Shown piece by piece: positions 1 to 64,000 of a DNA stretch of 64,000 nt (positions are counted from its first letter, which is position 1; the number at the start of each line of letters is the position of its first letter). The notes beneath the pieces were generated by a model. It worked only from the letters and a program-made list of their open reading frames with translations. It made no database searches and was not told the DNA's origin. The translations under genes were made by a program, and so were the position numbers. Source of the DNA: Pseudomonas sp. MAG733B (GTDB lineage Bacteria; Pseudomonadota; Gammaproteobacteria; Pseudomonadales; Pseudomonadaceae); NCBI RefSeq assembly GCF_036884845.1, contig NZ_CP145732.1, forward strand, positions 1,054,001-1,118,000, in the 5' to 3' direction.

Positions 1-1
1 G

Positions 2-595
2 CAATGGCAGGCGCAGGAGCGCCCGGTGTGGATCGCCGCCAGTACTCACGACGGCGAAGATGAAGTGGTGCTGGCGGCGCATCGTCAATTGCTGGCCGGA
101 CATCCCGATGCATTGCTGATTCTGGTGCCGCGTCATCCAGAGCGTTTCAATTCGGTGTTCGGGTTGTGCCAGCAGCAGGGGTTCGCCACGGTCCGGCGCT
201 CCAGCGGTGAGCCGGTCACCGCCGCCACTTCAGTGTTGTTGGGCGACACCATGGGTGAACTGCTGTTTCTCTATGCCTTGGCCGACAGCGCTTTTGTCGG
301 CGGCAGCCTGGTGCCGAACGGCGGGCATAACCTGCTGGAACCGGCGGCGCTGGCCAAACCGGTTTTAAGCGGCCCGCACCTGTTCAACTTCCTCGAAATC
401 GCCGCGCAATTGCGCAGTGCCGGGGCGTTGCAGGAAGTGGAAGACGCCGAAGGGCTGGCGCTGGCGGTGCAGCGTTTGTTTGAATTGCCGAGGGATGCGC
501 AGCGCATGGCGGAGGCGGGGCTGAAAGTGATGCGGACCAATCAGGGCGCGTTGCAGAGGTTGCTGGATGGGTTGGGGCGGTTGATCGACCGGTAA
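2..595 (+). CDS. waaA: 3-deoxy-D-manno-octulosonic acid (Kdo) transferase, C-terminal part (5' end outside window)
   Basis: The reading frame is open from the window edge (codons in phase with base 2) to TAA at 593-595, giving about 197 C-terminal residues of a protein that is normally about 425. WaaA/KdtA is a GT-B glycosyltransferase that attaches Kdo to lipid IVA at the inner membrane during lipopolysaccharide core synthesis. The fragment is the donor-binding Rossmann half. It shows the ASTHDGEDE segment just inside the window, a GDTMGEL loop, and the GG..VPNGGHNLLEP segment, all typical of the family. The gene converges on tolC across a REP pair. The GTG at 26 is only an internal codon, so the true start lies upstream of the window. 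Confidence 0.93.
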   Translation, partial: QWQAQERPVWIAASTHDGEDEVVLAAHRQLLAGHPDALLILVPRHPERFNSVFGLCQQQGFATVRRSSGEPVTAATSVLLGDTMGELLFLYALADSAFVGGSLVPNGGHNLLEPAALAKPVLSGPHLFNFLEIAAQLRSAGALQEVEDAEGLALAVQRLFELPRDAQRMAEAGLKVMRTNQGALQRLLDGLGRLIDR

Positions 596-620
596 ATCTG
601 GGTGGTACGGTGCACACAAA

Positions 621-692
621 CCTGTAGGAGCACGGCTTGCCGGCGATAGCGATCTCGAGGATGCCATCGCCGGCAAGCCGTGCTCCTACAGG
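621..692. repeat. Paired inverted REP sequences (GTAGGAGCACGGCTTGCCGGCGAT type)
   Basis: The left arm from 621 (CCTGTAGGAGCACGGCTTGC...) is mirrored by the right arm ending at 692 (...GCCGTGCTCCTACAGG), with about 20 bases between the GGCGAT cores. This is the layout of a REP doublet (REPIN). It sits between the 3' ends of the convergent genes waaA and tolC and may also act as a bidirectional transcription barrier. Confidence 0.85.
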
Positions 693-694
693 GT

Positions 695-2134
695 TTATTG
701 GCCCGGTCTTGCTTTGAGCTGTTCAGCCGCAGCCTTGGCCAGATCCGGCGGCAGGAAATCCTTGTCCGGGTTGTAATCAGCCTTGAGCCAGCGCGCCAGA
801 TCCTGCAAATCCCCCGGATTCAACGTCCCGGCCTGTTGCTTGAGGCGCAGGTTGTCGAGGATGTAGTCGTAGCGGGTGTTGTTGTAATCACGCACCGAGG
901 TGTACAGCTGACGCTGCGCATCCAGCACGTCGACGATGTTTCGCGTACCCACCTGATAGCCGATTTCAGTCGCTTCCACCGCACTCTGGTTGGAAATGAT
1001 CGATTGCTTGCGCGCCTGTACCTGCTCGACGTCGGTGTTCACCGCGCGGTGCAAGTCGCGGGTGTTTTCGACGATCTGCCGTCGCAGGGATTCGCGTTGC
1101 TGCTCGGTCTGGTCCAGTTGCGAGTAGGACTGGCGCACCTGGGAATTGATCAGGCCGCCGCTGTAGATCGGGATGTTCAGTTGCAGGCCGATCGAGGATT
1201 GCTCGACGTCACCTTTGTACGGCTGGCCGAAGGCGTTCGGGTTACTGAAACCCAGTGCATCGTTGTCGCCTTTTTCGTATCGGGCCACCGCGTCGACGGT
1301 CGGTGCATGGCCGGCTTTGCGCTGTTTGAGGGTTTGCTCGGCGGCGCTGACGGCGTAGTTGCTGGCCAACAGATTGAGGTTCTGTCTGGCCGCGGTTTCG
1401 ACCCAGGCCTTGGCATCATTCGGTGCTGGCGGCAGGATCGGCAAGTTATGGGAAATGCCCCAGATGGCGTTGTATCGACGGTTGGTCAGGGTCACCAACG
1501 CTTCGAAGGCATCATCCACCTGGCGCTGCGCGACGATCCGGTTGGCGCGCGCGGTGTCGTAGCTGGCCTGTGAGTTCAGTACGTCGGTCTTGTCCGAGAG
1601 ACCGACATCGAAACGCTCGTTGGACTGGTCCAGTTGACGCTTGAACGCGGCTTCTTCGGCTTTGGTCGAGGCCAGGTTGTCCTGGCTGCGCAGCACGTTG
1701 AAATAACTGTCGGCGGTTTGCAGAATCAGGTTTTGCTCGGTCGCCGAGAGTTGCAGGGCGGCCTGTTCGTTGACGTCCTTGGCGGCCTGGAACTGGAACC
1801 AGCGATCGGCACGGAACAGTGGCTGCGCCAGGGTTGCCTGGTAGGAGTGCGCATTGCGGTTGGCGGTGGCCGACGGTTGATCGATCGACGTGCGAACGCT
1901 GGTGACATCCGCGCCACCCGACAGATTGGGCAGCAGCCCGGCGCGGGCCTGCGGTACGACTTCTTTCTGCGCGCCATACTGGGCGATGGCTGCGGCGAGG
2001 TCGGCGTTGTTGTCTACCGCCTCCTGATAGACGCTGACCAGATCGTTCTTTGTCGACATAGGCGCTTCTGCTGCCCAGGCCATTGTGGTGGACGCACAAG
2101 ACACGGCAACAGCCAGTGAAAGTTTGCGCAGCAT
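695..2134 (-). CDS. tolC: TolC family outer membrane efflux channel
   Basis: The 479-residue protein begins with a Sec signal peptide (MLRKLSLAVAVSCASTTMAWA, cleavage near residue 22). It is followed by two repeats of the outer membrane efflux protein fold, with long heptad-rich helices (for example around residues 140-200 and 330-400). The family forms a trimeric outer-membrane channel and periplasmic tunnel that exports toxins, drugs or type I substrates with an inner-membrane pump. The segment SGGLINSQVRQS and the later YQVGTRNIVDVLDAQ are classic TolC signatures. No pump gene is adjacent, so the partner must be encoded elsewhere. In this lineage tolC usually sits between waaA and thiC, as here. 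The length is normal for the family. Confidence 0.93.
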   Translation of the reverse strand: MLRKLSLAVAVSCASTTMAWAAEAPMSTKNDLVSVYQEAVDNNADLAAAIAQYGAQKEVVPQARAGLLPNLSGGADVTSVRTSIDQPSATANRNAHSYQATLAQPLFRADRWFQFQAAKDVNEQAALQLSATEQNLILQTADSYFNVLRSQDNLASTKAEEAAFKRQLDQSNERFDVGLSDKTDVLNSQASYDTARANRIVAQRQVDDAFEALVTLTNRRYNAIWGISHNLPILPPAPNDAKAWVETAARQNLNLLASNYAVSAAEQTLKQRKAGHAPTVDAVARYEKGDNDALGFSNPNAFGQPYKGDVEQSSIGLQLNIPIYSGGLINSQVRQSYSQLDQTEQQRESLRRQIVENTRDLHRAVNTDVEQVQARKQSIISNQSAVEATEIGYQVGTRNIVDVLDAQRQLYTSVRDYNNTRYDYILDNLRLKQQAGTLNPGDLQDLARWLKADYNPDKDFLPPDLAKAAAEQLKARPGQ

Positions 2135-2343
2135 GAGGCGATCCCTAGCATTGATATTATGAGAATAATTCTGGCGCCAAGGTACGGCGCGGCCCCTACA
2201 GCGTCAATGCGCAGCTTGGCGTAGCGAGTGTAGTTGCGCATTCAAGCGGCAACAATCCTGCCGTTCCCGGTAATTGCGCCATTCATCATGGTGTTTGCAG
2301 CGGGGTTGGCGTTCTCTGCCAGTTGTGTCTAGACTGGCCGGGT

Positions 2344-4485
<2,142 letters not shown>

Positions 4486-4492
4486 TCTGACC

Positions 4493-4510
4493 GGCGCACT
4501 TAGGTGCGCC
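4493..4510 (+). terminator. Hairpin after thiC
   Basis: GGCGCAC/GTGCGCC stem with a 4-base loop, 8 bases after the thiC stop. It lacks a good T-tract, so intrinsic termination is likely to be weak and some readthrough into cytX is possible. Confidence 0.5.
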
Positions 4511-4519
4511 GCTTACCTC

Positions 4520-4652
4520 TGTGGCGAGGGAGCTTGCTCCCGCTCGGCTGCGAAGCAGTCGTAAATCCGGCAATCGCGATCTGACTGTCGGAGCGCGGTG
4601 ACTGAATTTGGGTCTGCTTCGCAGACCAGCGGGAGCAAGCTCCCTCGCCACA
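4520..4652. repeat. REPIN-like doublet (TGTGGCGAGGGAGCTTGCTCCCGCT type)
   Basis: A 25-base palindromic unit at 4520-4544 is repeated in perfect inverted orientation at 4628-4652. The roughly 83-base spacer itself holds further palindromic blocks (GGCTGCGAAGCAGTCGTAAATCCGGCAATC and TCTGCTTCGCAGA). A clearly related copy with the same internal design lies at 62919-63027. This is a REPIN family distinct from the GTAGGAGC-type elements elsewhere in the window. Confidence 0.85.
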
Positions 4653-4701
4653 AGGGGTCACAAATCATCACAACAACAAATGTCCCTCTGAGATAACACC
4701 C

Positions 4702-5994
4702 TTGAGCATTCAACCCAGCACTTATTCACCTGATATCGCGGTGCCGATCGACAAACGTGTCTTCGGCGGTCGCGACCTGTTTTCCCTGTGGTTCTCCCTC
4801 GGCATCGGCCTGATGGTCCTGCAGACCGGCGCACTGCTCGCACCGGGCCTGGGCCTGTCCGGCTCGTTGCTGGCGATTTTCCTCGGCACGCTGGTTGGCG
4901 TTCTGTTGCTGGCAGCGGTCGGCGTGATCGGCAGCGACACCGGCCTGTCGTCGATGGCCGCACTCAAACTCAGCCTCGGTGCCAAAGGCGCGAGCCTGCC
5001 GGCGGTGCTGAACCTGTTGCAACTGATCGGTTGGGGCTCGTTCGAAATCATCGTCATGCGCGATGCCGCCAGCCTGCTGGGCGCAAAGGCTTTCAGCGAC
5101 GGTAGCGCAATGTCCAACCCGATACTGTGGACGCTGTTCTTCGGCGCCTTGGCAACCTTGTTGGCCGTCAGTGGGCCGTTGACCTTCGTGCGCCAGATCC
5201 TGCGTAAGTGGGGCATCTGGCTGCTGCTGGCTGCGTGCATCTGGCTGACCTGGAACCTGTTCGCCAAGGCTGATCTGGCCGCGTTGTGGGCACAAGCTGG
5301 TGACGGTTCGATGCCGTTCGCCGTGGGCTTCGACATTGCCATCGCCATGCCGCTGTCGTGGCTGCCGCTGATTGCCGACTACTCGCGTTTCGGCAAGCGG
5401 GCGAAAAACGTCTTCGGTGGCACCGCCATCGGTTTCTTCATCGGTAATTTCTGGCTGATGAGCCTGGGTGTGGCCTACACGCTGGCGTTCGCGCCGAGCG
5501 GTGAAGTCAATGCTTTGCTGTTGGCGCTGGCGGGTGCCGGCCTGGGGATTCCGCTGCTGCTGATTCTGCTGGATGAATCGGAAAACGCCTTTGCCGATAT
5601 TCACTCGGCGGCGGTGTCCAGCGGGATTCTGTTGCGCTTGAAAGTCGAGCACCTGGCGTTGGCCATCGGCGTGGTCTGCACCTTGATCGCCTTGCTGGCG
5701 CCATTGGCGCAGTACCAGAACTTCCTGCTGTTGATCGGCTCGGTATTTGCGCCGCTGTTCGGCGTGGTGCTGGTGGATCACTTCATCCTGCGCAAACGCA
5801 GTGGCCAGGTGGCGTCAGCCGCATTGCGCTGGCCGGCGCTGCTCGCCTGGCTGGGCGGGGTCAGCACTTATCATCTGCTGGCCAATCTGTATCCGGACAT
5901 CGGCGCAACCCTGCCAGCATTGGTGGTGGCAGGGCTGCTGCAACTGGTGCTGGGCCGGGCCTTCAGTTACGGCCGGGAAACAGCTCGGGCTTGA
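4702..5994 (+). CDS. cytX: Putative hydroxymethylpyrimidine transporter CytX (NCS1 cytosine/purine permease family)
   Basis: The 430-residue protein is almost entirely hydrophobic, with about twelve predicted membrane helices, and has the FSLWFSLGIGLMVLQTGALL start typical of NCS1 permeases. CytX members import the thiamine precursor HMP, and the position right behind thiC supports that substrate. The start is a TTG at 4702 (MSIQPSTYSPDIAVPIDKRVFGG), the only one that keeps the conserved N-terminus; the SD is weak. No separate TPP riboswitch is visible in the 216-base gap, so control by thiamine would need readthrough from thiC past the hairpin and REPIN. The 3' end overlaps the convergent lipoprotein gene by 32 bases. 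Cytosine or another pyrimidine is an alternative substrate. Confidence 0.85.
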   Translation: MSIQPSTYSPDIAVPIDKRVFGGRDLFSLWFSLGIGLMVLQTGALLAPGLGLSGSLLAIFLGTLVGVLLLAAVGVIGSDTGLSSMAALKLSLGAKGASLPAVLNLLQLIGWGSFEIIVMRDAASLLGAKAFSDGSAMSNPILWTLFFGALATLLAVSGPLTFVRQILRKWGIWLLLAACIWLTWNLFAKADLAALWAQAGDGSMPFAVGFDIAIAMPLSWLPLIADYSRFGKRAKNVFGGTAIGFFIGNFWLMSLGVAYTLAFAPSGEVNALLLALAGAGLGIPLLLILLDESENAFADIHSAAVSSGILLRLKVEHLALAIGVVCTLIALLAPLAQYQNFLLLIGSVFAPLFGVVLVDHFILRKRSGQVASAALRWPALLAWLGGVSTYHLLANLYPDIGATLPALVVAGLLQLVLGRAFSYGRETARA

Positions 5995-6709
5995 TAATGC
6001 CGTTCAGGCGAGGGTAGGGGATCTTCAGTTCGACATGGCCCAGCGCGTAAGGCGCGATGCTGCTGGTTTCGTACTTGAGGATCACCCCGCCATAGGTCAG
6101 CGCCACGTTCTGGGTTTTCTGGAACGGCCAGCTCTTCACGAACTCCGGTTCCTGATCGAGCTTGGTGCTGATCAACCAGCTGTTGTGCGCCACTTGCGCC
6201 GCTTTCCAGAACGCTTCTTCCTGCCCCGGCACCAGCATGTCCGACAGCGTCAGCACTTTGTGCTGCTGGCGTGAATAGTTGATGAAGCCGCGCCCCGGCG
6301 TGCCATGGGCACCGCCCGTGTCCAGGTAGCTGGATAATTCGACAATCACCAAGCCGTCATGCTGCTCGCGTACTTTCGCTTGCAGGTAGCTGCTGTTGCG
6401 CGGACCGGCGGTGCGCAAAAACTGTTCGCGATAGGCCGCCAGCGTCGGCGCCACTTGCGCATCGGGCGAGGTGCGGGTCATTTGCAGCAAGCGTTTTTCG
6501 ATGATGCCGTCCAACTGTGGCTCGGCCGGGAAGTGCACGGTGTCGATGTTCACCAGCGGGCAGTCCTGGTCCGAGCAGCCTGGCTTGAGCTGTTCGGTGG
6601 CGTCGCGGGTGGTTTCCAGCGGCGCCCTGTAGTTGGGCTGGAACAGGCTCTGGCACGCGCCCAGAGTCAGGGCGATGGCGGCCACGGAGGCGATTTTAAA
6701 AAGCGACAT
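5963..6709 (-). CDS. RsiV-like lipoprotein (DUF3298 / DUF4163 type)
   Basis: The 248-residue protein has a lipoprotein signal ending in LTLGAC, with the acylated Cys at residue 19, so it should be anchored in the cell envelope. The remainder resembles the DUF3298/RsiV-type periplasmic domain, with SSYLDTGGAHGTPG around residue 125 and a conserved C-terminal beta region (LGHVELKIPYPRL). In Bacillus this fold belongs to a lysozyme-sensing anti-sigma factor. Here there is no transmembrane anti-sigma part and no neighbouring sigma gene, so only a sensor or binding role in the envelope can be inferred. Its 3' end overlaps cytX tail to tail. Confidence 0.8.
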   Translation of the reverse strand: MSLFKIASVAAIALTLGACQSLFQPNYRAPLETTRDATEQLKPGCSDQDCPLVNIDTVHFPAEPQLDGIIEKRLLQMTRTSPDAQVAPTLAAYREQFLRTAGPRNSSYLQAKVREQHDGLVIVELSSYLDTGGAHGTPGRGFINYSRQQHKVLTLSDMLVPGQEEAFWKAAQVAHNSWLISTKLDQEPEFVKSWPFQKTQNVALTYGGVILKYETSSIAPYALGHVELKIPYPRLNGIIKPELFPGRN

Positions 6710-6933
6710 GGGTGTCCTTCATAAATCAGGGAAAGGCAAAAAGTTACCCGCTTCGACTCTCAACGGGGCAGTCAGTTCGCCACTAAGCTAATTAGAGTGG
6801 GTTTCGCCCTCACCGTCTATCCCGCTGACGGGAAAGGGGCTGCATCAAACGTCACGGGCGCGTTAGGATGGCGCGAAGTCGAGGCTCAGGAAAAAATGTA
6901 GCCTCGAACAGGATTTGTAGAACGAGGATTGTC

Positions 6934-7551
6934 ATGACTGATTTTGCCAACGCCATTCCGACCGCCGTCGATATCGTCCGGCGCGAAAAATGCTTCGAGG
7001 GTTTTTACAAACTCGATCGCGTGCACTTGCGCCACGAATTGTTCGCCGGCGGCATGAGTCGTGAAATCAGCCGTGAACTGTTTGTTCGCCACGATGCGGT
7101 GTGTGTGCTGCCTTATGATCCACAGCGCGACGAAGTGGTGCTGATCGAGCAGTTTCGCGTCGGCGCCATTGGCAAGACCGACAATCCATGGCTGATCGAA
7201 CTGGTCGCTGGTCTGATCGACAAAGACGAACAACCGGAAGAAGTTGCTCACCGCGAAGCGCAGGAGGAAGCTGGGCTTGTGTTCGGGGCGCTGTGGCCGA
7301 TGACCAAGTATTTTCCATCACCGGGCGGCAGCAACGAATTCGTGCATTTGTACCTGGGGCGTTGCGACAGTAAAGGGGCCGGCGGCCTGCATGGGCTGGA
7401 GGAAGAAGCAGAAGATATCCGCGTCACGGTGTGGGCGTTTGAAGATGCCCTGCAAGCCGTACGCGACGGACGTATTGCCAACGCGGCCACCATCATTGCC
7501 TTGCAATGGCTGGCTTTGAACCGCGTTGAAGTGAGGGGGTTATGGTCGTAA
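6934..7551 (+). CDS. nudF: ADP-ribose diphosphatase (Nudix hydrolase)
   Basis: The Nudix box G-x5-E-x7-REAQEEAGL spans residues 93-115 of a 205-residue protein, the usual size of NudF. The enzyme hydrolyses ADP-ribose to AMP and ribose-5-phosphate with Mg2+ and limits free ADP-ribose. The ATG at 6934 is chosen because of the ACGAGG SD at 6922-6927 and the conserved N-terminus; an earlier in-frame ATG at 6868 has no SD. The gene heads a run (DUF1249, cpdA, yqiA, parE) that matches the order in Escherichia coli, and it overlaps the next start by 10 bases, implying translational coupling. The 224 bases upstream hold only promoter-like sequence. Confidence 0.95.
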   Translation: MTDFANAIPTAVDIVRREKCFEGFYKLDRVHLRHELFAGGMSREISRELFVRHDAVCVLPYDPQRDEVVLIEQFRVGAIGKTDNPWLIELVAGLIDKDEQPEEVAHREAQEEAGLVFGALWPMTKYFPSPGGSNEFVHLYLGRCDSKGAGGLHGLEEEAEDIRVTVWAFEDALQAVRDGRIANAATIIALQWLALNRVEVRGLWS

Positions 7552-7994
7552 ACAAGCTGCGCGATCGCTATCGGGTGGACCTGGTGGGGCTGCAAGCGTC
7601 CTGCGAGGCGAATTACGCGCGCCTGATGCGACTGCTGCCGGACATGCGCAGCGAGCCTGCGGCGCGGCGCATCGCCGTGACCCATGGCGACCAGATGCTG
7701 GGCGTGCTGGCGCTGGAGGTGCTGCAGGTCTGTCCGTACACCACCACCCTGCAAGTGCGTCAGGAACACAGTCTGCCGTGGCTGCCGGTGCCGCAACTGG
7801 AGGTGCAGGTCTATCACGACGCCTGCATGGCCGAAGTGGTCAGCGCCGAACATGCGCGACGCTTTCGCGGCATCTATCCTTACCCGAACGCCTCGATGCA
7901 CCAGCCTGACGAAAAGGCTCAGCTGAACATGTTCCTGGGCGAATGGCTGAGTCATTGCCTGGCCTTGGGGCATGAGTACGAAGTCGTACGTTAA
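7542..7994 (+). CDS. yqiB: DUF1249 family protein (YqiB-like)
   Basis: The 150-residue soluble protein has no signal peptide. It matches the YqiB/DUF1249 family in length, in the LP..PQLEVQVYHDACMAEV segment around residues 82-105, and in a C-terminal block with conserved HQPDEKAQLNMFLGEWLSHCL. Its function is unknown in all species. The ATG at 7542 lies inside the end of nudF, with a GAGGGGG SD at 7533-7539, so the two are translated as a pair. Its conserved place between nudF and cpdA suggests a link to nucleotide signalling, but this is only context. Confidence 0.9.
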   Translation: MVVNKLRDRYRVDLVGLQASCEANYARLMRLLPDMRSEPAARRIAVTHGDQMLGVLALEVLQVCPYTTTLQVRQEHSLPWLPVPQLEVQVYHDACMAEVVSAEHARRFRGIYPYPNASMHQPDEKAQLNMFLGEWLSHCLALGHEYEVVR

Positions 7995-8105
7995 TTCTGA
8001 GCCGCGTTGTGAACTGCGTCAGGTTCACAGGTTTCCCCTTTCGAGCGTCCCCCAGCATAATTGCGCCATTCATCCGATCCCGTGATCGCGCCCTGGGAGA
8101 ACACC

Positions 8106-8921
8106 TTGCCGAGCGTATCCACATTGTCCACCGCCGAACCGGCGTTGCTGGTGCAACTCTCCGACAGTCATCTGTTCGCCGAAGCGGGCGGTACGCTGCT
8201 GGGCATGAACACCCGCGACAGCCTGCAAAAAGTCATCGAACTGGTGCAGGCGCAGCAGCCGCAGATCGATCTGATTCTGGCCACCGGTGATCTGTCTCAG
8301 GACGGCACGCTGGAGTCTTACCAGCAGTTTCGCGACCTGACCCGACAACTCGCTGCGCCGGCGCGCTGGATTCCCGGCAATCACGACGAGCCGCAAATCA
8401 TGGCGGTGGCGGCGGTGCAAAGCGCTTTGCTTGAGCCGGTGGTGGATATCGGCAACTGGCGGGTCACGCTGCTCGATTCGGCGGTGCCGGGTTCGGTGCC
8501 GGGTTACTTGCAGGATGAACAGTTGCAGTTACTGGCTCGTTCGTTGAGCGAAGCGCCGGAGCGCCATCATCTGGTGTGCCTCCACCACCATCCGGTGTCG
8601 ATCGGCTGTGCGTGGATGGAGCCGATCGGGCTGCGTAATCCCGAAGCGTTTTTTGAAGTCCTGGATCGTTTTCCTCAGGTGCGCGCCGTGCTGTGGGGGC
8701 ATGTGCATCAGGAAATTGATCAATTGCGTAACGGCGTGCGTCTGATCGCCTCGCCGTCGACCTGCATTCAGTTCGAACCCGGCAGCGAGGATTTCAAGGT
8801 CGGAGAACAGGCACCGGGGTATCGCTGGTTGCGGTTGATGCCTGATGGGCGGCTGGAAACCGGAGTGGAGCGGGTCACCGGTTTCGATTTTACGGTGGAT
8901 TACGGTTCCAACGGGTATTGA
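8106..8921 (+). CDS. cpdA: 3',5'-cyclic-AMP phosphodiesterase
   Basis: This is a class III cyclic nucleotide phosphodiesterase of the calcineurin-like metallophosphatase fold. It hydrolyses cAMP to AMP and so tunes Vfr/CRP-type regulation. The metal-binding signatures are all present in order: D20-x-H22 (LSDSHLF), GDLSQDG, GNHDEP, HHHP and GHVHQE. I take TTG 8106 as the start because GGGAG at 8095-8099 is well placed and it gives 271 residues, like the 275 of the E. coli enzyme. A reading frame open from 8061 would add 15 unconserved residues. It is preceded by DUF1249 and followed by yqiA. Confidence 0.93.
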   Translation: MPSVSTLSTAEPALLVQLSDSHLFAEAGGTLLGMNTRDSLQKVIELVQAQQPQIDLILATGDLSQDGTLESYQQFRDLTRQLAAPARWIPGNHDEPQIMAVAAVQSALLEPVVDIGNWRVTLLDSAVPGSVPGYLQDEQLQLLARSLSEAPERHHLVCLHHHPVSIGCAWMEPIGLRNPEAFFEVLDRFPQVRAVLWGHVHQEIDQLRNGVRLIASPSTCIQFEPGSEDFKVGEQAPGYRWLRLMPDGRLETGVERVTGFDFTVDYGSNGY

Positions 8922-8966
8922 TGCAGTAAACTCCCGCCTTCTTTACCCGACGCACAGGGAGTCCAA

Positions 8967-9575
8967 ATGTCCGGTTCGATCCTTTATATCCACGGTTTCA
9001 ACAGCGCGCCTGCATCGAAAAAGGCCACTCAGTTGAGCGAAGTGATGGACCGTCTGGGCCTGAGCGACCAGTTGCGTGTACCTGCCCTGCATCATCATCC
9101 CCGCGAGGCCATCGGTCAGCTGGAACAGGCGATCGCCGAGCTCGGTCGGCCGCTGCTGGTCGGCAGCTCGCTCGGCGGCTACTATGCGACTCACCTGGCC
9201 GAGCGCCATGGCCTGAAAGCCCTGCTGATCAACCCTGCCGTCAGTCCGCACCGGATGTTCGACGGATTCCTGGGAACGCAGAAAAACCTGTATACCGATG
9301 AAACCTGGGAATTGACCCACGACCACGTGACGGCCCTGGCCGAACTGGAAGTGCCGGCGCCACAGGATCCGCAGCGCTATCAGGTATGGTTGCAAACCGG
9401 TGATGAAACGCTGGATTATCGCCTCGCCCAGCAGTATTACCGGGCCTGTGCCTTGCGTATCCAGGCCGGTGGCGACCATAGTTTCCAGGGATTTGCCGCA
9501 CAGCTTCCAGCCATGCTGACGTTTGCCGGCATTGGCGCAGATTTGTATCAGGCGATTGATTTCACGGCACTGTGA
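8967..9575 (+). CDS. yqiA: YqiA/YcfP family alpha/beta-hydrolase (esterase)
   Basis: The 202-residue protein carries an early ILYIHGFNS oxyanion segment, the nucleophile elbow GSSLGG with Ser68, and GGDHSF with His171. An Asp near 145-150 (TGDETLDY) probably completes the triad. E. coli YqiA hydrolyses short acyl and palmitoyl-CoA esters; the physiological substrate is unknown. It lies between cpdA and parE as in other gammaproteobacteria, and probably belongs to the same transcript, with a 45-base gap on either side. Confidence 0.9.
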   Translation: MSGSILYIHGFNSAPASKKATQLSEVMDRLGLSDQLRVPALHHHPREAIGQLEQAIAELGRPLLVGSSLGGYYATHLAERHGLKALLINPAVSPHRMFDGFLGTQKNLYTDETWELTHDHVTALAELEVPAPQDPQRYQVWLQTGDETLDYRLAQQYYRACALRIQAGGDHSFQGFAAQLPAMLTFAGIGADLYQAIDFTAL

Positions 9576-9619
9576 AACCTCGCCCCCTATTTTCAATGAA
9601 CGACTGACGACGAGACCCC

Positions 9620-11527
9620 ATGGCCACTCCCAGCGCTAGCTCTTATAACGCCGACGCCATCGAAGTCCTCTCGGGCCTCGACCCGGTGCGCAAACGCCCC
9701 GGCATGTACACCGACACCAGTCGGCCGAACCACCTCGCCCAGGAAGTCATCGACAACAGCGTCGACGAAGCCTTGGCCGGGCACGCCAAATCGGTGCAAG
9801 TCATCCTGCACGCCGATCATTCGCTGGAAGTCAGCGATGACGGCCGTGGCATGCCGGTGGACATTCACCCCGAAGAGGGCGTGTCGGGCGTTGAGCTGAT
9901 CCTCACCAAGCTCCATGCGGGCGGCAAGTTTTCCAACAAGAACTACCAATTCTCCGGCGGTCTGCACGGGGTGGGTATTTCGGTGGTCAACGCCTTGTCG
10001 ACCGAAGTCCGGGTGCGTGTAAAACGTGACGGCAACGAATACCAGATGACCTTCGCCGACGGCTACAAGGCCACCGAGCTGGAAATCGTAGGTACCGTCG
10101 GCAAACGCAACACCGGCACCAGCGTGTTCTTCGCGCCGGACCCGAAATACTTCGATTCACCGAAATTTTCCATCAGCCGCCTCAAACACGTACTCAAGGC
10201 CAAGGCCGTACTGTGCCCGGGGCTGCTGGTCAGTTTTGAAGACAAGGCCACCGGCGAGAAAGTCGAATGGCATTACGAAGACGGCCTGCGTTCCTACCTG
10301 GTCGACGCGGTCACCGAGTTCGAACGCCTGCCGGACGAACCGTTCTGCGGCGCTTTTGCCGGTAACAAGGAAGCGGTGGACTGGGCGCTGCTGTGGCTGC
10401 CGGAAGGCGGCGACGCGGTGCAGGAAAGCTACGTCAACCTGATCCCGACCGCGCAGGGCGGCACTCACGTCAACGGTTTGCGCCAAGGCTTGCTCGACGC
10501 CATGCGCGAATTCTGTGAGTTCCGCAGCCTGTTGCCACGCGGCGTGAAGCTGGCGCCGGAAGACGTCTGGGAACGCATCGCTTTTGTCCTGTCGATGAAA
10601 ATGCAGGAGCCGCAATTCTCCGGCCAGACCAAAGAACGTCTGTCGTCCCGCGAAGCGGCGGCGTTCGTTTCCGGTGTGGTCAAGGATGCGTTCAGCCTAT
10701 GGCTCAACGCCAATCCGGAAACCGGTCTGGCACTGGCCGAACTGGCGATCAACAACGCCGGTCGTCGCTTGAAGGCGAGCAAGAAGGTCGAGCGTAAACG
10801 TATTACCCAAGGTCCGGCACTGCCAGGCAAGCTTGCTGATTGCGCCGGGCAGGACCCGATGCGGTCCGAGCTGTTCCTGGTGGAAGGTGATTCCGCCGGT
10901 GGTTCGGCCAAGCAAGCGCGGGATAAAGAATTCCAGGCGATCCTGCCGTTGCGCGGCAAGATCCTCAACACCTGGGAAGTCGACGGCAGCGAAGTGCTGG
11001 CCAGTCAGGAAGTGCATAACATCGCCGTGGCCATCGGTGTCGATCCGGGCGCCGCGGACATGAGCCAGCTGCGTTACGGCAAGATCTGCATCCTCGCCGA
11101 CGCCGACTCCGACGGCCTGCACATCGCGACCTTGCTCTGCGCCTTGTTCGTCCAGCATTTCCGCCCATTGGTGGATGCCGGTCACGTCTACGTCGCGATG
11201 CCGCCGCTGTACCGCATCGACCTGGGCAAAGAAATCTACTACGCCCTCGACGAAGCCGAACGCGACGGGATTCTCGACCGCCTGGTGGCCGAGAAGAAAC
11301 GCGGCAAGCCGCAAGTCACGCGATTCAAAGGTCTGGGTGAAATGAACCCGCCGCAGCTGCGCGAAACCACCATGGACCCGAACACCCGGCGCCTGGTGCA
11401 ACTGACGTTGGGCGATGATTTCGACGCGACCTCGGAAATGATGGACATGCTGCTGGCGAAGAAACGCGCCGGCGACCGCAAGACCTGGCTGGAATCCAAG
11501 GGCAACCTGGCGGAGGTGCTGGGCTGA
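9620..11527 (+). CDS. parE: DNA topoisomerase IV subunit B
   Basis: The 635-residue protein is the ATPase subunit of topoisomerase IV, which decatenates daughter chromosomes together with ParC. It has an N-terminal GHKL ATPase (EVIDNSVDEAL, DDGRGMPV, GGLHGVGISVVNAL), a transducer, and a TOPRIM domain with EGDSAGG starting at Glu422 and the metal-binding DADSDG near 494-498. The ATG at 9620 gives the conserved MATPSASSYNADAIEVLSGL start. The TGA overlaps the ATG of the next gene (TGATG), so parE, the phytase-like gene, the protease gene and parC form one tight cluster. Confidence 0.97.
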   Translation: MATPSASSYNADAIEVLSGLDPVRKRPGMYTDTSRPNHLAQEVIDNSVDEALAGHAKSVQVILHADHSLEVSDDGRGMPVDIHPEEGVSGVELILTKLHAGGKFSNKNYQFSGGLHGVGISVVNALSTEVRVRVKRDGNEYQMTFADGYKATELEIVGTVGKRNTGTSVFFAPDPKYFDSPKFSISRLKHVLKAKAVLCPGLLVSFEDKATGEKVEWHYEDGLRSYLVDAVTEFERLPDEPFCGAFAGNKEAVDWALLWLPEGGDAVQESYVNLIPTAQGGTHVNGLRQGLLDAMREFCEFRSLLPRGVKLAPEDVWERIAFVLSMKMQEPQFSGQTKERLSSREAAAFVSGVVKDAFSLWLNANPETGLALAELAINNAGRRLKASKKVERKRITQGPALPGKLADCAGQDPMRSELFLVEGDSAGGSAKQARDKEFQAILPLRGKILNTWEVDGSEVLASQEVHNIAVAIGVDPGAADMSQLRYGKICILADADSDGLHIATLLCALFVQHFRPLVDAGHVYVAMPPLYRIDLGKEIYYALDEAERDGILDRLVAEKKRGKPQVTRFKGLGEMNPPQLRETTMDPNTRRLVQLTLGDDFDATSEMMDMLLAKKRAGDRKTWLESKGNLAEVLG

Positions 11528-12519
11528 TGCGCTTGGGCTTTGCCCTGGCGTGTGCGTTGCTGCTGACCTCGATCACGGTGTCTGCCGAGCCGATACCGCA
11601 ACTGCGTCTGTTGTCCGAGCATGCCATCGACGGCATGCGCGGCGGCAACCTGTCCGGGCTGGCGCAGTGTGGCAATAAGGAACTGTGGGCGGTATCCGAC
11701 CGCGACGACGATCAGATCTATCGCCTCGATACCCAAGGTGGCGTCTGGCAGGCGGAAACCGTGGGCATCGGTGTGCCTGTTGTACCTGACAGCGGCTTAC
11801 CCTGGGGGCTGCGTTCGCGGGCCTGGGCGGCATCGTTCGTGCGTGGCGGCGATCTGGATTTCGAGGGCATTACCTGCGACAGCGCGGGTAATCGCTACGT
11901 GGTCAGTGAATCCCATGCGGCAGTCCTGCAAATCCCGCCCACCGGACCGACGTCCTGGCTGAAGATTTCGCCGCTGATGGTTCGCGAAGCACGGGCCAGT
12001 GGCATGTTGTTGCGTTTCAACGCGCTGTTCGAAGGGCTGGCGATCAGTCCTGAAGGTGACAAATTATGGTTGGCCGCCGAGCGCGATAGCCGCGGGTTGC
12101 TGCTGATCAAGCGCAAGCAGACGGTCTGGGACTGCGACGGCGGTTGCGTATTACTGAGTGAGGCCGGGAAAGAAATGCAGCCAGCACAATTTCCCAACGC
12201 CAGAGCCGCGTCCCGGGACTTTGCCGACCTTTCACTGTTCAACGGCAAGCTGTTTACCCTTGAGCGCAATGCGTACGAGATTTGCCGTCGAGATGCGGTG
12301 ACCGCCAAGGTCGAGCGCTGCTGGTCGTTTGCCGAGGAGATGCTGCAGGAAAATCGGCGCTATCCACAGCCTTTTGGCCTGGCGGAAGCGCTGGTGGTGG
12401 ACGCTGAGGGGGCCTGGATCGGTATCGACAACAATACCGGTGTCCGCGCCGATGGCGAGGTTCGTCCGATCGTCTATCGCTTTGCCGCGCCTGACGGTGG
12501 CTGGAGCGCCAAGCCGTGA
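11527..12519 (+). CDS. Exported esterase-like activity of phytase family protein
   Basis: The 330-residue protein starts with a signal peptide (MRLGFALACALLLTSITVSA, cleavage near residue 20) and is predicted to be periplasmic. The body resembles the phytase-like esterase family: a beta-propeller with NLSGLA, ELWAVSDRDDDQIYRL, a central DLDFEGITCD segment and FEGLAISPEGDKLWLAAERD. The last two are the usual family landmarks. Activity and substrate are unproven. The ATG shares bases with the parE stop and the gene ends in an overlap with the next GTG, so it is translationally linked to the topoisomerase genes although no functional tie is obvious. Confidence 0.82.
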   Translation: MRLGFALACALLLTSITVSAEPIPQLRLLSEHAIDGMRGGNLSGLAQCGNKELWAVSDRDDDQIYRLDTQGGVWQAETVGIGVPVVPDSGLPWGLRSRAWAASFVRGGDLDFEGITCDSAGNRYVVSESHAAVLQIPPTGPTSWLKISPLMVREARASGMLLRFNALFEGLAISPEGDKLWLAAERDSRGLLLIKRKQTVWDCDGGCVLLSEAGKEMQPAQFPNARAASRDFADLSLFNGKLFTLERNAYEICRRDAVTAKVERCWSFAEEMLQENRRYPQPFGLAEALVVDAEGAWIGIDNNTGVRADGEVRPIVYRFAAPDGGWSAKP

Positions 12520-13040
12520 GTCAGCAAACGCCGGGAAAGCGCGCCGGTCGCGTGTTGATGGTGCTGGCCTGGTGCGCGGCACTGTTTCTGGCGACGCGGT
12601 TTTTCGGTCAGTGGGAAGAGCGTCAGCAAAACCCGAATGTGGTGGTGAGCTCGGAGCAGGGCGACGGTTTTATCGAGGTGAAACTGGCGAGCAACGCCCA
12701 GGGGCATTTCGTCGCCAGCGGCCAAATCAACGGTCAGCCGGTGGATTTCATGCTCGACACCGGGGCGACCGATGTGGCAATCCCGGCAGATTTGGCCAAG
12801 CGATTGAAACTGGAAGAAGGTTTCGGTGTGACCCTGAGCACGGCCAATGGCCTGAGCCAGGGCTATCGCACCCGTATCGACCGCCTGCAACTGGGCGACA
12901 TCGTGCTGCGGGATGTCCGCGCACTGGTGGCGCCCGGCCTGCATGGCGACCAGGTGCTGCTCGGCATGAGCGCACTGAACAAACTTGAATTTACCCAGCG
13001 CGGTGGCACCATGCTGTTGCGCCAGACAACGAACCGATGA
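12516..13040 (+). CDS. Retropepsin-like aspartic protease, membrane anchored
   Basis: The 174-residue protein has one N-terminal membrane helix (about residues 11-30) and a periplasmic clan AA retropepsin-like domain with [12 protein letters not shown], where Asp81 is the likely catalytic residue. Because there is a single DTG motif, activity would need a homodimer, as in retroviral proteases. This is the TIGR02281-type family found widely in proteobacteria. The GTG start at 12516 overlaps the previous stop (GTGA). The gene ends 7 bases before parC. Confidence 0.88.
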
Positions 13041-13047
13041 GGCCCGC

Positions 13048-15315
13048 ATGAGCGACATCCTTGCAGACAGCTTAGATGGCGTAGAACGCCGATCGCTGGC
13101 TGACTTCACCGAAAATGCCTACCTCAACTACTCCATGTACGTGATCATGGACCGTGCCTTGCCGCATATCGGCGACGGCCTGAAGCCCGTGCAGCGGCGC
13201 ATCATTTACGCCATGAGCGAGTTGGGGCTGGACGCCGATTCCAAGCACAAGAAATCGGCGCGTACCGTCGGTGACGTGCTCGGCAAGTTCCACCCGCACG
13301 GCGATTCGGCCTGCTATGAAGCCATGGTGCTGATGGCCCAGCCGTTCAGCTACCGCTACACGCTGGTGGACGGCCAGGGCAACTGGGGTGCGCCGGACGA
13401 TCCGAAGTCCTTCGCCGCCATGCGTTACACCGAAGCGCGGCTGTCGCGTTATTCCGAAGTGCTGCTCAGCGAACTGGGCCAGGGCACGGCGGACTGGGGC
13501 CCGAACTTCGACGGCACCCTCGACGAACCGCTGGTGTTACCGGCACGTTTGCCGAATATCCTGCTCAACGGCACCACCGGCATCGCCGTGGGCATGGCCA
13601 CCGACGTACCGCCGCACAACCTGCGCGAAGTCGCCAGTGCCTGCGTGCGTTTGCTCGATGAGCCGAAAGCCACGGTCGAACAGCTCTGCGAACACATCCA
13701 GGGCCCGGATTACCCGACCGAAGCGGAAATCATCACCCCGCGTGCCGATCTGCTGAAAATGTATGAAACCGGCAAGGGCTCGGTGCGCATGCGCGCCGTT
13801 TATCACATCGAAGACGGCGACATCATCGTCACCGCGCTGCCGCATCAGGTCTCCGGCGCCAAGGTGCTGGAACAGATCGCCGCGATGATGCAGGCCAAGC
13901 CGTCCAAGGCCCCGCAAATCGCCGACTTGCGCGATGAATCCGACCACGAGAACCCGTGCCGGATCGTGATCATTCCGGGGGCACGGAAGAACTTCGACCA
14001 CGACGCATTGATGCAGCACTTGTTCGCCAGCACCGAGCTGGAATCGAGCTACCGGGTCAACGTCAACATCATCGGTCTGGATGGCAAGCCGCAGCTGAAA
14101 AACCTGCGGGCCTTGCTGGTCGAGTGGCTGGAGTTCCGGGTGCAGACCGTTCGTCGGCGCCTGCAATTCCGTCTCGACAAGGTCGAGCGTCGCCTGCACC
14201 TGTTGGACGGTTTGTTGATTGCCTACCTCAACCTGGATGAAGTGATTCATATCATCCGCACCGAGGAACATCCGAAAGCCGCGCTGATCGAGCGTTTCGC
14301 CCTGAGTGAAATCCAGGCCGACTACATCCTCGACACCCGTTTGCGTCAATTGGCGCGACTGGAAGAAATGAAGCTGCGTGCCGAGCAGGATGAACTGCTC
14401 AAGGAACAAGCCAAGCTGCAAGCGCTGCTGAGCAGCGAAGCCAAACTGAAGAAACTGGTACGCACAGAGCTGATCAAGGACGCTGAAACCTACGGCGATG
14501 ACCGCCGTTCGCCAATCGTCGAGCGTACTGAAGCCAAAGCGCTGACTGAACACGATCTGTTGCCGAACGAAAAAGTGACGGTCGTGCTGTCGGAAAAAGG
14601 CTGGATTCGTTCCGCCAAAGGGCATGAAATCGACGCCACCGGACTTTCCTACAAGGCAGGCGATGGCTTCAAGGCACTGGCCGCCGGGCGTTCCAACCAG
14701 TTTGCGGTGTTCATCGACTCCACGGGTCGCAGCTATTCGGTGCCCGCCCACACACTGCCTTCGGCCCGTGGCCAGGGCGAACCGCTGACCGGTCGTCTGA
14801 CACCGCCACCGGGCGCAAGCTTCGAATGCGTGCTGATGCCGGAAGATGATGCGCTGTACGTCATCGCGTCCGATGCCGGTTACGGTTTCGTGGTCAAGGG
14901 TGAAGACCTGCAGGCCAAGAACAAGGCGGGCAAGGCCCTGTTGAGCCTGCCGAACAACGCCAAGGTGCTCCTGCCGCGTGCGGTGGCCGATCGTGAACAG
15001 AACTGGCTGGCTTCGGTGACCACCGAAGGTCGCCTGCTGATCTTCAAGATCAGCGATCTGCCACAATTAGGTAAGGGCAAAGGCAACAAGATCATCGGTA
15101 TTTCCGGTGAGCGTGTGGCCAGTCGCGAAGAATATGTCACGGACATCGCCGTCATCCCGGAGGGCGCCACTTTGGTGCTGCAGGCCGGAAAACGTACCTT
15201 GTCACTGAAAGCGGACGACCTCGAACACTACAAGGGTGAGCGTGGGCGTCGTGGTAACAAATTGCCACGTGGCTTCCAGAGGGTAGATGCGCTGCTCGTC
15301 GAAAACCTCAATTAA
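13048..15315 (+). CDS. parC: DNA topoisomerase IV subunit A
   Basis: The 755-residue protein is the cleavage subunit of topoisomerase IV. The winged-helix CAP region contains the active tyrosine Tyr127 ([10 protein letters not shown]). The quinolone-resistance region reads [10 protein letters not shown], with Ser87 and Glu91 in the susceptible, wild-type state. The C-terminal third is the beta-pinwheel DNA-wrapping domain. The ATG at 13048 has GATGAGG upstream at 13037-13043 and gives the conserved [17 protein letters not shown] start; an in-frame ATG at 12985 lies inside the protease gene and is not needed. A strong hairpin follows the stop. Confidence 0.97.
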
Positions 15316-15324
15316 GCGTCCTAG

Positions 15325-15361
15325 AGCGCCGGATCTACGATTTAACGCGTAGATCGGCGCT
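15325..15361 (+). terminator. Probable terminator of the parE-parC cluster
   Basis: Long inverted repeat AGCGCCG-ATCTACG / CGTAGAT-CGGCGCT with one bulged G, ten bases after the parC stop and ending in TTT. The stem is very stable but the T-tract is short. Confidence 0.7.
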
Positions 15362-15491
15362 TTGGCGCTGGAGTCGGAACGCATATTCACGGATGATATG
15401 GCCTTTCAAGCGCCGGCGTGGCCGAGCGTTCTTCATATTTATTGAGTATTTTCACTGTGGTTAGCCTTGTGGCAATCACCTGGATGGGACG

Positions 15492-16205
15492 ATGACTGCT
15501 CTGCGCCTTCCTTTTATTTTGATGCTCGCCGGCGTTCTTGGCCTGGCGGGTTGCAGCGTTCACCAGCCGGTGTCGCTGTACCAACTGGACGCCGGAAGTC
15601 CGGTTCAGCCTGCGCAAAACGCGGGCATGGCGGTATTGCTGGGCCCGGTGACCGTTGCTGACTACCTGCAACGCGAAACCCTGTTGCAGCGTCAACCCGA
15701 TGGCAGCCTGCAAGCCTCCACCGACGGTCGTTGGGCCGGGAGCTTGTCTTCGGACATCGATCAGCTGCTGCTGCGTCAGGTCGCCGGTCATCTGGACAGC
15801 CAACGCGTGGTGTTGGCGCCGGCAACCGTTGGCTTCACGCCGGATGTTCAAGTATTGCTGACCATCACGCGTCTGGATTCCGGCCAAAAGCAGCCAGCGA
15901 TCCTCGATGCGCAATGGCGTTTGATCGACCGCCGTGGGCAGGTGCGCGACAACCGCATCATTCATTTGCAGGAACAGCACGCTGGCACCACGGCAGCGCA
16001 GGTTCAGGCTCAGGGCGTGTTGTTGCAGAAACTGGCCGAACAGCTGTCGACCGCGCTCAAGCCGCTGGCCAACCAGCCACCGATCGCCGAAGCGCCAAAG
16101 AAACCGGCACCCAAGCCTGTGGCGCCTGCGGCTGAAGCGGAAAAGCAGCCGAAGATCCCGATGGCTTCGCCGATCCGTACGGATATGGAAGTGTTCCGGT
16201 TCTAA
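15492..16205 (+). CDS. PqiC/YmbA-like lipoprotein (ABC-type transport auxiliary family)
   Basis: The 237-residue protein has a lipobox LAGC with Cys21 and a folded domain with YQLDAGS, LGPVTVADYLQRETLL and SSDIDQLLLRQVAGHL, the pattern of PqiC/DUF330 proteins. Such lipoproteins sit on the outer membrane and assist MCE-type lipid transport (PqiAB). No pqiAB genes are adjacent, so the partner must be elsewhere. The last 45 residues are Pro/Ala/Lys-rich (EAPKKPAPKPVAPAAEAEK), probably a flexible tail across the periplasm. The 176-base gap after parC holds the parC hairpin and an AT-rich stretch likely to be this gene's promoter. Confidence 0.8.
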   Translation: MTALRLPFILMLAGVLGLAGCSVHQPVSLYQLDAGSPVQPAQNAGMAVLLGPVTVADYLQRETLLQRQPDGSLQASTDGRWAGSLSSDIDQLLLRQVAGHLDSQRVVLAPATVGFTPDVQVLLTITRLDSGQKQPAILDAQWRLIDRRGQVRDNRIIHLQEQHAGTTAAQVQAQGVLLQKLAEQLSTALKPLANQPPIAEAPKKPAPKPVAPAAEAEKQPKIPMASPIRTDMEVFRF

Positions 16206-16224
16206 GGCTGGATCGATTCAAACC

Positions 16225-16250
16225 AAAGCCCGCCTTGTGCGGGCTTTGTT
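16225..16250 (+). terminator. Intrinsic terminator after the PqiC-like gene
   Basis: AAAGCCCGC/GCGGGCTTT perfect 9-bp stem followed by GTTGTTT, 20 bases after the stop codon. Confidence 0.8.
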
Positions 16251-16289
16251 GTTTCTGTCGTTGGAGATCTCGGGTGCCTGTTCTGGCCT

Positions 16290-16382
16290 CATCGCGGGCA
16301 AGCCTTGCTCCTACAGGTAACGTGTCCAACGTGTAATACGGGCACAACCCGGAACTTGTAGGAGCAAGGCTTGCCCGCGATG
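16290..16382. repeat. REP doublet (CATCGCGGGCAAGCCTTGCTCCTAC type)
   Basis: The arm at 16290-16316 and its inverted partner at 16355-16382 are near-perfect mirror images, separated by about 38 bases. It lies between the 3' ends of convergent genes. Confidence 0.85.
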
Positions 16383-16402
16383 GGGCCGGGGCAGGCAATA
16401 AA

Positions 16403-16436
16403 AAAGCCCGCAGACGAGCAATCATCTGCGGGCTTC
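16403..16436 (-). terminator. Terminator for the minus-strand AhpA-like gene
   Basis: AAGCCCGCAGA/TCTGCGGGCTT stem (11 bp). Read on the minus strand it runs into TTTTTATTGCC, a good T-tract. It lies 47 bases after the AhpA-like stop codon. Confidence 0.75.
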
Positions 16437-16453
16437 AATATGTAAAGGCTGAA

Positions 16454-16480
16454 AGATCGCAGCCTTCGGCAGCTCCTACG
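16454..16480. repeat. Single REP unit (GATCGCAGCCTTCGGCAGCTCCTAC type)
   Basis: One unpaired copy of the REP sequence that forms doublets at 48201-48277 and 56462-56537. It lies just downstream of the AhpA-like stop codon. Confidence 0.75.
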
Positions 16481-16482
16481 GC

Positions 16483-18003
16483 TTAAGCCCGACGCTCATG
16501 CATCCGCGCCAGTTGCCGCTCCAGCATCGATGGATAAGGCTCCATCAACCGCTCCACGCAGCAAGCGCCTTCAGGGCTGGCAATCGGGCGGATCCGTGCG
16601 CGTTGACGGATCAACGCGTCGTCACTGATCTTGCGCTCCACCAGCAGCAGGTTGCGGCTGTGTTGCGACAGGGCCAGGGCATCCTGGGCGGTGTCGGTCA
16701 GCAGCAGATCGATCTGGCTGAGGCCGAACAACTCGTCGCCCAAGGTCAGGCCCAACTGCAATTGCAGGGTGATGCCGCTGTCGGCGACTTCGATCTGCAA
16801 CTGATGGCCCAGCGCACGCAGCAACTCGCCGCAGCAGATGGCATTGGTCAGGTAGTCGTCACCGCTATCTTCGGTGTGGAACAGCATCAGCGTGCTGCCA
16901 TCGTTCAGGGTGTGCAGTTCACTCTGGTAGAGCGACGCGGCCTGGTCGAGGCAGTCGCGGTAGCGTTTGAGCAGTTCTTCCAGGCGAGTGCGCGGCAAGC
17001 GACGCAGCTGCTCCTGGGAACCCAACTGCACAGCCAGAACGGCACTGTGTTGTGGCACGTTCGATGGCGCAGGACGGGCGACCGGTTTTGCTGCGCTGTC
17101 TGCCGATTCATCGATCAAATCAGCGAAGGCATCGTCGTCGTCATCGTCTTCGACGGTGCTGACAACCCGCCGTGGCGCCGCTTTCAACGCTGCCATCGGG
17201 CGGCTTTCGTCGAAACTCGGGTCGCGCAGGTTACGCACTTCGAAGCCCGGCTCGGCATCGTCATCTTCGTCGTCAAACTCGGGTTCCGGCACCGGTTCCG
17301 GTTCGGCGGGCTCTGGGGCGAAATTGGCGTGCAGCTGACGCGCCAGGTCGCCGATCTCATCCTGGCGTTCGGTGGCCGGGGTGTATTCGTCGATATTGCG
17401 CAGCCATACGCGCAATTGCAGGAGCGGCGTGGAGATGTGCCGGCCCAGGCGCAGGCTCAAGGCCAGGGACAGCGCCAACAGGATCGCACTCAGGATGCCC
17501 ATGCTTTGCAGGCTGATGGTCATCGGTTGCTGGAACTGATCCATGTCCAGGCTGATGCGCAGCTGGCCGGCGGTCACGTCCTGGAAGGTGATCTTGCTCT
17601 GGTACATGCCCTCGGCTTCGCCCAACAGGCCGTGCTTGGGGCGCTGACCGGCTTCGGCGAGGATGCGGTTGTCCACGCTATAGATGGCGGCGTGGGCCAC
17701 CAGCTTGTTCTTGGTCAGGTTGTTGAGCAGCACGTTGAGGCTGAGGATGTCGTTGGACACCAACAGCTCGGTGGCCGAGGTGGCGGTCTGCGTGGTCAGG
17801 CTTTCGCCCAGCGCATCGGCCTGCTCGTGCATGGCCTGCTTGAACTGCAAACCCATCACGCAGGCGTAGATCACCAGGGCCAGAGCGACCAGGATCACGT
17901 TATGGCTGGCGATGCGTAATGCAATCGGTACACGGCGGTGGCGCAGTGCCCGGAAGATCAGCAGGAAGAAGTTATCGGTTTTTACTGGCGTGGGCCGGTT
18001 CAC
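16483..18003 (-). CDS. AhpA/YtjB (Smp)-family membrane protein with HAMP-like segment and degenerate cyclase-like domain
   Basis: The 506-residue protein has one membrane helix at about 28-50, a periplasmic domain of roughly 125 residues, a second helix around 173-195, and a HAMP-like stretch (LGRHISTPLLQLRVWLRNIDEYTP..RQDEIGDLARQL). A strongly acidic linker follows (FDDEDDDAE, VEDDDDDDAFADLIDE). The C-terminal 200 residues (HSAVLAVQLGSQEQLRRLPRTRLEELLKRY) look like a nucleotide-cyclase fold with no catalytic metal Asp that I can see. Divergence from serB matches ytjB/smp and serB in E. coli. The function is unknown; a membrane signalling or scaffold role is inferred from the domain order. 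Confidence 0.75.
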   Translation of the reverse strand: MNRPTPVKTDNFFLLIFRALRHRRVPIALRIASHNVILVALALVIYACVMGLQFKQAMHEQADALGESLTTQTATSATELLVSNDILSLNVLLNNLTKNKLVAHAAIYSVDNRILAEAGQRPKHGLLGEAEGMYQSKITFQDVTAGQLRISLDMDQFQQPMTISLQSMGILSAILLALSLALSLRLGRHISTPLLQLRVWLRNIDEYTPATERQDEIGDLARQLHANFAPEPAEPEPVPEPEFDDEDDDAEPGFEVRNLRDPSFDESRPMAALKAAPRRVVSTVEDDDDDDAFADLIDESADSAAKPVARPAPSNVPQHSAVLAVQLGSQEQLRRLPRTRLEELLKRYRDCLDQAASLYQSELHTLNDGSTLMLFHTEDSGDDYLTNAICCGELLRALGHQLQIEVADSGITLQLQLGLTLGDELFGLSQIDLLLTDTAQDALALSQHSRNLLLVERKISDDALIRQRARIRPIASPEGACCVERLMEPYPSMLERQLARMHERRA

Positions 18004-18138
18004 TTGAGCTCGGCTCTTTTGTCCGTGAAGTTGACGCGCAGTATAGCGAGAGGCCCTAGACCGGCAAAGCGCTCACGGTGCCCGATGGTCACTGAATGTG
18101 GGTAGAATGCGGTTTTTTTCCACCTGCGGGGGTGCGCC

Positions 18139-19353
18139 TTGCGCGAAATCGTCCTGATAAACATCACGGGAGTCGACCGTCCGGGTCTGACTGCGGCCAT
18201 TACCGGCGTTCTGGCCCAGGGTGGTGTGAACATTCTCGACATCGGTCAGGCGGTGATCCACGACACTTTGTCGTTCGGCATCCTGGTTGAAATTCCCGAC
18301 ACCGAGCAAGGCAAGTCCGTGCTCAAGGACATCCTGTTCAAAGGCTACGAACTGGATCAACAGGTGCGTTTCACGCCGGTGTCCGAAGAGGATTACCAGC
18401 AGTGGGTCGGCAACCAGGGCAAAAAACGCCACATCGTGACGTTGCTGACCCGCAAAGTGACCGCCGGGCAATTGCAGGCTGTGAGCTCGATTACCGCCAA
18501 ATACGGCCTGAACATCGACCACATCGATCGTTTGTCCGGGCGCATGCCACTGGACACCCCGGCTGACAAGGGCAAAGGCTGCATCGAGTTTTCCGTGCGT
18601 GGCGAAGCGGCCGATCCGCAGGCGCTGCGTGCTGAATTCCTCAGCGTCGCCCAAGAGCTGAACGTCGATATCGCCTTCCAGGAAGATTCGCTGTTCCGTC
18701 GCAACCGTCGTCTGGCGGTGTTCGACATGGATTCGACCCTGATCGAAGCCGAAGTGATCGACGAGTTGGCCAAGGCCGCTGGTGTGGGCGACAAGGTCTC
18801 GGAAATTACCGAACGGGCAATGGCTGGCGAACTGGACTTCCGCGCCAGCTTCAAAGAGCGCCTGGCCTTGCTCAAAGGTCTGGATGTCGGCGTGCTGGAC
18901 TCGATCGGCGCCTCGCTGCGTCTGACCGAAGGCGCTGAAACCCTGTTCGCCGAACTCAAGCGTCTGGGTTACAAGACCGCCATTCTGTCGGGCGGCTTCA
19001 CCTACTTCGCCAAGCAATTGCAGGCCAAGTTAGGCATCGACTACGTGTTCGCCAACGAGCTGGAAGTGGTCGACGGCAAGGTCACCGGCGTGGCAATCGA
19101 GCCGATTGTCGATGCACAACGCAAGGCGGATCTGCTGAAAGAACTGGCGCATAAGGAAGGCTTGCGACTGGAGCAGACCATTGCGGTCGGCGACGGCGCC
19201 AACGACTTGCCGATGCTGGCGATTGCCGGGTTGGGCGTGGCATTCCGTGCCAAGCCGCTGGTGAAACAGTCGGCGAAGCAGGCGATTTCCACCCTTGGGC
19301 TGGATGGTGTGCTGTATCTGCTGGGCTTCCGCGATCGCGACGGACAGCTCTAA
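18139..19353 (+). CDS. serB: Phosphoserine phosphatase with N-terminal ACT domains
   Basis: The enzyme makes L-serine from phosphoserine, the last step of serine biosynthesis. The 404 residues are two ACT-like regulatory domains (about 1-85 and 95-180) followed by a HAD phosphatase, with the nucleophile motif D196-M-D198-ST, SGGFTYFA and GDGANDLPML. The start is TTG 18139 behind a purine-rich GGGGGTG. It is the only start that preserves the conserved MREIVLINITGVDRPGL beginning of the first ACT domain. Two ACT domains suggest serine feedback. The gene is divergent from the AhpA-like gene, with a 135-base promoter gap. Confidence 0.96.
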   Translation: MREIVLINITGVDRPGLTAAITGVLAQGGVNILDIGQAVIHDTLSFGILVEIPDTEQGKSVLKDILFKGYELDQQVRFTPVSEEDYQQWVGNQGKKRHIVTLLTRKVTAGQLQAVSSITAKYGLNIDHIDRLSGRMPLDTPADKGKGCIEFSVRGEAADPQALRAEFLSVAQELNVDIAFQEDSLFRRNRRLAVFDMDSTLIEAEVIDELAKAAGVGDKVSEITERAMAGELDFRASFKERLALLKGLDVGVLDSIGASLRLTEGAETLFAELKRLGYKTAILSGGFTYFAKQLQAKLGIDYVFANELEVVDGKVTGVAIEPIVDAQRKADLLKELAHKEGLRLEQTIAVGDGANDLPMLAIAGLGVAFRAKPLVKQSAKQAISTLGLDGVLYLLGFRDRDGQL

Positions 19354-19360
19354 AGCAATT

Positions 19361-19459
19361 GTAGGAGCGAGCCTGCTCGCGATGGACGTTAACGATGACG
19401 TGGGCATTCTGAATGTCCGCGGCGCCCTCAAGTTCTTCGCGAGCAAGCTCGCTCCTACA
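19361..19459. repeat. REP doublet (GTAGGAGCGAGCCTGCTCGCGATGG type)
   Basis: GTAGGAGCGAGCCTGCTCGCGATG at 19361 and its inverted partner TTCGCGAGCAAGCTCGCTCCTAC ending at 19459, between the 3' ends of the convergent genes serB and psd. The CCTGCTCGCG variant differs from the REP types elsewhere in the window. Confidence 0.82.
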
Positions 19460-19472
19460 GTGACGGTGTCGA

Positions 19473-20333
19473 TCAGGCTTTTGGCAGGCCCATGCCCTGA
19501 CCCATCTGCACCGCCGTACCGGCAGTCATTTCTTCAGCCCACTTCACTTGATCCGGCCCGAACAGCACGACAGCGGTCGAACCCAGTTTGAAGCGGCCCA
19601 GCTCAGCGCCTTTTTCCAGATGGATCGGCGCGCGCGAAGCTTCGTCGTAACGGAAGGTTTTCAGCTCGCGTTTCGGCGGCGTAACCAGGCCGGCCCACAC
19701 GGTTTCGATCGACGCAACGATCATCGCACCCACCAGCACCACGGCCATCGGCCCGCGCTCGGTGTCGAAAATGCACGCAACGCGCTCGTTACGGGCGAAC
19801 AGTTCCGGCACGTTTTCAGCGGTGGACTGGTTGACCGAGAACAGGCGGCCCGGAATGTAGACCATCTCGCGCAGGGTGCCGGCCAGCGGCATGTGCACGC
19901 GGTGGTAGTCCTTCGGCGACAGGTAGATCGTCGCGAAATCACCGCCCATGAACGGCGCGGCGTTGGCCGCGTCACCACCCAGCAACTCCAGCACGCTGAA
20001 GCTGTGGCCCTTGGCCTGGAACACGCGACCGTGTTCGATCGGGCCGAGCTGGCTGACCGCGCCGTCGGCCGGGCTGAGGATCGCGCCCGGTGTTTCGTCG
20101 AGCGGGCGGGCACCGTCTTTCAAGGCGCGGGTGAAGAAGTCGTTGAAATGCTCGTAGGCGGTCAGGTCTTCGACCAGCGCCTGGGACATGTCCACTTGAT
20201 AACGCTTGGCGAACCACGCGGTGAACGCGTTCTTGAACCAGCGCACGCGGCATTCGGCGACGCAGCCGGCCAGTCGCGAGAGCAAGTGGTGGGGCAGCAG
20301 GTATTGGCTGAGGATAAACAAACGTTCTTTCAT
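19473..20333 (-). CDS. psd: Phosphatidylserine decarboxylase proenzyme
   Basis: The 286-residue inner-membrane protein converts phosphatidylserine to phosphatidylethanolamine. The self-cleavage motif LGST is present with Ser252, which becomes the pyruvoyl group of the alpha subunit after cleavage between Gly251 and Ser252. Upstream catalytic features are also visible ([10 protein letters not shown] and [11 protein letters not shown], with the conserved His). The length and motif position match the bacterial type I enzyme. The rhodanese gene begins its 3' end only 18 bases upstream on the same strand, suggesting cotranscription. Confidence 0.96.
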
Positions 20334-20351
20334 TGGGTGTCCTTAAAAACC

Positions 20352-21167
20352 TTAAAGCTCGACGGGGGTGTCGGGGTGATTGCCCCATTCGCCCCAGGAA
20401 CCGGCGTAGCCTTTGACCCGCGGATAACCGAGGGATTTGGCCACCAGATAAGTGAAGCCCGACCGGTGGTGGGTCTGGCAGTGGGTAATGATTTCTTTGT
20501 CAGGCGTAATGCCCAGTTGTTCCAGGATCTGCGGCATGTCGGTGCGGATACGCAGTTGGCGTGCCTTATCCATGCCCGCCGTCCATTCGAAATTGACCGC
20601 GCCGGGGATATGACCACCCTTGGCGGCGAGCACTTTCTCGCCGGAGTATTCCAGCGGCCCGCGCGCGTCCCAGATCGCCAGGTCGGCAGCACCGAGACGG
20701 CTTTGCAGGTATTCGCGGGTGGCGGTGGGTTCATCGTGCAACGTCAATGGAACCGGGCCGCCAACGTGCGCCGGGATCTGGATCGACATCGGCAAACCTG
20801 CTGCCAGCCAGGCCGGCAGTCCGCCGTCGACATAGTGGTACTTGCTGTGGCCGATGACATCCAGCAGCCAGATAAAGCGCCCGGCCCAACCGCCGCCTTC
20901 GTCGTCATAAACGACGTAGACCGCATCGGGGTTGTGTCCCAACTCACCAAACAACGCTTCAAGTGCCGCTTGCGGCGGCATCAGTCCGGGCGCAGGCGCC
21001 TGGCCGAGTTGCGTGCGTTTGGGGTCGACAAAACGTGCGCCGGGGATATGCCCTTCGGTGTAGCGGGCGCTGCTGGTCAGGTCGACCAGAATCAGTTCGC
21101 GGGCGCCGAGACGAGGGAGCAAGTCGCTCGGTTCGATCACCAGCGGCAAGCCAGAGAAGTCAGACAT
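20352..21167 (-). CDS. Tandem-domain rhodanese (thiosulfate sulfurtransferase)
   Basis: The 271-residue protein consists of two rhodanese domains. The N-terminal one (about 1-125) is inactive, and the C-terminal one carries the active loop CQTHHRSG with Cys230. Enzymes of this type move sulfur from thiosulfate to cyanide or other acceptors; RhdA of P. aeruginosa occupies the same position next to psd. I use the ATG at 21167 (MSDFSGLPLVIEPSDLL); an in-frame upstream start at 21185 adds six unconserved residues. The active loop differs from the CRKGVT of the bovine enzyme, which is usual for Azotobacter and Pseudomonas forms. Confidence 0.92.
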   Translation of the reverse strand: MSDFSGLPLVIEPSDLLPRLGARELILVDLTSSARYTEGHIPGARFVDPKRTQLGQAPAPGLMPPQAALEALFGELGHNPDAVYVVYDDEGGGWAGRFIWLLDVIGHSKYHYVDGGLPAWLAAGLPMSIQIPAHVGGPVPLTLHDEPTATREYLQSRLGAADLAIWDARGPLEYSGEKVLAAKGGHIPGAVNFEWTAGMDKARQLRIRTDMPQILEQLGITPDKEIITHCQTHHRSGFTYLVAKSLGYPRVKGYAGSWGEWGNHPDTPVEL

Positions 21168-21209
21168 GTGAGGTCTCCAGGGCACAAAAGGGAGGATTGT
21201 AGCGTAGCG

Positions 21210-22748
21210 TCATTGGCCGCGTCGGCTAAAACTGTGCAGCGCTTTCTCAATGCACTGAGCGGTTTTGCCGAAGGCTTGTACGGTGATTTCCGAAAACGGC
21301 CCGCCGCCCTGATCCGCCACCACAATCATGATCACCCGGCCATTGTTGACCAGTGAACGCAGCAGCAGGTGCTCGCCGCTGAACTGCGAGCGCAGGGTGT
21401 TGGGCAGCAGGGCGGAAAATTGCGCATTGTTGGCTGGCGTCAGGCGCACTTGGGCCTGTTGCGCGAGCAGTCGTTGCAGCACGGTGCTCTGACTGACCGC
21501 GATGTTCAACCCGGCGACTTCTTTCGGCAAACCCGCCGTCTGATGGACCCGAAGATTGGCGTGGGTGCGGTCGGCCATCAAAATCATTACCCGACGCATG
21601 CCGCACGCGACCAGCGCATCGCGGGCAGAGGTGGTCAAGTGCATGGCGTTGGTGAAGCGACTCGGTTCGACCAGCAGCTCGGCGCACTGGCTGCGCCACT
21701 TTGTCAGATCTTCGGCAGTCGGCGCCGGGGCCGGTAACAGGCCGGCATGAACGCGATTCGTGCCCCATGGCCAGAGCAACGCAACGGCGGGGTGCCAGAG
21801 ATCGGGCATGGCGTGATGGCGGGCGCTGTTGGCAGCCTGCTGGTGCAGTTGTTGCTGCACTTCGTCCATCGGCATTTGCAGGTAAAGGCTGGTCAGATAC
21901 TGCCAGCGCTCGCTGTGCGGACTGTCCCAGGCCTGTTGTGCCGACAGCGCCAACCCATTGGCCAGCAACACGGTGTTGGCTGGCTGGTTAAGCCAACGGC
22001 GCAGCGTCGGATCGTCATCGAGGCGATTTTGTTGACGCAGTGGATGCTCGCTGTCGCGGGCAATGCGCAGGACTTTGACCAGTTCGCGCTGCTCGGTGAG
22101 CAACAGTTTATAGCCTTGTTGCACCCAGATCGGCAGGCGCCAGATATCCACCAGGGCCAGGCCGATTTGCAGCAAGCGCGTGCCAAACAATTGCTTTTCG
22201 ACTTTGCGCGCCGACTCACCTTTATGGATGACCCGCAGTTCCCACTCTTCGAGCAATTGCGGATGCGTCAGCGCCAGTGGCCACAGCGGTGACAGAAACA
22301 GCAGGCTGCCCCAATGGATGTCCTGCCACAGTCGCGCCAGGCGACTGGAGAAAAAACCGTTGGCCTGTTGCGTGGCGTGCTGGCTGATCATTTGCAGCTG
22401 GCGCAGGGCTTTCGGAATCTCGGCCATGGGTTCGGCCGGCAAGCGCTCGAGCAGTTCTTCGGTACGTTTCAGGCCGAGGCGATTGATCGCGATCTCAAGG
22501 TTTTCCGCCGGCTCGGTCATGCTGCCATGGGTGTGCCGGTTGGCTTCGCGAATTACGCTCAAGGCCAGGGCCGGACTGTCCTGCATCAAGTCGGCGATGT
22601 CGCGCAACGAGCTGCGGCTGTCGCGGATCGCACGGCAGACACGGTCGTGACTGGCCTGCGGAACCGGCAGGCGCACGCCATCGAGAAGCTTGACCCAGCC
22701 TTCAAGAGTGTTGGGTTTCGGAGTCGGGACGTTCGTTTCGTTAACCAT
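21210..22748 (-). CDS. HDOD domain protein
   Basis: The 512-residue soluble protein has an N-terminal HDOD domain (about residues 20-240: RLPVPQASHDRVCRAI, LADLMQDSPALALSVIREAN, NRLGLKRTEELL). HDOD domains resemble HD phosphohydrolases without catalytic metal ligands and usually act in signalling. The C-terminal half (about 320-512) looks like a GAF-type sensor fold (LVACGMRRVMILMADRTHANLRVHQTAGLP...). Its place between the rhodanese gene and motAB is conserved in pseudomonads. It is divergent from motA. The function is not known. Confidence 0.83.
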   Translation of the reverse strand: MVNETNVPTPKPNTLEGWVKLLDGVRLPVPQASHDRVCRAIRDSRSSLRDIADLMQDSPALALSVIREANRHTHGSMTEPAENLEIAINRLGLKRTEELLERLPAEPMAEIPKALRQLQMISQHATQQANGFFSSRLARLWQDIHWGSLLFLSPLWPLALTHPQLLEEWELRVIHKGESARKVEKQLFGTRLLQIGLALVDIWRLPIWVQQGYKLLLTEQRELVKVLRIARDSEHPLRQQNRLDDDPTLRRWLNQPANTVLLANGLALSAQQAWDSPHSERWQYLTSLYLQMPMDEVQQQLHQQAANSARHHAMPDLWHPAVALLWPWGTNRVHAGLLPAPAPTAEDLTKWRSQCAELLVEPSRFTNAMHLTTSARDALVACGMRRVMILMADRTHANLRVHQTAGLPKEVAGLNIAVSQSTVLQRLLAQQAQVRLTPANNAQFSALLPNTLRSQFSGEHLLLRSLVNNGRVIMIVVADQGGGPFSEITVQAFGKTAQCIEKALHSFSRRGQ

Positions 22749-22819
22749 GTCGGGAGGCGATCATCTTCAGCATTAACGGGGCCCGGAGTGGGTCGAAGTG
22801 GCTTTTCGCCTGAACTGGC

Positions 22820-22846
22820 TATAGTCTGGCGCAGTTTTGCCGATAA
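22820..22846 (+). promoter_or_regulatory. FliA (sigma-28) type flagellar promoter for motAB
   Basis: TATAG (22820-22824), a 14-base spacer and a perfect GCCGATAA (22839-22846), compared with the sigma-28 consensus TAAAG-N15-GCCGATAA. It lies 69 bases before the motA ATG on the correct strand. Class IV flagellar control of motor genes is the expected arrangement. Confidence 0.85.
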
Positions 22847-22914
22847 GTAGAAGAAGAGATTTTTTAACTTCCGAATATGACCTTGAACCCGACTCAGTAA
22901 GTGCTCTCCTACCT

Positions 22915-23766
22915 ATGGCTAAAATAATCGGCATCATCGTCGTATTCGCGAGCGTGCTCGGCGGATACGTGCTCTCCCACGGCAAAATTGCTGCCCTGAT
23001 CCAGCCCTTCGAGGTGTTGATCATCGGCGGTGCGGCCCTCGGTGCATTCCTCCAGGCCAACCCCGGCTACATGACGATGCACGTGCTCAAGAAATCCCTG
23101 AGCATGTTCGGCTCGCGTTTCACTCACGGCTTCTATCTGGAAGTGCTGGGGCTGATCTACGAGATCCTCAACAAAAGCCGCCGCGAAGGCATGATGGCCA
23201 TCGAAGGCGACATCGAAGATGCCGCTGCGAGCCCGATCTTCGCCAAGTATCCGACCGTCCTGAAAGACGAGCGCATGACCGCGTTCATCTGCGATTACCT
23301 GCGCATCATGTCCTCCGGCAACATGGCTCCCCATGAGCTGGAAGGCCTGTTCGACATGGAGCTTTACAGCCTCAAGGAAGACCTTGAACACCCGTCCCAC
23401 GCGGTGAACGGCATCGCCGACGCCATGCCCGGTTTCGGTATCGTTGCGGCGGTACTGGGTATCGTGGTGACCATGGCGTCCCTGGGCGAGGGCGATCAGA
23501 AGTCCATCGGCTTGCACGTAGGTGCGGCGCTGGTCGGTACCTTCTTCGGTATTCTTGCTGCTTACGGTTTCTTCGGTCCGTTGGCCCATTCCCTGGCCCA
23601 CGACGCCAAGGAAGAGCTGAACGTCTACGAAGCCATCAAGGCCTCGCTGGTGGCTTCGGCATCCGGCATGCCGCCATCGCTGGCCGTGGAGTTCGGGCGC
23701 AAGGTTCTGTACCCGGCGCACCGTCCAAGCTTCGCCGAGCTGGAACAAGCGGTTCGTGGTCGTTAA
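22915..23766 (+). CDS. motA: Flagellar motor stator protein MotA
   Basis: This is the proton-channel subunit of the flagellar stator: 283 residues with four membrane helices and a large cytoplasmic loop (about 60-165) that contacts the rotor. The conserved end segments VNGIADAMPGFGIVAAVLGIVVTM and LVGTFFGILAAYGFFGPL are intact. The ATG at 22915 gives the standard MAKIIGIIVVFASVLGGYVLSHG start, although no convincing SD precedes it (CTCTCCTACCT). An in-frame extension to 22837 would begin inside the -10 of the FliA promoter and cannot be used by that transcript. motB follows after 3 bases. Confidence 0.96.
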   Translation: MAKIIGIIVVFASVLGGYVLSHGKIAALIQPFEVLIIGGAALGAFLQANPGYMTMHVLKKSLSMFGSRFTHGFYLEVLGLIYEILNKSRREGMMAIEGDIEDAAASPIFAKYPTVLKDERMTAFICDYLRIMSSGNMAPHELEGLFDMELYSLKEDLEHPSHAVNGIADAMPGFGIVAAVLGIVVTMASLGEGDQKSIGLHVGAALVGTFFGILAAYGFFGPLAHSLAHDAKEELNVYEAIKASLVASASGMPPSLAVEFGRKVLYPAHRPSFAELEQAVRGR

Positions 23767-23769
23767 GTT

Positions 23770-24816
23770 ATGGAAAACAATCAGCCGATAATCATCAAGC
23801 GCGTCAAGCGCATCGCCGGCGGGCATCACGGGGGCGCCTGGAAAATCGCCTTCGCCGACTTCGCCACGGCGATGATGGCGTTCTTCCTGGTGTTGTGGCT
23901 GCTGTCCACGGCAACGCCGGAACAGAAGATCGCCATCGCCGGTTACTTCAAGGACCCGATCGGCTTTTCCGAAAGCGGCACGCCTTACATCATCGACCTG
24001 GGTGGTACACCGACCCTGGCGCCGGAAAACACCCTCAATCCCGAGGTGAAGTCCCAGCCGCAACCGGACAAGGTCACCGTCGACGCCGAACAGGTCGAAG
24101 GCATGGCCGAAATGGTCGAGAAGGAGCGTCTCGAACTGTTGCTGCAAGAACTGCAGAACAAGGTCGAAGAGAACCCGCAACTGCAGAAATTCAAAGATCA
24201 GATCATGTTCGAGATCACCCCGGACGGCTTGCGCATCCAGATCGTGGATGCCGAGAATCGGCCGATGTTCGACTCGGGCAGTGCGCGTCTGAAATCGTAT
24301 TTCGAAGACATCCTGCTGGCCATGGCCGACACCATCAAAGCGGTGCCGAACAAGATCAGCATCAGCGGCCACACCGATGCCAAACCGTACAGCGGCCAGG
24401 GCGATTTCGGTAACTGGGAACTGTCCGCCAACCGTGCCAACGCCGCTCGCCGTGCGCTGGTGGCGGGCAGTTATCCGGACGCGCAGGTGGCGCGGGTAGT
24501 CGGTTATGCCTCGTCGGCCCTGTTCGACCGCGAGCATCCGTTCAACCCGGTCAACCGCCGTATCGACATCGTGGTGCTAACCAAGAAAGCCCAGCGCGCC
24601 ATCGAAGGTTCGCAGGGCGCAGAGCCTGCACCCGATACCCCGCAAGGTTCGGCTGCTCCGGAAGCCACACCGGCTACACCGGTCGACCCGAATGCGTTGC
24701 CGGCGGACAAGGAGCCGCTGCCGGCTCACGAGCTTCGGGAGCGTCTGAACCTGTTCGACGACCCGGCACCGAAACCGGGTGAGCCAGCCAAACCGGCTGA
24801 ACCGCCCAAGCATTGA
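23770..24816 (+). CDS. motB: Flagellar motor stator protein MotB
   Basis: The 348-residue protein has a short cytoplasmic N-terminus, a single membrane helix with the proton-carrying Asp30 (AFADFATAMMAFFLVLWLLS), a plug and linker, and a periplasmic OmpA-like peptidoglycan-binding domain (about 165-275, with ISGHTDAKPYSG and NRRIDIVVL). The C-terminal 75 residues are Pro/Ala/Glu-rich, ending KPAEPPKH. A second, slightly different copy of this 3' end (ending KPAEPAKQ) lies 2.6 kb downstream at 27421-27454, the trace of an insertion event behind the gene. Confidence 0.96.
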   Translation: MENNQPIIIKRVKRIAGGHHGGAWKIAFADFATAMMAFFLVLWLLSTATPEQKIAIAGYFKDPIGFSESGTPYIIDLGGTPTLAPENTLNPEVKSQPQPDKVTVDAEQVEGMAEMVEKERLELLLQELQNKVEENPQLQKFKDQIMFEITPDGLRIQIVDAENRPMFDSGSARLKSYFEDILLAMADTIKAVPNKISISGHTDAKPYSGQGDFGNWELSANRANAARRALVAGSYPDAQVARVVGYASSALFDREHPFNPVNRRIDIVVLTKKAQRAIEGSQGAEPAPDTPQGSAAPEATPATPVDPNALPADKEPLPAHELRERLNLFDDPAPKPGEPAKPAEPPKH

Positions 24817-24821
24817 CCGAC

Positions 24822-24851
24822 AAAAAAGCCGACAGTGATGTCGGCTTTTTT
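24822..24851. terminator. motB intrinsic terminator
   Basis: AAAAAAGCCGACA / TGTCGGCTTTTTT, symmetric and so functional in both directions, starting 5 bases after the motB stop. An identical hairpin recurs at 27460-27489. Confidence 0.95.
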
Positions 24852-24930
24852 GTGCTTGTAAGAATGAATTCAGATCCGCTGCATTGCGAGAAAACTCAAG
24901 GAATGAGGTTTGGTCTGAGAATTGTGTAGG

Positions 24931-24947
24931 ACGGGTCTGAGACCCGT
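24931..24947. repeat. Perfect short palindrome
   Basis: ACGGGTC-TGA-GACCCGT, a 7-bp perfect stem with a 3-base loop followed by AAACCGGGTTTTAC. It may be a weak terminator or an operator. The rest of 24856-25040 holds nothing else I recognise. Confidence 0.5.
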
Positions 24948-25041
24948 AAACCGGGTTTTACTTCGCTTGGGGCCTCGGTACAGTTCGCCTGTCGCCGACG
25001 AATCGGTGATCGACCTTAGCCGGTTGTAACAGATGACGCAC

Positions 25042-25069
25042 AAGCGCCCGTATAATCGCGGCGCTTTTT
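25042..25069 (+). promoter_or_regulatory. Candidate -10 element inside a GC-rich inverted repeat
   Basis: A perfect TATAAT (25051-25056) sits in the loop of AAGCGCC (25042-25048) / GGCGCTT (25060-25066). I find no good -35 at the ideal distance; TTGTAA at 25024 is 21 bases away. It could be the promoter of the structured leader and DUF6124-like gene, or the hairpin plus TTT could be a terminator. Confidence 0.45.
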
Positions 25070-25090
25070 GCTGCCTGGCATCTAATGTCT

Positions 25091-25205
25091 ATGGTGGCTG
25101 TGCGTGGGACACCTCCGGGTGTGCCGGGTTCATCTGTCCGGTCGGCTAACCCGCGTACAGCTACCACCCCAATTCGTTTAGCCGCGAAAGGGGTGGGAGT
25201 TCCAC
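25091..25205 (+). ncRNA. Structured 5' leader of the DUF6124-like gene (candidate cis-regulatory RNA)
   Basis: The sequence folds by eye into a closed three-way arrangement: P1 GGTGGCTGT (25093-25101) with ACAGCTACC (25157-25165, one G-U); P2 GG-ACACC (25107-25113) with GGTGT-G-CC (25118-25125) capped by a TCCG loop; P3 GGGTT (25126-25130) with AACCC (25148-25152). A fourth stem, CCACCCC (25164-25170) with GGGGTGG (25190-25196), shares bases 25164-25165 with P1, so the two compete at that edge. It ends about 30 bases before the ATG. This looks like an aptamer or protein-binding leader with a switching helix. The family and ligand are unknown to me. Confidence 0.6.
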
Positions 25206-25226
25206 CTATCAGATGAGAATCCAGCC

Positions 25227-25496
25227 ATGTCCAGATACCACCCGCTCCAAGGCAACTTCAGCGTCGGCCCGACGCTATACATCGACACCGAAGCCCGCAC
25301 TTCCGATCTTCTTGAAACCGCCGTGCATCGAATCAAAGCTGCGCGCAACCTACTTAACAGCGTCACCTGTCTATGCGTCAAAGACGCCGAAGGGCATGAC
25401 CTGGAGCATTTCGCCAACGCTGCACACATGTTGATCCAGGATGGCTGTGACGCTTTGGAAGCGCTGGGTTGGCAGCTGGAAAAAGCCGTACGCTGA
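25227..25496 (+). CDS. Small DUF6124-like protein
   Basis: This is an 89-residue soluble protein with no signal peptide. It has the pattern of a Pseudomonas-restricted small protein family (DUF6124/DUF3077-like): a variable N-terminus, then LLETAVHRIKAARNLLNSVTCL, a predicted helix, and a C-terminal helix HMLIQDGCDALEALGWQLEKAV. The function is unknown; paralogues are typically scattered through a genome. The ATG at 25227 is preceded by GATGAGA (25212-25218), a weak SD. The long structured leader in front is the notable feature. A hairpin AAAGC/GCTTTTTT follows at about 25506-25530. Confidence 0.75.
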   Translation: MSRYHPLQGNFSVGPTLYIDTEARTSDLLETAVHRIKAARNLLNSVTCLCVKDAEGHDLEHFANAAHMLIQDGCDALEALGWQLEKAVR

Positions 25497-25505
25497 GAAT
25501 CAGAA

Positions 25506-25530
25506 AGCCGAGTTGTTCGCAGCTTTTTTC
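25506..25530 (+). terminator. Weak terminator after the DUF6124-like gene
   Basis: AAAGC...GCTTT with a 12-base intervening segment, followed by TTT. The stem is short. The remaining 240 bases up to the ImmA-like gene carry its probable promoter and a strong SD; I see no gene in them. Confidence 0.45.
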
Positions 25531-25777
25531 GTTTGTGGGCTGGGGTTGCCCGCGTAGATACCGGCTAAAAACGAGAAGGGGGTCACTTCGGCTCGAAGAA
25601 CTTGTGTCTCTGCGGGGACGCTGGTTGGCTCCGACGAGCAGCATGGCCCTCGTCTTCGCATATCTTGCAAGTGCCACAAAGAATCTATACTGTCCCGTGA
25701 GTTTTGCGGCAAGACATGATGTCTACTGCTTGAGCGACCCCCATTTCATGTGATGCCATTCTAGGGAGGAGGGATCT

Positions 25778-26758
25778 ATGACCACAGTTCAGAATCTTTA
25801 CTCCGCCTTAGACAAGCAGGGCATTTCGAAAAGAAAGCTCGCTCTTCTGCTGCCTGACTGGTGGACAGATGAGGTAGAGGCATCACCTTCAGGTGTGCAA
25901 CAAGCCAAGGTTTATTTGGCCAAAGCATTAAGTCTGCGTATGCGTCCTTTCAGTGAGACGCCTCCCCGGATTGAGTTCGACTTACCGGCGGATAAGCGCT
26001 TCAAAAAGTCTGCCAAGACCTCTGAAGCAGATGTGAATCTTGCGGTTGCCTTGGCTCGTAGTGCCTCGCGCCTCGCGCTTTCTGCGTTAGACACTCAATT
26101 CGTTCCGCCTCCACCGGACGCACTGGTGATTCGCGAGCACTTGCTTTCATCGGGGGCTCCTTGGGTGGGGTTGTCTGCGCTGCTCGACTATTGCTGGAAC
26201 ACTGGCATCCCAGTCATACACCTGGCTACACCTCTGCTCGGTCGAAAAATGGACGGTATCGCCATGGCGATCAACGGCCGGCCATCGATCGTTCTTTCTA
26301 ACAATCGAAAAAGCGGTTTCTTGCTTTTCCATTTGGCACATGAGCTCGGGCACATTGCCTTGGGGCATGTCGGCGCAAATGGAACGATTGTTGATGATGA
26401 AATTAAAAAAGACGACGATCTGGGCAAAGACGCTGATGAGCTTGCAGCGGACCAGTTCGCTATCCAGTTATTGACTGGGAATGCTCATGGCAATCTAACG
26501 CTTCAGCACTTGATCAAAGCACCTGTGCTGGCCCGGCAAGCAGTGCAGTATGGGGCAGAGCATAAAATCGATCCTACACACATCGTTTTAAATTGCGCTC
26601 ATAACGATAAGCGGCTTTTCCCGTTGTGTGTTTCTGCTGCAAATTTTATCGCTGGAGAAAGCACAGATCAGTCGTTGGTTTCAGACGTTGTTTTTCGGCA
26701 TCTGCAAGGAAACCTAAAGCACGACAGCGAGCATTTACTGCGGAAACTTATCGCATAA
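25778..26758 (+). CDS. ImmA/IrrE-family metallo-endopeptidase (putative antitoxin/regulator)
   Basis: The 326-residue cytoplasmic protein contains a zincin motif HELGH (FHLAHELGHIALGH, around residues 187-200) with a downstream ELAADQFA helix that supplies the third ligand region, as in ImmA/IrrE (COG2856) proteases. The N-terminal 60 residues (NLYSALDKQGISKRKLALLLPDWW) look like a degenerate XRE-type helix-turn-helix. The SD GGGAGGAGGG at 25764-25773 is exceptionally strong. The stop abuts the next ATG (TAAATG), so the two are coupled. Fusions of Xre and Zn-peptidase domains are known partners of toxin genes. Base composition is visibly more AT-rich than the neighbouring core genes, suggesting transfer. 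Confidence 0.8.
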   Translation: MTTVQNLYSALDKQGISKRKLALLLPDWWTDEVEASPSGVQQAKVYLAKALSLRMRPFSETPPRIEFDLPADKRFKKSAKTSEADVNLAVALARSASRLALSALDTQFVPPPPDALVIREHLLSSGAPWVGLSALLDYCWNTGIPVIHLATPLLGRKMDGIAMAINGRPSIVLSNNRKSGFLLFHLAHELGHIALGHVGANGTIVDDEIKKDDDLGKDADELAADQFAIQLLTGNAHGNLTLQHLIKAPVLARQAVQYGAEHKIDPTHIVLNCAHNDKRLFPLCVSAANFIAGESTDQSLVSDVVFRHLQGNLKHDSEHLLRKLIA

Positions 26759-27400
26759 ATGATTCTCCTCACCGACAACGACATATTGGTAAAGCTTGCT
26801 CAATGTGACTTGATTGATGAGGCTTTGGCAGTTTTTCAGTGCGGGCTTAGTGATTGTTACGTTCTAGACAGTGCCAAGCATTCTCTCTACTTAAATGACG
26901 TAGAAAAGTGCGTATCCAGACGCGTCGGCAGCTACCAATCTTATGATCGGCTTTGTAATCTCGTCCAGTCCTGCTGCGTGCTTGATGCGGCCGATGAAGA
27001 TCTGGATTTCATGGACGAATTGCTTCAAATTGACAGCGTCGACGATGGCGAGCTTTTGCTGTTGATGCATGCTTTCTCTCTCTATCAAAATCAACAGCCT
27101 TACTCATTTACCACAGGTGACAAACGCGCACTCGTCGGTATCTCGATGTCACAGTCCGATAGAGCCAAGCAGATACTTTTCCAGCGGGTGGAATGTGTCG
27201 AGTCAATCATTCTGAAAGCAATTCGAATATATGGTTTTGCGCATATCAGCACGAAACTTATACAAGCTCAGGCTCTTGTTGCTGAGGAAAAATATGACAA
27301 GGTTTTGAGAATGACTTTCGGTGCTGGACGTGATGAACATCACTCTAATGCATGCCTTTCTCAATACCTCGCACCCATCGGCCAGTTCATAAAGCCCTGA
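26759..27400 (+). CDS. PIN-like domain protein, putative toxin paired with the ImmA-like gene
   Basis: The 213-residue protein begins MILLTDNDILVKLAQCDLID, the pattern of the first acidic strand of a PIN-type nuclease. A mid-protein DDGELLLLMHAFSL segment with acidic residues and a later TGDKRAL, the usual position of the final PIN Asp, follow. The remaining 80 residues are helical. PIN proteins are Mg2+-dependent ribonucleases and common toxins. The gene starts directly after the stop of the protease gene. I could not verify family membership without a profile search; an uncharacterised partner protein is the alternative. Confidence 0.6.
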   Translation: MILLTDNDILVKLAQCDLIDEALAVFQCGLSDCYVLDSAKHSLYLNDVEKCVSRRVGSYQSYDRLCNLVQSCCVLDAADEDLDFMDELLQIDSVDDGELLLLMHAFSLYQNQQPYSFTTGDKRALVGISMSQSDRAKQILFQRVECVESIILKAIRIYGFAHISTKLIQAQALVAEEKYDKVLRMTFGAGRDEHHSNACLSQYLAPIGQFIKP

Positions 27401-27420
27401 CTTATGTACGAACTCGGAAG

Positions 27421-27454
27421 GGCACCGAAGCCGGCTGAGCCCGCCAAGCAGTGA
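27421..27454 (+). pseudogene. Duplicated 3' end of motB (remnant)
   Basis: Bases 27422-27454 encode APKPAEPAKQ and a stop, matching the end of MotB (KPAEPPKH stop at 24816) with several substitutions. They are followed at the same spacing by an identical terminator hairpin. The fragment has no start and is not translated. It represents a different motB allele left behind the inserted genes. Confidence 0.85.
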
Positions 27455-27459
27455 CCTAC

Positions 27460-27489
27460 AAAAAAGCCGACAGTGATGTCGGCTTTTTT
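27460..27489. terminator. Second copy of the motB terminator, shared by converging genes
   Basis: AAAAAAGCCGACA (27460-27472) / TGTCGGCTTTTTT (27477-27489), identical to the hairpin at 24822-24851. Being symmetric, it can also end the minus-strand TIR-caspase-TIR operon, whose last stop is at 27504-27506. Confidence 0.9.
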
Positions 27490-27503
27490 GTGCGCGATGA
27501 CTT

Positions 27504-27995
27504 TTAGAATCCGCGAATGATTCGAGACTTGAGATCCGTATGGAACCGATCGGCATTCGTCCTGTTCACGCTGCGCGTCGACTCACTGCCGGTCACGGAT
27601 TCCAGCGACATCGAGCGCTTGAGCGTCGATTCATTGCGATACGCATCAATAAAGAACTCGATGTCCCTTTCACTGCTCAGCTTCGGCCATTTGTCGAGGT
27701 ACAGCGGCAGCTCTGTCGGGCCGGTCTTGAATGAGCAGATGCGTCGGTTGGTGATGGTCGCCTCGCCAATTTCGAACGGCACCCACCAGGACAGCGCGGT
27801 TTTCTCCGAGACCACTGCCAGCAGGTGCGTGCATTCGCTGATGTTGCGGGTGATGACCCCGGTGATGTCGTCGGTGGTCTGGGATTCGGCGTCCAGCACG
27901 TCGAGATAAGTCTTGATGTTCGCCTGCATCAGGCGTGTGTTGATGTTGATCGCATAGGCGCGATCCATGTGGCGGTAGCTGATAAACACTGGCAT
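27504..27995 (-). CDS. TIR domain protein (third gene of TIR-caspase-TIR operon)
   Basis: The 163-residue protein is a canonical TIR domain: PVFISYRHMD at the N-terminus, then LLAVVSEKTALSWWVPFEIGEA, where W71-x3-Glu75 gives the catalytic Glu of NAD-cleaving TIR enzymes. The C-terminal 50 residues (KRSMSLESVTGSESTRSVNRTNADR) look flexible. The ATG at 27995 overlaps the caspase gene's TGA by one base (TGATG), so translation is coupled; a longer in-frame reading to 28127 would only overlap the caspase. Inferred role: second producer of a cyclic-ADP-ribose-like signal, or NAD-depleting effector. It differs clearly from the first TIR of the operon. Confidence 0.88.
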   Translation of the reverse strand: MPVFISYRHMDRAYAININTRLMQANIKTYLDVLDAESQTTDDITGVITRNISECTHLLAVVSEKTALSWWVPFEIGEATITNRRICSFKTGPTELPLYLDKWPKLSSERDIEFFIDAYRNESTLKRSMSLESVTGSESTRSVNRTNADRFHTDLKSRIIRGF

Positions 27996-28954
27996 CAGAA
28001 ATGTCCCTTGATCGCGAGTTCGCGGTAATAGGCGCCGAGCGCGGTGAGGCGGCAACCTGTGGAGTGAATGGCGGCGTAGTACATGTGTTCGGCATCCACC
28101 GGTTCGATCAGGCTGTGGCGATTGCACTTTTGCAGTTGGGCGAAGACATCGCCGTGTTCCGGGTTGAAATCAGGTTCGGTGGGCTCAAAGCTGGGGGCGA
28201 GGGGGTACACCGATTCCGCTTCGGCAAACCATTCGGGCAGCTTGCGCAGAATTTCCTTGGAGATCAGCGGCGACACTTCGCGCAGGGAGATGAACTGCGA
28301 CACGTTGGTCTTGAATACCGGTCGCTGCTCCCAGGCATCGAGCGCGTTATCGACAAACGAGTAGAGGCTGCCGGGGGTGATCTTGCCGAGGATGTTCGCG
28401 GCGCCGCCGTGCAGCGCCTGGAGCAGTAATCCGGTGAACACGCCGTGCTGCCCGCCTTCCATGGCCGGCTCTTCCTTTTTGCACGCTGTGAGAATGGTCA
28501 TGCCTTCGCCGACCACGCTGCCTTCGCTACGCAAGGCGCGGAGTTCCCCGGCCGAGCCGCTCTGGCAGCAGTCGAGAATGATCACTTTGTTTTTGATCTT
28601 CGTGGCTTTGCTCGCCCAGTTGAGAATGTCGCTAAGGCGAATCCCGTCCTTGGCGCTCTTGTAATCTTGCGGAATCAGCATGCCTTCGTCGGTATCGGTG
28701 TCGAACGTGCCGTGCCCGGCGAAATACAGCAGCGCGACATTGCAATCGCCGGAAAACAGCTCGCGGATCTGGTCTTCGAGCTTTTCCCGGCTCAGGTAGT
28801 CTTCGGCGGAGTTCAGTACGATGTTCTTGAAGTTCGGATCGCCATTGGCGTCGGTCTTCAGCACGGAAGCCATGGCCATGGCGTCATTGCAGCAACCGTT
28901 CAAACGCGAAACATGGGTGTAGTCGTTGATGCCGATAAACAGTCCCTTGCGCAT
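27995..28954 (-). CDS. Caspase-like (peptidase C14) protease between two TIR genes
   Basis: The 319-residue cytoplasmic protein opens with a typical caspase-fold start (MRKGLFIGINDYTHVSRLNGCCNDA). It has the catalytic His81 in LLYFAGHGTF and the catalytic Cys130 in VIILDCCQSG, with an acidic S1-like environment expected for Arg- or Asp-type cleavage. After the p20/p10-like core (about 1-225) there is a 90-residue C-terminal module (residues ~250-319: VFAQLQKCNRHSL..AEHMYYAAIHSTGCRLTALG) that could be the ligand sensor. The gene begins 2 bases after the first TIR stop. Inferred role: effector protease activated by TIR-made signal in a Thoeris-like defence. Confidence 0.88.
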   Translation of the reverse strand: MRKGLFIGINDYTHVSRLNGCCNDAMAMASVLKTDANGDPNFKNIVLNSAEDYLSREKLEDQIRELFSGDCNVALLYFAGHGTFDTDTDEGMLIPQDYKSAKDGIRLSDILNWASKATKIKNKVIILDCCQSGSAGELRALRSEGSVVGEGMTILTACKKEEPAMEGGQHGVFTGLLLQALHGGAANILGKITPGSLYSFVDNALDAWEQRPVFKTNVSQFISLREVSPLISKEILRKLPEWFAEAESVYPLAPSFEPTEPDFNPEHGDVFAQLQKCNRHSLIEPVDAEHMYYAAIHSTGCRLTALGAYYRELAIKGHF

Positions 28955-28956
28955 GA

Positions 28957-29364
28957 TCAGGCCACCGTATGCAGGCGAATGGCTTTGACGATGCTGCCGG
29001 TGTTCCACGCACACTCGGCGTGAGCCGCATTGCGCACCACTGTGGAGATCCGCTCGGCGCCGAACGGTTTGATCGCGATGATCACCTTGCCCATGCGCTT
29101 GGCGATGTCGATTTCCTTGTTGATCCACTTGCTGTAGGTGGAATACATGCCGGCCATGATCAACACGGCGGAGCAGGGGCGGATCTTGTTTTCGATGGCT
29201 TCTTCGAGTTGCTTGTCGGTGCGGGCGCCGAGGATCGGGTTGTGCGGCGGCACGGAGAAATTCTTGAAGGTGAAGTCGGGTTGCGCGTTCAACAGGCGCA
29301 CGAGATTGTCGTGGGCGTGAGGGTAGTTCCACGAATGGCTGATGAACAAATGGTAGGTTTGCAA
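28957..29364 (-). CDS. ThsB-like TIR protein (DUF1863), first gene of the operon
   Basis: The 135-residue protein has the ThsB/DUF1863 signature: HLFISHSWNY at residues 5-14, FTFKNFSVPPHNPI, and YSKWINKEID, where W80-x3-Glu84 is the catalytic Glu. ThsB proteins of Thoeris sense phage infection and convert NAD+ to a cyclic-ADP-ribose isomer. The start is a TTG at 29364, supported by GAGGGA about 7 bases upstream on this strand (near 29372-29377) and by the conserved beginning; no ATG is available. The stop and the next ATG are separated by 2 bases. The 155 bases upstream should hold the operon promoter, which I cannot assign. Confidence 0.88.
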   Translation of the reverse strand: MQTYHLFISHSWNYPHAHDNLVRLLNAQPDFTFKNFSVPPHNPILGARTDKQLEEAIENKIRPCSAVLIMAGMYSTYSKWINKEIDIAKRMGKVIIAIKPFGAERISTVVRNAAHAECAWNTGSIVKAIRLHTVA

Positions 29365-29537
29365 AGGTTGTCCCTCGGTGTCGCAGGAGTGCGAAGAGGG
29401 TTTGAACTTAGGCCAATGGTTGGCGGCTACAAGGGGGAGGAAGTTAAAGAGAAATGTCCTACAAGTGCGCGTGCAGGCGCCTTACAGAAAGTTCTGATGT
29501 TTGGCTGGCAGGGGAATTAAACAGTAGAACCGGCAAT

Positions 29538-29565
29538 CCACCGCCCCGTTTGTTCGGAGCGGTGG
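29538..29565 (-). terminator. Hairpin downstream of rsgA
   Basis: CCACCGC/GCGGTGG stem with a 14-base loop, 11 bases beyond the rsgA stop on the minus strand. No T-tract follows, so termination may be Rho-assisted. Confidence 0.5.
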
Positions 29566-29575
29566 ACGGGCCTGT

Positions 29576-30607
29576 TTAGTAGCCGTTTTCCGGCAAACTG
29601 GCGATGATCGAGCGATAGCTGTTCATCCGTTGCTGCTGCACGCGGCCATCTTCCAGAGCCTTGAGCAGTGCGCAACCAGGTTCACGGTCGTGCTTGCAGT
29701 CGCGGAAACGACACGTGCCGAGCAAATCGTTGAACTCGATGAAGCCGGCCTCGACGTCGGCACGGCTGACGTGGCCCAGACCGAATTCGCGGATGCCCGG
29801 GGAGTCGATCAGCTCACCGCCACCGGGGAAGTGGAACAGTCGCGCGGTGGTCGTCGTGTGAGTGCCCTGGCCGGACAGCTCGGACAACGGGCCGACGCGG
29901 GTTTCGACTTCCGGCAACAAGCTGTTGACCAGCGACGACTTGCCGACGCCAGACTGGCCGACGAACACGCTGATGCGCCCGTCCAGTTGCTTCTGCAGTT
30001 GCTCCATGCCGTTGCCGTGGTGGGCCGACACTTCGAGCACCGGATAGCCGAGCGTGCGGTAAACCGCCAGCAGGGCATTCAGCGCCGGGGCGTTGTTCTC
30101 GTCGATCAGGTCGAACTTGTTCAGCAGCAGCAACGGCTTGATGCCCGCGTGTTCGGCGGCTACGAGGTAGCGGTCGATCAGGTTGGCATGGGGCTCGGGC
30201 AGCGGCGCAAACACGATGACGATCATGTCGACGTTGGCCGCAACCGGCTTGAGCTGACCACGGCTGTCCGGGCGGCACAGCTCGGTGTTGCGCGGCAGTT
30301 GCGCCACGATCACGCCGATGCCCTGGTTGCCGGCACGCCAGACCACCTGGTCGCCAGTCACCAGCGCCGGCAGGTTGGCGCGCAGGTGGCAACGGAACAC
30401 CTGGCCGGCCAACTCGCCATCGCGGGCCTCGACCTCGACCTGCACACCGAAGTGCGCGATCACCAGGCCGTGCTGTTCCGGGCCCAGGTCGCCACCCTCA
30501 AGTGCCTCGACAGCCGAGGACTCGCGTTTGGCGGCGCGGGCAGCGCGCTCGCCCTGAATCTTTTCGATGCGCCAGTTTTGACGACGATTGAGTTGGCGTT
30601 TGGCCAT
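29576..30607 (-). CDS. rsgA: Small ribosomal subunit biogenesis GTPase RsgA
   Basis: The 343-residue circularly permuted GTPase (YjeQ) helps late 30S assembly. It has an N-terminal OB-fold (about 45-105), then the permuted G domain with the G4 motif NKFD at 163-166 before the P-loop GQSGVGKSS at 217-225, and a C-terminal zinc finger ([15 protein letters not shown]). The motif order G4 then G1 proves the permutation. It is divergent from orn with a 107-base gap, as in most gammaproteobacteria. Confidence 0.96.
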
Positions 30608-30714
30608 GGGTGTTCCGTATCAAGAATGCAGCGATTAGGTAAAACGGCCGCGAGTTTAGCACGCCCGGCCACCGGCCTAGGCTAAACTGCGCAGCATTGC
30701 CTAGGAGCCGACAC

Positions 30715-31257
30715 ATGCAAAATTCGCAAAACCTGATCTGGATCGACCTGGAAATGACCGGTCTGAACCCGGACACCGACGTCATCATCGAAATGGCCAC
30801 CATCGTCACCGACAGTGAGCTGAACACCTTGGCCGAAGGCCCGGTGATCGCCATTCACCACAGCGACGCGGTCCTCGCCACCATGGACGAGTGGAACACC
30901 CGCACTCACGGTAACTCGGGCCTGACCCAGCGCGTGCGCGACAGCCGCATCAGCATGGCCGAAGCCGAAGCCGAAACCATCGCGTTCCTGGAGAAGTGGG
31001 TGCCGAAGGGCAAATCGCCGATCTGCGGCAACAGCATCTGCCAGGATCGCCGCTTCCTTTATACGCACATGAAATCCCTGGAAAGCTATTTCCACTACCG
31101 CAACCTCGACGTCTCCACGCTCAAAGAGCTGGCCGCCCGCTGGGCGCCGGACGTGCGCGACAGCTTCCAAAAGGGCAGCACCCACCTGGCGCTGGACGAC
31201 ATCCGGGAATCGATCGCCGAGCTGCAGCATTACCGCAAGCATTTCATCAAGTTCTGA
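30715..31257 (+). CDS. orn: Oligoribonuclease
   Basis: The 180-residue DEDDh exonuclease degrades 2-5-mer RNAs and, in pseudomonads, the pGpG product of c-di-GMP breakdown. It carries Asp11 and Glu13 (WIDLEMTGL) and the later ALDDIRESI with the final Asp. The start ATG 30715 follows AGGAG at 30703-30707; an in-frame start at 30697 is less well placed. It is essential in many relatives. Its size is exactly that of characterised Orn proteins. Confidence 0.96.
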
Positions 31258-31280
31258 TTGGTAGGCACCTGATCGGGCGC

Positions 31281-31370
31281 CATCGCGGGCAAGCCTTGCT
31301 CCTACGGTGCGGGCGTGTGCACGTCATTGCGTTCGACGCGAACCTGTAGGAGCAAGGCTTGCCCGCGATG
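31281..31370. repeat. REP doublet (CATCGCGGGCAAGCCTTGCTCCTAC type)
   Basis: Inverted arms at 31281-31305 and 31346-31370, the same type as the pair at 16290-16382, lying between orn and the TRIC-family gene. Confidence 0.85.
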
Positions 31371-31459
31371 CAGGCGACGCGGTCCGATGTTTTTCCTGCC
31401 CTCTTTTGGTGCTGCCTCTAAATGGCTAGACTGCGCGCCTTTTTGCAAGGACCGCCACC

Positions 31460-32071
31460 ATGTTGCTGATGCTCTACCTGATCGCCATCACCGCCGAAGC
31501 CATGACCGGCGCCCTGTCTGCGGGGCGTCGTGGCATGGACTGGTTTGGCGTGGTGCTGATTGCTTGCGTCACGGCGTTGGGCGGCGGTTCGGTACGCGAC
31601 GTGTTGCTGGGCCACTACCCGCTGACCTGGGTCAAACACCCGGAATATCTGGTCCTGACCACCATCGCGGCGATGTTCACCGTGTTCACCGCGCGCTGGA
31701 TGCGTCACCTGCGCTCGTTGTTTCTGGTGCTCGACGCCGTGGGTCTGGTGGCATTCACCCTGATCGGCTGCATGACCGCCCTGGAAATGGGCCATGGCAT
31801 GTTGGTCGCGTCGGTCAGCGGTGTGATCACTGGGGTTTTCGGCGGCATCCTGCGGGATATCTTCTGCAACGATATTCCGCTGATCTTCCGTCGAGAGCTG
31901 TACGCCAGCGTCTCGTTCGCGGCGGCATGGTGCTACATGCTCTGTCTGTACCTGAATTTGCCGGGAGAACAGGCGATTCTAATCACGCTGTTCGGTGGCT
32001 TCCTGCTGCGATTACTGGCGATCCGTTTCCATTGGGAAATGCCTAAATTCGTTTACAACGACGAAGCCTGA
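31460..32071 (+). CDS. TRIC-type cation channel family protein (YicG/UPF0126-like)
   Basis: The 203-residue inner-membrane protein has about seven helices and two copies of the domain with the GGG(S/I)(V/L)RD motif (LGGGSVRDVLLG near residue 50 and FGGILRDIF near residue 131). This is the hallmark of prokaryotic TRIC channels, which are trimeric, K+-permeable channels. Its 3' end overlaps that of queG on the other strand by 19 bases. The physiological role in bacteria is not settled. Confidence 0.9.
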   Translation: MLLMLYLIAITAEAMTGALSAGRRGMDWFGVVLIACVTALGGGSVRDVLLGHYPLTWVKHPEYLVLTTIAAMFTVFTARWMRHLRSLFLVLDAVGLVAFTLIGCMTALEMGHGMLVASVSGVITGVFGGILRDIFCNDIPLIFRRELYASVSFAAAWCYMLCLYLNLPGEQAILITLFGGFLLRLLAIRFHWEMPKFVYNDEA

Positions 32072-33132
32072 CGCTCGGCATGTTGTTTTAGCGCCCATTC
32101 GACGTGCTCTCGCACCAGTTCCGACGGATAGTCGCGTCGCGCCTTCAGCGCTTCCAGCACCGGAATCGTTGAAGGCGCATTGCCCAAGCCCACCGCCAGG
32201 TTACGCAACCAGTTTTCATAACCCGTCCGGCGCAATGGCGAACCTTCGGTGCTGCTCAGGAATTTGTCCTCGTCCCACATGAACAGATCCGCCAGCCCGG
32301 CGTTGTCCAGATTGTGGCGCGGCTTGAAGTCGCCTTCGCCGGACGGACGGGCGAAGCGGTTCCATGGGCAGACGATCTGACAGTCATCGCAACCGAACAC
32401 CCGGTTGCCGATCAGCGGTCGCAGGTCTTCGGGGATGGCGCCTTTGAGCTCGATGGTCAGGTAGGAAATGCAGCGTCGGGCGTCCAGCACATACGGTCCG
32501 ACGAAGGCGTTGGTCGGGCAGATGTCGAGGCAGGCGCTGCAACGACCGCAGTGTTCGGTGGCGTGGGGCGGGTCCACGGGCAGCGGCAAATCGACGAACA
32601 GTTCGGCGAGAAAGAAATAACTGCCGGCTTTACGATTCAAGACCAGCGTATTTTTGCCGATCCATCCAAGGCCGGCCTGTTCGGCGATGGCTTTTTCCAG
32701 CACCGGCGCACTGTCGACGAAGGCGCGAAAACCGAATGGGCCGATCTCGGCCTGAATTTTATCTGCCAGTTGTTGCACGCGTTTGCGGATCAATTTGTGG
32801 TAATCGCGGCCCAAGGCATAACGCGAGACGTAGGCTTTTTCCGGTTGGGCGAGAACTTTCGCCATTTGCGTGTCGCCGGACAGGTAGTCCATGCGCAGCG
32901 AAACCACGCGCAACGTGCCCGGCACCAGTTCATCCGGATGCGAGCGTTTGCTGCCGTGGGCGCCCATGTAATCCATTTCGCCGTGGTAGCCGGCGTCGAG
33001 CCAGCACTGCAAATGCTGCTCGTGCTCGCCCAGGTCGAGACCGCTGATGCCGACTTGCTGAAAGCCCAGCTCGCGGCCCCAGTCCTTGATGGATTGGGCG
33101 AGGGCGGGCAGGTCTGTGGTAATAGCGGGCAT
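32053..33132 (-). CDS. queG: Epoxyqueuosine reductase
   Basis: QueG performs the last step of queuosine synthesis in tRNA, reducing epoxyqueuosine with cobalamin and two [4Fe-4S] clusters. Of 359 residues, the cluster ligands are C195, C198, C201, C205 (CGRCSACLDICPTNA) and C248, C251, C255 (CDDCQIVCPWN); Asp140 in FVDSAP is the likely proton donor. I start at ATG 33132 (MPAITTDLPALAQSI); the reading frame continues upstream to 33204 but would overlap the divergent nnr gene's start. The C-terminal HEAT-like region is complete. Confidence 0.94.
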   Translation of the reverse strand: MPAITTDLPALAQSIKDWGRELGFQQVGISGLDLGEHEQHLQCWLDAGYHGEMDYMGAHGSKRSHPDELVPGTLRVVSLRMDYLSGDTQMAKVLAQPEKAYVSRYALGRDYHKLIRKRVQQLADKIQAEIGPFGFRAFVDSAPVLEKAIAEQAGLGWIGKNTLVLNRKAGSYFFLAELFVDLPLPVDPPHATEHCGRCSACLDICPTNAFVGPYVLDARRCISYLTIELKGAIPEDLRPLIGNRVFGCDDCQIVCPWNRFARPSGEGDFKPRHNLDNAGLADLFMWDEDKFLSSTEGSPLRRTGYENWLRNLAVGLGNAPSTIPVLEALKARRDYPSELVREHVEWALKQHAERQASSL

Positions 33133-33195
33133 GAGGCGAGAGAAACCGGAGCTGAGGTGCGTATAATTCTGCCAGACATCGGAGCCTGAAGACGC

Positions 33196-34695
33196 ATGCC
33201 GCACACTAAAGATGAATTACCCGACGCGCTGTACAGCGCCGCGCAGGTCCGAGTGCTCGATGCGAGCCTGATCGCGGCTGGCACTCCGGGCTTCGAATTG
33301 ATGCAGCGCGCGGCGCGGGCGACCTGGCGCGCGCTGGTTCGCCAGTGGCCGACGGCGAACGAATTGACGGTTGTCGCCGGTCACGGCAATAACGCCGGCG
33401 ATGGTTATCTGGTGGCCGTGCTGGCCCAACGTGCCGGGTGGTCGGTGCGGGTGCTGGCGGCGGGTGATCCGCAGCAGTTGCGCGGTGATGCGGCATCGGC
33501 TCATGCCGAGGCAGTGTCGGAAAAAGTCTCCGTCGAGTCCTGGGCAGAAAACGCCCGACTGCGCGGCATCGTGCTGGACGCTTTGCTCGGCACCGGCCTG
33601 ACTGGCGAGGTGCGCGAGCCCTATGCCAGCGTTATCGCGGCGATCAATGCCAGCGGCTTGTCCGTTGTGGCGGTGGATATCCCTTCCGGGCTGTGTGCCG
33701 ATACCGGTCGTCTCCTTGGCTGCGCGGTGCGAGCCGACCTGACCGTGACCTTCATCGGCTTGAAACTGGGATTGTTCACCGGCGATGCGGCGGATGTAGT
33801 GGGCGAACTGGTGTTCAATGATTTGCACGCCGATCCGCAGCTGATCGAGGCTGCGCCGCTGACCGCACGTCGTTTGGCTGCCGGCAACCTCCCGCGTCTG
33901 GCTTCACGCGCACCTGCTTCCCACAAAGGCAGGTTCGGCCATGTGCTGCTGATCGGCGGCGATCGCGGCTTCGGTGGCGCGATCCTGTTGAGTGCGCAAA
34001 GTGCGCTGCGCAGCGGTGCCGGCATGGTGTCGGTGGCGACCCGCAGCGAACACGTGCCTGCTGCTCTGGCGCGGATTCCCGAGGCGATGGTACTGGGCAC
34101 TTCGTCGGCCAACCAGTTGATGGGTTTGCTTCAAAAGGTTTCCGTGCTGGTTGTCGGCCCGGGACTTGGGCAGGCTGGCTGGGGGCGCAGTCTGCTATCG
34201 GCCGCCGCTAATGCACCGCTGCCGCAAGTCTGGGATGCCGATGCGCTGAACATGCTGGCCGAGGAGCGTGTGAGATTGCCCAAGGATTGCGTGATCACAC
34301 CGCATCCGGGCGAAGCGGCACGCTTGTTGGGGATCAGCACTGCCGAGGTGCAGGCGGATCGTCCGGCGGCGGCCCATGCGTTGAGCAAAAAATATACAGC
34401 CGTGGTTGTGCTTAAAGGTGCCGGCAGCCTGATCGCCAGTCCCGACGGGCGGCTGGCCGTGTGTCACCAGGGGCATCCGGCGATGGCGACGGCGGGTTTG
34501 GGCGATGTGCTGGCCGGTCTGGTCGGCGCATTGCTGGCTCAAGGCATGACCGCATTCGACGCGGCTTGCCTGGCAGTCTGGCTGCACGCCAATGCCGGTG
34601 AGCAACAAGGGAAATTCGGCCGTGGGCTGGCGGCCAGTGATCTGATACCAGCCATTCGTCAGTTGTTGGAGGAGCAAGCACCGTGTCTGAAGTAA
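33196..34695 (+). CDS. nnr: Bifunctional NAD(P)H-hydrate epimerase / ADP-dependent NAD(P)H-hydrate dehydratase
   Basis: This is a repair enzyme that reconverts damaged NADHX/NADPHX. The 499 residues are an N-terminal YjeF epimerase domain (about 1-215; AGHGNNAGDGY) fused to a C-terminal ribokinase-like dehydratase (about 230-495; GPGLGQ, TPHPGEAARLL, GTAGSGDVL-like TAGLGDVLAGL). The fused form is the usual one in bacteria. The gene starts the conserved nnr-tsaE-amiB-mutL-miaA-hfq-hflX operon; its end overlaps tsaE by 13 bases. Confidence 0.95.
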   Translation: MPHTKDELPDALYSAAQVRVLDASLIAAGTPGFELMQRAARATWRALVRQWPTANELTVVAGHGNNAGDGYLVAVLAQRAGWSVRVLAAGDPQQLRGDAASAHAEAVSEKVSVESWAENARLRGIVLDALLGTGLTGEVREPYASVIAAINASGLSVVAVDIPSGLCADTGRLLGCAVRADLTVTFIGLKLGLFTGDAADVVGELVFNDLHADPQLIEAAPLTARRLAAGNLPRLASRAPASHKGRFGHVLLIGGDRGFGGAILLSAQSALRSGAGMVSVATRSEHVPAALARIPEAMVLGTSSANQLMGLLQKVSVLVVGPGLGQAGWGRSLLSAAANAPLPQVWDADALNMLAEERVRLPKDCVITPHPGEAARLLGISTAEVQADRPAAAHALSKKYTAVVVLKGAGSLIASPDGRLAVCHQGHPAMATAGLGDVLAGLVGALLAQGMTAFDAACLAVWLHANAGEQQGKFGRGLAASDLIPAIRQLLEEQAPCLK

Positions 34696-35153
34696 CCCTG
34701 TACCTGGCTGATGAAGAGGCGATGACCGCATTTGGCGCGCGTATCGCTCAAACGACTCAAGGGCACGGTTTGATTTTTCTTGAAGGCAACCTGGGGATGG
34801 GTAAAACCACGCTGTCGCGGGGCATCATCGGTGGTCTTGGCCATGTCGGGGCGGTGAAAAGTCCGACCTTCACGTTGGTTGAACCCTACGAGATCGGCGA
34901 CATTCGCGCCTTCCACTTCGACCTGTATCGACTGGTCGACCCGGAAGAGCTGGAATTCCTCGGCATCCGCGACTACTTCGAAGACGATGCGTTGTGCCTG
35001 ATCGAGTGGCCCGATAAAGGTGCAGGCTTTTTGCCAAAGCCTGACCTGACCATTACCATTAGCCCGCAAGACAGCGGACGATCGCTGAAAATTTTATCCC
35101 AGGGCTCGCGTGGCGAGACTTGGTGTGCCGCTTTGGCAGTGGAATCCAAATAG
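34683..35153 (+). CDS. tsaE: tRNA threonylcarbamoyladenosine biosynthesis ATPase TsaE
   Basis: This is the 156-residue ATPase of the TsaBDE complex that makes t6A37 in ANN-decoding tRNAs. The Walker A is GNLGMGKT at 35-42, followed by a typical SPTFTLVEPY switch segment. The start is GTG 34683, with GGAGGAG in the preceding gene (34667-34673) as SD. Translation is coupled to nnr by a 13-base overlap. The stop is immediately followed by the first ATG of amiB. Confidence 0.95.
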   Translation: MSEVTLYLADEEAMTAFGARIAQTTQGHGLIFLEGNLGMGKTTLSRGIIGGLGHVGAVKSPTFTLVEPYEIGDIRAFHFDLYRLVDPEELEFLGIRDYFEDDALCLIEWPDKGAGFLPKPDLTITISPQDSGRSLKILSQGSRGETWCAALAVESK

Positions 35154-35168
35154 ATGATGGGGTTAGGT

Positions 35169-36584
35169 ATGCGCTTTCGCGCGTTGGTTGCTGCCGTTGG
35201 GGTGTTGTTTTTGGCGGTGACCGTCGACGCTGTGGCCGAGACGAAGGTCAACAGTGTTCGCCTGTGGCGGGCGCCGGACAACACGCGGCTGGTGTTTGAC
35301 CTGACAGGTCCCGTGCAGCACAGCGTCTTTACCCTGTCGGCGCCGGATCGCCTGGTCATCGACATCAATGGCGCCAGCCTCGGCGCGCCGCTGAACGTCA
35401 ACACCTCGAACACCCCGATCACTTCCATGCGCTCGGCCCAACGCACGCCGACCGACCTGCGCGTGGTCATCGACCTGAAAAAGGCTGTCACGCCGAAAAG
35501 CTTCTCCCTGGCGCCTAACGCACAGTACGGCAACCGACTGGTGGTCGACCTGTTCGATAACCCGGCCGACGCCGCGCCGCCGCCAGCACCGACGCCGTCG
35601 GTCGCCACGGTGCCTGCCGTGCCGGTCACACCGACGGAGCCTGCGATTAAATTGCCGCCAGCCCCGGCCGGCAAGCGCGACATTGTTGTGGTGATCGATG
35701 CCGGTCACGGCGGTGAAGACCCGGGCGCTTCCGGCTCTCGCGGTCAGCGCGAGAAAGACGTGGTGCTGCAGATTGCCCGCGAAACGCAGCGCCAGGTCAA
35801 CGGCATGAAAGGCTTCCGCGCCGAACTGACCCGCACCGGCGACTACTTCATTCCACTGCGCGGCCGTACGGAAATTGCCCGCAAGAAAGGCGCCGACCTG
35901 TTCGTCTCGATCCATGCCGACGCAGCGCCTTCTGCCGCTGCGTTCGGCGCCTCGGTGTTTGCCCTGTCTGATCGCGGCGCCACTTCGGAGACAGCCCGTT
36001 GGCTGGCCGACAGCGAAAACCGTTCCGACTTGATCGGTGGTGCCGGCAACGTCAGCCTCGATGACAAAGACCGCATGCTCGCCGGTGTGCTGCTCGACCT
36101 GTCGATGACCGCTTCCCTGACGTCCAGCCTGAACGTTGGGCAGAAAGTCTTGAGCAACATTGGTCGGGTTACGCCGCTGCACAAGCAGCGTGTCGAGCAG
36201 GCCGGATTCATGGTGTTGAAGTCGCCGGACATTCCATCGATCCTCGTGGAAACCGGATTCATCTCCAACGCCAACGAAGCGTCGAAACTCGCTGCATCGA
36301 GCCACCAGCAAGCGCTGGCGCGTTCCATCAGCAGCGGCGTGCGCCAGTTCTTCCAGCAGAACCCGCCACCGGGCACTTACATTGCCTGGTTGCGTGACTC
36401 CGGGAAAATCGCTCAAGGCCCGCGTGATCACCGGGTAAATCCGGGCGAGACGCTGGCGATGATCGCCGTGCGTTATCAGGTGTCGCCCGCCGCGGTGCGT
36501 AGCGCCAACAACCTGTCGAGCGATGAACTCAAGATCGGTCAGCACCTGACCATTCCGGGCAATGATCTGGCGGCCAAAGAATGA
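35169..36584 (+). CDS. amiB: N-acetylmuramoyl-L-alanine amidase (AMIN-Amidase_3-LysM)
   Basis: This is a periplasmic amidase that splits septal peptidoglycan for daughter-cell separation. The protein has a signal peptide ([23 protein letters not shown]), an AMIN domain (about 25-120) for septal targeting, a Pro-rich linker ([23 protein letters not shown]), a zinc amidase_3 domain ([32 protein letters not shown]) and one C-terminal LysM ([24 protein letters not shown]). I prefer ATG 35169 because of GGGG at 35159-35162 and the signal peptide; ATG 35154, in frame and five codons earlier, is the alternative. The ATG of mutL overlaps the stop (ATGA). Confidence 0.93.
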
Positions 36585-38491
36585 ATCAGGTGGTGAACAA
36601 CAGCGCTCGCATCGAGCTGCTCAGCCCGCGTCTGGCGAACCAGATTGCTGCGGGTGAGGTGGTTGAACGCCCGGCTTCGGTGATCAAGGAGTTGCTGGAA
36701 AACAGCCTCGACTCCGGCGCCAAGCGTATCGACGTCGATGTGGAGTTGGGTGGCGTCAAGCTGCTGCGGGTGCGCGACGATGGCAGCGGCATTTCTGCCG
36801 ATGACCTGCCGCTGGCCCTGGCGCGACACGCCACCAGCAAGATCCGCAATCTGGAAGACCTCGAACAGGTCATGAGCCTGGGCTTTCGCGGCGAGGCGCT
36901 GGCGTCGATCAGCTCCGTGGCGCGTCTGACCCTGACTTCCCGCACCCGCGATGCCGATCAGGCCTGGCAGGTGGAAACCGAAGGCCGCGACATGGCGCCC
37001 CGCGTACAACCGGCGGCGCATCCGGTGGGCACATCGGTGGAAGTGCGCGACCTGTTTTTCAACACCCCGGCGCGACGCAAGTTTCTCAAGACCGAAAAAA
37101 CCGAATTCGATCACCTGCAAGAAGTGATCAAGCGTCTGGCGTTGGCGCGTTTCGACGTGGCATTCCACCTGCGCCACAACGGCAAGACCATCCTCAGCCT
37201 GCACGAGGCCCATGACGATGCGGCCCGCGCGCGGCGTGTGGCGGCAATCTGCGGCCCGGGTTTCCTTGAGCAGGCGCTGCCGATCGAAATCGAGCGCAAT
37301 GGCCTGCATCTGTGGGGTTGGGTCGGTTTGCCGACGTTCAACCGCAGCCAGGCGGACTTGCAGTATTTCTTCGTCAACGGCCGCGCCGTGCGCGACAAAC
37401 TGGTGGCTCACGCGGTGCGCCAGGCTTATCGCGACGTGCTGTTCAATGGTCGGCACCCGACGTTCGTGCTGTTTTTCGAGGTCGATCCGACGGGCGTCGA
37501 CGTCAACGTGCACCCGACCAAGCACGAAGTGCGCTTCCGTGAAGGGCGCATGGTCCACGATTTCCTTTATGGCACCTTGCACCGCGCCTTGGGCGACGTA
37601 CGGCCGGACGATCACCTGACGGCACCGGTGGCGACGGCTATCGTTCGCCCTACAGGCCTCGATGCGGGTGAGTTCGGCCCTCAGGGCGAAATGCGTCTGG
37701 CGGCCAATGCGCTGCTGGAACAGCCTCAGGCTCAGCCTTCGTTCACTACGTCTGCCGGTTCAGGCGCTGGCGCGGGTTATCAGTTTCAATACACGCCGCG
37801 CCCGCAATCGGCCGTCCCTGCAGCCGAGGCGCAGGCCGCCTATCGCGAGTTTTTCGCACCGTTGCCCGAAGCCAATGCGGTCGCTCTCCCGGCCGGCCAG
37901 GATGATATTCCGCCGTTGGGTTACGCGTTGGCGCAGCTTAAAGGCATCTACATTCTTTCGGAAAACGCCCAAGGTCTGGTGCTGGTGGACATGCATGCCG
38001 CTCACGAGCGGATCATGTACGAGCGCCTGAAAGTTGCGATGGCCAGCGAAGGCCTGAGCGGTCAGCCGCTGCTGGTGCCGGAATCCCTGGCGGTCAGTCA
38101 GCGTGAAGCCGATTGCGCCGAAGAGCACGTCGCCTGGTTCCAGCGTCTGGGCTTTGAATTGCAGCGTCTTGGCCCGGAAACCCTGGCCATCCGGCAGATT
38201 CCGGCACTGCTCAAGCAGGCCGAAGCCAACCGCTTGGTCGCCGACGTATTGGCCGACCTCATGGAGTACGGCACCAGCGATCGCATTCAGGCGCACGTCA
38301 ACGAACTGCTCGGGACTATGGCCTGCCACGGCGCCGTCCGTGCGAACCGGCGTCTGGCCATCCCGGAAATGAACGGTCTGCTGCGCGACATGGAAAACAC
38401 CGAGCGCAGCGGTCAATGCAACCATGGCCGACCGACCTGGACCCAACTGGGTCTGGACGATCTGGACAAACTGTTCTTGCGCGGTCGTTGA
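36581..38491 (+). CDS. mutL: DNA mismatch repair protein MutL (endonuclease-type)
   Basis: The 636-residue protein has a GHKL ATPase at the N-terminus ([43 protein letters not shown]) and a C-terminal dimerisation region. The latter carries a [12 protein letters not shown] stretch (Asp470 to Glu481) that fits the DQHA-x2-E-x4-E endonuclease motif with Met in place of Gln. Pseudomonads lack MutH, and their MutL nicks DNA itself, so this motif is meaningful. The linker (about 355-440) is Ala/Gln-rich. The ATG overlaps the amiB stop, and the TGA shares its last base with the miaA ATG. Confidence 0.96.
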
Positions 38492-39462
38492 TGAGCCAGC
38501 TCCCACCTGCGATTTTCCTGATGGGGCCGACCGCCGCCGGCAAGACCGACCTGGCCATCGAACTCACCAAGGTCCTGCCTTGCGAACTGATCAGCGTCGA
38601 TTCGGCGCTGGTCTACCGTGGCATGGACATCGGCACCGCCAAGCCTTCCAAAGAACTTCTGGCGCAATATCCGCACCGGTTGATCGACATTCTTGACCCG
38701 GCCGAGAGCTATTCGGCTGCGGATTTTCGTCGTGACGCCCTCGAAGCCATGGCCGATATCACCGCGCGCGGAAAAATTCCGCTGTTGGTAGGCGGCACGA
38801 TGCTCTACTACAAGGCTTTGCTCGAAGGCCTGGCAGAAATGCCGGCGGCCGATCCCGAAGTCCGTGCGCAAATCGAAGAAGAGGCTGCACGCCTTGGCTG
38901 GCAAGCCTTGCACGACCAATTGGCAGTGATCGACCCGGTTTCCGCGGCGCGGATTCATCCGAACGATCCGCAGCGTCTCAGTCGAGCACTGGAAGTTTAT
39001 CGTGTCAGCGGTCAAAGCATGACTGCCCTGCGCTTGCAACAAACTGCGCAAAGTACTGAAGCAGCCGCTTCGGGACGGCAACAATTGCCCTATACTGTCG
39101 CGAACTTGGCCATTGCTCCGGCAAATCGTCAGGTACTGCACGAGCGAATTAAACAAAGATTCACTTTAATGTTGGAACAGGGATTCATTGACGAGGTCGT
39201 AGCCCTGCGTAAGAGAAGTGACCTGCATGCCGGGTTGCCGTCTATACGTGCAGTAGGCTACCGCCAAGTCTGGGACTACCTGGATGGCAAGCTGACGTCA
39301 GCCGAGATGCAGGAGCGTGGAATCATCGCCACGCGCCAATTGGCAAAGCGGCAGTTCACCTGGCTGCGCAGTTGGGCTGATTTACACTGGCTGGACAGCC
39401 TGGATTGCGACAATCTGCCGCGCGCCTTGAAATACCTTGGGACCATCTCCATATTGAGCTGA
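38491..39462 (+). CDS. miaA: tRNA dimethylallyltransferase
   Basis: The 323-residue enzyme prenylates A37 of UNN-decoding tRNAs from DMAPP. It has a P-loop GPTAAGKT at 12-19, the [17 protein letters not shown] recognition segment and the [12 protein letters not shown] segment. It begins in a 1-base overlap with mutL and is followed by hfq, as in nearly all gammaproteobacteria. The hfq promoters probably lie within its 3' part and the 93-base gap. Confidence 0.96.
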
Positions 39463-39555
39463 GTCCTTGCAATTGCCGTCTATCCTTGGGGGTGTGGCGG
39501 CCAAAGCCATCTGTTTACCTATTTTTTATATTGAATCCTTAAAGGAGTGCGGCAC

Positions 39556-39816
39556 ATGTCAAAAGGGCATTCGCTACAAGACCCTTACTTGAATACTTTA
39601 CGTAAAGAGAAAGTTGGGGTGTCCATCTACCTGGTCAACGGTATCAAACTGCAAGGTACGATCGAGTCTTTCGACCAGTTCGTTATCCTGCTGAAAAACA
39701 CCGTCAGCCAAATGGTCTACAAACACGCTATCTCTACAGTAGTGCCGGTTCGTCCAATTCGTCTGCCTAGCGCAACCGAATCCGAAGCAGGTGATGCTGA
39801 GCCAGGTAACGCCTGA
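39556..39816 (+). CDS. hfq: RNA chaperone Hfq
   Basis: The 86-residue Sm-like hexameric chaperone pairs sRNAs with mRNAs and, in Pseudomonas, works with Crc in catabolite repression. Sm1 ([27 protein letters not shown]) and Sm2 ([14 protein letters not shown]) are intact. The short C-terminal tail ([15 protein letters not shown]) is typical of pseudomonads. A strong AAGGAG SD lies at 39541-39546. hflX follows after 12 bases. Confidence 0.98.
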
Positions 39817-39828
39817 TAGGAGTCTCCT

Positions 39829-41130
39829 TTGTTCTTTGAGCGCCACGGTGGTGGTGAGCGAGTCATCCTCGTTCACTTGGATGGACAGGACCCTGAGGCG
39901 CGCGAAGATCCGCAGGAGTTTCAGGAACTGGCTAATTCGGCAGGTGCCGAGACCGTCGCGTTTTTTAACGTGCCGCGTCATCGGCCAACTGCCAAGACCC
40001 TGATTGGCAGTGGCAAGGTCGAGGAACTGCGCGACCTGGTCAAAGCCGAGCAGGCCGATCTGGTGATTTTCAATCACATCCTCACGCCCAGTCAGGAACG
40101 TAACCTCGAACGTGTTTTCGAGTGTCGCGTGATCGACCGTACCGGTCTGATTCTCGATATTTTCGCCCAACGCGCCCGCACCCATGAAGGCAAGCTCCAG
40201 GTCGAACTGGCCCAGCTTGACCACATGAGTACCCGGCTGGTTCGTGGCTGGACTCACCTTGAGCGCCAAGGTGGCGGTATCGGTATGCGTGGCCCGGGTG
40301 AAACCCAGCTGGAAACCGACCGCCGTTTGCTGCGGGTTCGCCTGCGGCAGATCAAGGGACGGCTGGAGAAAGTCCGCAGCCAGCGCGAACAGTCGCGCCG
40401 TGGCCGATCGCGTGCGGATATTCCTACCGTTTCCCTGGTGGGGTACACCAACGCCGGTAAATCCACGCTCTTCAACAACGTGACGAAATCCGACGTCTAC
40501 GCCGCTGACCAATTGTTCGCCACGCTGGACCCGACCCTGCGTCGTCTGGAAATAGACGATCTGGGGCCGATTGTCCTGGCGGACACGGTGGGCTTCATTC
40601 GCCACTTGCCCCACAAGCTGGTCGAAGCATTCCGGTCTACCCTCGAAGAGTCGAGCAACTCCGACCTGTTGTTGCACGTGATCGATGCGGCCGAACCGGA
40701 TCGCATGTTGCAGATCGAGCAGGTCATGGTGGTGCTGGGCGAGATTGGTGCGCAGGACTTGCCGATCCTCGAGGTCTATAACAAACTCGATTTGCTTGAA
40801 GGCGTTGAGCCACAAATCCAGCGCGACGAACACGGCAAGCCCCAACGGGTCTGGCTGTCGGCGCGTGATGGCAGTGGTCTGGAATTGCTTGAGCAAGCCA
40901 TTGCCGAATTACTGGGCAGTGAATTGTTTGTCGGTACCCTGCGCTTGCCGCAACGATTCGCTCGACTGCGTGCGCAGTTCTTCGAACTCGGTGCGGTGCA
41001 AAAAGAAGAACACGACGAAGAAGGCATCAGTTTGCTGGCCGTTCGTTTGCCCCGGGTCGAGTTGAATCGACTGGTAAGCCGCGAGGGATTGCAGCCGATG
41101 GAATTCATCGAGCAACACACTTTGCAATAA
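39829..41130 (+). CDS. hflX: Ribosome-splitting GTPase HflX
   Basis: The 433-residue GTPase binds and splits stalled or heat-damaged ribosomes. It has an N-terminal HflX domain with the Gly-rich linker QGGGIGMRGPGETQLE (about 147-162), a G domain with the P-loop GYTNAGKST at 205-213, DTVGFIRHLP and NKLD, and a C-terminal tail. It starts at TTG 39829 (MFFERHGGGERV) with ATAGGAG at 39816-39822. Confidence 0.95.
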   Translation: MFFERHGGGERVILVHLDGQDPEAREDPQEFQELANSAGAETVAFFNVPRHRPTAKTLIGSGKVEELRDLVKAEQADLVIFNHILTPSQERNLERVFECRVIDRTGLILDIFAQRARTHEGKLQVELAQLDHMSTRLVRGWTHLERQGGGIGMRGPGETQLETDRRLLRVRLRQIKGRLEKVRSQREQSRRGRSRADIPTVSLVGYTNAGKSTLFNNVTKSDVYAADQLFATLDPTLRRLEIDDLGPIVLADTVGFIRHLPHKLVEAFRSTLEESSNSDLLLHVIDAAEPDRMLQIEQVMVVLGEIGAQDLPILEVYNKLDLLEGVEPQIQRDEHGKPQRVWLSARDGSGLELLEQAIAELLGSELFVGTLRLPQRFARLRAQFFELGAVQKEEHDEEGISLLAVRLPRVELNRLVSREGLQPMEFIEQHTLQ

Positions 41131-41226
41131 AAGCCTGAGAAAGCGGTTGTGCCGTGGTGACAGGCATTCTGTAGCATTGGTCGGCGCGCCGTGGGTGCGT
41201 CTTTGCTTTATCAGATGGAGAGCGCT

Positions 41227-42399
41227 ATGGCTTGGAATGAGCCGGGTGGCAACTCGAATAATCAGGACCCTTGGGGTGGCAAGCGTCGTAACAACGGCGA
41301 CCGCAAGGGACCACCGGATCTCGACGAGGCCTTCCGAAAGCTGCAGGAAAGCCTGAACGGGTTGTTCGGTGGTGGTAAGAAACGTGGTGATGACGGCGGT
41401 GGTTCGGGCAAGAGTGGCGGCTTCGGCGGCCTGCTCGGCATCGGCCTTGTCGTGCTGGCGGCCGTGTGGCTGTACAGCGCGGTCTATGTAGTCGACGAGC
41501 AGGAGCAAGCCGTGGTGCTGCGCTTCGGCAAGTACTACGAAACCGTCGGCCCGGGTCTGAACATCTATTTCCCGCCGATCGACAAGAAGTACATGGAAAA
41601 CGTAACGCGTGAGCGTGCGTACACCAAGCAAGGCCAGATGCTGACTGAAGACGAAAACATCGTCGAAGTGCCGCTGACCGTGCAGTACAAGATCAGCAAC
41701 CTGCAGGACTTCGTGCTGAGCGTCGATCAGCCGGAAATCAGCCTGCAACACGCGACCGACAGCGCCTTGCGCCATGTGGTGGGTTCCACCGCCATGGACC
41801 AGGTACTGACCGAAGGTCGTGAGCTGATGGCCAGCGAAATCAAGGAGCGTCTGCAACGCTTCATGGATACCTATCGCACCGGTATCACCGTCACCCAGGT
41901 GAACGTACAGAGCGCAGCGGCACCGCGTGAAGTGCAGGAAGCCTTCGATGACGTGATCCGTGCCCGTGAAGATGAGCAGCGTTCGCGCAACCAGGCTGAA
42001 ACCTATGCCAACGGCGTCGTGCCGGAAGCCCGTGGTCAGGCCCAGCGTATCCTCGAAGATGCCAATGGTTACCGTGACGAAACCGTCTCGCGTGCCAAGG
42101 GTGAAGCCGATCGCTTCACCAAACTGGTCGCCGAGTATCGCAAGGCACCTGAAGTCACCCGCCAGCGTCTGTACCTGGACACCATGCAGGAAGTCTTCAG
42201 CAACACCAGCAAGGTTCTCGTGACCGGTAACAAGAATGGCCAGAGCAATCTGCTCTACCTGCCTCTGGACAAGATGGTCGAAAGTGGTCGCAGCACCAGC
42301 ACTCCGGTGACCGGCGCGGCAGCCAGCAGCAATGAAGCGAATGCGCGTGCGGCAGCTGATCTGCAGCAACAGCAAGCACGTACCAGGGAGAGTCGCTGA
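41227..42399 (+). CDS. hflK: FtsH protease modulator HflK
   Basis: The 390-residue SPFH/band 7 membrane protein forms the large HflKC cage around FtsH with HflC. It has a Gly/Asn-rich cytoplasmic N-terminus (about 1-75), one membrane helix (GGLLGIGLVVLAAVWLYSAVYV, about 80-102), the SPFH domain, and a coiled-coil region. The ATG at 41227 has GGAGAG upstream (41217-41222); an in-frame start 12 codons earlier at 41191 lacks an SD. It overlaps hflC by one base. Confidence 0.95.
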   Translation: MAWNEPGGNSNNQDPWGGKRRNNGDRKGPPDLDEAFRKLQESLNGLFGGGKKRGDDGGGSGKSGGFGGLLGIGLVVLAAVWLYSAVYVVDEQEQAVVLRFGKYYETVGPGLNIYFPPIDKKYMENVTRERAYTKQGQMLTEDENIVEVPLTVQYKISNLQDFVLSVDQPEISLQHATDSALRHVVGSTAMDQVLTEGRELMASEIKERLQRFMDTYRTGITVTQVNVQSAAAPREVQEAFDDVIRAREDEQRSRNQAETYANGVVPEARGQAQRILEDANGYRDETVSRAKGEADRFTKLVAEYRKAPEVTRQRLYLDTMQEVFSNTSKVLVTGNKNGQSNLLYLPLDKMVESGRSTSTPVTGAAASSNEANARAAADLQQQQARTRESR

Positions 42400-43268
42400 T
42401 GAGCAATAAATCGCTGATCGCCCTTATTGTCGGCGTCGTCGTGGCGATCGCTGCCTGGAACTGCTTCTACATCGTGGCTCAGACCGAGCGTGCGGTGTTG
42501 CTGCAGTTCGGTCGCGTGGTTCAGACCGATGTTCAGCCAGGCCTGCATGTGAAAGTGCCTTACGTTAACCAGGTGCGTAAATTCGACGCACGCCTGATGA
42601 CGCTGGATGCACCGACACAACGCTTCCTGACGCTGGAAAAGAAAGCGGTAATGGTCGATGCCTACGCCAAGTGGCGCGTGAAGGACGCCGAGCGTTTCTA
42701 CACCGCGACTTCCGGTCTCAAGCAAATCGCCGACGAGCGTCTGTCCCGTCGTCTGGAGTCGGGTCTGCGTGACCAGTTCGGTAAGCGCACCCTGCACGAG
42801 GTTGTGTCGGGTGAACGTGATGCGCTGATGGCGGATATCACGGCTTCGCTGAACAAGATGGCCGAAAAAGAGCTGGGCATCGAAGTTGTCGATGTTCGGG
42901 TCAAGACCATCGACCTGCCAAAAGAAGTGAACCGCAGCGTGTTCGAACGTATGAGCACCGAGCGTGAGCGTGAAGCTCGCGAGCATCGCGCCAAGGGTAA
43001 CGAGCTGGCTGAAGGCATCCGTGCTGACGCCGATCGTCAACGCCGCGTGCTGCTGGCTGAAGCCTATCGTGAATCGGAAGAGGTTCGCGGTGACGGTGAC
43101 GCCCAGGCTGCTGCGATCTACTCCAAGGCCTACGGCCAGGATCAGGAGTTCTACGCGTTCTACCGTAGCCTGCGTGCCTACCGTGAAAGCTTCGCGAACA
43201 AATCCGACGTCATGGTCCTCGACCCAAGCAGTGACTTCTTCCACTACCTGGAAAAAGCCAAGCCTTGA
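42399..43268 (+). CDS. hflC: FtsH protease modulator HflC
   Basis: The 289-residue partner of HflK has an N-terminal membrane helix (about 4-24) and the SPFH domain (TERAVLLQFGRVVQTDVQPGLHVKVP), followed by a charged helical region and the QDQEFYAFYRSLRAYRESF end. The TGATG junction with hflK couples translation. No DUF2065 gene follows, unlike the arrangement in P. aeruginosa. Confidence 0.95.
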   Translation: MSNKSLIALIVGVVVAIAAWNCFYIVAQTERAVLLQFGRVVQTDVQPGLHVKVPYVNQVRKFDARLMTLDAPTQRFLTLEKKAVMVDAYAKWRVKDAERFYTATSGLKQIADERLSRRLESGLRDQFGKRTLHEVVSGERDALMADITASLNKMAEKELGIEVVDVRVKTIDLPKEVNRSVFERMSTEREREAREHRAKGNELAEGIRADADRQRRVLLAEAYRESEEVRGDGDAQAAAIYSKAYGQDQEFYAFYRSLRAYRESFANKSDVMVLDPSSDFFHYLEKAKP

Positions 43269-43578
43269 TACGACGTTGACCTGAATCATCCCGCCGGGCG
43301 GCTAAAACCTCTGGCGGGGTGATCCTTTGGGAAAACGTGTGTATGATGCGGCAGCCGGGAAATTCCCGGCTTTTTTGCGTCTGCACGTTTGATTGCTGTT
43401 TTTAAGCAGATGCCGGGCTGAAAGGCTCGACAGGATTTTCGAGGAAAGTGGTTGGCGAAGCCGGTAAAAGGCTTTTCGCTCCGTCGCTCATGCGCGTGGT
43501 TTGCGCATGAGCCGATCATTTTCTGCTTCACTCAAGGCTCGGCCGAGGGCTGGCCGCCCGGATATAGGGGAAGGCGTA
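43269..43578 (+). other. Non-coding gap between hflC and hisZ
   Basis: Holds an imperfect inverted repeat near 43288-43322 (CCCGCCGGGCGG..CCTCTGGCGGGG), an intrinsic terminator (43354-43376) and about 200 bases of hisZ leader, including GCTCATGCGCGTGGTTTGCGCATGAGC (43487-43513), a 9-bp hairpin (GCTCATGCG/CGCATGAGC). I find no credible gene on either strand. Confidence 0.6.
43354..43376 (+). terminator. Intrinsic terminator of the hflKC transcript
   Basis: GCCGGGAA/TTCCCGGC followed by TTTTTT, 85 bases after the hflC stop. Confidence 0.88.
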
Positions 43579-44766
43579 ATGGCAACGGTAGACCGCTGGC
43601 TGCTGCCAGATGGCATCGAAGAAGTACTGCCACCAGAAGCTGCGCGTATTGAAGTCGCGCGTCGTCAGGTGTTGGATCTGTTCCAGAGCTGGGGTTACGA
43701 GTTTGTCGTGACTCCCCATATCGAGTACCTGGAATCCCTGCTGACCGGCGCGGGCTCCGACCTCGATCTGCGTACCTTCAAGGTCATCGACCCGCAGACG
43801 GGCCGGCAGATGGGTTTCCGCGCCGACATCACGCCGCAGGTGGCGCGCATCGATGCACATACCCTGCGTCGCGAAGGTCCAAGCCGTCTGTGCTATGCCG
43901 GCAGCGTGCTGCATGCTCAGCCACGTGCCTTGTCGTCCTCGCGCAGCCCGATCCAGTTGGGCGCCGAGTTGTACGGCGATGGCAGCCCGAGCAGCGACGT
44001 TGAAGTCATCAGCCTGATGCTGGCCATGCTGCAACTGGCCGACGTGCCGGATGTGCACATGGACCTCGGCCATGTAGGCATTTACCGCGGGCTGGCCCGT
44101 GCTGCCGGTTTGTCCGGTGAGGTCGAGCAGCAGTTGTTCGATGCGTTGCAACGTAAAGCCATCGACGAGGTCATTACCTTGACCGAAGGCTTGCCTGCCG
44201 ATCTGTCGGACATGCTGCGCGCGTTGGTCGACCTGTGTGGCGGCCGTGAAGTGCTGGCGGCTGCGCGTGAGCGTCTGGCCAAGGCTCCGGCCCCGGTTCT
44301 GGCGGCACTGGATGACTTGCTGGCGATTGCCGAGCGTCTGTCCGTGCGTTTCCCGGAGTTGCCGCTGTACTTCGACCTGGGCGAGTTGCGCGGTTACCAC
44401 TACCACACCGGTGTGGTGTTCGCGGTGTTCGTGCCGGGCGTTGGCCAGTCCATTGCCCAGGGCGGTCGTTATGACGATATCGGCGCTGACTTCGGTCGCG
44501 CTCGTCCGGCAACCGGTTTCTCTACCGATTTGAAAACCCTGGTGACCCTGGGGCGTGCTGAGATCGAGCTACCGTCTGGCGGTATCTGGATGCCTGACAG
44601 TACGGATGCGGCACTCTGGCAGCAGGTTTGCCAGTTGCGCAGTGAGGGTCAGCGTGTCGTCCAGGCATTGCCTGGACAACCTTTGGCCGCCGCCCGTGAA
44701 GCGGACTGCGACCGGCAATTGATCCAGCAGAACGGGCTTTGGCAAGTATCGCCACTGGCTTCTTGA
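43579..44766 (+). CDS. hisZ: ATP phosphoribosyltransferase regulatory subunit HisZ
   Basis: The 395-residue histidyl-tRNA synthetase paralogue lacks the anticodon-binding domain. It forms an octamer with short-form HisG and is needed for the first step of histidine synthesis. Motif 2-like and motif 3-like segments remain ([37 protein letters not shown]). The ATG at 43579 gives the standard [21 protein letters not shown]; upstream in-frame codons to 43501 are not conserved. SD GGGGAAGG at 43567-43574. It is cotranscribed with purA after 54 bases. Confidence 0.94.
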
Positions 44767-46110
<1,344 letters not shown>

Positions 46111-46130
46111 TAAGTCATTGAAGTGAAACA

Positions 46131-46156
46131 CAAAGGGTCCTTAATCGGACCCTTTG
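46131..46156 (+). terminator. purA intrinsic terminator
   Basis: CAAAGGGTCC/GGACCCTTTG, a 10-bp perfect stem with a 6-base loop, 20 bases after the stop. Confidence 0.9.
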
Positions 46157-46260
46157 TCGTTTATGTCTGTCGTGCGGCACGACCTTTGCTGTGAACATTA
46201 AAAAAAGCATCGCTTCCGGCGTGCTATCAATTTAATGGCGCCAAAGCAGAGGGATTCCAA

Positions 46261-48195
46261 GTGTCGGCCGTTCTCTCACTGTTACAAAGCCGTTTACTGC
46301 GGCCTGTGTTCGTTACCCTCGGTATCGCCCTTTTGGTGCAGGTGCTGGTGGCTGTTGCTCTGACCCGGAGCACGGTGACCGCGCTGGAAGCCGATTTGGG
46401 TGTGCGCCTGGGCGCGGACAGTCAAAGGCTTTCGGGCGAACTCGAGCAGGCGGGGCGTGAAGTCACGTCGAGCCTCGACAGTCTCTCCACCAGCACACGC
46501 CAACGCCTCACGGCAGGTTTGTCTTCTCGTTTGAAGGACGAGCAGGCGCAGCTGCGTGCGACGCTGGAAAAAGACCTGAAGGACTCCGCCAATGATATGG
46601 CGCAGCTCCTGGCCTCGGTCGCACCCCGCGCCATGTGGGACAGCGACGTTCCAACGCTCTCCGAATTCGCCCGTCGTGCGCAGCGCAATCCGAACGTGCT
46701 GTTTGTGGTCTACGACGATGCGACGGGTCAGCACTTGACGCGCTACCTCAACCGGGAAAATCCGATCAACAAGGCCCTGCTGGAAAAAGGCCAGGGCGAG
46801 CGGGCACTGGACAAAGTGCTGGATGCGGCGAAGAACGATCCTTCGGTGTTCTACATCGAGGCTTCGATCAATCCCAATGGCGTCGAAATCGGCAAGGTAT
46901 TGATGGGCGTCTCGACCGCCTCGGTGGAAACCGATCTCGCGGCTCTGGACAAGCGCTTCTCTGCGCTGATCGCCAGCAGCGACCAATTGGTCGGCGATAG
47001 CCTCAAGGGCGCGGCGGCCGACAGTGCGACAGCCATGCGTGCGCGTCTGCAGTCGGCGCAGTCGACGGCATCTGAAATGAAAGCCAATACCACCAGCACG
47101 GTGCAGGAAGCGGCGTCCACCTTGCGCTGGCGCATCGGCGTGTTTCTGGCGGTGGTGGGCTTCGGTGTTCTGCTGTTGCTGGCCGTGGTGCTCGGGCGTC
47201 GGGTGGTCAATCGCCTGAAAATGCTGATCGTTGCCATGGATGACCTGGCGGCGGGCGAGGGTGACCTGACCAAGCGTGTGCAGATCAACAGCAAAGACGA
47301 AATCGGCGACATGGCCTCGGCGGTCAATCGCTTCGTGGATAAGTTGCAGCCGATCGTGCGCGAGGCGGGCGATGTGGCCCAGCGCACCGGCGTGGAAATC
47401 GGCGCGATGACCCTGCGCAACGCCGGGGCCGATGCGGCGGCGGGCATGCAGCGTGATGAGGTCGCAGAAAGTCTGCGGGCCTTGTCGCAAATGGCGGATG
47501 AAGCTCAGTCAGAAAGCCATGCCATGCAGGCGGCATTGAAGCAGGTTGTGGATATTCGTCAGGCCACCGATGAAAACACCCGGACCTCGGCGAAAGTCGG
47601 CAGCCTGATCGAGGCGTTGGCCGGGCAGGTTGATACCGGCGCGCAAGTGATCGAGCGACTGGCGCAGCAGAGTGAACAGATTGAAGTGGTACTGACGGTG
47701 ATTCACGGGATCGCCGAGCAAACCAACCTGCTGGCATTGAACGCGGCCATCGAGGCGGCGCGAGCCGGCGAGACCGGGCGCGGGTTTGCGGTGGTGGCTG
47801 ACGAAGTGCGGGCGCTGGCGAGCAAGACCCAGAGCTCCACCGGCGATATTCAGGCGCACATCGTGGCGTTGCAGCAGGGTGCGCGCGAAGCGGTGGCGGC
47901 GATTGGTCAGGCGGGACGTCAGGCCAGCGAAGGTTTGCTGGTCTTGCGTGACAGCGCGCGGTTGCAGCAGTCGGTCCAGGCATCGGTGGAGCAGGTGCAC
48001 GCGGCGATCGGCCTGGCGACTCAGGCTGCAGCGCATCAGGCCAAGGGCGCGCAGGCAGTGCGCGGGCGGGTCGAGACCATTCATGCGCAGGCCGAGAAAG
48101 CGGCGCAGGCGGTGGTGGAAACCACGGCCAGCGGCAAGGTGCTGGATGGGTTGGCGGCGCAGTTGAAGGCGAGTCTGGGGCAGTTCCGGGCGTAA
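46261..48195 (+). CDS. Methyl-accepting chemotaxis protein
   Basis: The 644-residue chemoreceptor has TM1 at about 14-36, a periplasmic ligand-binding region of about 250 residues, TM2 near 292-314, HAMP (about 316-368, [24 protein letters not shown]) and the signalling tip [38 protein letters not shown]. The periplasmic part is rich in coiled-coil-like repeats with one compact segment (about 120-220, [20 protein letters not shown]). The ligand is unknown. The start is GTG 46261. It sits alone between the purA terminator and a REP pair, so it is probably monocistronic. Confidence 0.92.
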
Positions 48196-48200
48196 ACGAT

Positions 48201-48277
48201 CAAAAGATCGGAGCCTTCGGCAGCTCCAGGGGAATGTGCGCTTCTCTGTAGGAGCTGCCGAAGGCTGCGATCTTTTG
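48201..48277. repeat. REP doublet (GATCGCAGCCTTCGGCAGCTCC type)
   Basis: Arms 48201-48227 (with one mismatch) and 48251-48277 are inverted copies. The element separates convergent genes. Confidence 0.85.
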
Positions 48278-48282
48278 CGTTG

Positions 48283-49842
48283 TCAGCGGCTCAAATACAT
48301 TCGGGTCGTCAGCAGATAAACCGGCAACCCCGACACCAGAATCAACAACGCCGCATAAGGCGCCGCCGCCGCAAACTCCACATTCGCGGTATGCGCCCAC
48401 ACTTCAGTTGCCAATGTGTTGAGTCCGGTCGGACTCAGCAGCAGCGTCGCCGTCAGTTCCTTCATCGCATCCAGAAACACCAACGCAAACGCCGCACCCA
48501 ACGCCGGGAAAATGATCGGCAGGGTTATCCGGCAAAACGCGGTGAACGACGAAGCTCCCAGCGTTCGTGCGGCTTCCTCCAGTTGCGGCGCAGCCTTGTT
48601 CAGTGCCGTACGAATCGGTGCCTGAGCCAGTGGCAGAAACAGCAGCGCATAAGCGATCAGCAGCAGTGCCGAGGTCTGGTACAGCGCGGGCACATAATGC
48701 AAAGCAAAATAGACGAGTGTCAGGGCAATCACCAGCCCCGGCAGGGCATGCAGCAGATAGGGCAGGCGTTCGGCCCAGATCGCCAGTTGGCCCTTGTAGC
48801 GCACCACTAACAATCCGACGGGCACCGCCAGAACAAGGCACAACGCCGCGCCACCCAGTGACAGCGCCAGGGATGAAAGCAGCGCCTCACCGATGGCTGC
48901 CACCGGAAATGCCGCAGACGAACCCACGGCCAGCCAATACACCAGCATCCCCAGTGGAATGCCGCTACCGATGATCGCCAGCAGCAGGCAGTAAAACTGC
49001 CCAGCGATGGCCCATGGTCCCAGGCGAACCTGCTCCGCCCGTCGCGCCGCGCCTTGGCCTGTACGCACGTGGCGACCTTTGCCGCGAACGCGCAGTTCCA
49101 GCCACAGCAGCATCAGGCACAGCGCCAGCAACACTGCCGAGAGCATCGCGGCGTTGGCGTTGCTGAATTCCAGTTCGAACTGTTGATAGATTGCGGTGGT
49201 AAAGGTTTGCAGGCCGATGATCGACAGTGCGCCGAATTCCACCAGCATGTGCAGCGCGATCAACAGCGAACCAGCGAGCAGTGACGGCCAGAGCAGGGGC
49301 AGGGTGACCTTGAAGAACACCCCCCAGCGATTTTGCCCCAGCGTGCGTGCGGACTCTTCCAAAGATGGATCGAGATTGCGCAAAGTCGCTGCCACCGGCA
49401 GGAAAATCAGCGGGTACTTGGAGAGCGTCATCACCAAAATCGCCCCGCCGAGCCCTTCAAAATGAGCGCTCAGCGAAACCCAGGTGAAGCTGCTGACAAA
49501 CGCCGGTACGGCGAACGGCAGGCACAGGATCACGCCCCACAGGCGCCGCCCCGGCAGATTGCTGCGTTCCAGCAGCCACGCCAGCGTCAGCCCGATCACG
49601 CCGCAGGCCAGCGTCACTCCGACCATCAGCGCCAGGGTATTGCGCAGCAAACCGAACACATAAGGCCGCCAGAGCAAATGCAGCGCCTCGGCCCAGCCCG
49701 CCTGCCAGGCCTTGAGCCCGACATAGGCCAGTGGCAGCAGACTGAGCACGACCAGTAGCAGAACCGGCAGCAGCAGCCAGATCGACGGCCGCTTGCGCCG
49801 AGGCACGTAAGCGCCGGTCGAAACGGGTAGCGAAGCGCTCAT
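48283..49842 (-). CDS. Iron(III) ABC transporter permease (FbpB/SfuB-like)
   Basis: The 519-residue integral membrane protein has two fused permease halves with about twelve helices in all, each with an EAA-type loop (EESARTLGQNRWGVFFKVTLPLLWPS in the first, EEAARTLGASSFTAFCRITLPIIFPA in the second). This double layout is characteristic of FbpB-type ferric-ion importers. It is coupled to the binding-protein gene by TGATG. No ATPase gene is adjacent, so FbpC must be encoded elsewhere or shared. Confidence 0.9.
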   Translation of the reverse strand: MSASLPVSTGAYVPRRKRPSIWLLLPVLLLVVLSLLPLAYVGLKAWQAGWAEALHLLWRPYVFGLLRNTLALMVGVTLACGVIGLTLAWLLERSNLPGRRLWGVILCLPFAVPAFVSSFTWVSLSAHFEGLGGAILVMTLSKYPLIFLPVAATLRNLDPSLEESARTLGQNRWGVFFKVTLPLLWPSLLAGSLLIALHMLVEFGALSIIGLQTFTTAIYQQFELEFSNANAAMLSAVLLALCLMLLWLELRVRGKGRHVRTGQGAARRAEQVRLGPWAIAGQFYCLLLAIIGSGIPLGMLVYWLAVGSSAAFPVAAIGEALLSSLALSLGGAALCLVLAVPVGLLVVRYKGQLAIWAERLPYLLHALPGLVIALTLVYFALHYVPALYQTSALLLIAYALLFLPLAQAPIRTALNKAAPQLEEAARTLGASSFTAFCRITLPIIFPALGAAFALVFLDAMKELTATLLLSPTGLNTLATEVWAHTANVEFAAAAPYAALLILVSGLPVYLLTTRMYLSR

Positions 49843-50852
49843 CAGTTCAGGCCAACGTCACGTTCCAGATCCAGCGCTTCTTCGGCGTTGCCGAGGTCGG
49901 CTGGCGTGACTTTCGGCGCCTCCAGCTCGCTGAATGGCTTGAGGCCGCGATCCGATTCCATGCCTTTATGCAGCGGGTATTCGGCGGTGGTCTGGGTGAT
50001 CACGCGTTGGCCTTCTTCGCTGGCCATATAGGCGAGCAATTGCTGGGCTTCTTTTGGGTGTTTGCTGGACTTCAGAACGGCTGCGCTGGAAACAGTGATC
50101 AGCCCGCCGACGTCGCCACCGGTGAAGTAATGCAGTTTTGAATCGAGCTGGCCCTTTTCACGCAGCAGTGCGAACCAGTAGTAGTTGTTCACCAGCACCG
50201 TCGCGACTTCGCCGTTTTCCACGGCTTTGAGCGCGACCATGTTGTTGCTGTAGGTCTTGCCGAAGGCGCGCAGGCCGGTCAGCCACTCTTCGGCCGCGTC
50301 CATGCCGTGCACCTTGATGATCGCGACGGCTTGTTCCTGGAAGGCGCCGCTGGTCGGTACGAAACCCACCTTGCCCTGCCATTTCGGGTCGGAGAACTCC
50401 ATCACCGATTTCGGCAGGTCTTTTTCGTCGATCAACTTGGGGTTGAACGCCACGACGCGCACCCGGGCGGTCACGCCGATCCAGGTGCCATTGCCGGCGA
50501 CGTATTCCTTGGGCAAAACTGCCAGGGTTTCGTCATCCGCCTTGGTCAGCAGGCCTTGCTCGCCGAGTTTGTTCAGTGGTGGGGATTCTTCGGTGTAGAT
50601 CACGTCGGCGGGGGAGCGATCGCCTTCTTCGACCACTTGGCTGGCGAGCTGGTTGCTGCTGCCTTTGCGGACGTTGACGTGGATGCCGGTCTTGGCTTCG
50701 AAGGCTTTGGCGACAGCGTCGCCGACTTCTTTGTGTTGGCCGTTGTAGAGGGTCAGGGAAACTTGATCCGCAGCCTGGGTGAGGGGAGTGGCGAGTGCCA
50801 GGCCGAGCAGGGTGATGGTCAGGCCGCGGCGCAGGGTATTTCGAAACATCAT
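49842..50852 (-). CDS. Periplasmic ferric-iron-binding protein (FbpA-like)
   Basis: The 336-residue protein has a signal peptide (MMFRNTLRRGLTITLLGLALATPLTQA) and a class II periplasmic-binding fold. The Fe3+ ligand residues expected of FbpA are visible: His40 in YNGQHKE and the tandem tyrosines Tyr224-Tyr225 in VNNYYWF. This supports unchelated Fe3+ as substrate. An alternative start is the second Met, one codon later. A candidate Fur box lies about 40 bases upstream. It precedes the permease gene in a two-gene operon. Confidence 0.92.
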   Translation of the reverse strand: MMFRNTLRRGLTITLLGLALATPLTQAADQVSLTLYNGQHKEVGDAVAKAFEAKTGIHVNVRKGSSNQLASQVVEEGDRSPADVIYTEESPPLNKLGEQGLLTKADDETLAVLPKEYVAGNGTWIGVTARVRVVAFNPKLIDEKDLPKSVMEFSDPKWQGKVGFVPTSGAFQEQAVAIIKVHGMDAAEEWLTGLRAFGKTYSNNMVALKAVENGEVATVLVNNYYWFALLREKGQLDSKLHYFTGGDVGGLITVSSAAVLKSSKHPKEAQQLLAYMASEEGQRVITQTTAEYPLHKGMESDRGLKPFSELEAPKVTPADLGNAEEALDLERDVGLN

Positions 50853-50889
50853 TCGCAGGGTTCCTCACTGTCGCATTGCAAAAACTTGC

Positions 50890-50908
50890 AACAATGATAA
50901 ACGATATT
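50890..50908 (-). promoter_or_regulatory. Candidate Fur box
   Basis: The AATGATAA core at 50893-50900, followed by ACGATATT, matches 13 of 19 positions of GATAATGATAATCATTATC (my count). It lies 38-56 bases before the start of the iron-binding protein gene, where a Fur repressor would act. Confidence 0.6.
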
Positions 50909-50986
50909 GTTTCTCAAATGCGCCTTGTGGCTTTGATCAGGGTTTGGTAGGAACTGCCCTCGGGTTTCCAGGGGCCAGAAACGCAA

Positions 50987-51006
50987 AAACCCGCTTTCGC
51001 GGGTTT
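50987..51006 (-). terminator. Terminator of the downstream tRNA-Leu unit
   Basis: AAACCCGC-TTTC-GCGGGTTT; on the minus strand it runs into TTGCG. It is the counterpart of the hairpin at 51235-51254. Confidence 0.85.
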
Positions 51007-51041
51007 CTGTGAAATCCAGGGTCGAAACCTTGAATTTGAAT

Positions 51042-51128
51042 TGGTGCCCAGAAGAAGACTCGAACTTCCACGACCTTGCGGTCACCAGCACCTGAAGCTG
51101 GCGTGTCTACCAATTTCACCATCTGGGC
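51042..51128 (-). tRNA. tRNA-Leu (CAG)
   Basis: 87 bases with encoded CCA and a long variable arm. The acceptor starts GCCCAGA and closes TCTGGGC. The anticodon loop TTCAGGT gives CAG, which reads CUG, the main leucine codon in this GC-rich genome. The D-loop and T-loop (GTTCGAGTC) are normal. It is identical to the copy at 51296-51382. Confidence 0.97.
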
Positions 51129-51234
51129 AATCATCTTCAGCGTTGCCGCTGTTGATGTGGCGCACTATACGGAGCGCATTTTGATCTGTAAACCCCTGAT
51201 TTTAAAATTAATAAACCAGTCGTCCAGAATGCAG

Positions 51235-51254
51235 AAACCCGCTTTCGCGGGTTT
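51235..51254 (-). terminator. Terminator of the upstream tRNA-Leu unit
   Basis: AAACCCGC-TTTC-GCGGGTTT, repeating the hairpin of the first unit. Confidence 0.85.
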
Positions 51255-51295
51255 TTGTGTGAGCCTTGAAATTGATCTAATCTCAAGCTCGAAAT

Positions 51296-51382
51296 TGGTG
51301 CCCAGAAGAAGACTCGAACTTCCACGACCTTGCGGTCACCAGCACCTGAAGCTGGCGTGTCTACCAATTTCACCATCTGGGC
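51296..51382 (-). tRNA. tRNA-Leu (CAG), second copy
   Basis: Identical in sequence to the tRNA at 51042-51128, offset by 254 bases. The flanks are also related: GCGCACTATACGGAGCG and CTGTAAACCCC occur 5' of both copies and probably hold the promoters, and the same terminator hairpin lies 3' of both. Confidence 0.97.
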
Positions 51383-51606
51383 AGTATCGGCAACGTCTCC
51401 GTCGTCGATGGCGCGCACTATACGGAGCGTCTTTTTAACTGTAAACCCCCGGAATCAAAAAAACCTGGAAAATTTCACCAGCGGTCTTCAAATCAGCTTT
51501 ACGGTGTCGATACAGGGCTTTAGATGGGTCGTCTTAGCCTGAAATTTCCCGTTTCATTACGCCTATGCCAAACTAACCCGCATATAGACAAGGTGAAAAC
51601 TCTCTA

Positions 51607-54243
51607 ATGGCCGATTGGCAGTCCCTCGATCCCGAGGCCGCTCGTGAAGCGGAAAAATATGAAAACCCCATTCCTAGCCGCGAACTGATCCTTCAGCATC
51701 TTGCTGATCGGGGTTCGCCTGCTAACCGCGAGCAACTGGTTGAAGAGTTTGGTCTGACCACAGAAGACCAGATCGAAGCCCTGCGCCGCCGTCTGCGCGC
51801 CATGGAGCGCGATGCTCAACTCATCTATACCCGTCGCGGCACTTATGCGCCGGTGGACAAGCTCGACCTGATCCTGGGCCGCATCAGCGGTCACCGTGAC
51901 GGTTTCGGTTTCCTGGTGCCGGATGACGGCAGTGACGACCTGTTCATGAGCCCGGCGCAAATGCGTCTGGTGTTCGACGGTGACCGTGCTCTGGCCCGCG
52001 TTTCCGGTCTGGACCGTCGCGGTCGCCGCGAAGGCATGATCGTCGAAGTGGTGTCCCGTGCTCACGAAACCATCGTCGGTCGTTACTTCGAAGAAGGCGG
52101 TATCGGTTTCGTCGTTGCCGACAACCCGAAGATCCAGCAGGAAGTGCTGGTGACGCCGGGCCGTAATGCCAATGCGCAGATCGGTCAGTTCGTCGAAGTG
52201 AAGATCACCCACTGGCCGACGCCGCGCTTCCAGCCGCAAGGCGACGTGGTTGAAGTCGTGGGTAACTACATGGCGCCGGGCATGGAAATCGATGTCGCCC
52301 TGCGCACCTACGACATTCCTCACGTCTGGCCTGATGCCGTACTGAAGGAAGCCGGCAAGCTCAAGCCGGAAGTCGAAGAGAAAGACAAAGAGAAGCGCAT
52401 CGACCTGCGTCATCTGCCGTTCGTCACCATCGATGGTGAAGATGCGCGCGACTTCGATGACGCGGTCTACTGCGAGGCCCGTCCGGGCAAGCTGCGCCTG
52501 TTCTCCGGTGGCTGGAAGTTGTACGTGGCGATTGCCGACGTATCCAGCTACGTGAAACTCGGTTCGGCACTGGACGCCGAGGCGCAGGTTCGCGGCAACT
52601 CGGTGTATTTCCCCGAGCGCGTGATCCCGATGCTGCCTGAGCAGTTGTCCAACGGCCTGTGCTCGCTGAATCCGCAGGTTGATCGTCTGGCCATGGTTTG
52701 CGAGATGACCATCTCCAAATCCGGCGAAATGACCGACTACTGCTTCTACGAAGCGGTGATTCACTCCCATGCCCGCCTGACCTACAACAAGGTCAGCGCG
52801 ATGCTGGAAACGCCGAAAGCTACTGAAGCGCGCAAACTGCGTGGCGAGTACACCGACGTCGTGCCGCACCTCAAGCAGCTCTATGCGCTGTACAAGGTAT
52901 TGCTGGCCGCCCGTCACGTGCGTGGCGCGATCGATTTCGAAACGCAGGAAACCCGGATCATCTTCGGTTCCGAGCGCAAGATTGCCGAAATCCGTCCAAC
53001 CATACGCAATGATGCCCACAAGCTGATCGAGGAATGCATGCTGGCGGCCAACGTGGCCACCGCTGAATTCCTGAAAAAGCACGAAATCCCTGCGCTTTAC
53101 CGCGTTCACGATGGTCCGCCACCGGAGCGTCTGGAAAAACTGCGCGCGTTCCTCGGCGAGCTCGGCCTGTCCCTGCACAAAGGCAAGGACGGTCCGTCGC
53201 CGAAGGATTACCAGGCATTGCTGGCCGGTATCAAGGATCGCCCGGATTTCCACCTGATCCAGACCGTCATGCTGCGTTCGTTGAGTCAGGCGGTGTACAG
53301 CGCTGATAACCAGGGCCACTTCGGCCTGAATTACGAGGCGTACACCCACTTCACTTCGCCGATCCGCCGCTACCCGGACTTGCTCACTCACCGGGCGATC
53401 CGCAGCGTCATCCATTCGAAGCAGGACACGCCTCACGTCCGTCGTGCCGGTGCGATGACTATTCCGAAAGCGCGCATCTATCCGTACGACGAAGCGGCGC
53501 TGGAGCAGCTCGGCGAACAGTGCTCGATGAGCGAGCGCCGTGCCGACGAAGCGACCCGTGACGTGGTGAACTGGCTCAAGTGCGAGTTCATGAAGGATCG
53601 CGTGGGCGAGTCGTTCCCGGGCGTGATCACCGCGGTGACTGGTTTTGGTCTGTTCGTCGAACTGACCGACATCTACGTCGAAGGCCTGGTGCACGTCACC
53701 GCGCTGCCGGGCGATTACTACCACTTCGATCCTGTGCACCACCGCCTGGCCGGTGAGCGTACCGGTCGCAGCTTCCGCCTTGGCGACACTGTTGAAGTGC
53801 GGGTCATGCGCGTCGACCTCGACGAGCGCAAGATCGACTTCGAGATGGCCGAAACAACCATCAGCGCGCCGATCGGTCGCAAGAAACGTGGCACTGAAAC
53901 CGCAGCACCCGCCGCGTCTTCTAAAAAATCGGAAGCAGAGCCGGCCCCGGCTAAAACCGGTCGTCGTCCTGCCAAGGAAAAGGCTGTCGAGGCCTACCGC
54001 CCGAGCGATGCGGCAGCGAAAAACGCTGAAGTGCGCAAAAGTCGTGAAATGAAACAGGCGTTGCTCGCCGGTGCGAAAAGCGGCGGTAAAGCGGCGTCTG
54101 CGGGAAAGACGAGCCGGTCGGCGCCTGAAAAGGCTGTCGGCGGCAAACCTGCCAAACCGAGCAAACATCGTAAAGGTCCGCCAAAAGCGGGCTCGGCCCC
54201 AGCCAAAAGCGGCGGGGCGCGTAAACCTAAGGCCAAGCCATGA
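51607..54243 (+). CDS. rnr: Ribonuclease R
   Basis: The 878-residue 3'-5' exonuclease degrades structured RNA. It has an N-terminal helix-turn-helix/CSD region (about 20-250), an RNB catalytic domain with the acidic cluster GEDARDFDDA (Asp279, Asp282, Asp284, Asp285), an S1 domain (about 667-750) and a long Lys/Ala-rich tail from about 765 to the end. The tail is about 110 residues and would bind RNA or ribosomes. The ATG of rlmB overlaps the stop (ATGA). Confidence 0.97.
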   Translation: MADWQSLDPEAAREAEKYENPIPSRELILQHLADRGSPANREQLVEEFGLTTEDQIEALRRRLRAMERDAQLIYTRRGTYAPVDKLDLILGRISGHRDGFGFLVPDDGSDDLFMSPAQMRLVFDGDRALARVSGLDRRGRREGMIVEVVSRAHETIVGRYFEEGGIGFVVADNPKIQQEVLVTPGRNANAQIGQFVEVKITHWPTPRFQPQGDVVEVVGNYMAPGMEIDVALRTYDIPHVWPDAVLKEAGKLKPEVEEKDKEKRIDLRHLPFVTIDGEDARDFDDAVYCEARPGKLRLFSGGWKLYVAIADVSSYVKLGSALDAEAQVRGNSVYFPERVIPMLPEQLSNGLCSLNPQVDRLAMVCEMTISKSGEMTDYCFYEAVIHSHARLTYNKVSAMLETPKATEARKLRGEYTDVVPHLKQLYALYKVLLAARHVRGAIDFETQETRIIFGSERKIAEIRPTIRNDAHKLIEECMLAANVATAEFLKKHEIPALYRVHDGPPPERLEKLRAFLGELGLSLHKGKDGPSPKDYQALLAGIKDRPDFHLIQTVMLRSLSQAVYSADNQGHFGLNYEAYTHFTSPIRRYPDLLTHRAIRSVIHSKQDTPHVRRAGAMTIPKARIYPYDEAALEQLGEQCSMSERRADEATRDVVNWLKCEFMKDRVGESFPGVITAVTGFGLFVELTDIYVEGLVHVTALPGDYYHFDPVHHRLAGERTGRSFRLGDTVEVRVMRVDLDERKIDFEMAETTISAPIGRKKRGTETAAPAASSKKSEAEPAPAKTGRRPAKEKAVEAYRPSDAAAKNAEVRKSREMKQALLAGAKSGGKAASAGKTSRSAPEKAVGGKPAKPSKHRKGPPKAGSAPAKSGGARKPKAKP

Positions 54244-55007
54244 GTCAGTTGGAAAAGATCTATGGCGTACACGCTGTAGAAGCGTTGCTGCGTCACCACC
54301 CGAAACGCGTCAAGCAGATCTGGCTGGCCGAAGGCCGCAACGATCCCCGGGTCCAGACGCTGATTGAGCTGGCCAACGAAAACCGGGTCCAGGTCGGCCA
54401 GGCCGAGCGCCGTGAAATGGACGCCTGGGTTGAAGGCGTGCACCAGGGTGTGGTCGCGGACGTGAGTCCAAGCCAGGTCTGGGGCGAGGCGATGCTCGAC
54501 GAGCTGCTGGATCGCACTGAAGGCGCACCGCTATTGCTGGTGCTCGACGGTGTGACTGACCCGCATAACCTCGGTGCCTGCCTGCGTTCCGCCGATGCGG
54601 CGGGCGCACTGGCCGTGATCGTGCCAAAGGACAAGTCGGCCACCCTGACGCCGGTTGTACGAAAAATTGCCTGCGGTGCTGCGGAAGTGATTCCGCTGGT
54701 GGCCGTGACCAACCTGGCGCGCACCCTGGAGAAACTTCAGCAGCGCGGCTTGTGGGTTGTCGGTACGGCGGGTGAAGCGGAAGTCAGCCTGTACGACCAG
54801 GACCTGACCGGCCCGACCATCCTGATCATGGGTGCCGAAGGCAAAGGCATGCGTCGCCTGACCCGCGAGCATTGCGACTATCTGGTGAACCTGCCGATGG
54901 CTGGTAGCGTCAGTAGCCTTAACGTGTCTGTGGCGACGGGTGTTTGCCTGTTCGAAGCGCAGCGTCAGCGTAGCGTCAAAGCCAAGGCTGCCGCCAAGAA
55001 ATCCTGA
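54240..55007 (+). CDS. rlmB: 23S rRNA (guanosine(2251)-2'-O)-methyltransferase RlmB
   Basis: The 255-residue SPOUT enzyme methylates G2251 in the peptidyl-transferase P-loop. The knot motifs are NLGACLRSADA, ILIMGAEGKGMRRL and LPMAGSVSSLNVSVATGV, and an L30e-like domain forms the N-terminus. It is coupled to rnr. Just 16 bases after its stop begins the IS110-family element that separates it from rpsF. Confidence 0.96.
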   Translation: MSQLEKIYGVHAVEALLRHHPKRVKQIWLAEGRNDPRVQTLIELANENRVQVGQAERREMDAWVEGVHQGVVADVSPSQVWGEAMLDELLDRTEGAPLLLVLDGVTDPHNLGACLRSADAAGALAVIVPKDKSATLTPVVRKIACGAAEVIPLVAVTNLARTLEKLQQRGLWVVGTAGEAEVSLYDQDLTGPTILIMGAEGKGMRRLTREHCDYLVNLPMAGSVSSLNVSVATGVCLFEAQRQRSVKAKAAAKKS

Positions 55008-55030
55008 TTCACGCAGGCCCCCGTAATTGG

Positions 55031-55107
55031 ATGGACTCGCCCAAGCCGAGGCGTCAATGCGCCACGGTGGCAGTCTAAACAGCCAACGACAGCGAGGGCG
55101 AGTCCAT
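55031..55107 (+). repeat. Perfect 12-bp inverted repeat enclosing the transposase leader and start codon
   Basis: ATGGACTCGCCC (55031-55042) is perfectly complementary to GGGCGAGTCCAT (55096-55107), which contains the first two bases of the transposase ATG and the bases just before it. RNA starting upstream of the element would fold and hide the start and SD. Confidence 0.85.
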
Positions 55108-56209
55108 GAAAAATCATAGTTCGTTTGATCAATCCGTGTCTTCTTCCGATTTGTCGGCCTGCACAACCTTGGCGGTCGACCTGGCCAAACAGGTCTTTCA
55201 GGTCGCCGGTGAAGATATCCTCGGCCAGGTGTTCTACGAGCAGCGGATCAAGTCGCGCGAGGCGTTTTATGATTTTCTCCGACAGTTGCCGCCGCATGTC
55301 GTGGTTTTGATGGAGACCGGTCCGGGTGCCCAGGCTTGGGCCCGGCAGCTGCAAGACCAAGGCAATCCGGTGCGGATTCTTCCAGCCGGTTTGGTGGCCA
55401 CACATCGCAGCGGGCCTAAAAATGATCGCAACGATGCGCTGGCGATTCTGCGGGCTAATCGCGATGAAAAAATCTGCGCAGTACCGGTCAAAAGCGTTAC
55501 GGCGCTGGCAATGCAGGCGTTGCATCGCGCCCGCCAGGGCTATGTGCGTCGACGCACGGCCCTCAGTAATCAGATGCGCGGCCTGCTGCTTGAGCACGGC
55601 GTAGCCTTGGCGCAGGGCGATGTTGCGATCAGCCAGAAAATTCCGCGGGTGCTGGAAGATGCCACCCAACCGGTGCCGGGCCTGCTGCGTGAACTGATCG
55701 ACGAACTGTTGGCCGAGTGGCGCCATTTGGGCGAGCGCATCAGCGTACTGACGGGACGCCTGGAAGTGGCCGCCAACACCGACATGACGGCGAAGCGGCT
55801 AATGACTGTGCGCGGCATCGGCCCGATCACTGCCACGGCACTGGTGGCCAAGGAAACCAAGCCTGAGCGATTTCCCAATGCCCGCAAGTTTGCCGCGTAC
55901 TTTGGCATGGTGCCTGACCAGCACAGCAGCGGGGAGACGGTCCGGCTGGGGGGCATGACCAAGCGAGGTGATGCTTATTTACGCAGCCTGATGATCCAGG
56001 GAGCCCATGCGGTGCTGCAACAACTACGACCTGATTCCCAGCAACCCGATGACCGCCGCTTGTTGCACTGGATGAGCCGGTTGGGCCGTAAGGAGGCTGC
56101 GATCAGGCTAGCCAACCGCAACCTGCGAATCGTCTGGGTGCTTCTACAGAATGACCAGACTTATCGTCGCCACGCGGGTGATGGCCAGCCAGCGACGATG
56201 GGCCACTGA
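55106..56209 (+). CDS. IS110-family transposase (DEDD recombinase)
   Basis: The 367-residue protein has an N-terminal RuvC-like DEDD domain with Asp25 (LAVDLAKQVFQV), Glu in VVLMETGPGAQAWA and Asp residues in KNDRNDALAI. Its C-terminal Transposase_20 domain contains the serine-bearing segment FAAYFGMVPDQHSSGETVRLGGMTKRGDAYLR. These enzymes are programmed by an element-encoded guide RNA. The gene is full length with no frameshift, so the copy may be active. An SD-like GAGGGCGAG lies inside the inverted repeat. Confidence 0.93.
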   Translation: MKNHSSFDQSVSSSDLSACTTLAVDLAKQVFQVAGEDILGQVFYEQRIKSREAFYDFLRQLPPHVVVLMETGPGAQAWARQLQDQGNPVRILPAGLVATHRSGPKNDRNDALAILRANRDEKICAVPVKSVTALAMQALHRARQGYVRRRTALSNQMRGLLLEHGVALAQGDVAISQKIPRVLEDATQPVPGLLRELIDELLAEWRHLGERISVLTGRLEVAANTDMTAKRLMTVRGIGPITATALVAKETKPERFPNARKFAAYFGMVPDQHSSGETVRLGGMTKRGDAYLRSLMIQGAHAVLQQLRPDSQQPDDRRLLHWMSRLGRKEAAIRLANRNLRIVWVLLQNDQTYRRHAGDGQPATMGH

Positions 56210-56461
56210 GCGACAGAGTTCTGCCACCGAGGTACTAACCGTCTGACCCTCTGCTGAAAAAAATTGACCCCAGGTAAGACCGGCGTGGATTGATGCCTAA
56301 GCTCCTACTGGCCTTCGAGGCCTGACTGTAATCGGCATACCACGAGCTTTTCCAATTTTGGCCAGAAGCCGAAGACGGCTTCCACGAATAGGCCTAATAC
56401 ATAGATGCAACGGGGCAGCGGTTTTTCAAAAGCGGGTAGACAGTGGGTGCGAGTCCATACA
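56210..56461 (+). ncRNA. Structured non-coding 3' region of the IS (candidate seek/guide RNA)
   Basis: 252 bases between the transposase stop and the right end hold several perfect hairpins: GGCCT-TCG-AGGCC (56310-56322), GAAGCCG-AAGA-CGGCTTC (56365-56382), and a GGCC-containing repeat set. In IS1111-group elements the guide RNA is encoded in this position. RNA expression is not shown. Confidence 0.5.
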
Positions 56462-56537
56462 TAGGAGCTGCCGCAGGCTGCGATCTTTTGACTTTGATTT
56501 TTCAAGATCAAAAAATCGCAGCCTTCGGCAGCTCCTA
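56462..56537. repeat. REP doublet at the IS right end (TAGGAGCTGCCGCAGGCTGCGATC type)
   Basis: The arm TAGGAGCTGCCGCAGGCTGCGATCTTTTGA (56462-56491) is mirrored with few differences at 56508-56537. The same family occurs at 48201-48277 and 16454-16480. The left arm lacks the leading GT usual for this family exactly where the IS ends. From 56538 to the rpsF SD I see no further gene. Confidence 0.85.
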
Positions 56538-56730
56538 CAAGTGTTCGGCATATGGTGACTGTTCAAATAATCACCAATTACCTTGCGCCTCTCCCGCCCC
56601 TTCTCTACAATTGCGCCCCTTGCTGTGACGGCAGGCATTCATGTGCCTTTTCCCACGCAAGTCCATAAGTGTCATTCACTCCTTGTCTGACCGCTTTTGA
56701 GCGGCAGGCTACAACCCGTAAGGAGCATTC

Positions 56731-57153
56731 ATGCGTCATTACGAAATCATCTTTTTGGTCCACCCGGATCAAAGCGAGCAAGTCGGCGGCATGGTTGAGC
56801 GTTACACCAAGCTGATCGAAGAAGACGGCGGCAAAATCCACCGTCTGGAAGATTGGGGCCGTCGTCAACTGGCCTACGCAATCAACAATGTTCACAAGGC
56901 TCACTACGTGATGCTGAACGTTGAGTGCACTGGCAAGGCCCTGGCCGAGCTGGAAGACAACTTCCGCTACAACGATGCAGTGATCCGTAACCTGGTCATC
57001 CGTCGCGACGAAGCCGTTACCGGCCAGTCCGAGATGCTCAAGGCTGAAGAAAACCGCAGTGAGCGCCGTGAGCGTCGCGACCGTCCTGAGCACGAAGGCG
57101 CTGAAAGCGCTGATAGTGATGACAGCGACAACAGCGATAACGCTGACGAGTAA
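56731..57153 (+). CDS. rpsF: 30S ribosomal protein S6
   Basis: The 140-residue S6 pairs with S18 on the platform of the 30S subunit. It starts [18 protein letters not shown] and ends with an acidic Ser/Asp tail ([18 protein letters not shown]) that is the substrate of RimK-type glutamate addition in pseudomonads. SD AAGGAGC at 56719-56725. It heads the rpsF-rpsR-DUF2232-rplI operon. Confidence 0.97.
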
Positions 57154-57181
57154 TCCACGGACCTTTTAAGGAGCCTATCAA

Positions 57182-57412
57182 ATGGCACGTTTCTTCCGTC
57201 GTCGTAAATTCTGCCGCTTCACCGCTGAAGACGTGAAAGAGATCGATTACAAAGATCTCAACACTCTGAAAGCCTACGTATCCGAGACCGGCAAAATTGT
57301 TCCAAGCCGCATCACCGGTACCAAAGCTCGTTATCAGCGTCAGCTGGCCACCGCTATCAAGCGCGCCCGCTTCCTGGCCCTGCTGGCCTACACCGACAGC
57401 CACGGCCGCTGA
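57182..57412 (+). CDS. rpsR: 30S ribosomal protein S18
   Basis: The 76-residue basic protein binds S6 and 16S rRNA. The segment [28 protein letters not shown] is diagnostic. AAGGAG at 57168-57173 is the SD. Confidence 0.98.
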
Positions 57413-57448
57413 GACCGGGCAGTCGACACGTAGCAAAGGATTGAATGT

Positions 57449-58342
57449 ATGCGTGCCTTAGCTGAGTTCATCATGCGGGGCCGTATGCAGGCCACTCTGG
57501 TAGTGGCTGGATGTGCGGCATTGCCGTTGTTGTATTGGTTGGGTGCTGCCGCCGGATGCCTTGTGCTCCTGCGGCGCGGATTGAAGGACGCCCTGGGCGT
57601 TCTTGCTCTGGGACTGCTGCCGGCGTTGATCTGGTGGCTTTACTCCGACGACCCACGGGCACTTCTGGTGCTGCTGGGGTCTGCGAGCCTTGCGTTGGTT
57701 TTGCGCGCAAGCGAGTCCTGGAACCGCGTGCTGCTGGTCAGCATAGCGATGGGAGTGGTGTTTTCAGTGGTGCTGGGGACGGCTTTTGGTCCCCAGATCG
57801 AGATGCTGGCGCAGGCTTTGATAAAAGTCATGCCGTCGCTACTCGGTGAGGTCTACCAGCAAATGTCGGTAGACGAGCAAGCGCGTTTCGCGTCCCTGAT
57901 TGCACCAATCCTGACCGGCCTGATTGCGGCCTTGTTGCAGATCGTCAGTGTGCTGAGCCTGATTGTCGGGCGCTACTGGCAGGCGTTGTTGTACAACCCA
58001 GGCGGTTTTGGTCGCGAGTTTCGCGCCATCCGAATCCCGCTGGGTCCCGCGTTGCTGCTGCTGGCGGGCATGGTTGTGACACCGAATTTCGGTGCCCAGA
58101 TGTCCATGCTCGTACCGTTGTGCAGCGTACCGCTGGTTTTCGCCGGGCTGGCCCTGATTCACGGGCTGGTGGCGCAAAAGCGACTGGGCAGATTCTGGCT
58201 GGTGGGGTTGTACGTGACGCTGTTGCTGTTCATGCAGCTGATCTATCCGTTGCTGGTGGTCTTGGCCATCGTCGACAGCCTGATTGATTTTCGCGGTCGT
58301 CTGGTGCCGAAAGACACCGATAACGCGAACGGTGAAGGTTAA
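57449..58342 (+). CDS. DUF2232-like integral membrane protein
   Basis: The 297-residue inner-membrane protein has about eight helices. It occupies the same position between rpsR and rplI in other pseudomonads and resembles YybS/DUF2232 proteins. The function is unknown; the substrate-channel-like family has been linked to ribosomal operons only by neighbourhood. Nothing unusual is seen in the sequence. Confidence 0.85.
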   Translation: MRALAEFIMRGRMQATLVVAGCAALPLLYWLGAAAGCLVLLRRGLKDALGVLALGLLPALIWWLYSDDPRALLVLLGSASLALVLRASESWNRVLLVSIAMGVVFSVVLGTAFGPQIEMLAQALIKVMPSLLGEVYQQMSVDEQARFASLIAPILTGLIAALLQIVSVLSLIVGRYWQALLYNPGGFGREFRAIRIPLGPALLLLAGMVVTPNFGAQMSMLVPLCSVPLVFAGLALIHGLVAQKRLGRFWLVGLYVTLLLFMQLIYPLLVVLAIVDSLIDFRGRLVPKDTDNANGEG

Positions 58343-58361
58343 AAGTTAAGAGGATTTTCAC

Positions 58362-58808
58362 ATGCAACTGATCCTTCTGGAAAAAGTCACCAACCTGGGC
58401 AACCTGGGTGACAAAGTGAACGTTAAGGCTGGTTACGGTCGTAACTACCTGCTGCCTTACGGCAAAGCTACCGCTGCGACCCCAGCCAACCTGGCTGCGT
58501 TCGAAGAGCGTCGCGCTGAGCTGGAAAAAGCCGCAGCAGACCGTAAAGCATCGGCTGAAAGCCGTGCCGCCCAACTGGCTGAGCTGGAAGTGACTATCAC
58601 TGCCACCGCTGGTGACGAAGGCAAGCTGTTCGGTTCGATCGGTACTCACGACATCGCTGACGCACTGACCGCCTCCGGCGTTGAAGTGCAGAAGAGCGAA
58701 GTTCGTCTGCCGAACGGCACCATCCGCAACGTAGGCGAATTCGACGTAGCCGTGCACCTGCACGCCGAAGTTGAAGCCACCGTACGCGTTGTCGTGGTAG
58801 CAGCTTAA
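58362..58808 (+). CDS. rplI: 50S ribosomal protein L9
   Basis: The 148-residue L9 has an N-terminal domain ([36 protein letters not shown]), a long connecting helix (about 41-74) and a C-terminal domain. AAGAGGA at 58348-58354 is the SD. A terminator follows before dnaB. Confidence 0.98.
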
Positions 58809-58853
58809 GCAGCACTTGTCGGCTGGCACCCTCGGGTGCTTGCCGGTAACATC

Positions 58854-58889
58854 GGGCACGATCCTGTTTACAGGTCGTGCCCTTTGTCT
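58854..58889 (+). terminator. Terminator between rplI and dnaB
   Basis: GGGCACGA/TCGTGCCC with a 13-base loop and TTTGTCTTT behind it. Confidence 0.85.
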
Positions 58890-58928
58890 TTCTGGCATCC
58901 CCGTTTTTACATCTGATTCCAAGTGGCC

Positions 58929-60326
58929 ATGAACGAAATCTCCGCTCCTGAGCAATACGATCTGCAAACCGCCGCGCTGAAAGTACCGCCGCATTCCATC
59001 GAAGCCGAACAGGCTGTACTCGGTGGTCTGATGCTGGACAACAACGCCTGGGAACGCGTGCTCGACCAAGTCTCCGACGGCGATTTCTACCGACATGACC
59101 ACCGTCTGATTTTCCGTGCGATCGCCAAACTGGCCGATCACAACTCCCCGATTGACGTCGTGACCCTTGCCGAGCAACTGGACAAGGAAGGTCAGACGTC
59201 GCAGGTGGGTGGCCTCGGTTACCTTGGTGAGTTGGCGAAAAACACACCGTCCGTCGCCAACATCAAGGCTTATGCACAGATCGTCCGCCAGCGCGCGACG
59301 TTGCGCCAACTGATCGGCATCAGCACCGAGATCGCCGACAGCGCCTTCAACCCGGAAGGTCGCACTGCCGAGGAGATCCTCGACGAAGCGGAACGCCAGA
59401 TCTTCGCGATTGCCGAGGCCCGGCCGAAAACCGGTGGCCCGGTGGGTGTGAACGATTTGCTGACCAAGGCCATCGATCGCATCGACACGCTGTTCAACAC
59501 TGACAACGCCATTACCGGCCTGTCCACTGGCTACACCGACCTTGATGAAAAGACCAGCGGCCTGCAGCCGGCTGACTTGATCATCGTCGCCGGTCGTCCG
59601 TCGATGGGTAAAACCACCTTCGCGATGAACCTGGTGGAAAACGCCGTACTGCGCAGCGACAAGGCTGTTCTGGTGTATTCCCTCGAGATGCCAGGCGAAT
59701 CGCTGATCATGCGTATGCTGTCGTCCCTCGGTCGGATCGACCAGACCAAGGTGCGTTCCGGTCAGTTGGAAGATGACGACTGGCCGCGCCTGACCTCGGC
59801 GGTGAACCTGCTCAATGACCGCAAGCTGTTCATCGACGACACCGCCGGTATCAGCCCGTCGGAAATGCGAGCGCGTACCCGGCGTCTGGCGCGTGAGCAC
59901 GGTGAGATCGGCCTGATCATGATCGACTACCTTCAGTTGATGCAGATTCCAGGTTCCGGCGGCGACAACCGAACCAACGAGATTTCTGAAATCTCGCGCT
60001 CCTTGAAAGCCTTGGCCAAGGAGTTCAACTGCCCGGTGGTGGCGCTGTCCCAGCTCAACCGCTCCCTCGAGCAGCGGCCGAACAAACGGCCGATCAACTC
60101 CGACCTCCGGGAATCCGGAGCGATCGAGCAGGACGCCGACGTGATCATGTTCGTTTACCGCGACGAGGTGTATCACCCGGAAACCGAGCACAAGGGCATT
60201 GCCGAAATCATTATCGGCAAGCAGCGGAACGGGCCGATCGGCTTTATCCGCCTGGCGTTCATCGGCAAGTACACCCGCTTCGAGAACCTGGCGCCGGGTA
60301 GCTACAACTTTGATGATGACGAGTAA
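58929..60326 (+). CDS. dnaB: Replicative DNA helicase DnaB
   Basis: The 465-residue hexameric helicase moves 5'-3' ahead of the replisome. It has an N-terminal primase-interacting domain (about 20-125), a linker, and the RecA-like motor with P-loop GRPSMGKTT at 222-230 and the DLRESGAIEQDADVI segment. ATG 58929 (MNEISAPEQYDLQTAALKV) is chosen; the GTG at 58923 is two codons earlier in frame and lacks support. No intein is present. Confidence 0.97.
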   Translation: MNEISAPEQYDLQTAALKVPPHSIEAEQAVLGGLMLDNNAWERVLDQVSDGDFYRHDHRLIFRAIAKLADHNSPIDVVTLAEQLDKEGQTSQVGGLGYLGELAKNTPSVANIKAYAQIVRQRATLRQLIGISTEIADSAFNPEGRTAEEILDEAERQIFAIAEARPKTGGPVGVNDLLTKAIDRIDTLFNTDNAITGLSTGYTDLDEKTSGLQPADLIIVAGRPSMGKTTFAMNLVENAVLRSDKAVLVYSLEMPGESLIMRMLSSLGRIDQTKVRSGQLEDDDWPRLTSAVNLLNDRKLFIDDTAGISPSEMRARTRRLAREHGEIGLIMIDYLQLMQIPGSGGDNRTNEISEISRSLKALAKEFNCPVVALSQLNRSLEQRPNKRPINSDLRESGAIEQDADVIMFVYRDEVYHPETEHKGIAEIIIGKQRNGPIGFIRLAFIGKYTRFENLAPGSYNFDDDE

Positions 60327-60348
60327 TTTGTAGCGTCTGAAAGGGCCT

Positions 60349-60442
60349 CATCGCGGGCAAGCCCGCTCCCACAGGGTTCTGTGTGGTACCAAAATAGCAG
60401 GTACACCATAAATCACTGTGGGAGCTGGCTTGCCAGCGATAG
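60349..60442. repeat. REP doublet (CATCGCGGGCAAGCCCGCTCCCACAG / CTGTGGGAGCTGGCTTGCC type)
   Basis: Inverted arms at 60349-60374 and 60416-60442 with several mismatches between them; a diverged pair behind dnaB. Confidence 0.75.
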
Positions 60443-60542
60443 GGTCGCCACCAATTTCCGACCACAGCCGTCGGAATTGGTCAAAATTTGTGCTATATTC
60501 CGCGCCCGCGAAATTCAATGAAAGCCAACACCGGTTATCGAC

Positions 60543-62846
<2,304 letters not shown>

Positions 62847-62866
62847 ATTTCGCTTGATCTGAATAG

Positions 62867-62892
62867 AACGCCAACCTTCGGGTTGGCGTTTT
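62867..62892 (+). terminator. Intrinsic terminator after the YgiQ-type gene
   Basis: AACGCCAACC-TTCG-GGTTGGCGTT followed by TT. A stable tetraloop hairpin 20 bases after the stop. Confidence 0.9.
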
Positions 62893-62918
62893 GCATTTCT
62901 GGGTAATTGAAATTCATT

Positions 62919-63027
62919 GTGGCGAGGGAGCTTGCTCCCGCTCGGCGGCGAAGCCGTCGTAAATCTGGCAATCAGGCAGGGGAAGGGGCCGCTTCGCGCC
63001 CCAGCGGGAGCAAGCTCCCTCGCCACA
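62919..63027. repeat. REPIN-like doublet (TGTGGCGAGGGAGCTTGCTCCCGCT type)
   Basis: The outer arms are the same 25-base palindromic unit as in the element at 4520-4652, in inverted orientation, with a related spacer (CGGCGGCGAAGCCGTCGTAAATCTGGCAATC and CGCTTCGCGCC). The 165 bases between it and the next gene hold a promoter-like region only. Confidence 0.85.
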
Positions 63028-63192
63028 GAGCTCGGGCCGCTACAAATACGTGCAACTCTCTCGAACCAATTTCCCGCATCGCCCGATTTTGGTGCTGTAC
63101 TGCCTCCAGTAACCGGAGAAAGCGCCAGCGCCGCTGGATGGCATAAGTCTTGCGCGCTTTCGAATACGCTTAGGGCTCGCAGGAGGCACGCC

Positions 63193-64000
63193 GTGTCGAT
63201 TCATGTCGCATTGCACCACGTCACGCATTACCGCTACGACCGCGCCGTCGAGCTCGGTCCGCAGATCGTTCGCTTGCGCCCGGCCGCCCACAGTCGCACG
63301 CGGATACTCTCCTATGCGCTGAAAGTCTCGCCCGAGCAGCATTTCATCAACTGGCAGCAAGACCCGCAGGGCAATTACCTGGCGCGGTTGGTGTTTCCGG
63401 AAAAGACCGACGAGCTGCGGATCGAAGTCGACCTGCTGGCCGAAATGGCGGTCTTCAACCCCTTCGATTTCTTCCTCGAACCCTACGCAGAAAAAATCCC
63501 GTTCGCTTATGCCGCGGACGAGCGCAAGGAACTGGCGCCGTACCTGGAAACCTTGCCCCTGACGCCAAAATTCAAGGCCTATCTGGACGGCATCGATCGC
63601 ACGCCACTGCCCGCCGTGGATTTCCTCGTCGCGCTCAACCAGCGCCTGAGCGAAGACATCGATTACCTGATTCGCATGGAACCGGGCGTGCAAACCCCCG
63701 AATTCACCCTCGAACAGGCCTCCGGCTCGTGCCGCGACTCCGCGTGGCTGCTGGTGCAACTACTGCGCAACCTCGGGCTGGCGGCGCGTTTCGTTTCCGG
63801 TTACCTGATCCAGCTGACCGCCGACGTGAAAAGCCTCGATGGCCCATCCGGCACCGAAGTCGATTTCACCGACCTGCACGCCTGGTGCGAGGTGTACTTG
63901 CCCGGTGCTGGCTGGATCGGCCTGGATGCGACTTCCGGGCTATTCGCCGGTGAAGGACACATTCCGTTGGCCTGTAGTCCGGATCCATCCTCGGCGGCCC
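63193..64000 (+). CDS. Transglutaminase-family protein, N-terminal part (cut by window edge; probable DUF2126 fusion)
   Basis: The GTG start at 63193 follows a perfect AGGAGG (63181-63186), and the frame stays open to the window end, giving 269 residues. A bacterial transglutaminase-like N-terminal domain (MSIHVALHHVTHYRYDRAVELGPQIVRLRPAAH) precedes the catalytic domain with Cys180 (SGSCRDSAW), His229 (DLHAWCEVY) and Asp245 (GLDAT). Proteins with this beginning in Pseudomonas are usually about 1,100 residues with a C-terminal DUF2126 part and lie in a cluster with a circularly permuted ATP-grasp gene. The fusion is inferred because the remainder is outside the window. Confidence 0.9.
   Translation, partial: MSIHVALHHVTHYRYDRAVELGPQIVRLRPAAHSRTRILSYALKVSPEQHFINWQQDPQGNYLARLVFPEKTDELRIEVDLLAEMAVFNPFDFFLEPYAEKIPFAYAADERKELAPYLETLPLTPKFKAYLDGIDRTPLPAVDFLVALNQRLSEDIDYLIRMEPGVQTPEFTLEQASGSCRDSAWLLVQLLRNLGLAARFVSGYLIQLTADVKSLDGPSGTEVDFTDLHAWCEVYLPGAGWIGLDATSGLFAGEGHIPLACSPDPSSAA

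Follow-up and report, generated by a model that had tools for sequence, protein, structure and literature searches.

The operon analysed here carries two dissimilar TIR genes, TIR1 and TIR2, around one caspase-like protease gene and is best labelled a two-TIR type IV Thoeris. It most likely represents a variant of that type with two sensors and one effector (probability about 0.6), since each TIR can apparently serve the caspase without the other. By analogy with the known systems, a role in phage defence is expected. Through TIR-caspase immunity, defence in bacteria is connected with the cell-death machinery of animals. Should both TIRs feed the caspase independently of each other, a single operon would monitor two kinds of phage trigger, and natural strains lacking TIR1 would provide a ready-made genetic separation of the inputs.

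Operon organization and gene families

The window, that is the whole stretch of 64,000 nucleotides analysed, covers positions 1054001-1118000 of the host chromosome, a single 6.65 Mb contig. The operon lies on its minus strand between rsgA and motB (Table 1), and the loci with matching neighbours belong to Pseudomonas. The tight cluster of three minus-strand genes described in the first-pass annotation was confirmed in its coordinates; the gap from the TIR1 stop to the caspase start is 2 nt, and the caspase stop and the TIR2 start have one base in common. The promoter scan gave no sigma-70-like promoter in 27400-29700, and the hairpin of Table 1 was absent from the three sites given by the sequence scan.

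Table 1: Features of the operon, in window coordinates
Feature	Position	Strand	Remarks
AAAAAAGCCGACA-TCAC-TGTCGGCTTTTTT hairpin, likely terminator	27460..27489	-	read from sequence; 3' of TIR2
TIR2, TIR_2-family TIR	27504..27995	-	163 aa; W71-x3-E75
C14 caspase-like protease, predicted effector	27995..28954	-	319 aa; H81 + C130
Caspase C-terminal tail, residues 273-319	27998..28138	-	near-constant across allele classes
Protease core, about codons 10-272 of the caspase	28139..28927	-	exchanged block, class A vs class B (L072 against L091)
TIR1, ThsB-type TIR (PF08937)	28957..29364	-	135 aa, TTG start; F7, W80-x3-E84
GAGGGA, likely ribosome-binding site of TIR1	29371..29376	-	read from sequence; upstream of the TTG

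The families assigned earlier, a ThsB-like TIR, a C14 caspase and a TIR of a different subfamily, are in accordance with Pfam. TIR1 matched PF08937 (ThsB_TIR; E 1.3e-14, 54.9 bits, passing the gathering cut-off of 21.2 bits), the caspase PF00656 (Peptidase_C14; E 4.5e-19) and TIR2 PF13676 (TIR_2; E 7.4e-12), with a weaker second match of TIR2 to PF08937 (E 8.4e-5; 23.4 bits, above the cut-off of 21.2). The TIR domain is the sole Pfam domain of TIR2 and the conserved part along its length, the C-terminal third being variable. The intact caspase His81/Cys130 and the W-x3-E motif claimed for both TIRs were read from the sequence as well (TIR1 W80-INK-E84, TIR2 W71-VPF-E75). Two features of type IV Thoeris were found, namely TIR and caspase-like protease genes in one operon and an intact TIR catalytic glutamate and caspase His/Cys dyad. 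The profile search of the three proteins, which had been proposed as a check, supported the caspase, ThsB and TIR families and gave no match to a type IV Thoeris model in NCBIfam or PADLOC-DB 2023. In PADLOC-DB 2023 the caspase matched the generic 'caspase' model (8e-20) and the TIRs matched ThsB and other TIR-type models; against NF047832 (caspase, EACC1-associated type) the score was 97.5 bits, below the curated cut-off of 140 bits.

Sampled loci and catalytic residues

A relative of the caspase (E <= 1e-20) was present in 50 of 398 genus genomes, the window's own counted. The scan of the genome collection gave 242 relatives, and the best 80 were kept (78 Pseudomonas, 1 Pseudoalteromonas and 1 Alteromonadaceae bacterium). 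The cassette adjoins rsgA in 78/78 of these Pseudomonas loci and in 19/19 further loci, whose caspase DNA is non-identical to any of the 80 (duplicates removed; the window's own not among them). The rsgA-site set therefore comprises 97 loci drawn from the best 80 of 242 and the 19 more, the window and the decayed loci L130 (G204) and L132 (G376) being left out; it was selected by caspase, and sites without any caspase fall outside the counts. Random association or artefact was ruled out by the conserved cassette in the 97 loci.

Outside the rsgA site 42 loci were compared, 25 from genomes, plasmids and a phage collection (L103, L104, L120-L124, L126-L129, L135-L148) and 17 from viral contigs (L172-L188). 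The plasmid loci come from 12 records (10 plasmids and both phage-collection records) chosen out of 43 records of plasmids and 2 of the phage collection. No caspase pair among the 42 is identical over the last 900 nt, and near relatives were not thinned. A fragment (L125), a broken locus (L131), shorter views of L147 and L148 (L133 and L134) and partial or distant loci (L189-L198) were left out. Two-gene TIR1-caspase relatives occur on plasmids of Pseudomonadota, Actinomycetota and Bacillota. The 17 viral contigs, all from IMG/VR, also bear TIR-caspase systems, so that prophages or phage-like elements probably carry them as well.

Among the best 80 of 242 relatives, W-x3-E was present in 75/75 full-length TIR1 (read as TWINKE in L091 and as YWITRE in L107 and L111) and SWWVPFE in 78/78 TIR2, so these motifs are not due to chance. 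In an alignment of 19 diverse TIR1 only F7, S37, E84 and W120 were invariant. Of these 80, L105 and L111 have an interrupted caspase, and the caspase of L062 is truncated at a contig end. The caspase of L104 has its catalytic Cys.

The motB-rsgA interval looks like a site of variable cargo. In the window it also holds, at 25778-27400 on the plus strand, a gene for an ImmA/IrrE-type peptidase (PF06114) and, directly after it, one of 213 aa with no Pfam match above cut-off; only L069 shares this pair among the 78 Pseudomonas loci from the best 80 of 242. The distance from TIR2 to motB exceeds 600 nt in 15 of the 69 loci (among L033-L112) that extend as far as motB.

The TIR1-caspase core and the addition of TIR2

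The question whether TIR2 always travels with the other two genes was answered differently at the two kinds of site. At the rsgA site TIR2 was found in 96/96 readable loci, the 97th (L062) running off the contig edge. Outside it, a TIR1-type gene accompanies the caspase in 42/42 loci and TIR2 does so in 9/42 (L103, L122, L127, L129, L135, L136, L147, L148 and L184). This indicates a common core made of TIR1 and the caspase alone, to which TIR2 is recurrently added. TIR2 has no fixed position, being upstream of TIR1 in L122 and L127. Some of these counts carry details of reading. The TIR1 of L147 crosses a contig end, and its two pieces were read by eye; that of L184 is on the opposite strand and more than 1 kb off, and the caspase of L135 is apparently split into two frames. 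L182 stops at the caspase stop codon, where a downstream TIR2 would be out of view, and in L137 an annotated TIR-domain gene about 2.4 kb downstream, cut by the end of the stretch, was left unclassed.

Other genes adjoin some of the pairs. In three loci the gene after the TIR1-caspase pair is subtilase-like (S8), namely at L122:6258-7448 (by Pfam), L137:3507-4664 (by record annotation) and L127:5886-7058 (by reading the sequence), a hint of a two-protease variant. Genes apparently for membrane proteins adjoin other TIR-caspase pairs: an ion-channel-like gene (PF07885) at L121:6361-6939, and genes with hydrophobic stretches and no Pfam match above cut-off at L126:3749-4525 and L128:5219-5743.

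Loss of TIR1 at the rsgA site and selection afterwards

Both TIRs are kept in 90/97 rsgA-site loci (the TIR2 of L062 being out of view), and TIR1 is deleted in the other seven (L061, L075, L077, L083, L095, L020 and L022). All seven deletions are in frame and leave a remnant of 23-55 aa that keeps the start together with the final codons and the stop. The 2-nt gap from remnant to caspase is preserved, and translation from the remnant into the caspase may therefore still be coupled. No frameshift or nonsense change of TIR1 was found in the remaining 90 loci, and this mode of loss was ruled out, 7/7 losses being in-frame deletions. The chance of all deletions being in frame is 1/81 for four events, or 1/243 if the shorter remnant of L022 is an extra event, the number of events being a reading of trees and remnant lengths. 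In the 75-row caspase tree the first five losses need four changes, also with well-supported branches only; L020 and L022, whose losses were found later, join the clade of L075 and L077. These four, L077 being from P. siliginis SWRI31, form a TIR1-less clade of four species with support of 100/100 (caspase and TIR2, 9-row tree). Recombination at the rsgA site complicates the trees.

The caspase and TIR2 are under purifying selection in this clade. Over all six pairs the dN/dS (pairwise Nei-Gojobori, no branch model) was 0.05-0.12 for the caspase and 0.02-0.08 for TIR2, and neutrality was rejected in five comparisons (binomial tests assuming 75% of sites to be non-synonymous, p <= 7e-12). The intact pairs tested gave 0.005-0.07 for the caspase, slightly below the TIR1-less clade, in which some relaxation is possible. 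For TIR2 they gave 0 to 0.11 in the TIR domain and up to 0.26 in the whole gene, where the high values involve L067, with a TIR2 of different length compared without gaps. Gene exchange at the rsgA site could bring in new copies once TIR1 is lost, yet the four-species clade is monophyletic.

Search for TIR1 elsewhere in the TIR1-less genomes

The PF08937 profile gave no match in the genomes of L061, L075 and L077, their own TIR2 included, which indicated its limited reach. It matched once in the L083 genome, just behind the caspase (its TIR2), and three times in the L095 genome, at its own TIR2 and the two TIRs of L129. A profile built from 19 diverse TIR1 was stronger (controls G268 1.2e-50, G213 8.6e-43). 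It found no match in the genomes of L022, L061, L075 and L077, only a 45-position match at the remnant in that of L083, the TIR1 of L129 in that of L095 (1.5e-45) and, in the L020 genome (G098), two weak matches (3.7e-5 and 1e-3) in a separate TIR cluster about 2.2 Mb off. A TIR1 protein query returned nothing in the L020 and L022 genomes and found two intact control genomes. By these searches, supply of TIR1 from elsewhere was rejected for five of the seven genomes (L022, L061, L075, L077, L083). From the 19-TIR1 profile search, the caspase and TIR2 thus appear to be kept without another TIR1-type gene in these 5/7 genomes; in L095 and L020, complementation by L129 and by the TIR cluster, respectively, might occur.

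The second set in the L095 genome, L129:2398-4262 (G269:C177), has the order TIR1-caspase-TIR2, and its caspase is 47% identical. The cluster at L201:2077-6473 (G098:C1, about 3.03 Mb) has several TIR-like genes, one of them ThsB-like, in a genome with a TIR1-deleted rsgA site; no caspase was noticed there among ORFs of at least 150 aa.

Allele exchange and predicted structure of the caspase

The rsgA-site caspases were split at 84% identity to L041, giving 46 loci of class A and 26 of class B among 72. The caspase tree recovers A and B as separate clades with good support, and L079, which was counted as B, falls in neither. The window caspase belongs to class A and is up to 97-98% identical to its members. 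Over 66 loci the mean protein difference of the caspase was 0.08 within A, 0.11 within B and 0.26 between them. The corresponding values were 0.11, 0.15 and 0.14 for TIR1, 0.19, 0.19 and 0.22 for TIR2 and 0.10, 0.10 and 0.11 for rsgA DNA, so that these three have little or no A/B split. The comparison of L072 with L091 in 80-nt bins showed 91-100% identity in the rsgA end, TIR1 and TIR2, only 62-84% over about codons 10-272 of the caspase and 96-98% in its last codons. The exchanged block has a fuzzy 5' edge and a sharp 3' edge, and three more A/B pairs have a similar, less sharp block. A quick rsgA+orn tree requires 11 changes of class label, no fewer than 7 on well-supported branches. The block pattern and these class changes show that the effector core moves between operons while the TIRs and the tail stay. 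By sequence comparison, the protease core is represented by two divergent alleles that have been repeatedly exchanged, both TIRs and the last ~47 residues of the caspase staying in place. Such exchange would be expected if the link from TIR to effector is a diffusible signal and not a pair of matched protein surfaces.

Structure prediction, which had been proposed as a check on the caspase C-terminus, gave a confident alpha/beta region there. AlphaFold2 with 38 sequences gave a mean pLDDT of 88.2 and a pTM of 0.84, with residues 231-319 at 94-97 and residues 131-150 and 161-170 poor; an earlier model with 20 close sequences had a mean pLDDT of 69.4 and left the C-terminal region unresolved. 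Residues 1-228 gave structural matches to MALT1, metacaspases and caspases, a PDB sequence search returned metacaspases and MALT1 only, and fold searches were filled by caspases. The helix-strand order of the model gives the impression of a winged helix in this region. The tail (273-319) lies within it and is a candidate part for signal sensing or assembly.

Proposed mechanism and alternatives

The usual partner of the caspase is TIR1, to which TIR2 is an addition; a sensing role is presumed for each. In the proposed mechanism, the simplest in view of the described type IV system, infection would trigger one of them, and the triggered TIR would turn NAD+ into a cyclic-ADP-ribose-type signal, possibly N7-cADPR as in the described type IV system. 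The signal would then switch on the caspase-like protease, which would degrade cell proteins and so stop phage growth. The first-pass annotation had left two sensors, two signals and a second effector side by side; the comparative data favour two separately sufficient inputs. It had also named separable genes as grounds for rejection. This was found in half: TIR2 is missing from most TIR1-caspase loci elsewhere and TIR1 from the seven rsgA-site loci, in a patterned and not a random manner. That the genes separate both ways speaks for two inputs, each usable on its own.

The main competitor, considered unlikely, is an obligate sensor-cyclase pair, in which one TIR, on binding a phage protein, would bring in the other to make the signal. 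It has a precedent in the S. aureus type I Thoeris ThsA-ThsB1-ThsB2, where capsid-bound ThsB1 recruits and activates ThsB2 (relevant passages of PMC12578639), and the retention of both TIRs in most rsgA-site loci fits it. The TIR1-less loci with a selected caspase and TIR2 speak against it, as do the TIR1-caspase loci of other lineages without TIR2, so that neither TIR is universally needed. The TIR1-less loci, the purifying selection and the five genomes without another TIR1 thus favour two inputs to one effector.

A less probable explanation is that the TIR1-less loci are disarmed, TIR1 being the sole cyclase and its core removed against autoimmunity, with the caspase and TIR2 persisting for a while or for other use. 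The universal partnership of TIR1 with the caspase elsewhere would agree with this, and the TIR1 remnants look unconstrained (L075 vs L077, dN 0.27 and dS 0.12 over 33 codons only). Decay does occur: in the decayed rsgA-site cassette L130:5686-6663 (G204) no TIR was found and the catalytic Cys of the caspase reads Phe, and the interrupted caspases of L105 and L111 are further cases. The dN/dS of the caspase and TIR2, far under 1 in four species after the loss, and the catalytic residues, intact in 7/7 TIR1-less loci, count against disarmament. Selection on both genes might serve another role, which would count against the two-sensor reading.

That TIR2 is a second, NAD+-depleting effector beside the caspase and not a signal maker is very improbable, as TIR effectors typically carry a separate ligand-binding domain and Pfam gives TIR2 its TIR domain only, and as TIR2 in the TIR1-less loci would be without an upstream signal maker. 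The intact W-x3-E of TIR2 would suit such a role, and some bacterial TIRs are NAD+-depleting effectors according to passages of PMC12847820.

The two-sensor reading can be extended, tentatively and at somewhat less than even odds, to an OR gate. The two TIR inputs would be interchangeable and separately sufficient, the caspase would be selected with either alone, and its core would be swapped repeatedly between two old classes with sensors and tail unchanged, a pattern to be expected from an arms race with phage factors that block the protease. The swapped core suggests that phage counter-defence targets the effector as well as the sensors, and the tail, being constant, points to a place where the signal may be read.

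Comparison with known systems

Type IV Thoeris was reportedly described by Rousset et al. in 2025 (Science 387:510). In the passages of PMC12847820 and PMC13373217 covered, its TIR gene adjoins a caspase-like protease gene, as here, and in those of PMC12847820 the TIR makes N7-cADPR upon infection. Compared with type IV Thoeris as known from these passages, the present operon adds a dissimilar second TIR, translationally coupled after the caspase, and its family has TIR1-less derivatives and two exchanged protease-core alleles. The literature searches gave no treatment of two-TIR type IV systems in the passages and sections covered.

The matches of the caspase to the MALT1 paracaspase and metacaspases of the PDB have about 20% identity and stop short of its C-terminal ~90 residues. 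The E. coli CFT073 type II Thoeris also has two ThsB proteins for one effector, which differs in being a TM-macro protein; the active-site Tyr of EcThsB2 contrasts with Phe here (first-strand motifs LFIS and VFIS, judged by motif only), as far as the passages of PMC11204291 go. A catalytic glutamate is no proof of cyclase activity, since S. aureus ThsB1 has one that is dispensable (PMC12578639, in part). The S. aureus type I system, as presented in the same part of that paper, resembles the present operon in its two TIR proteins per effector and differs in the effector ThsA, which has a STALD domain and degrades NAD+ and is not a caspase, and in that its two TIRs work as one complex.
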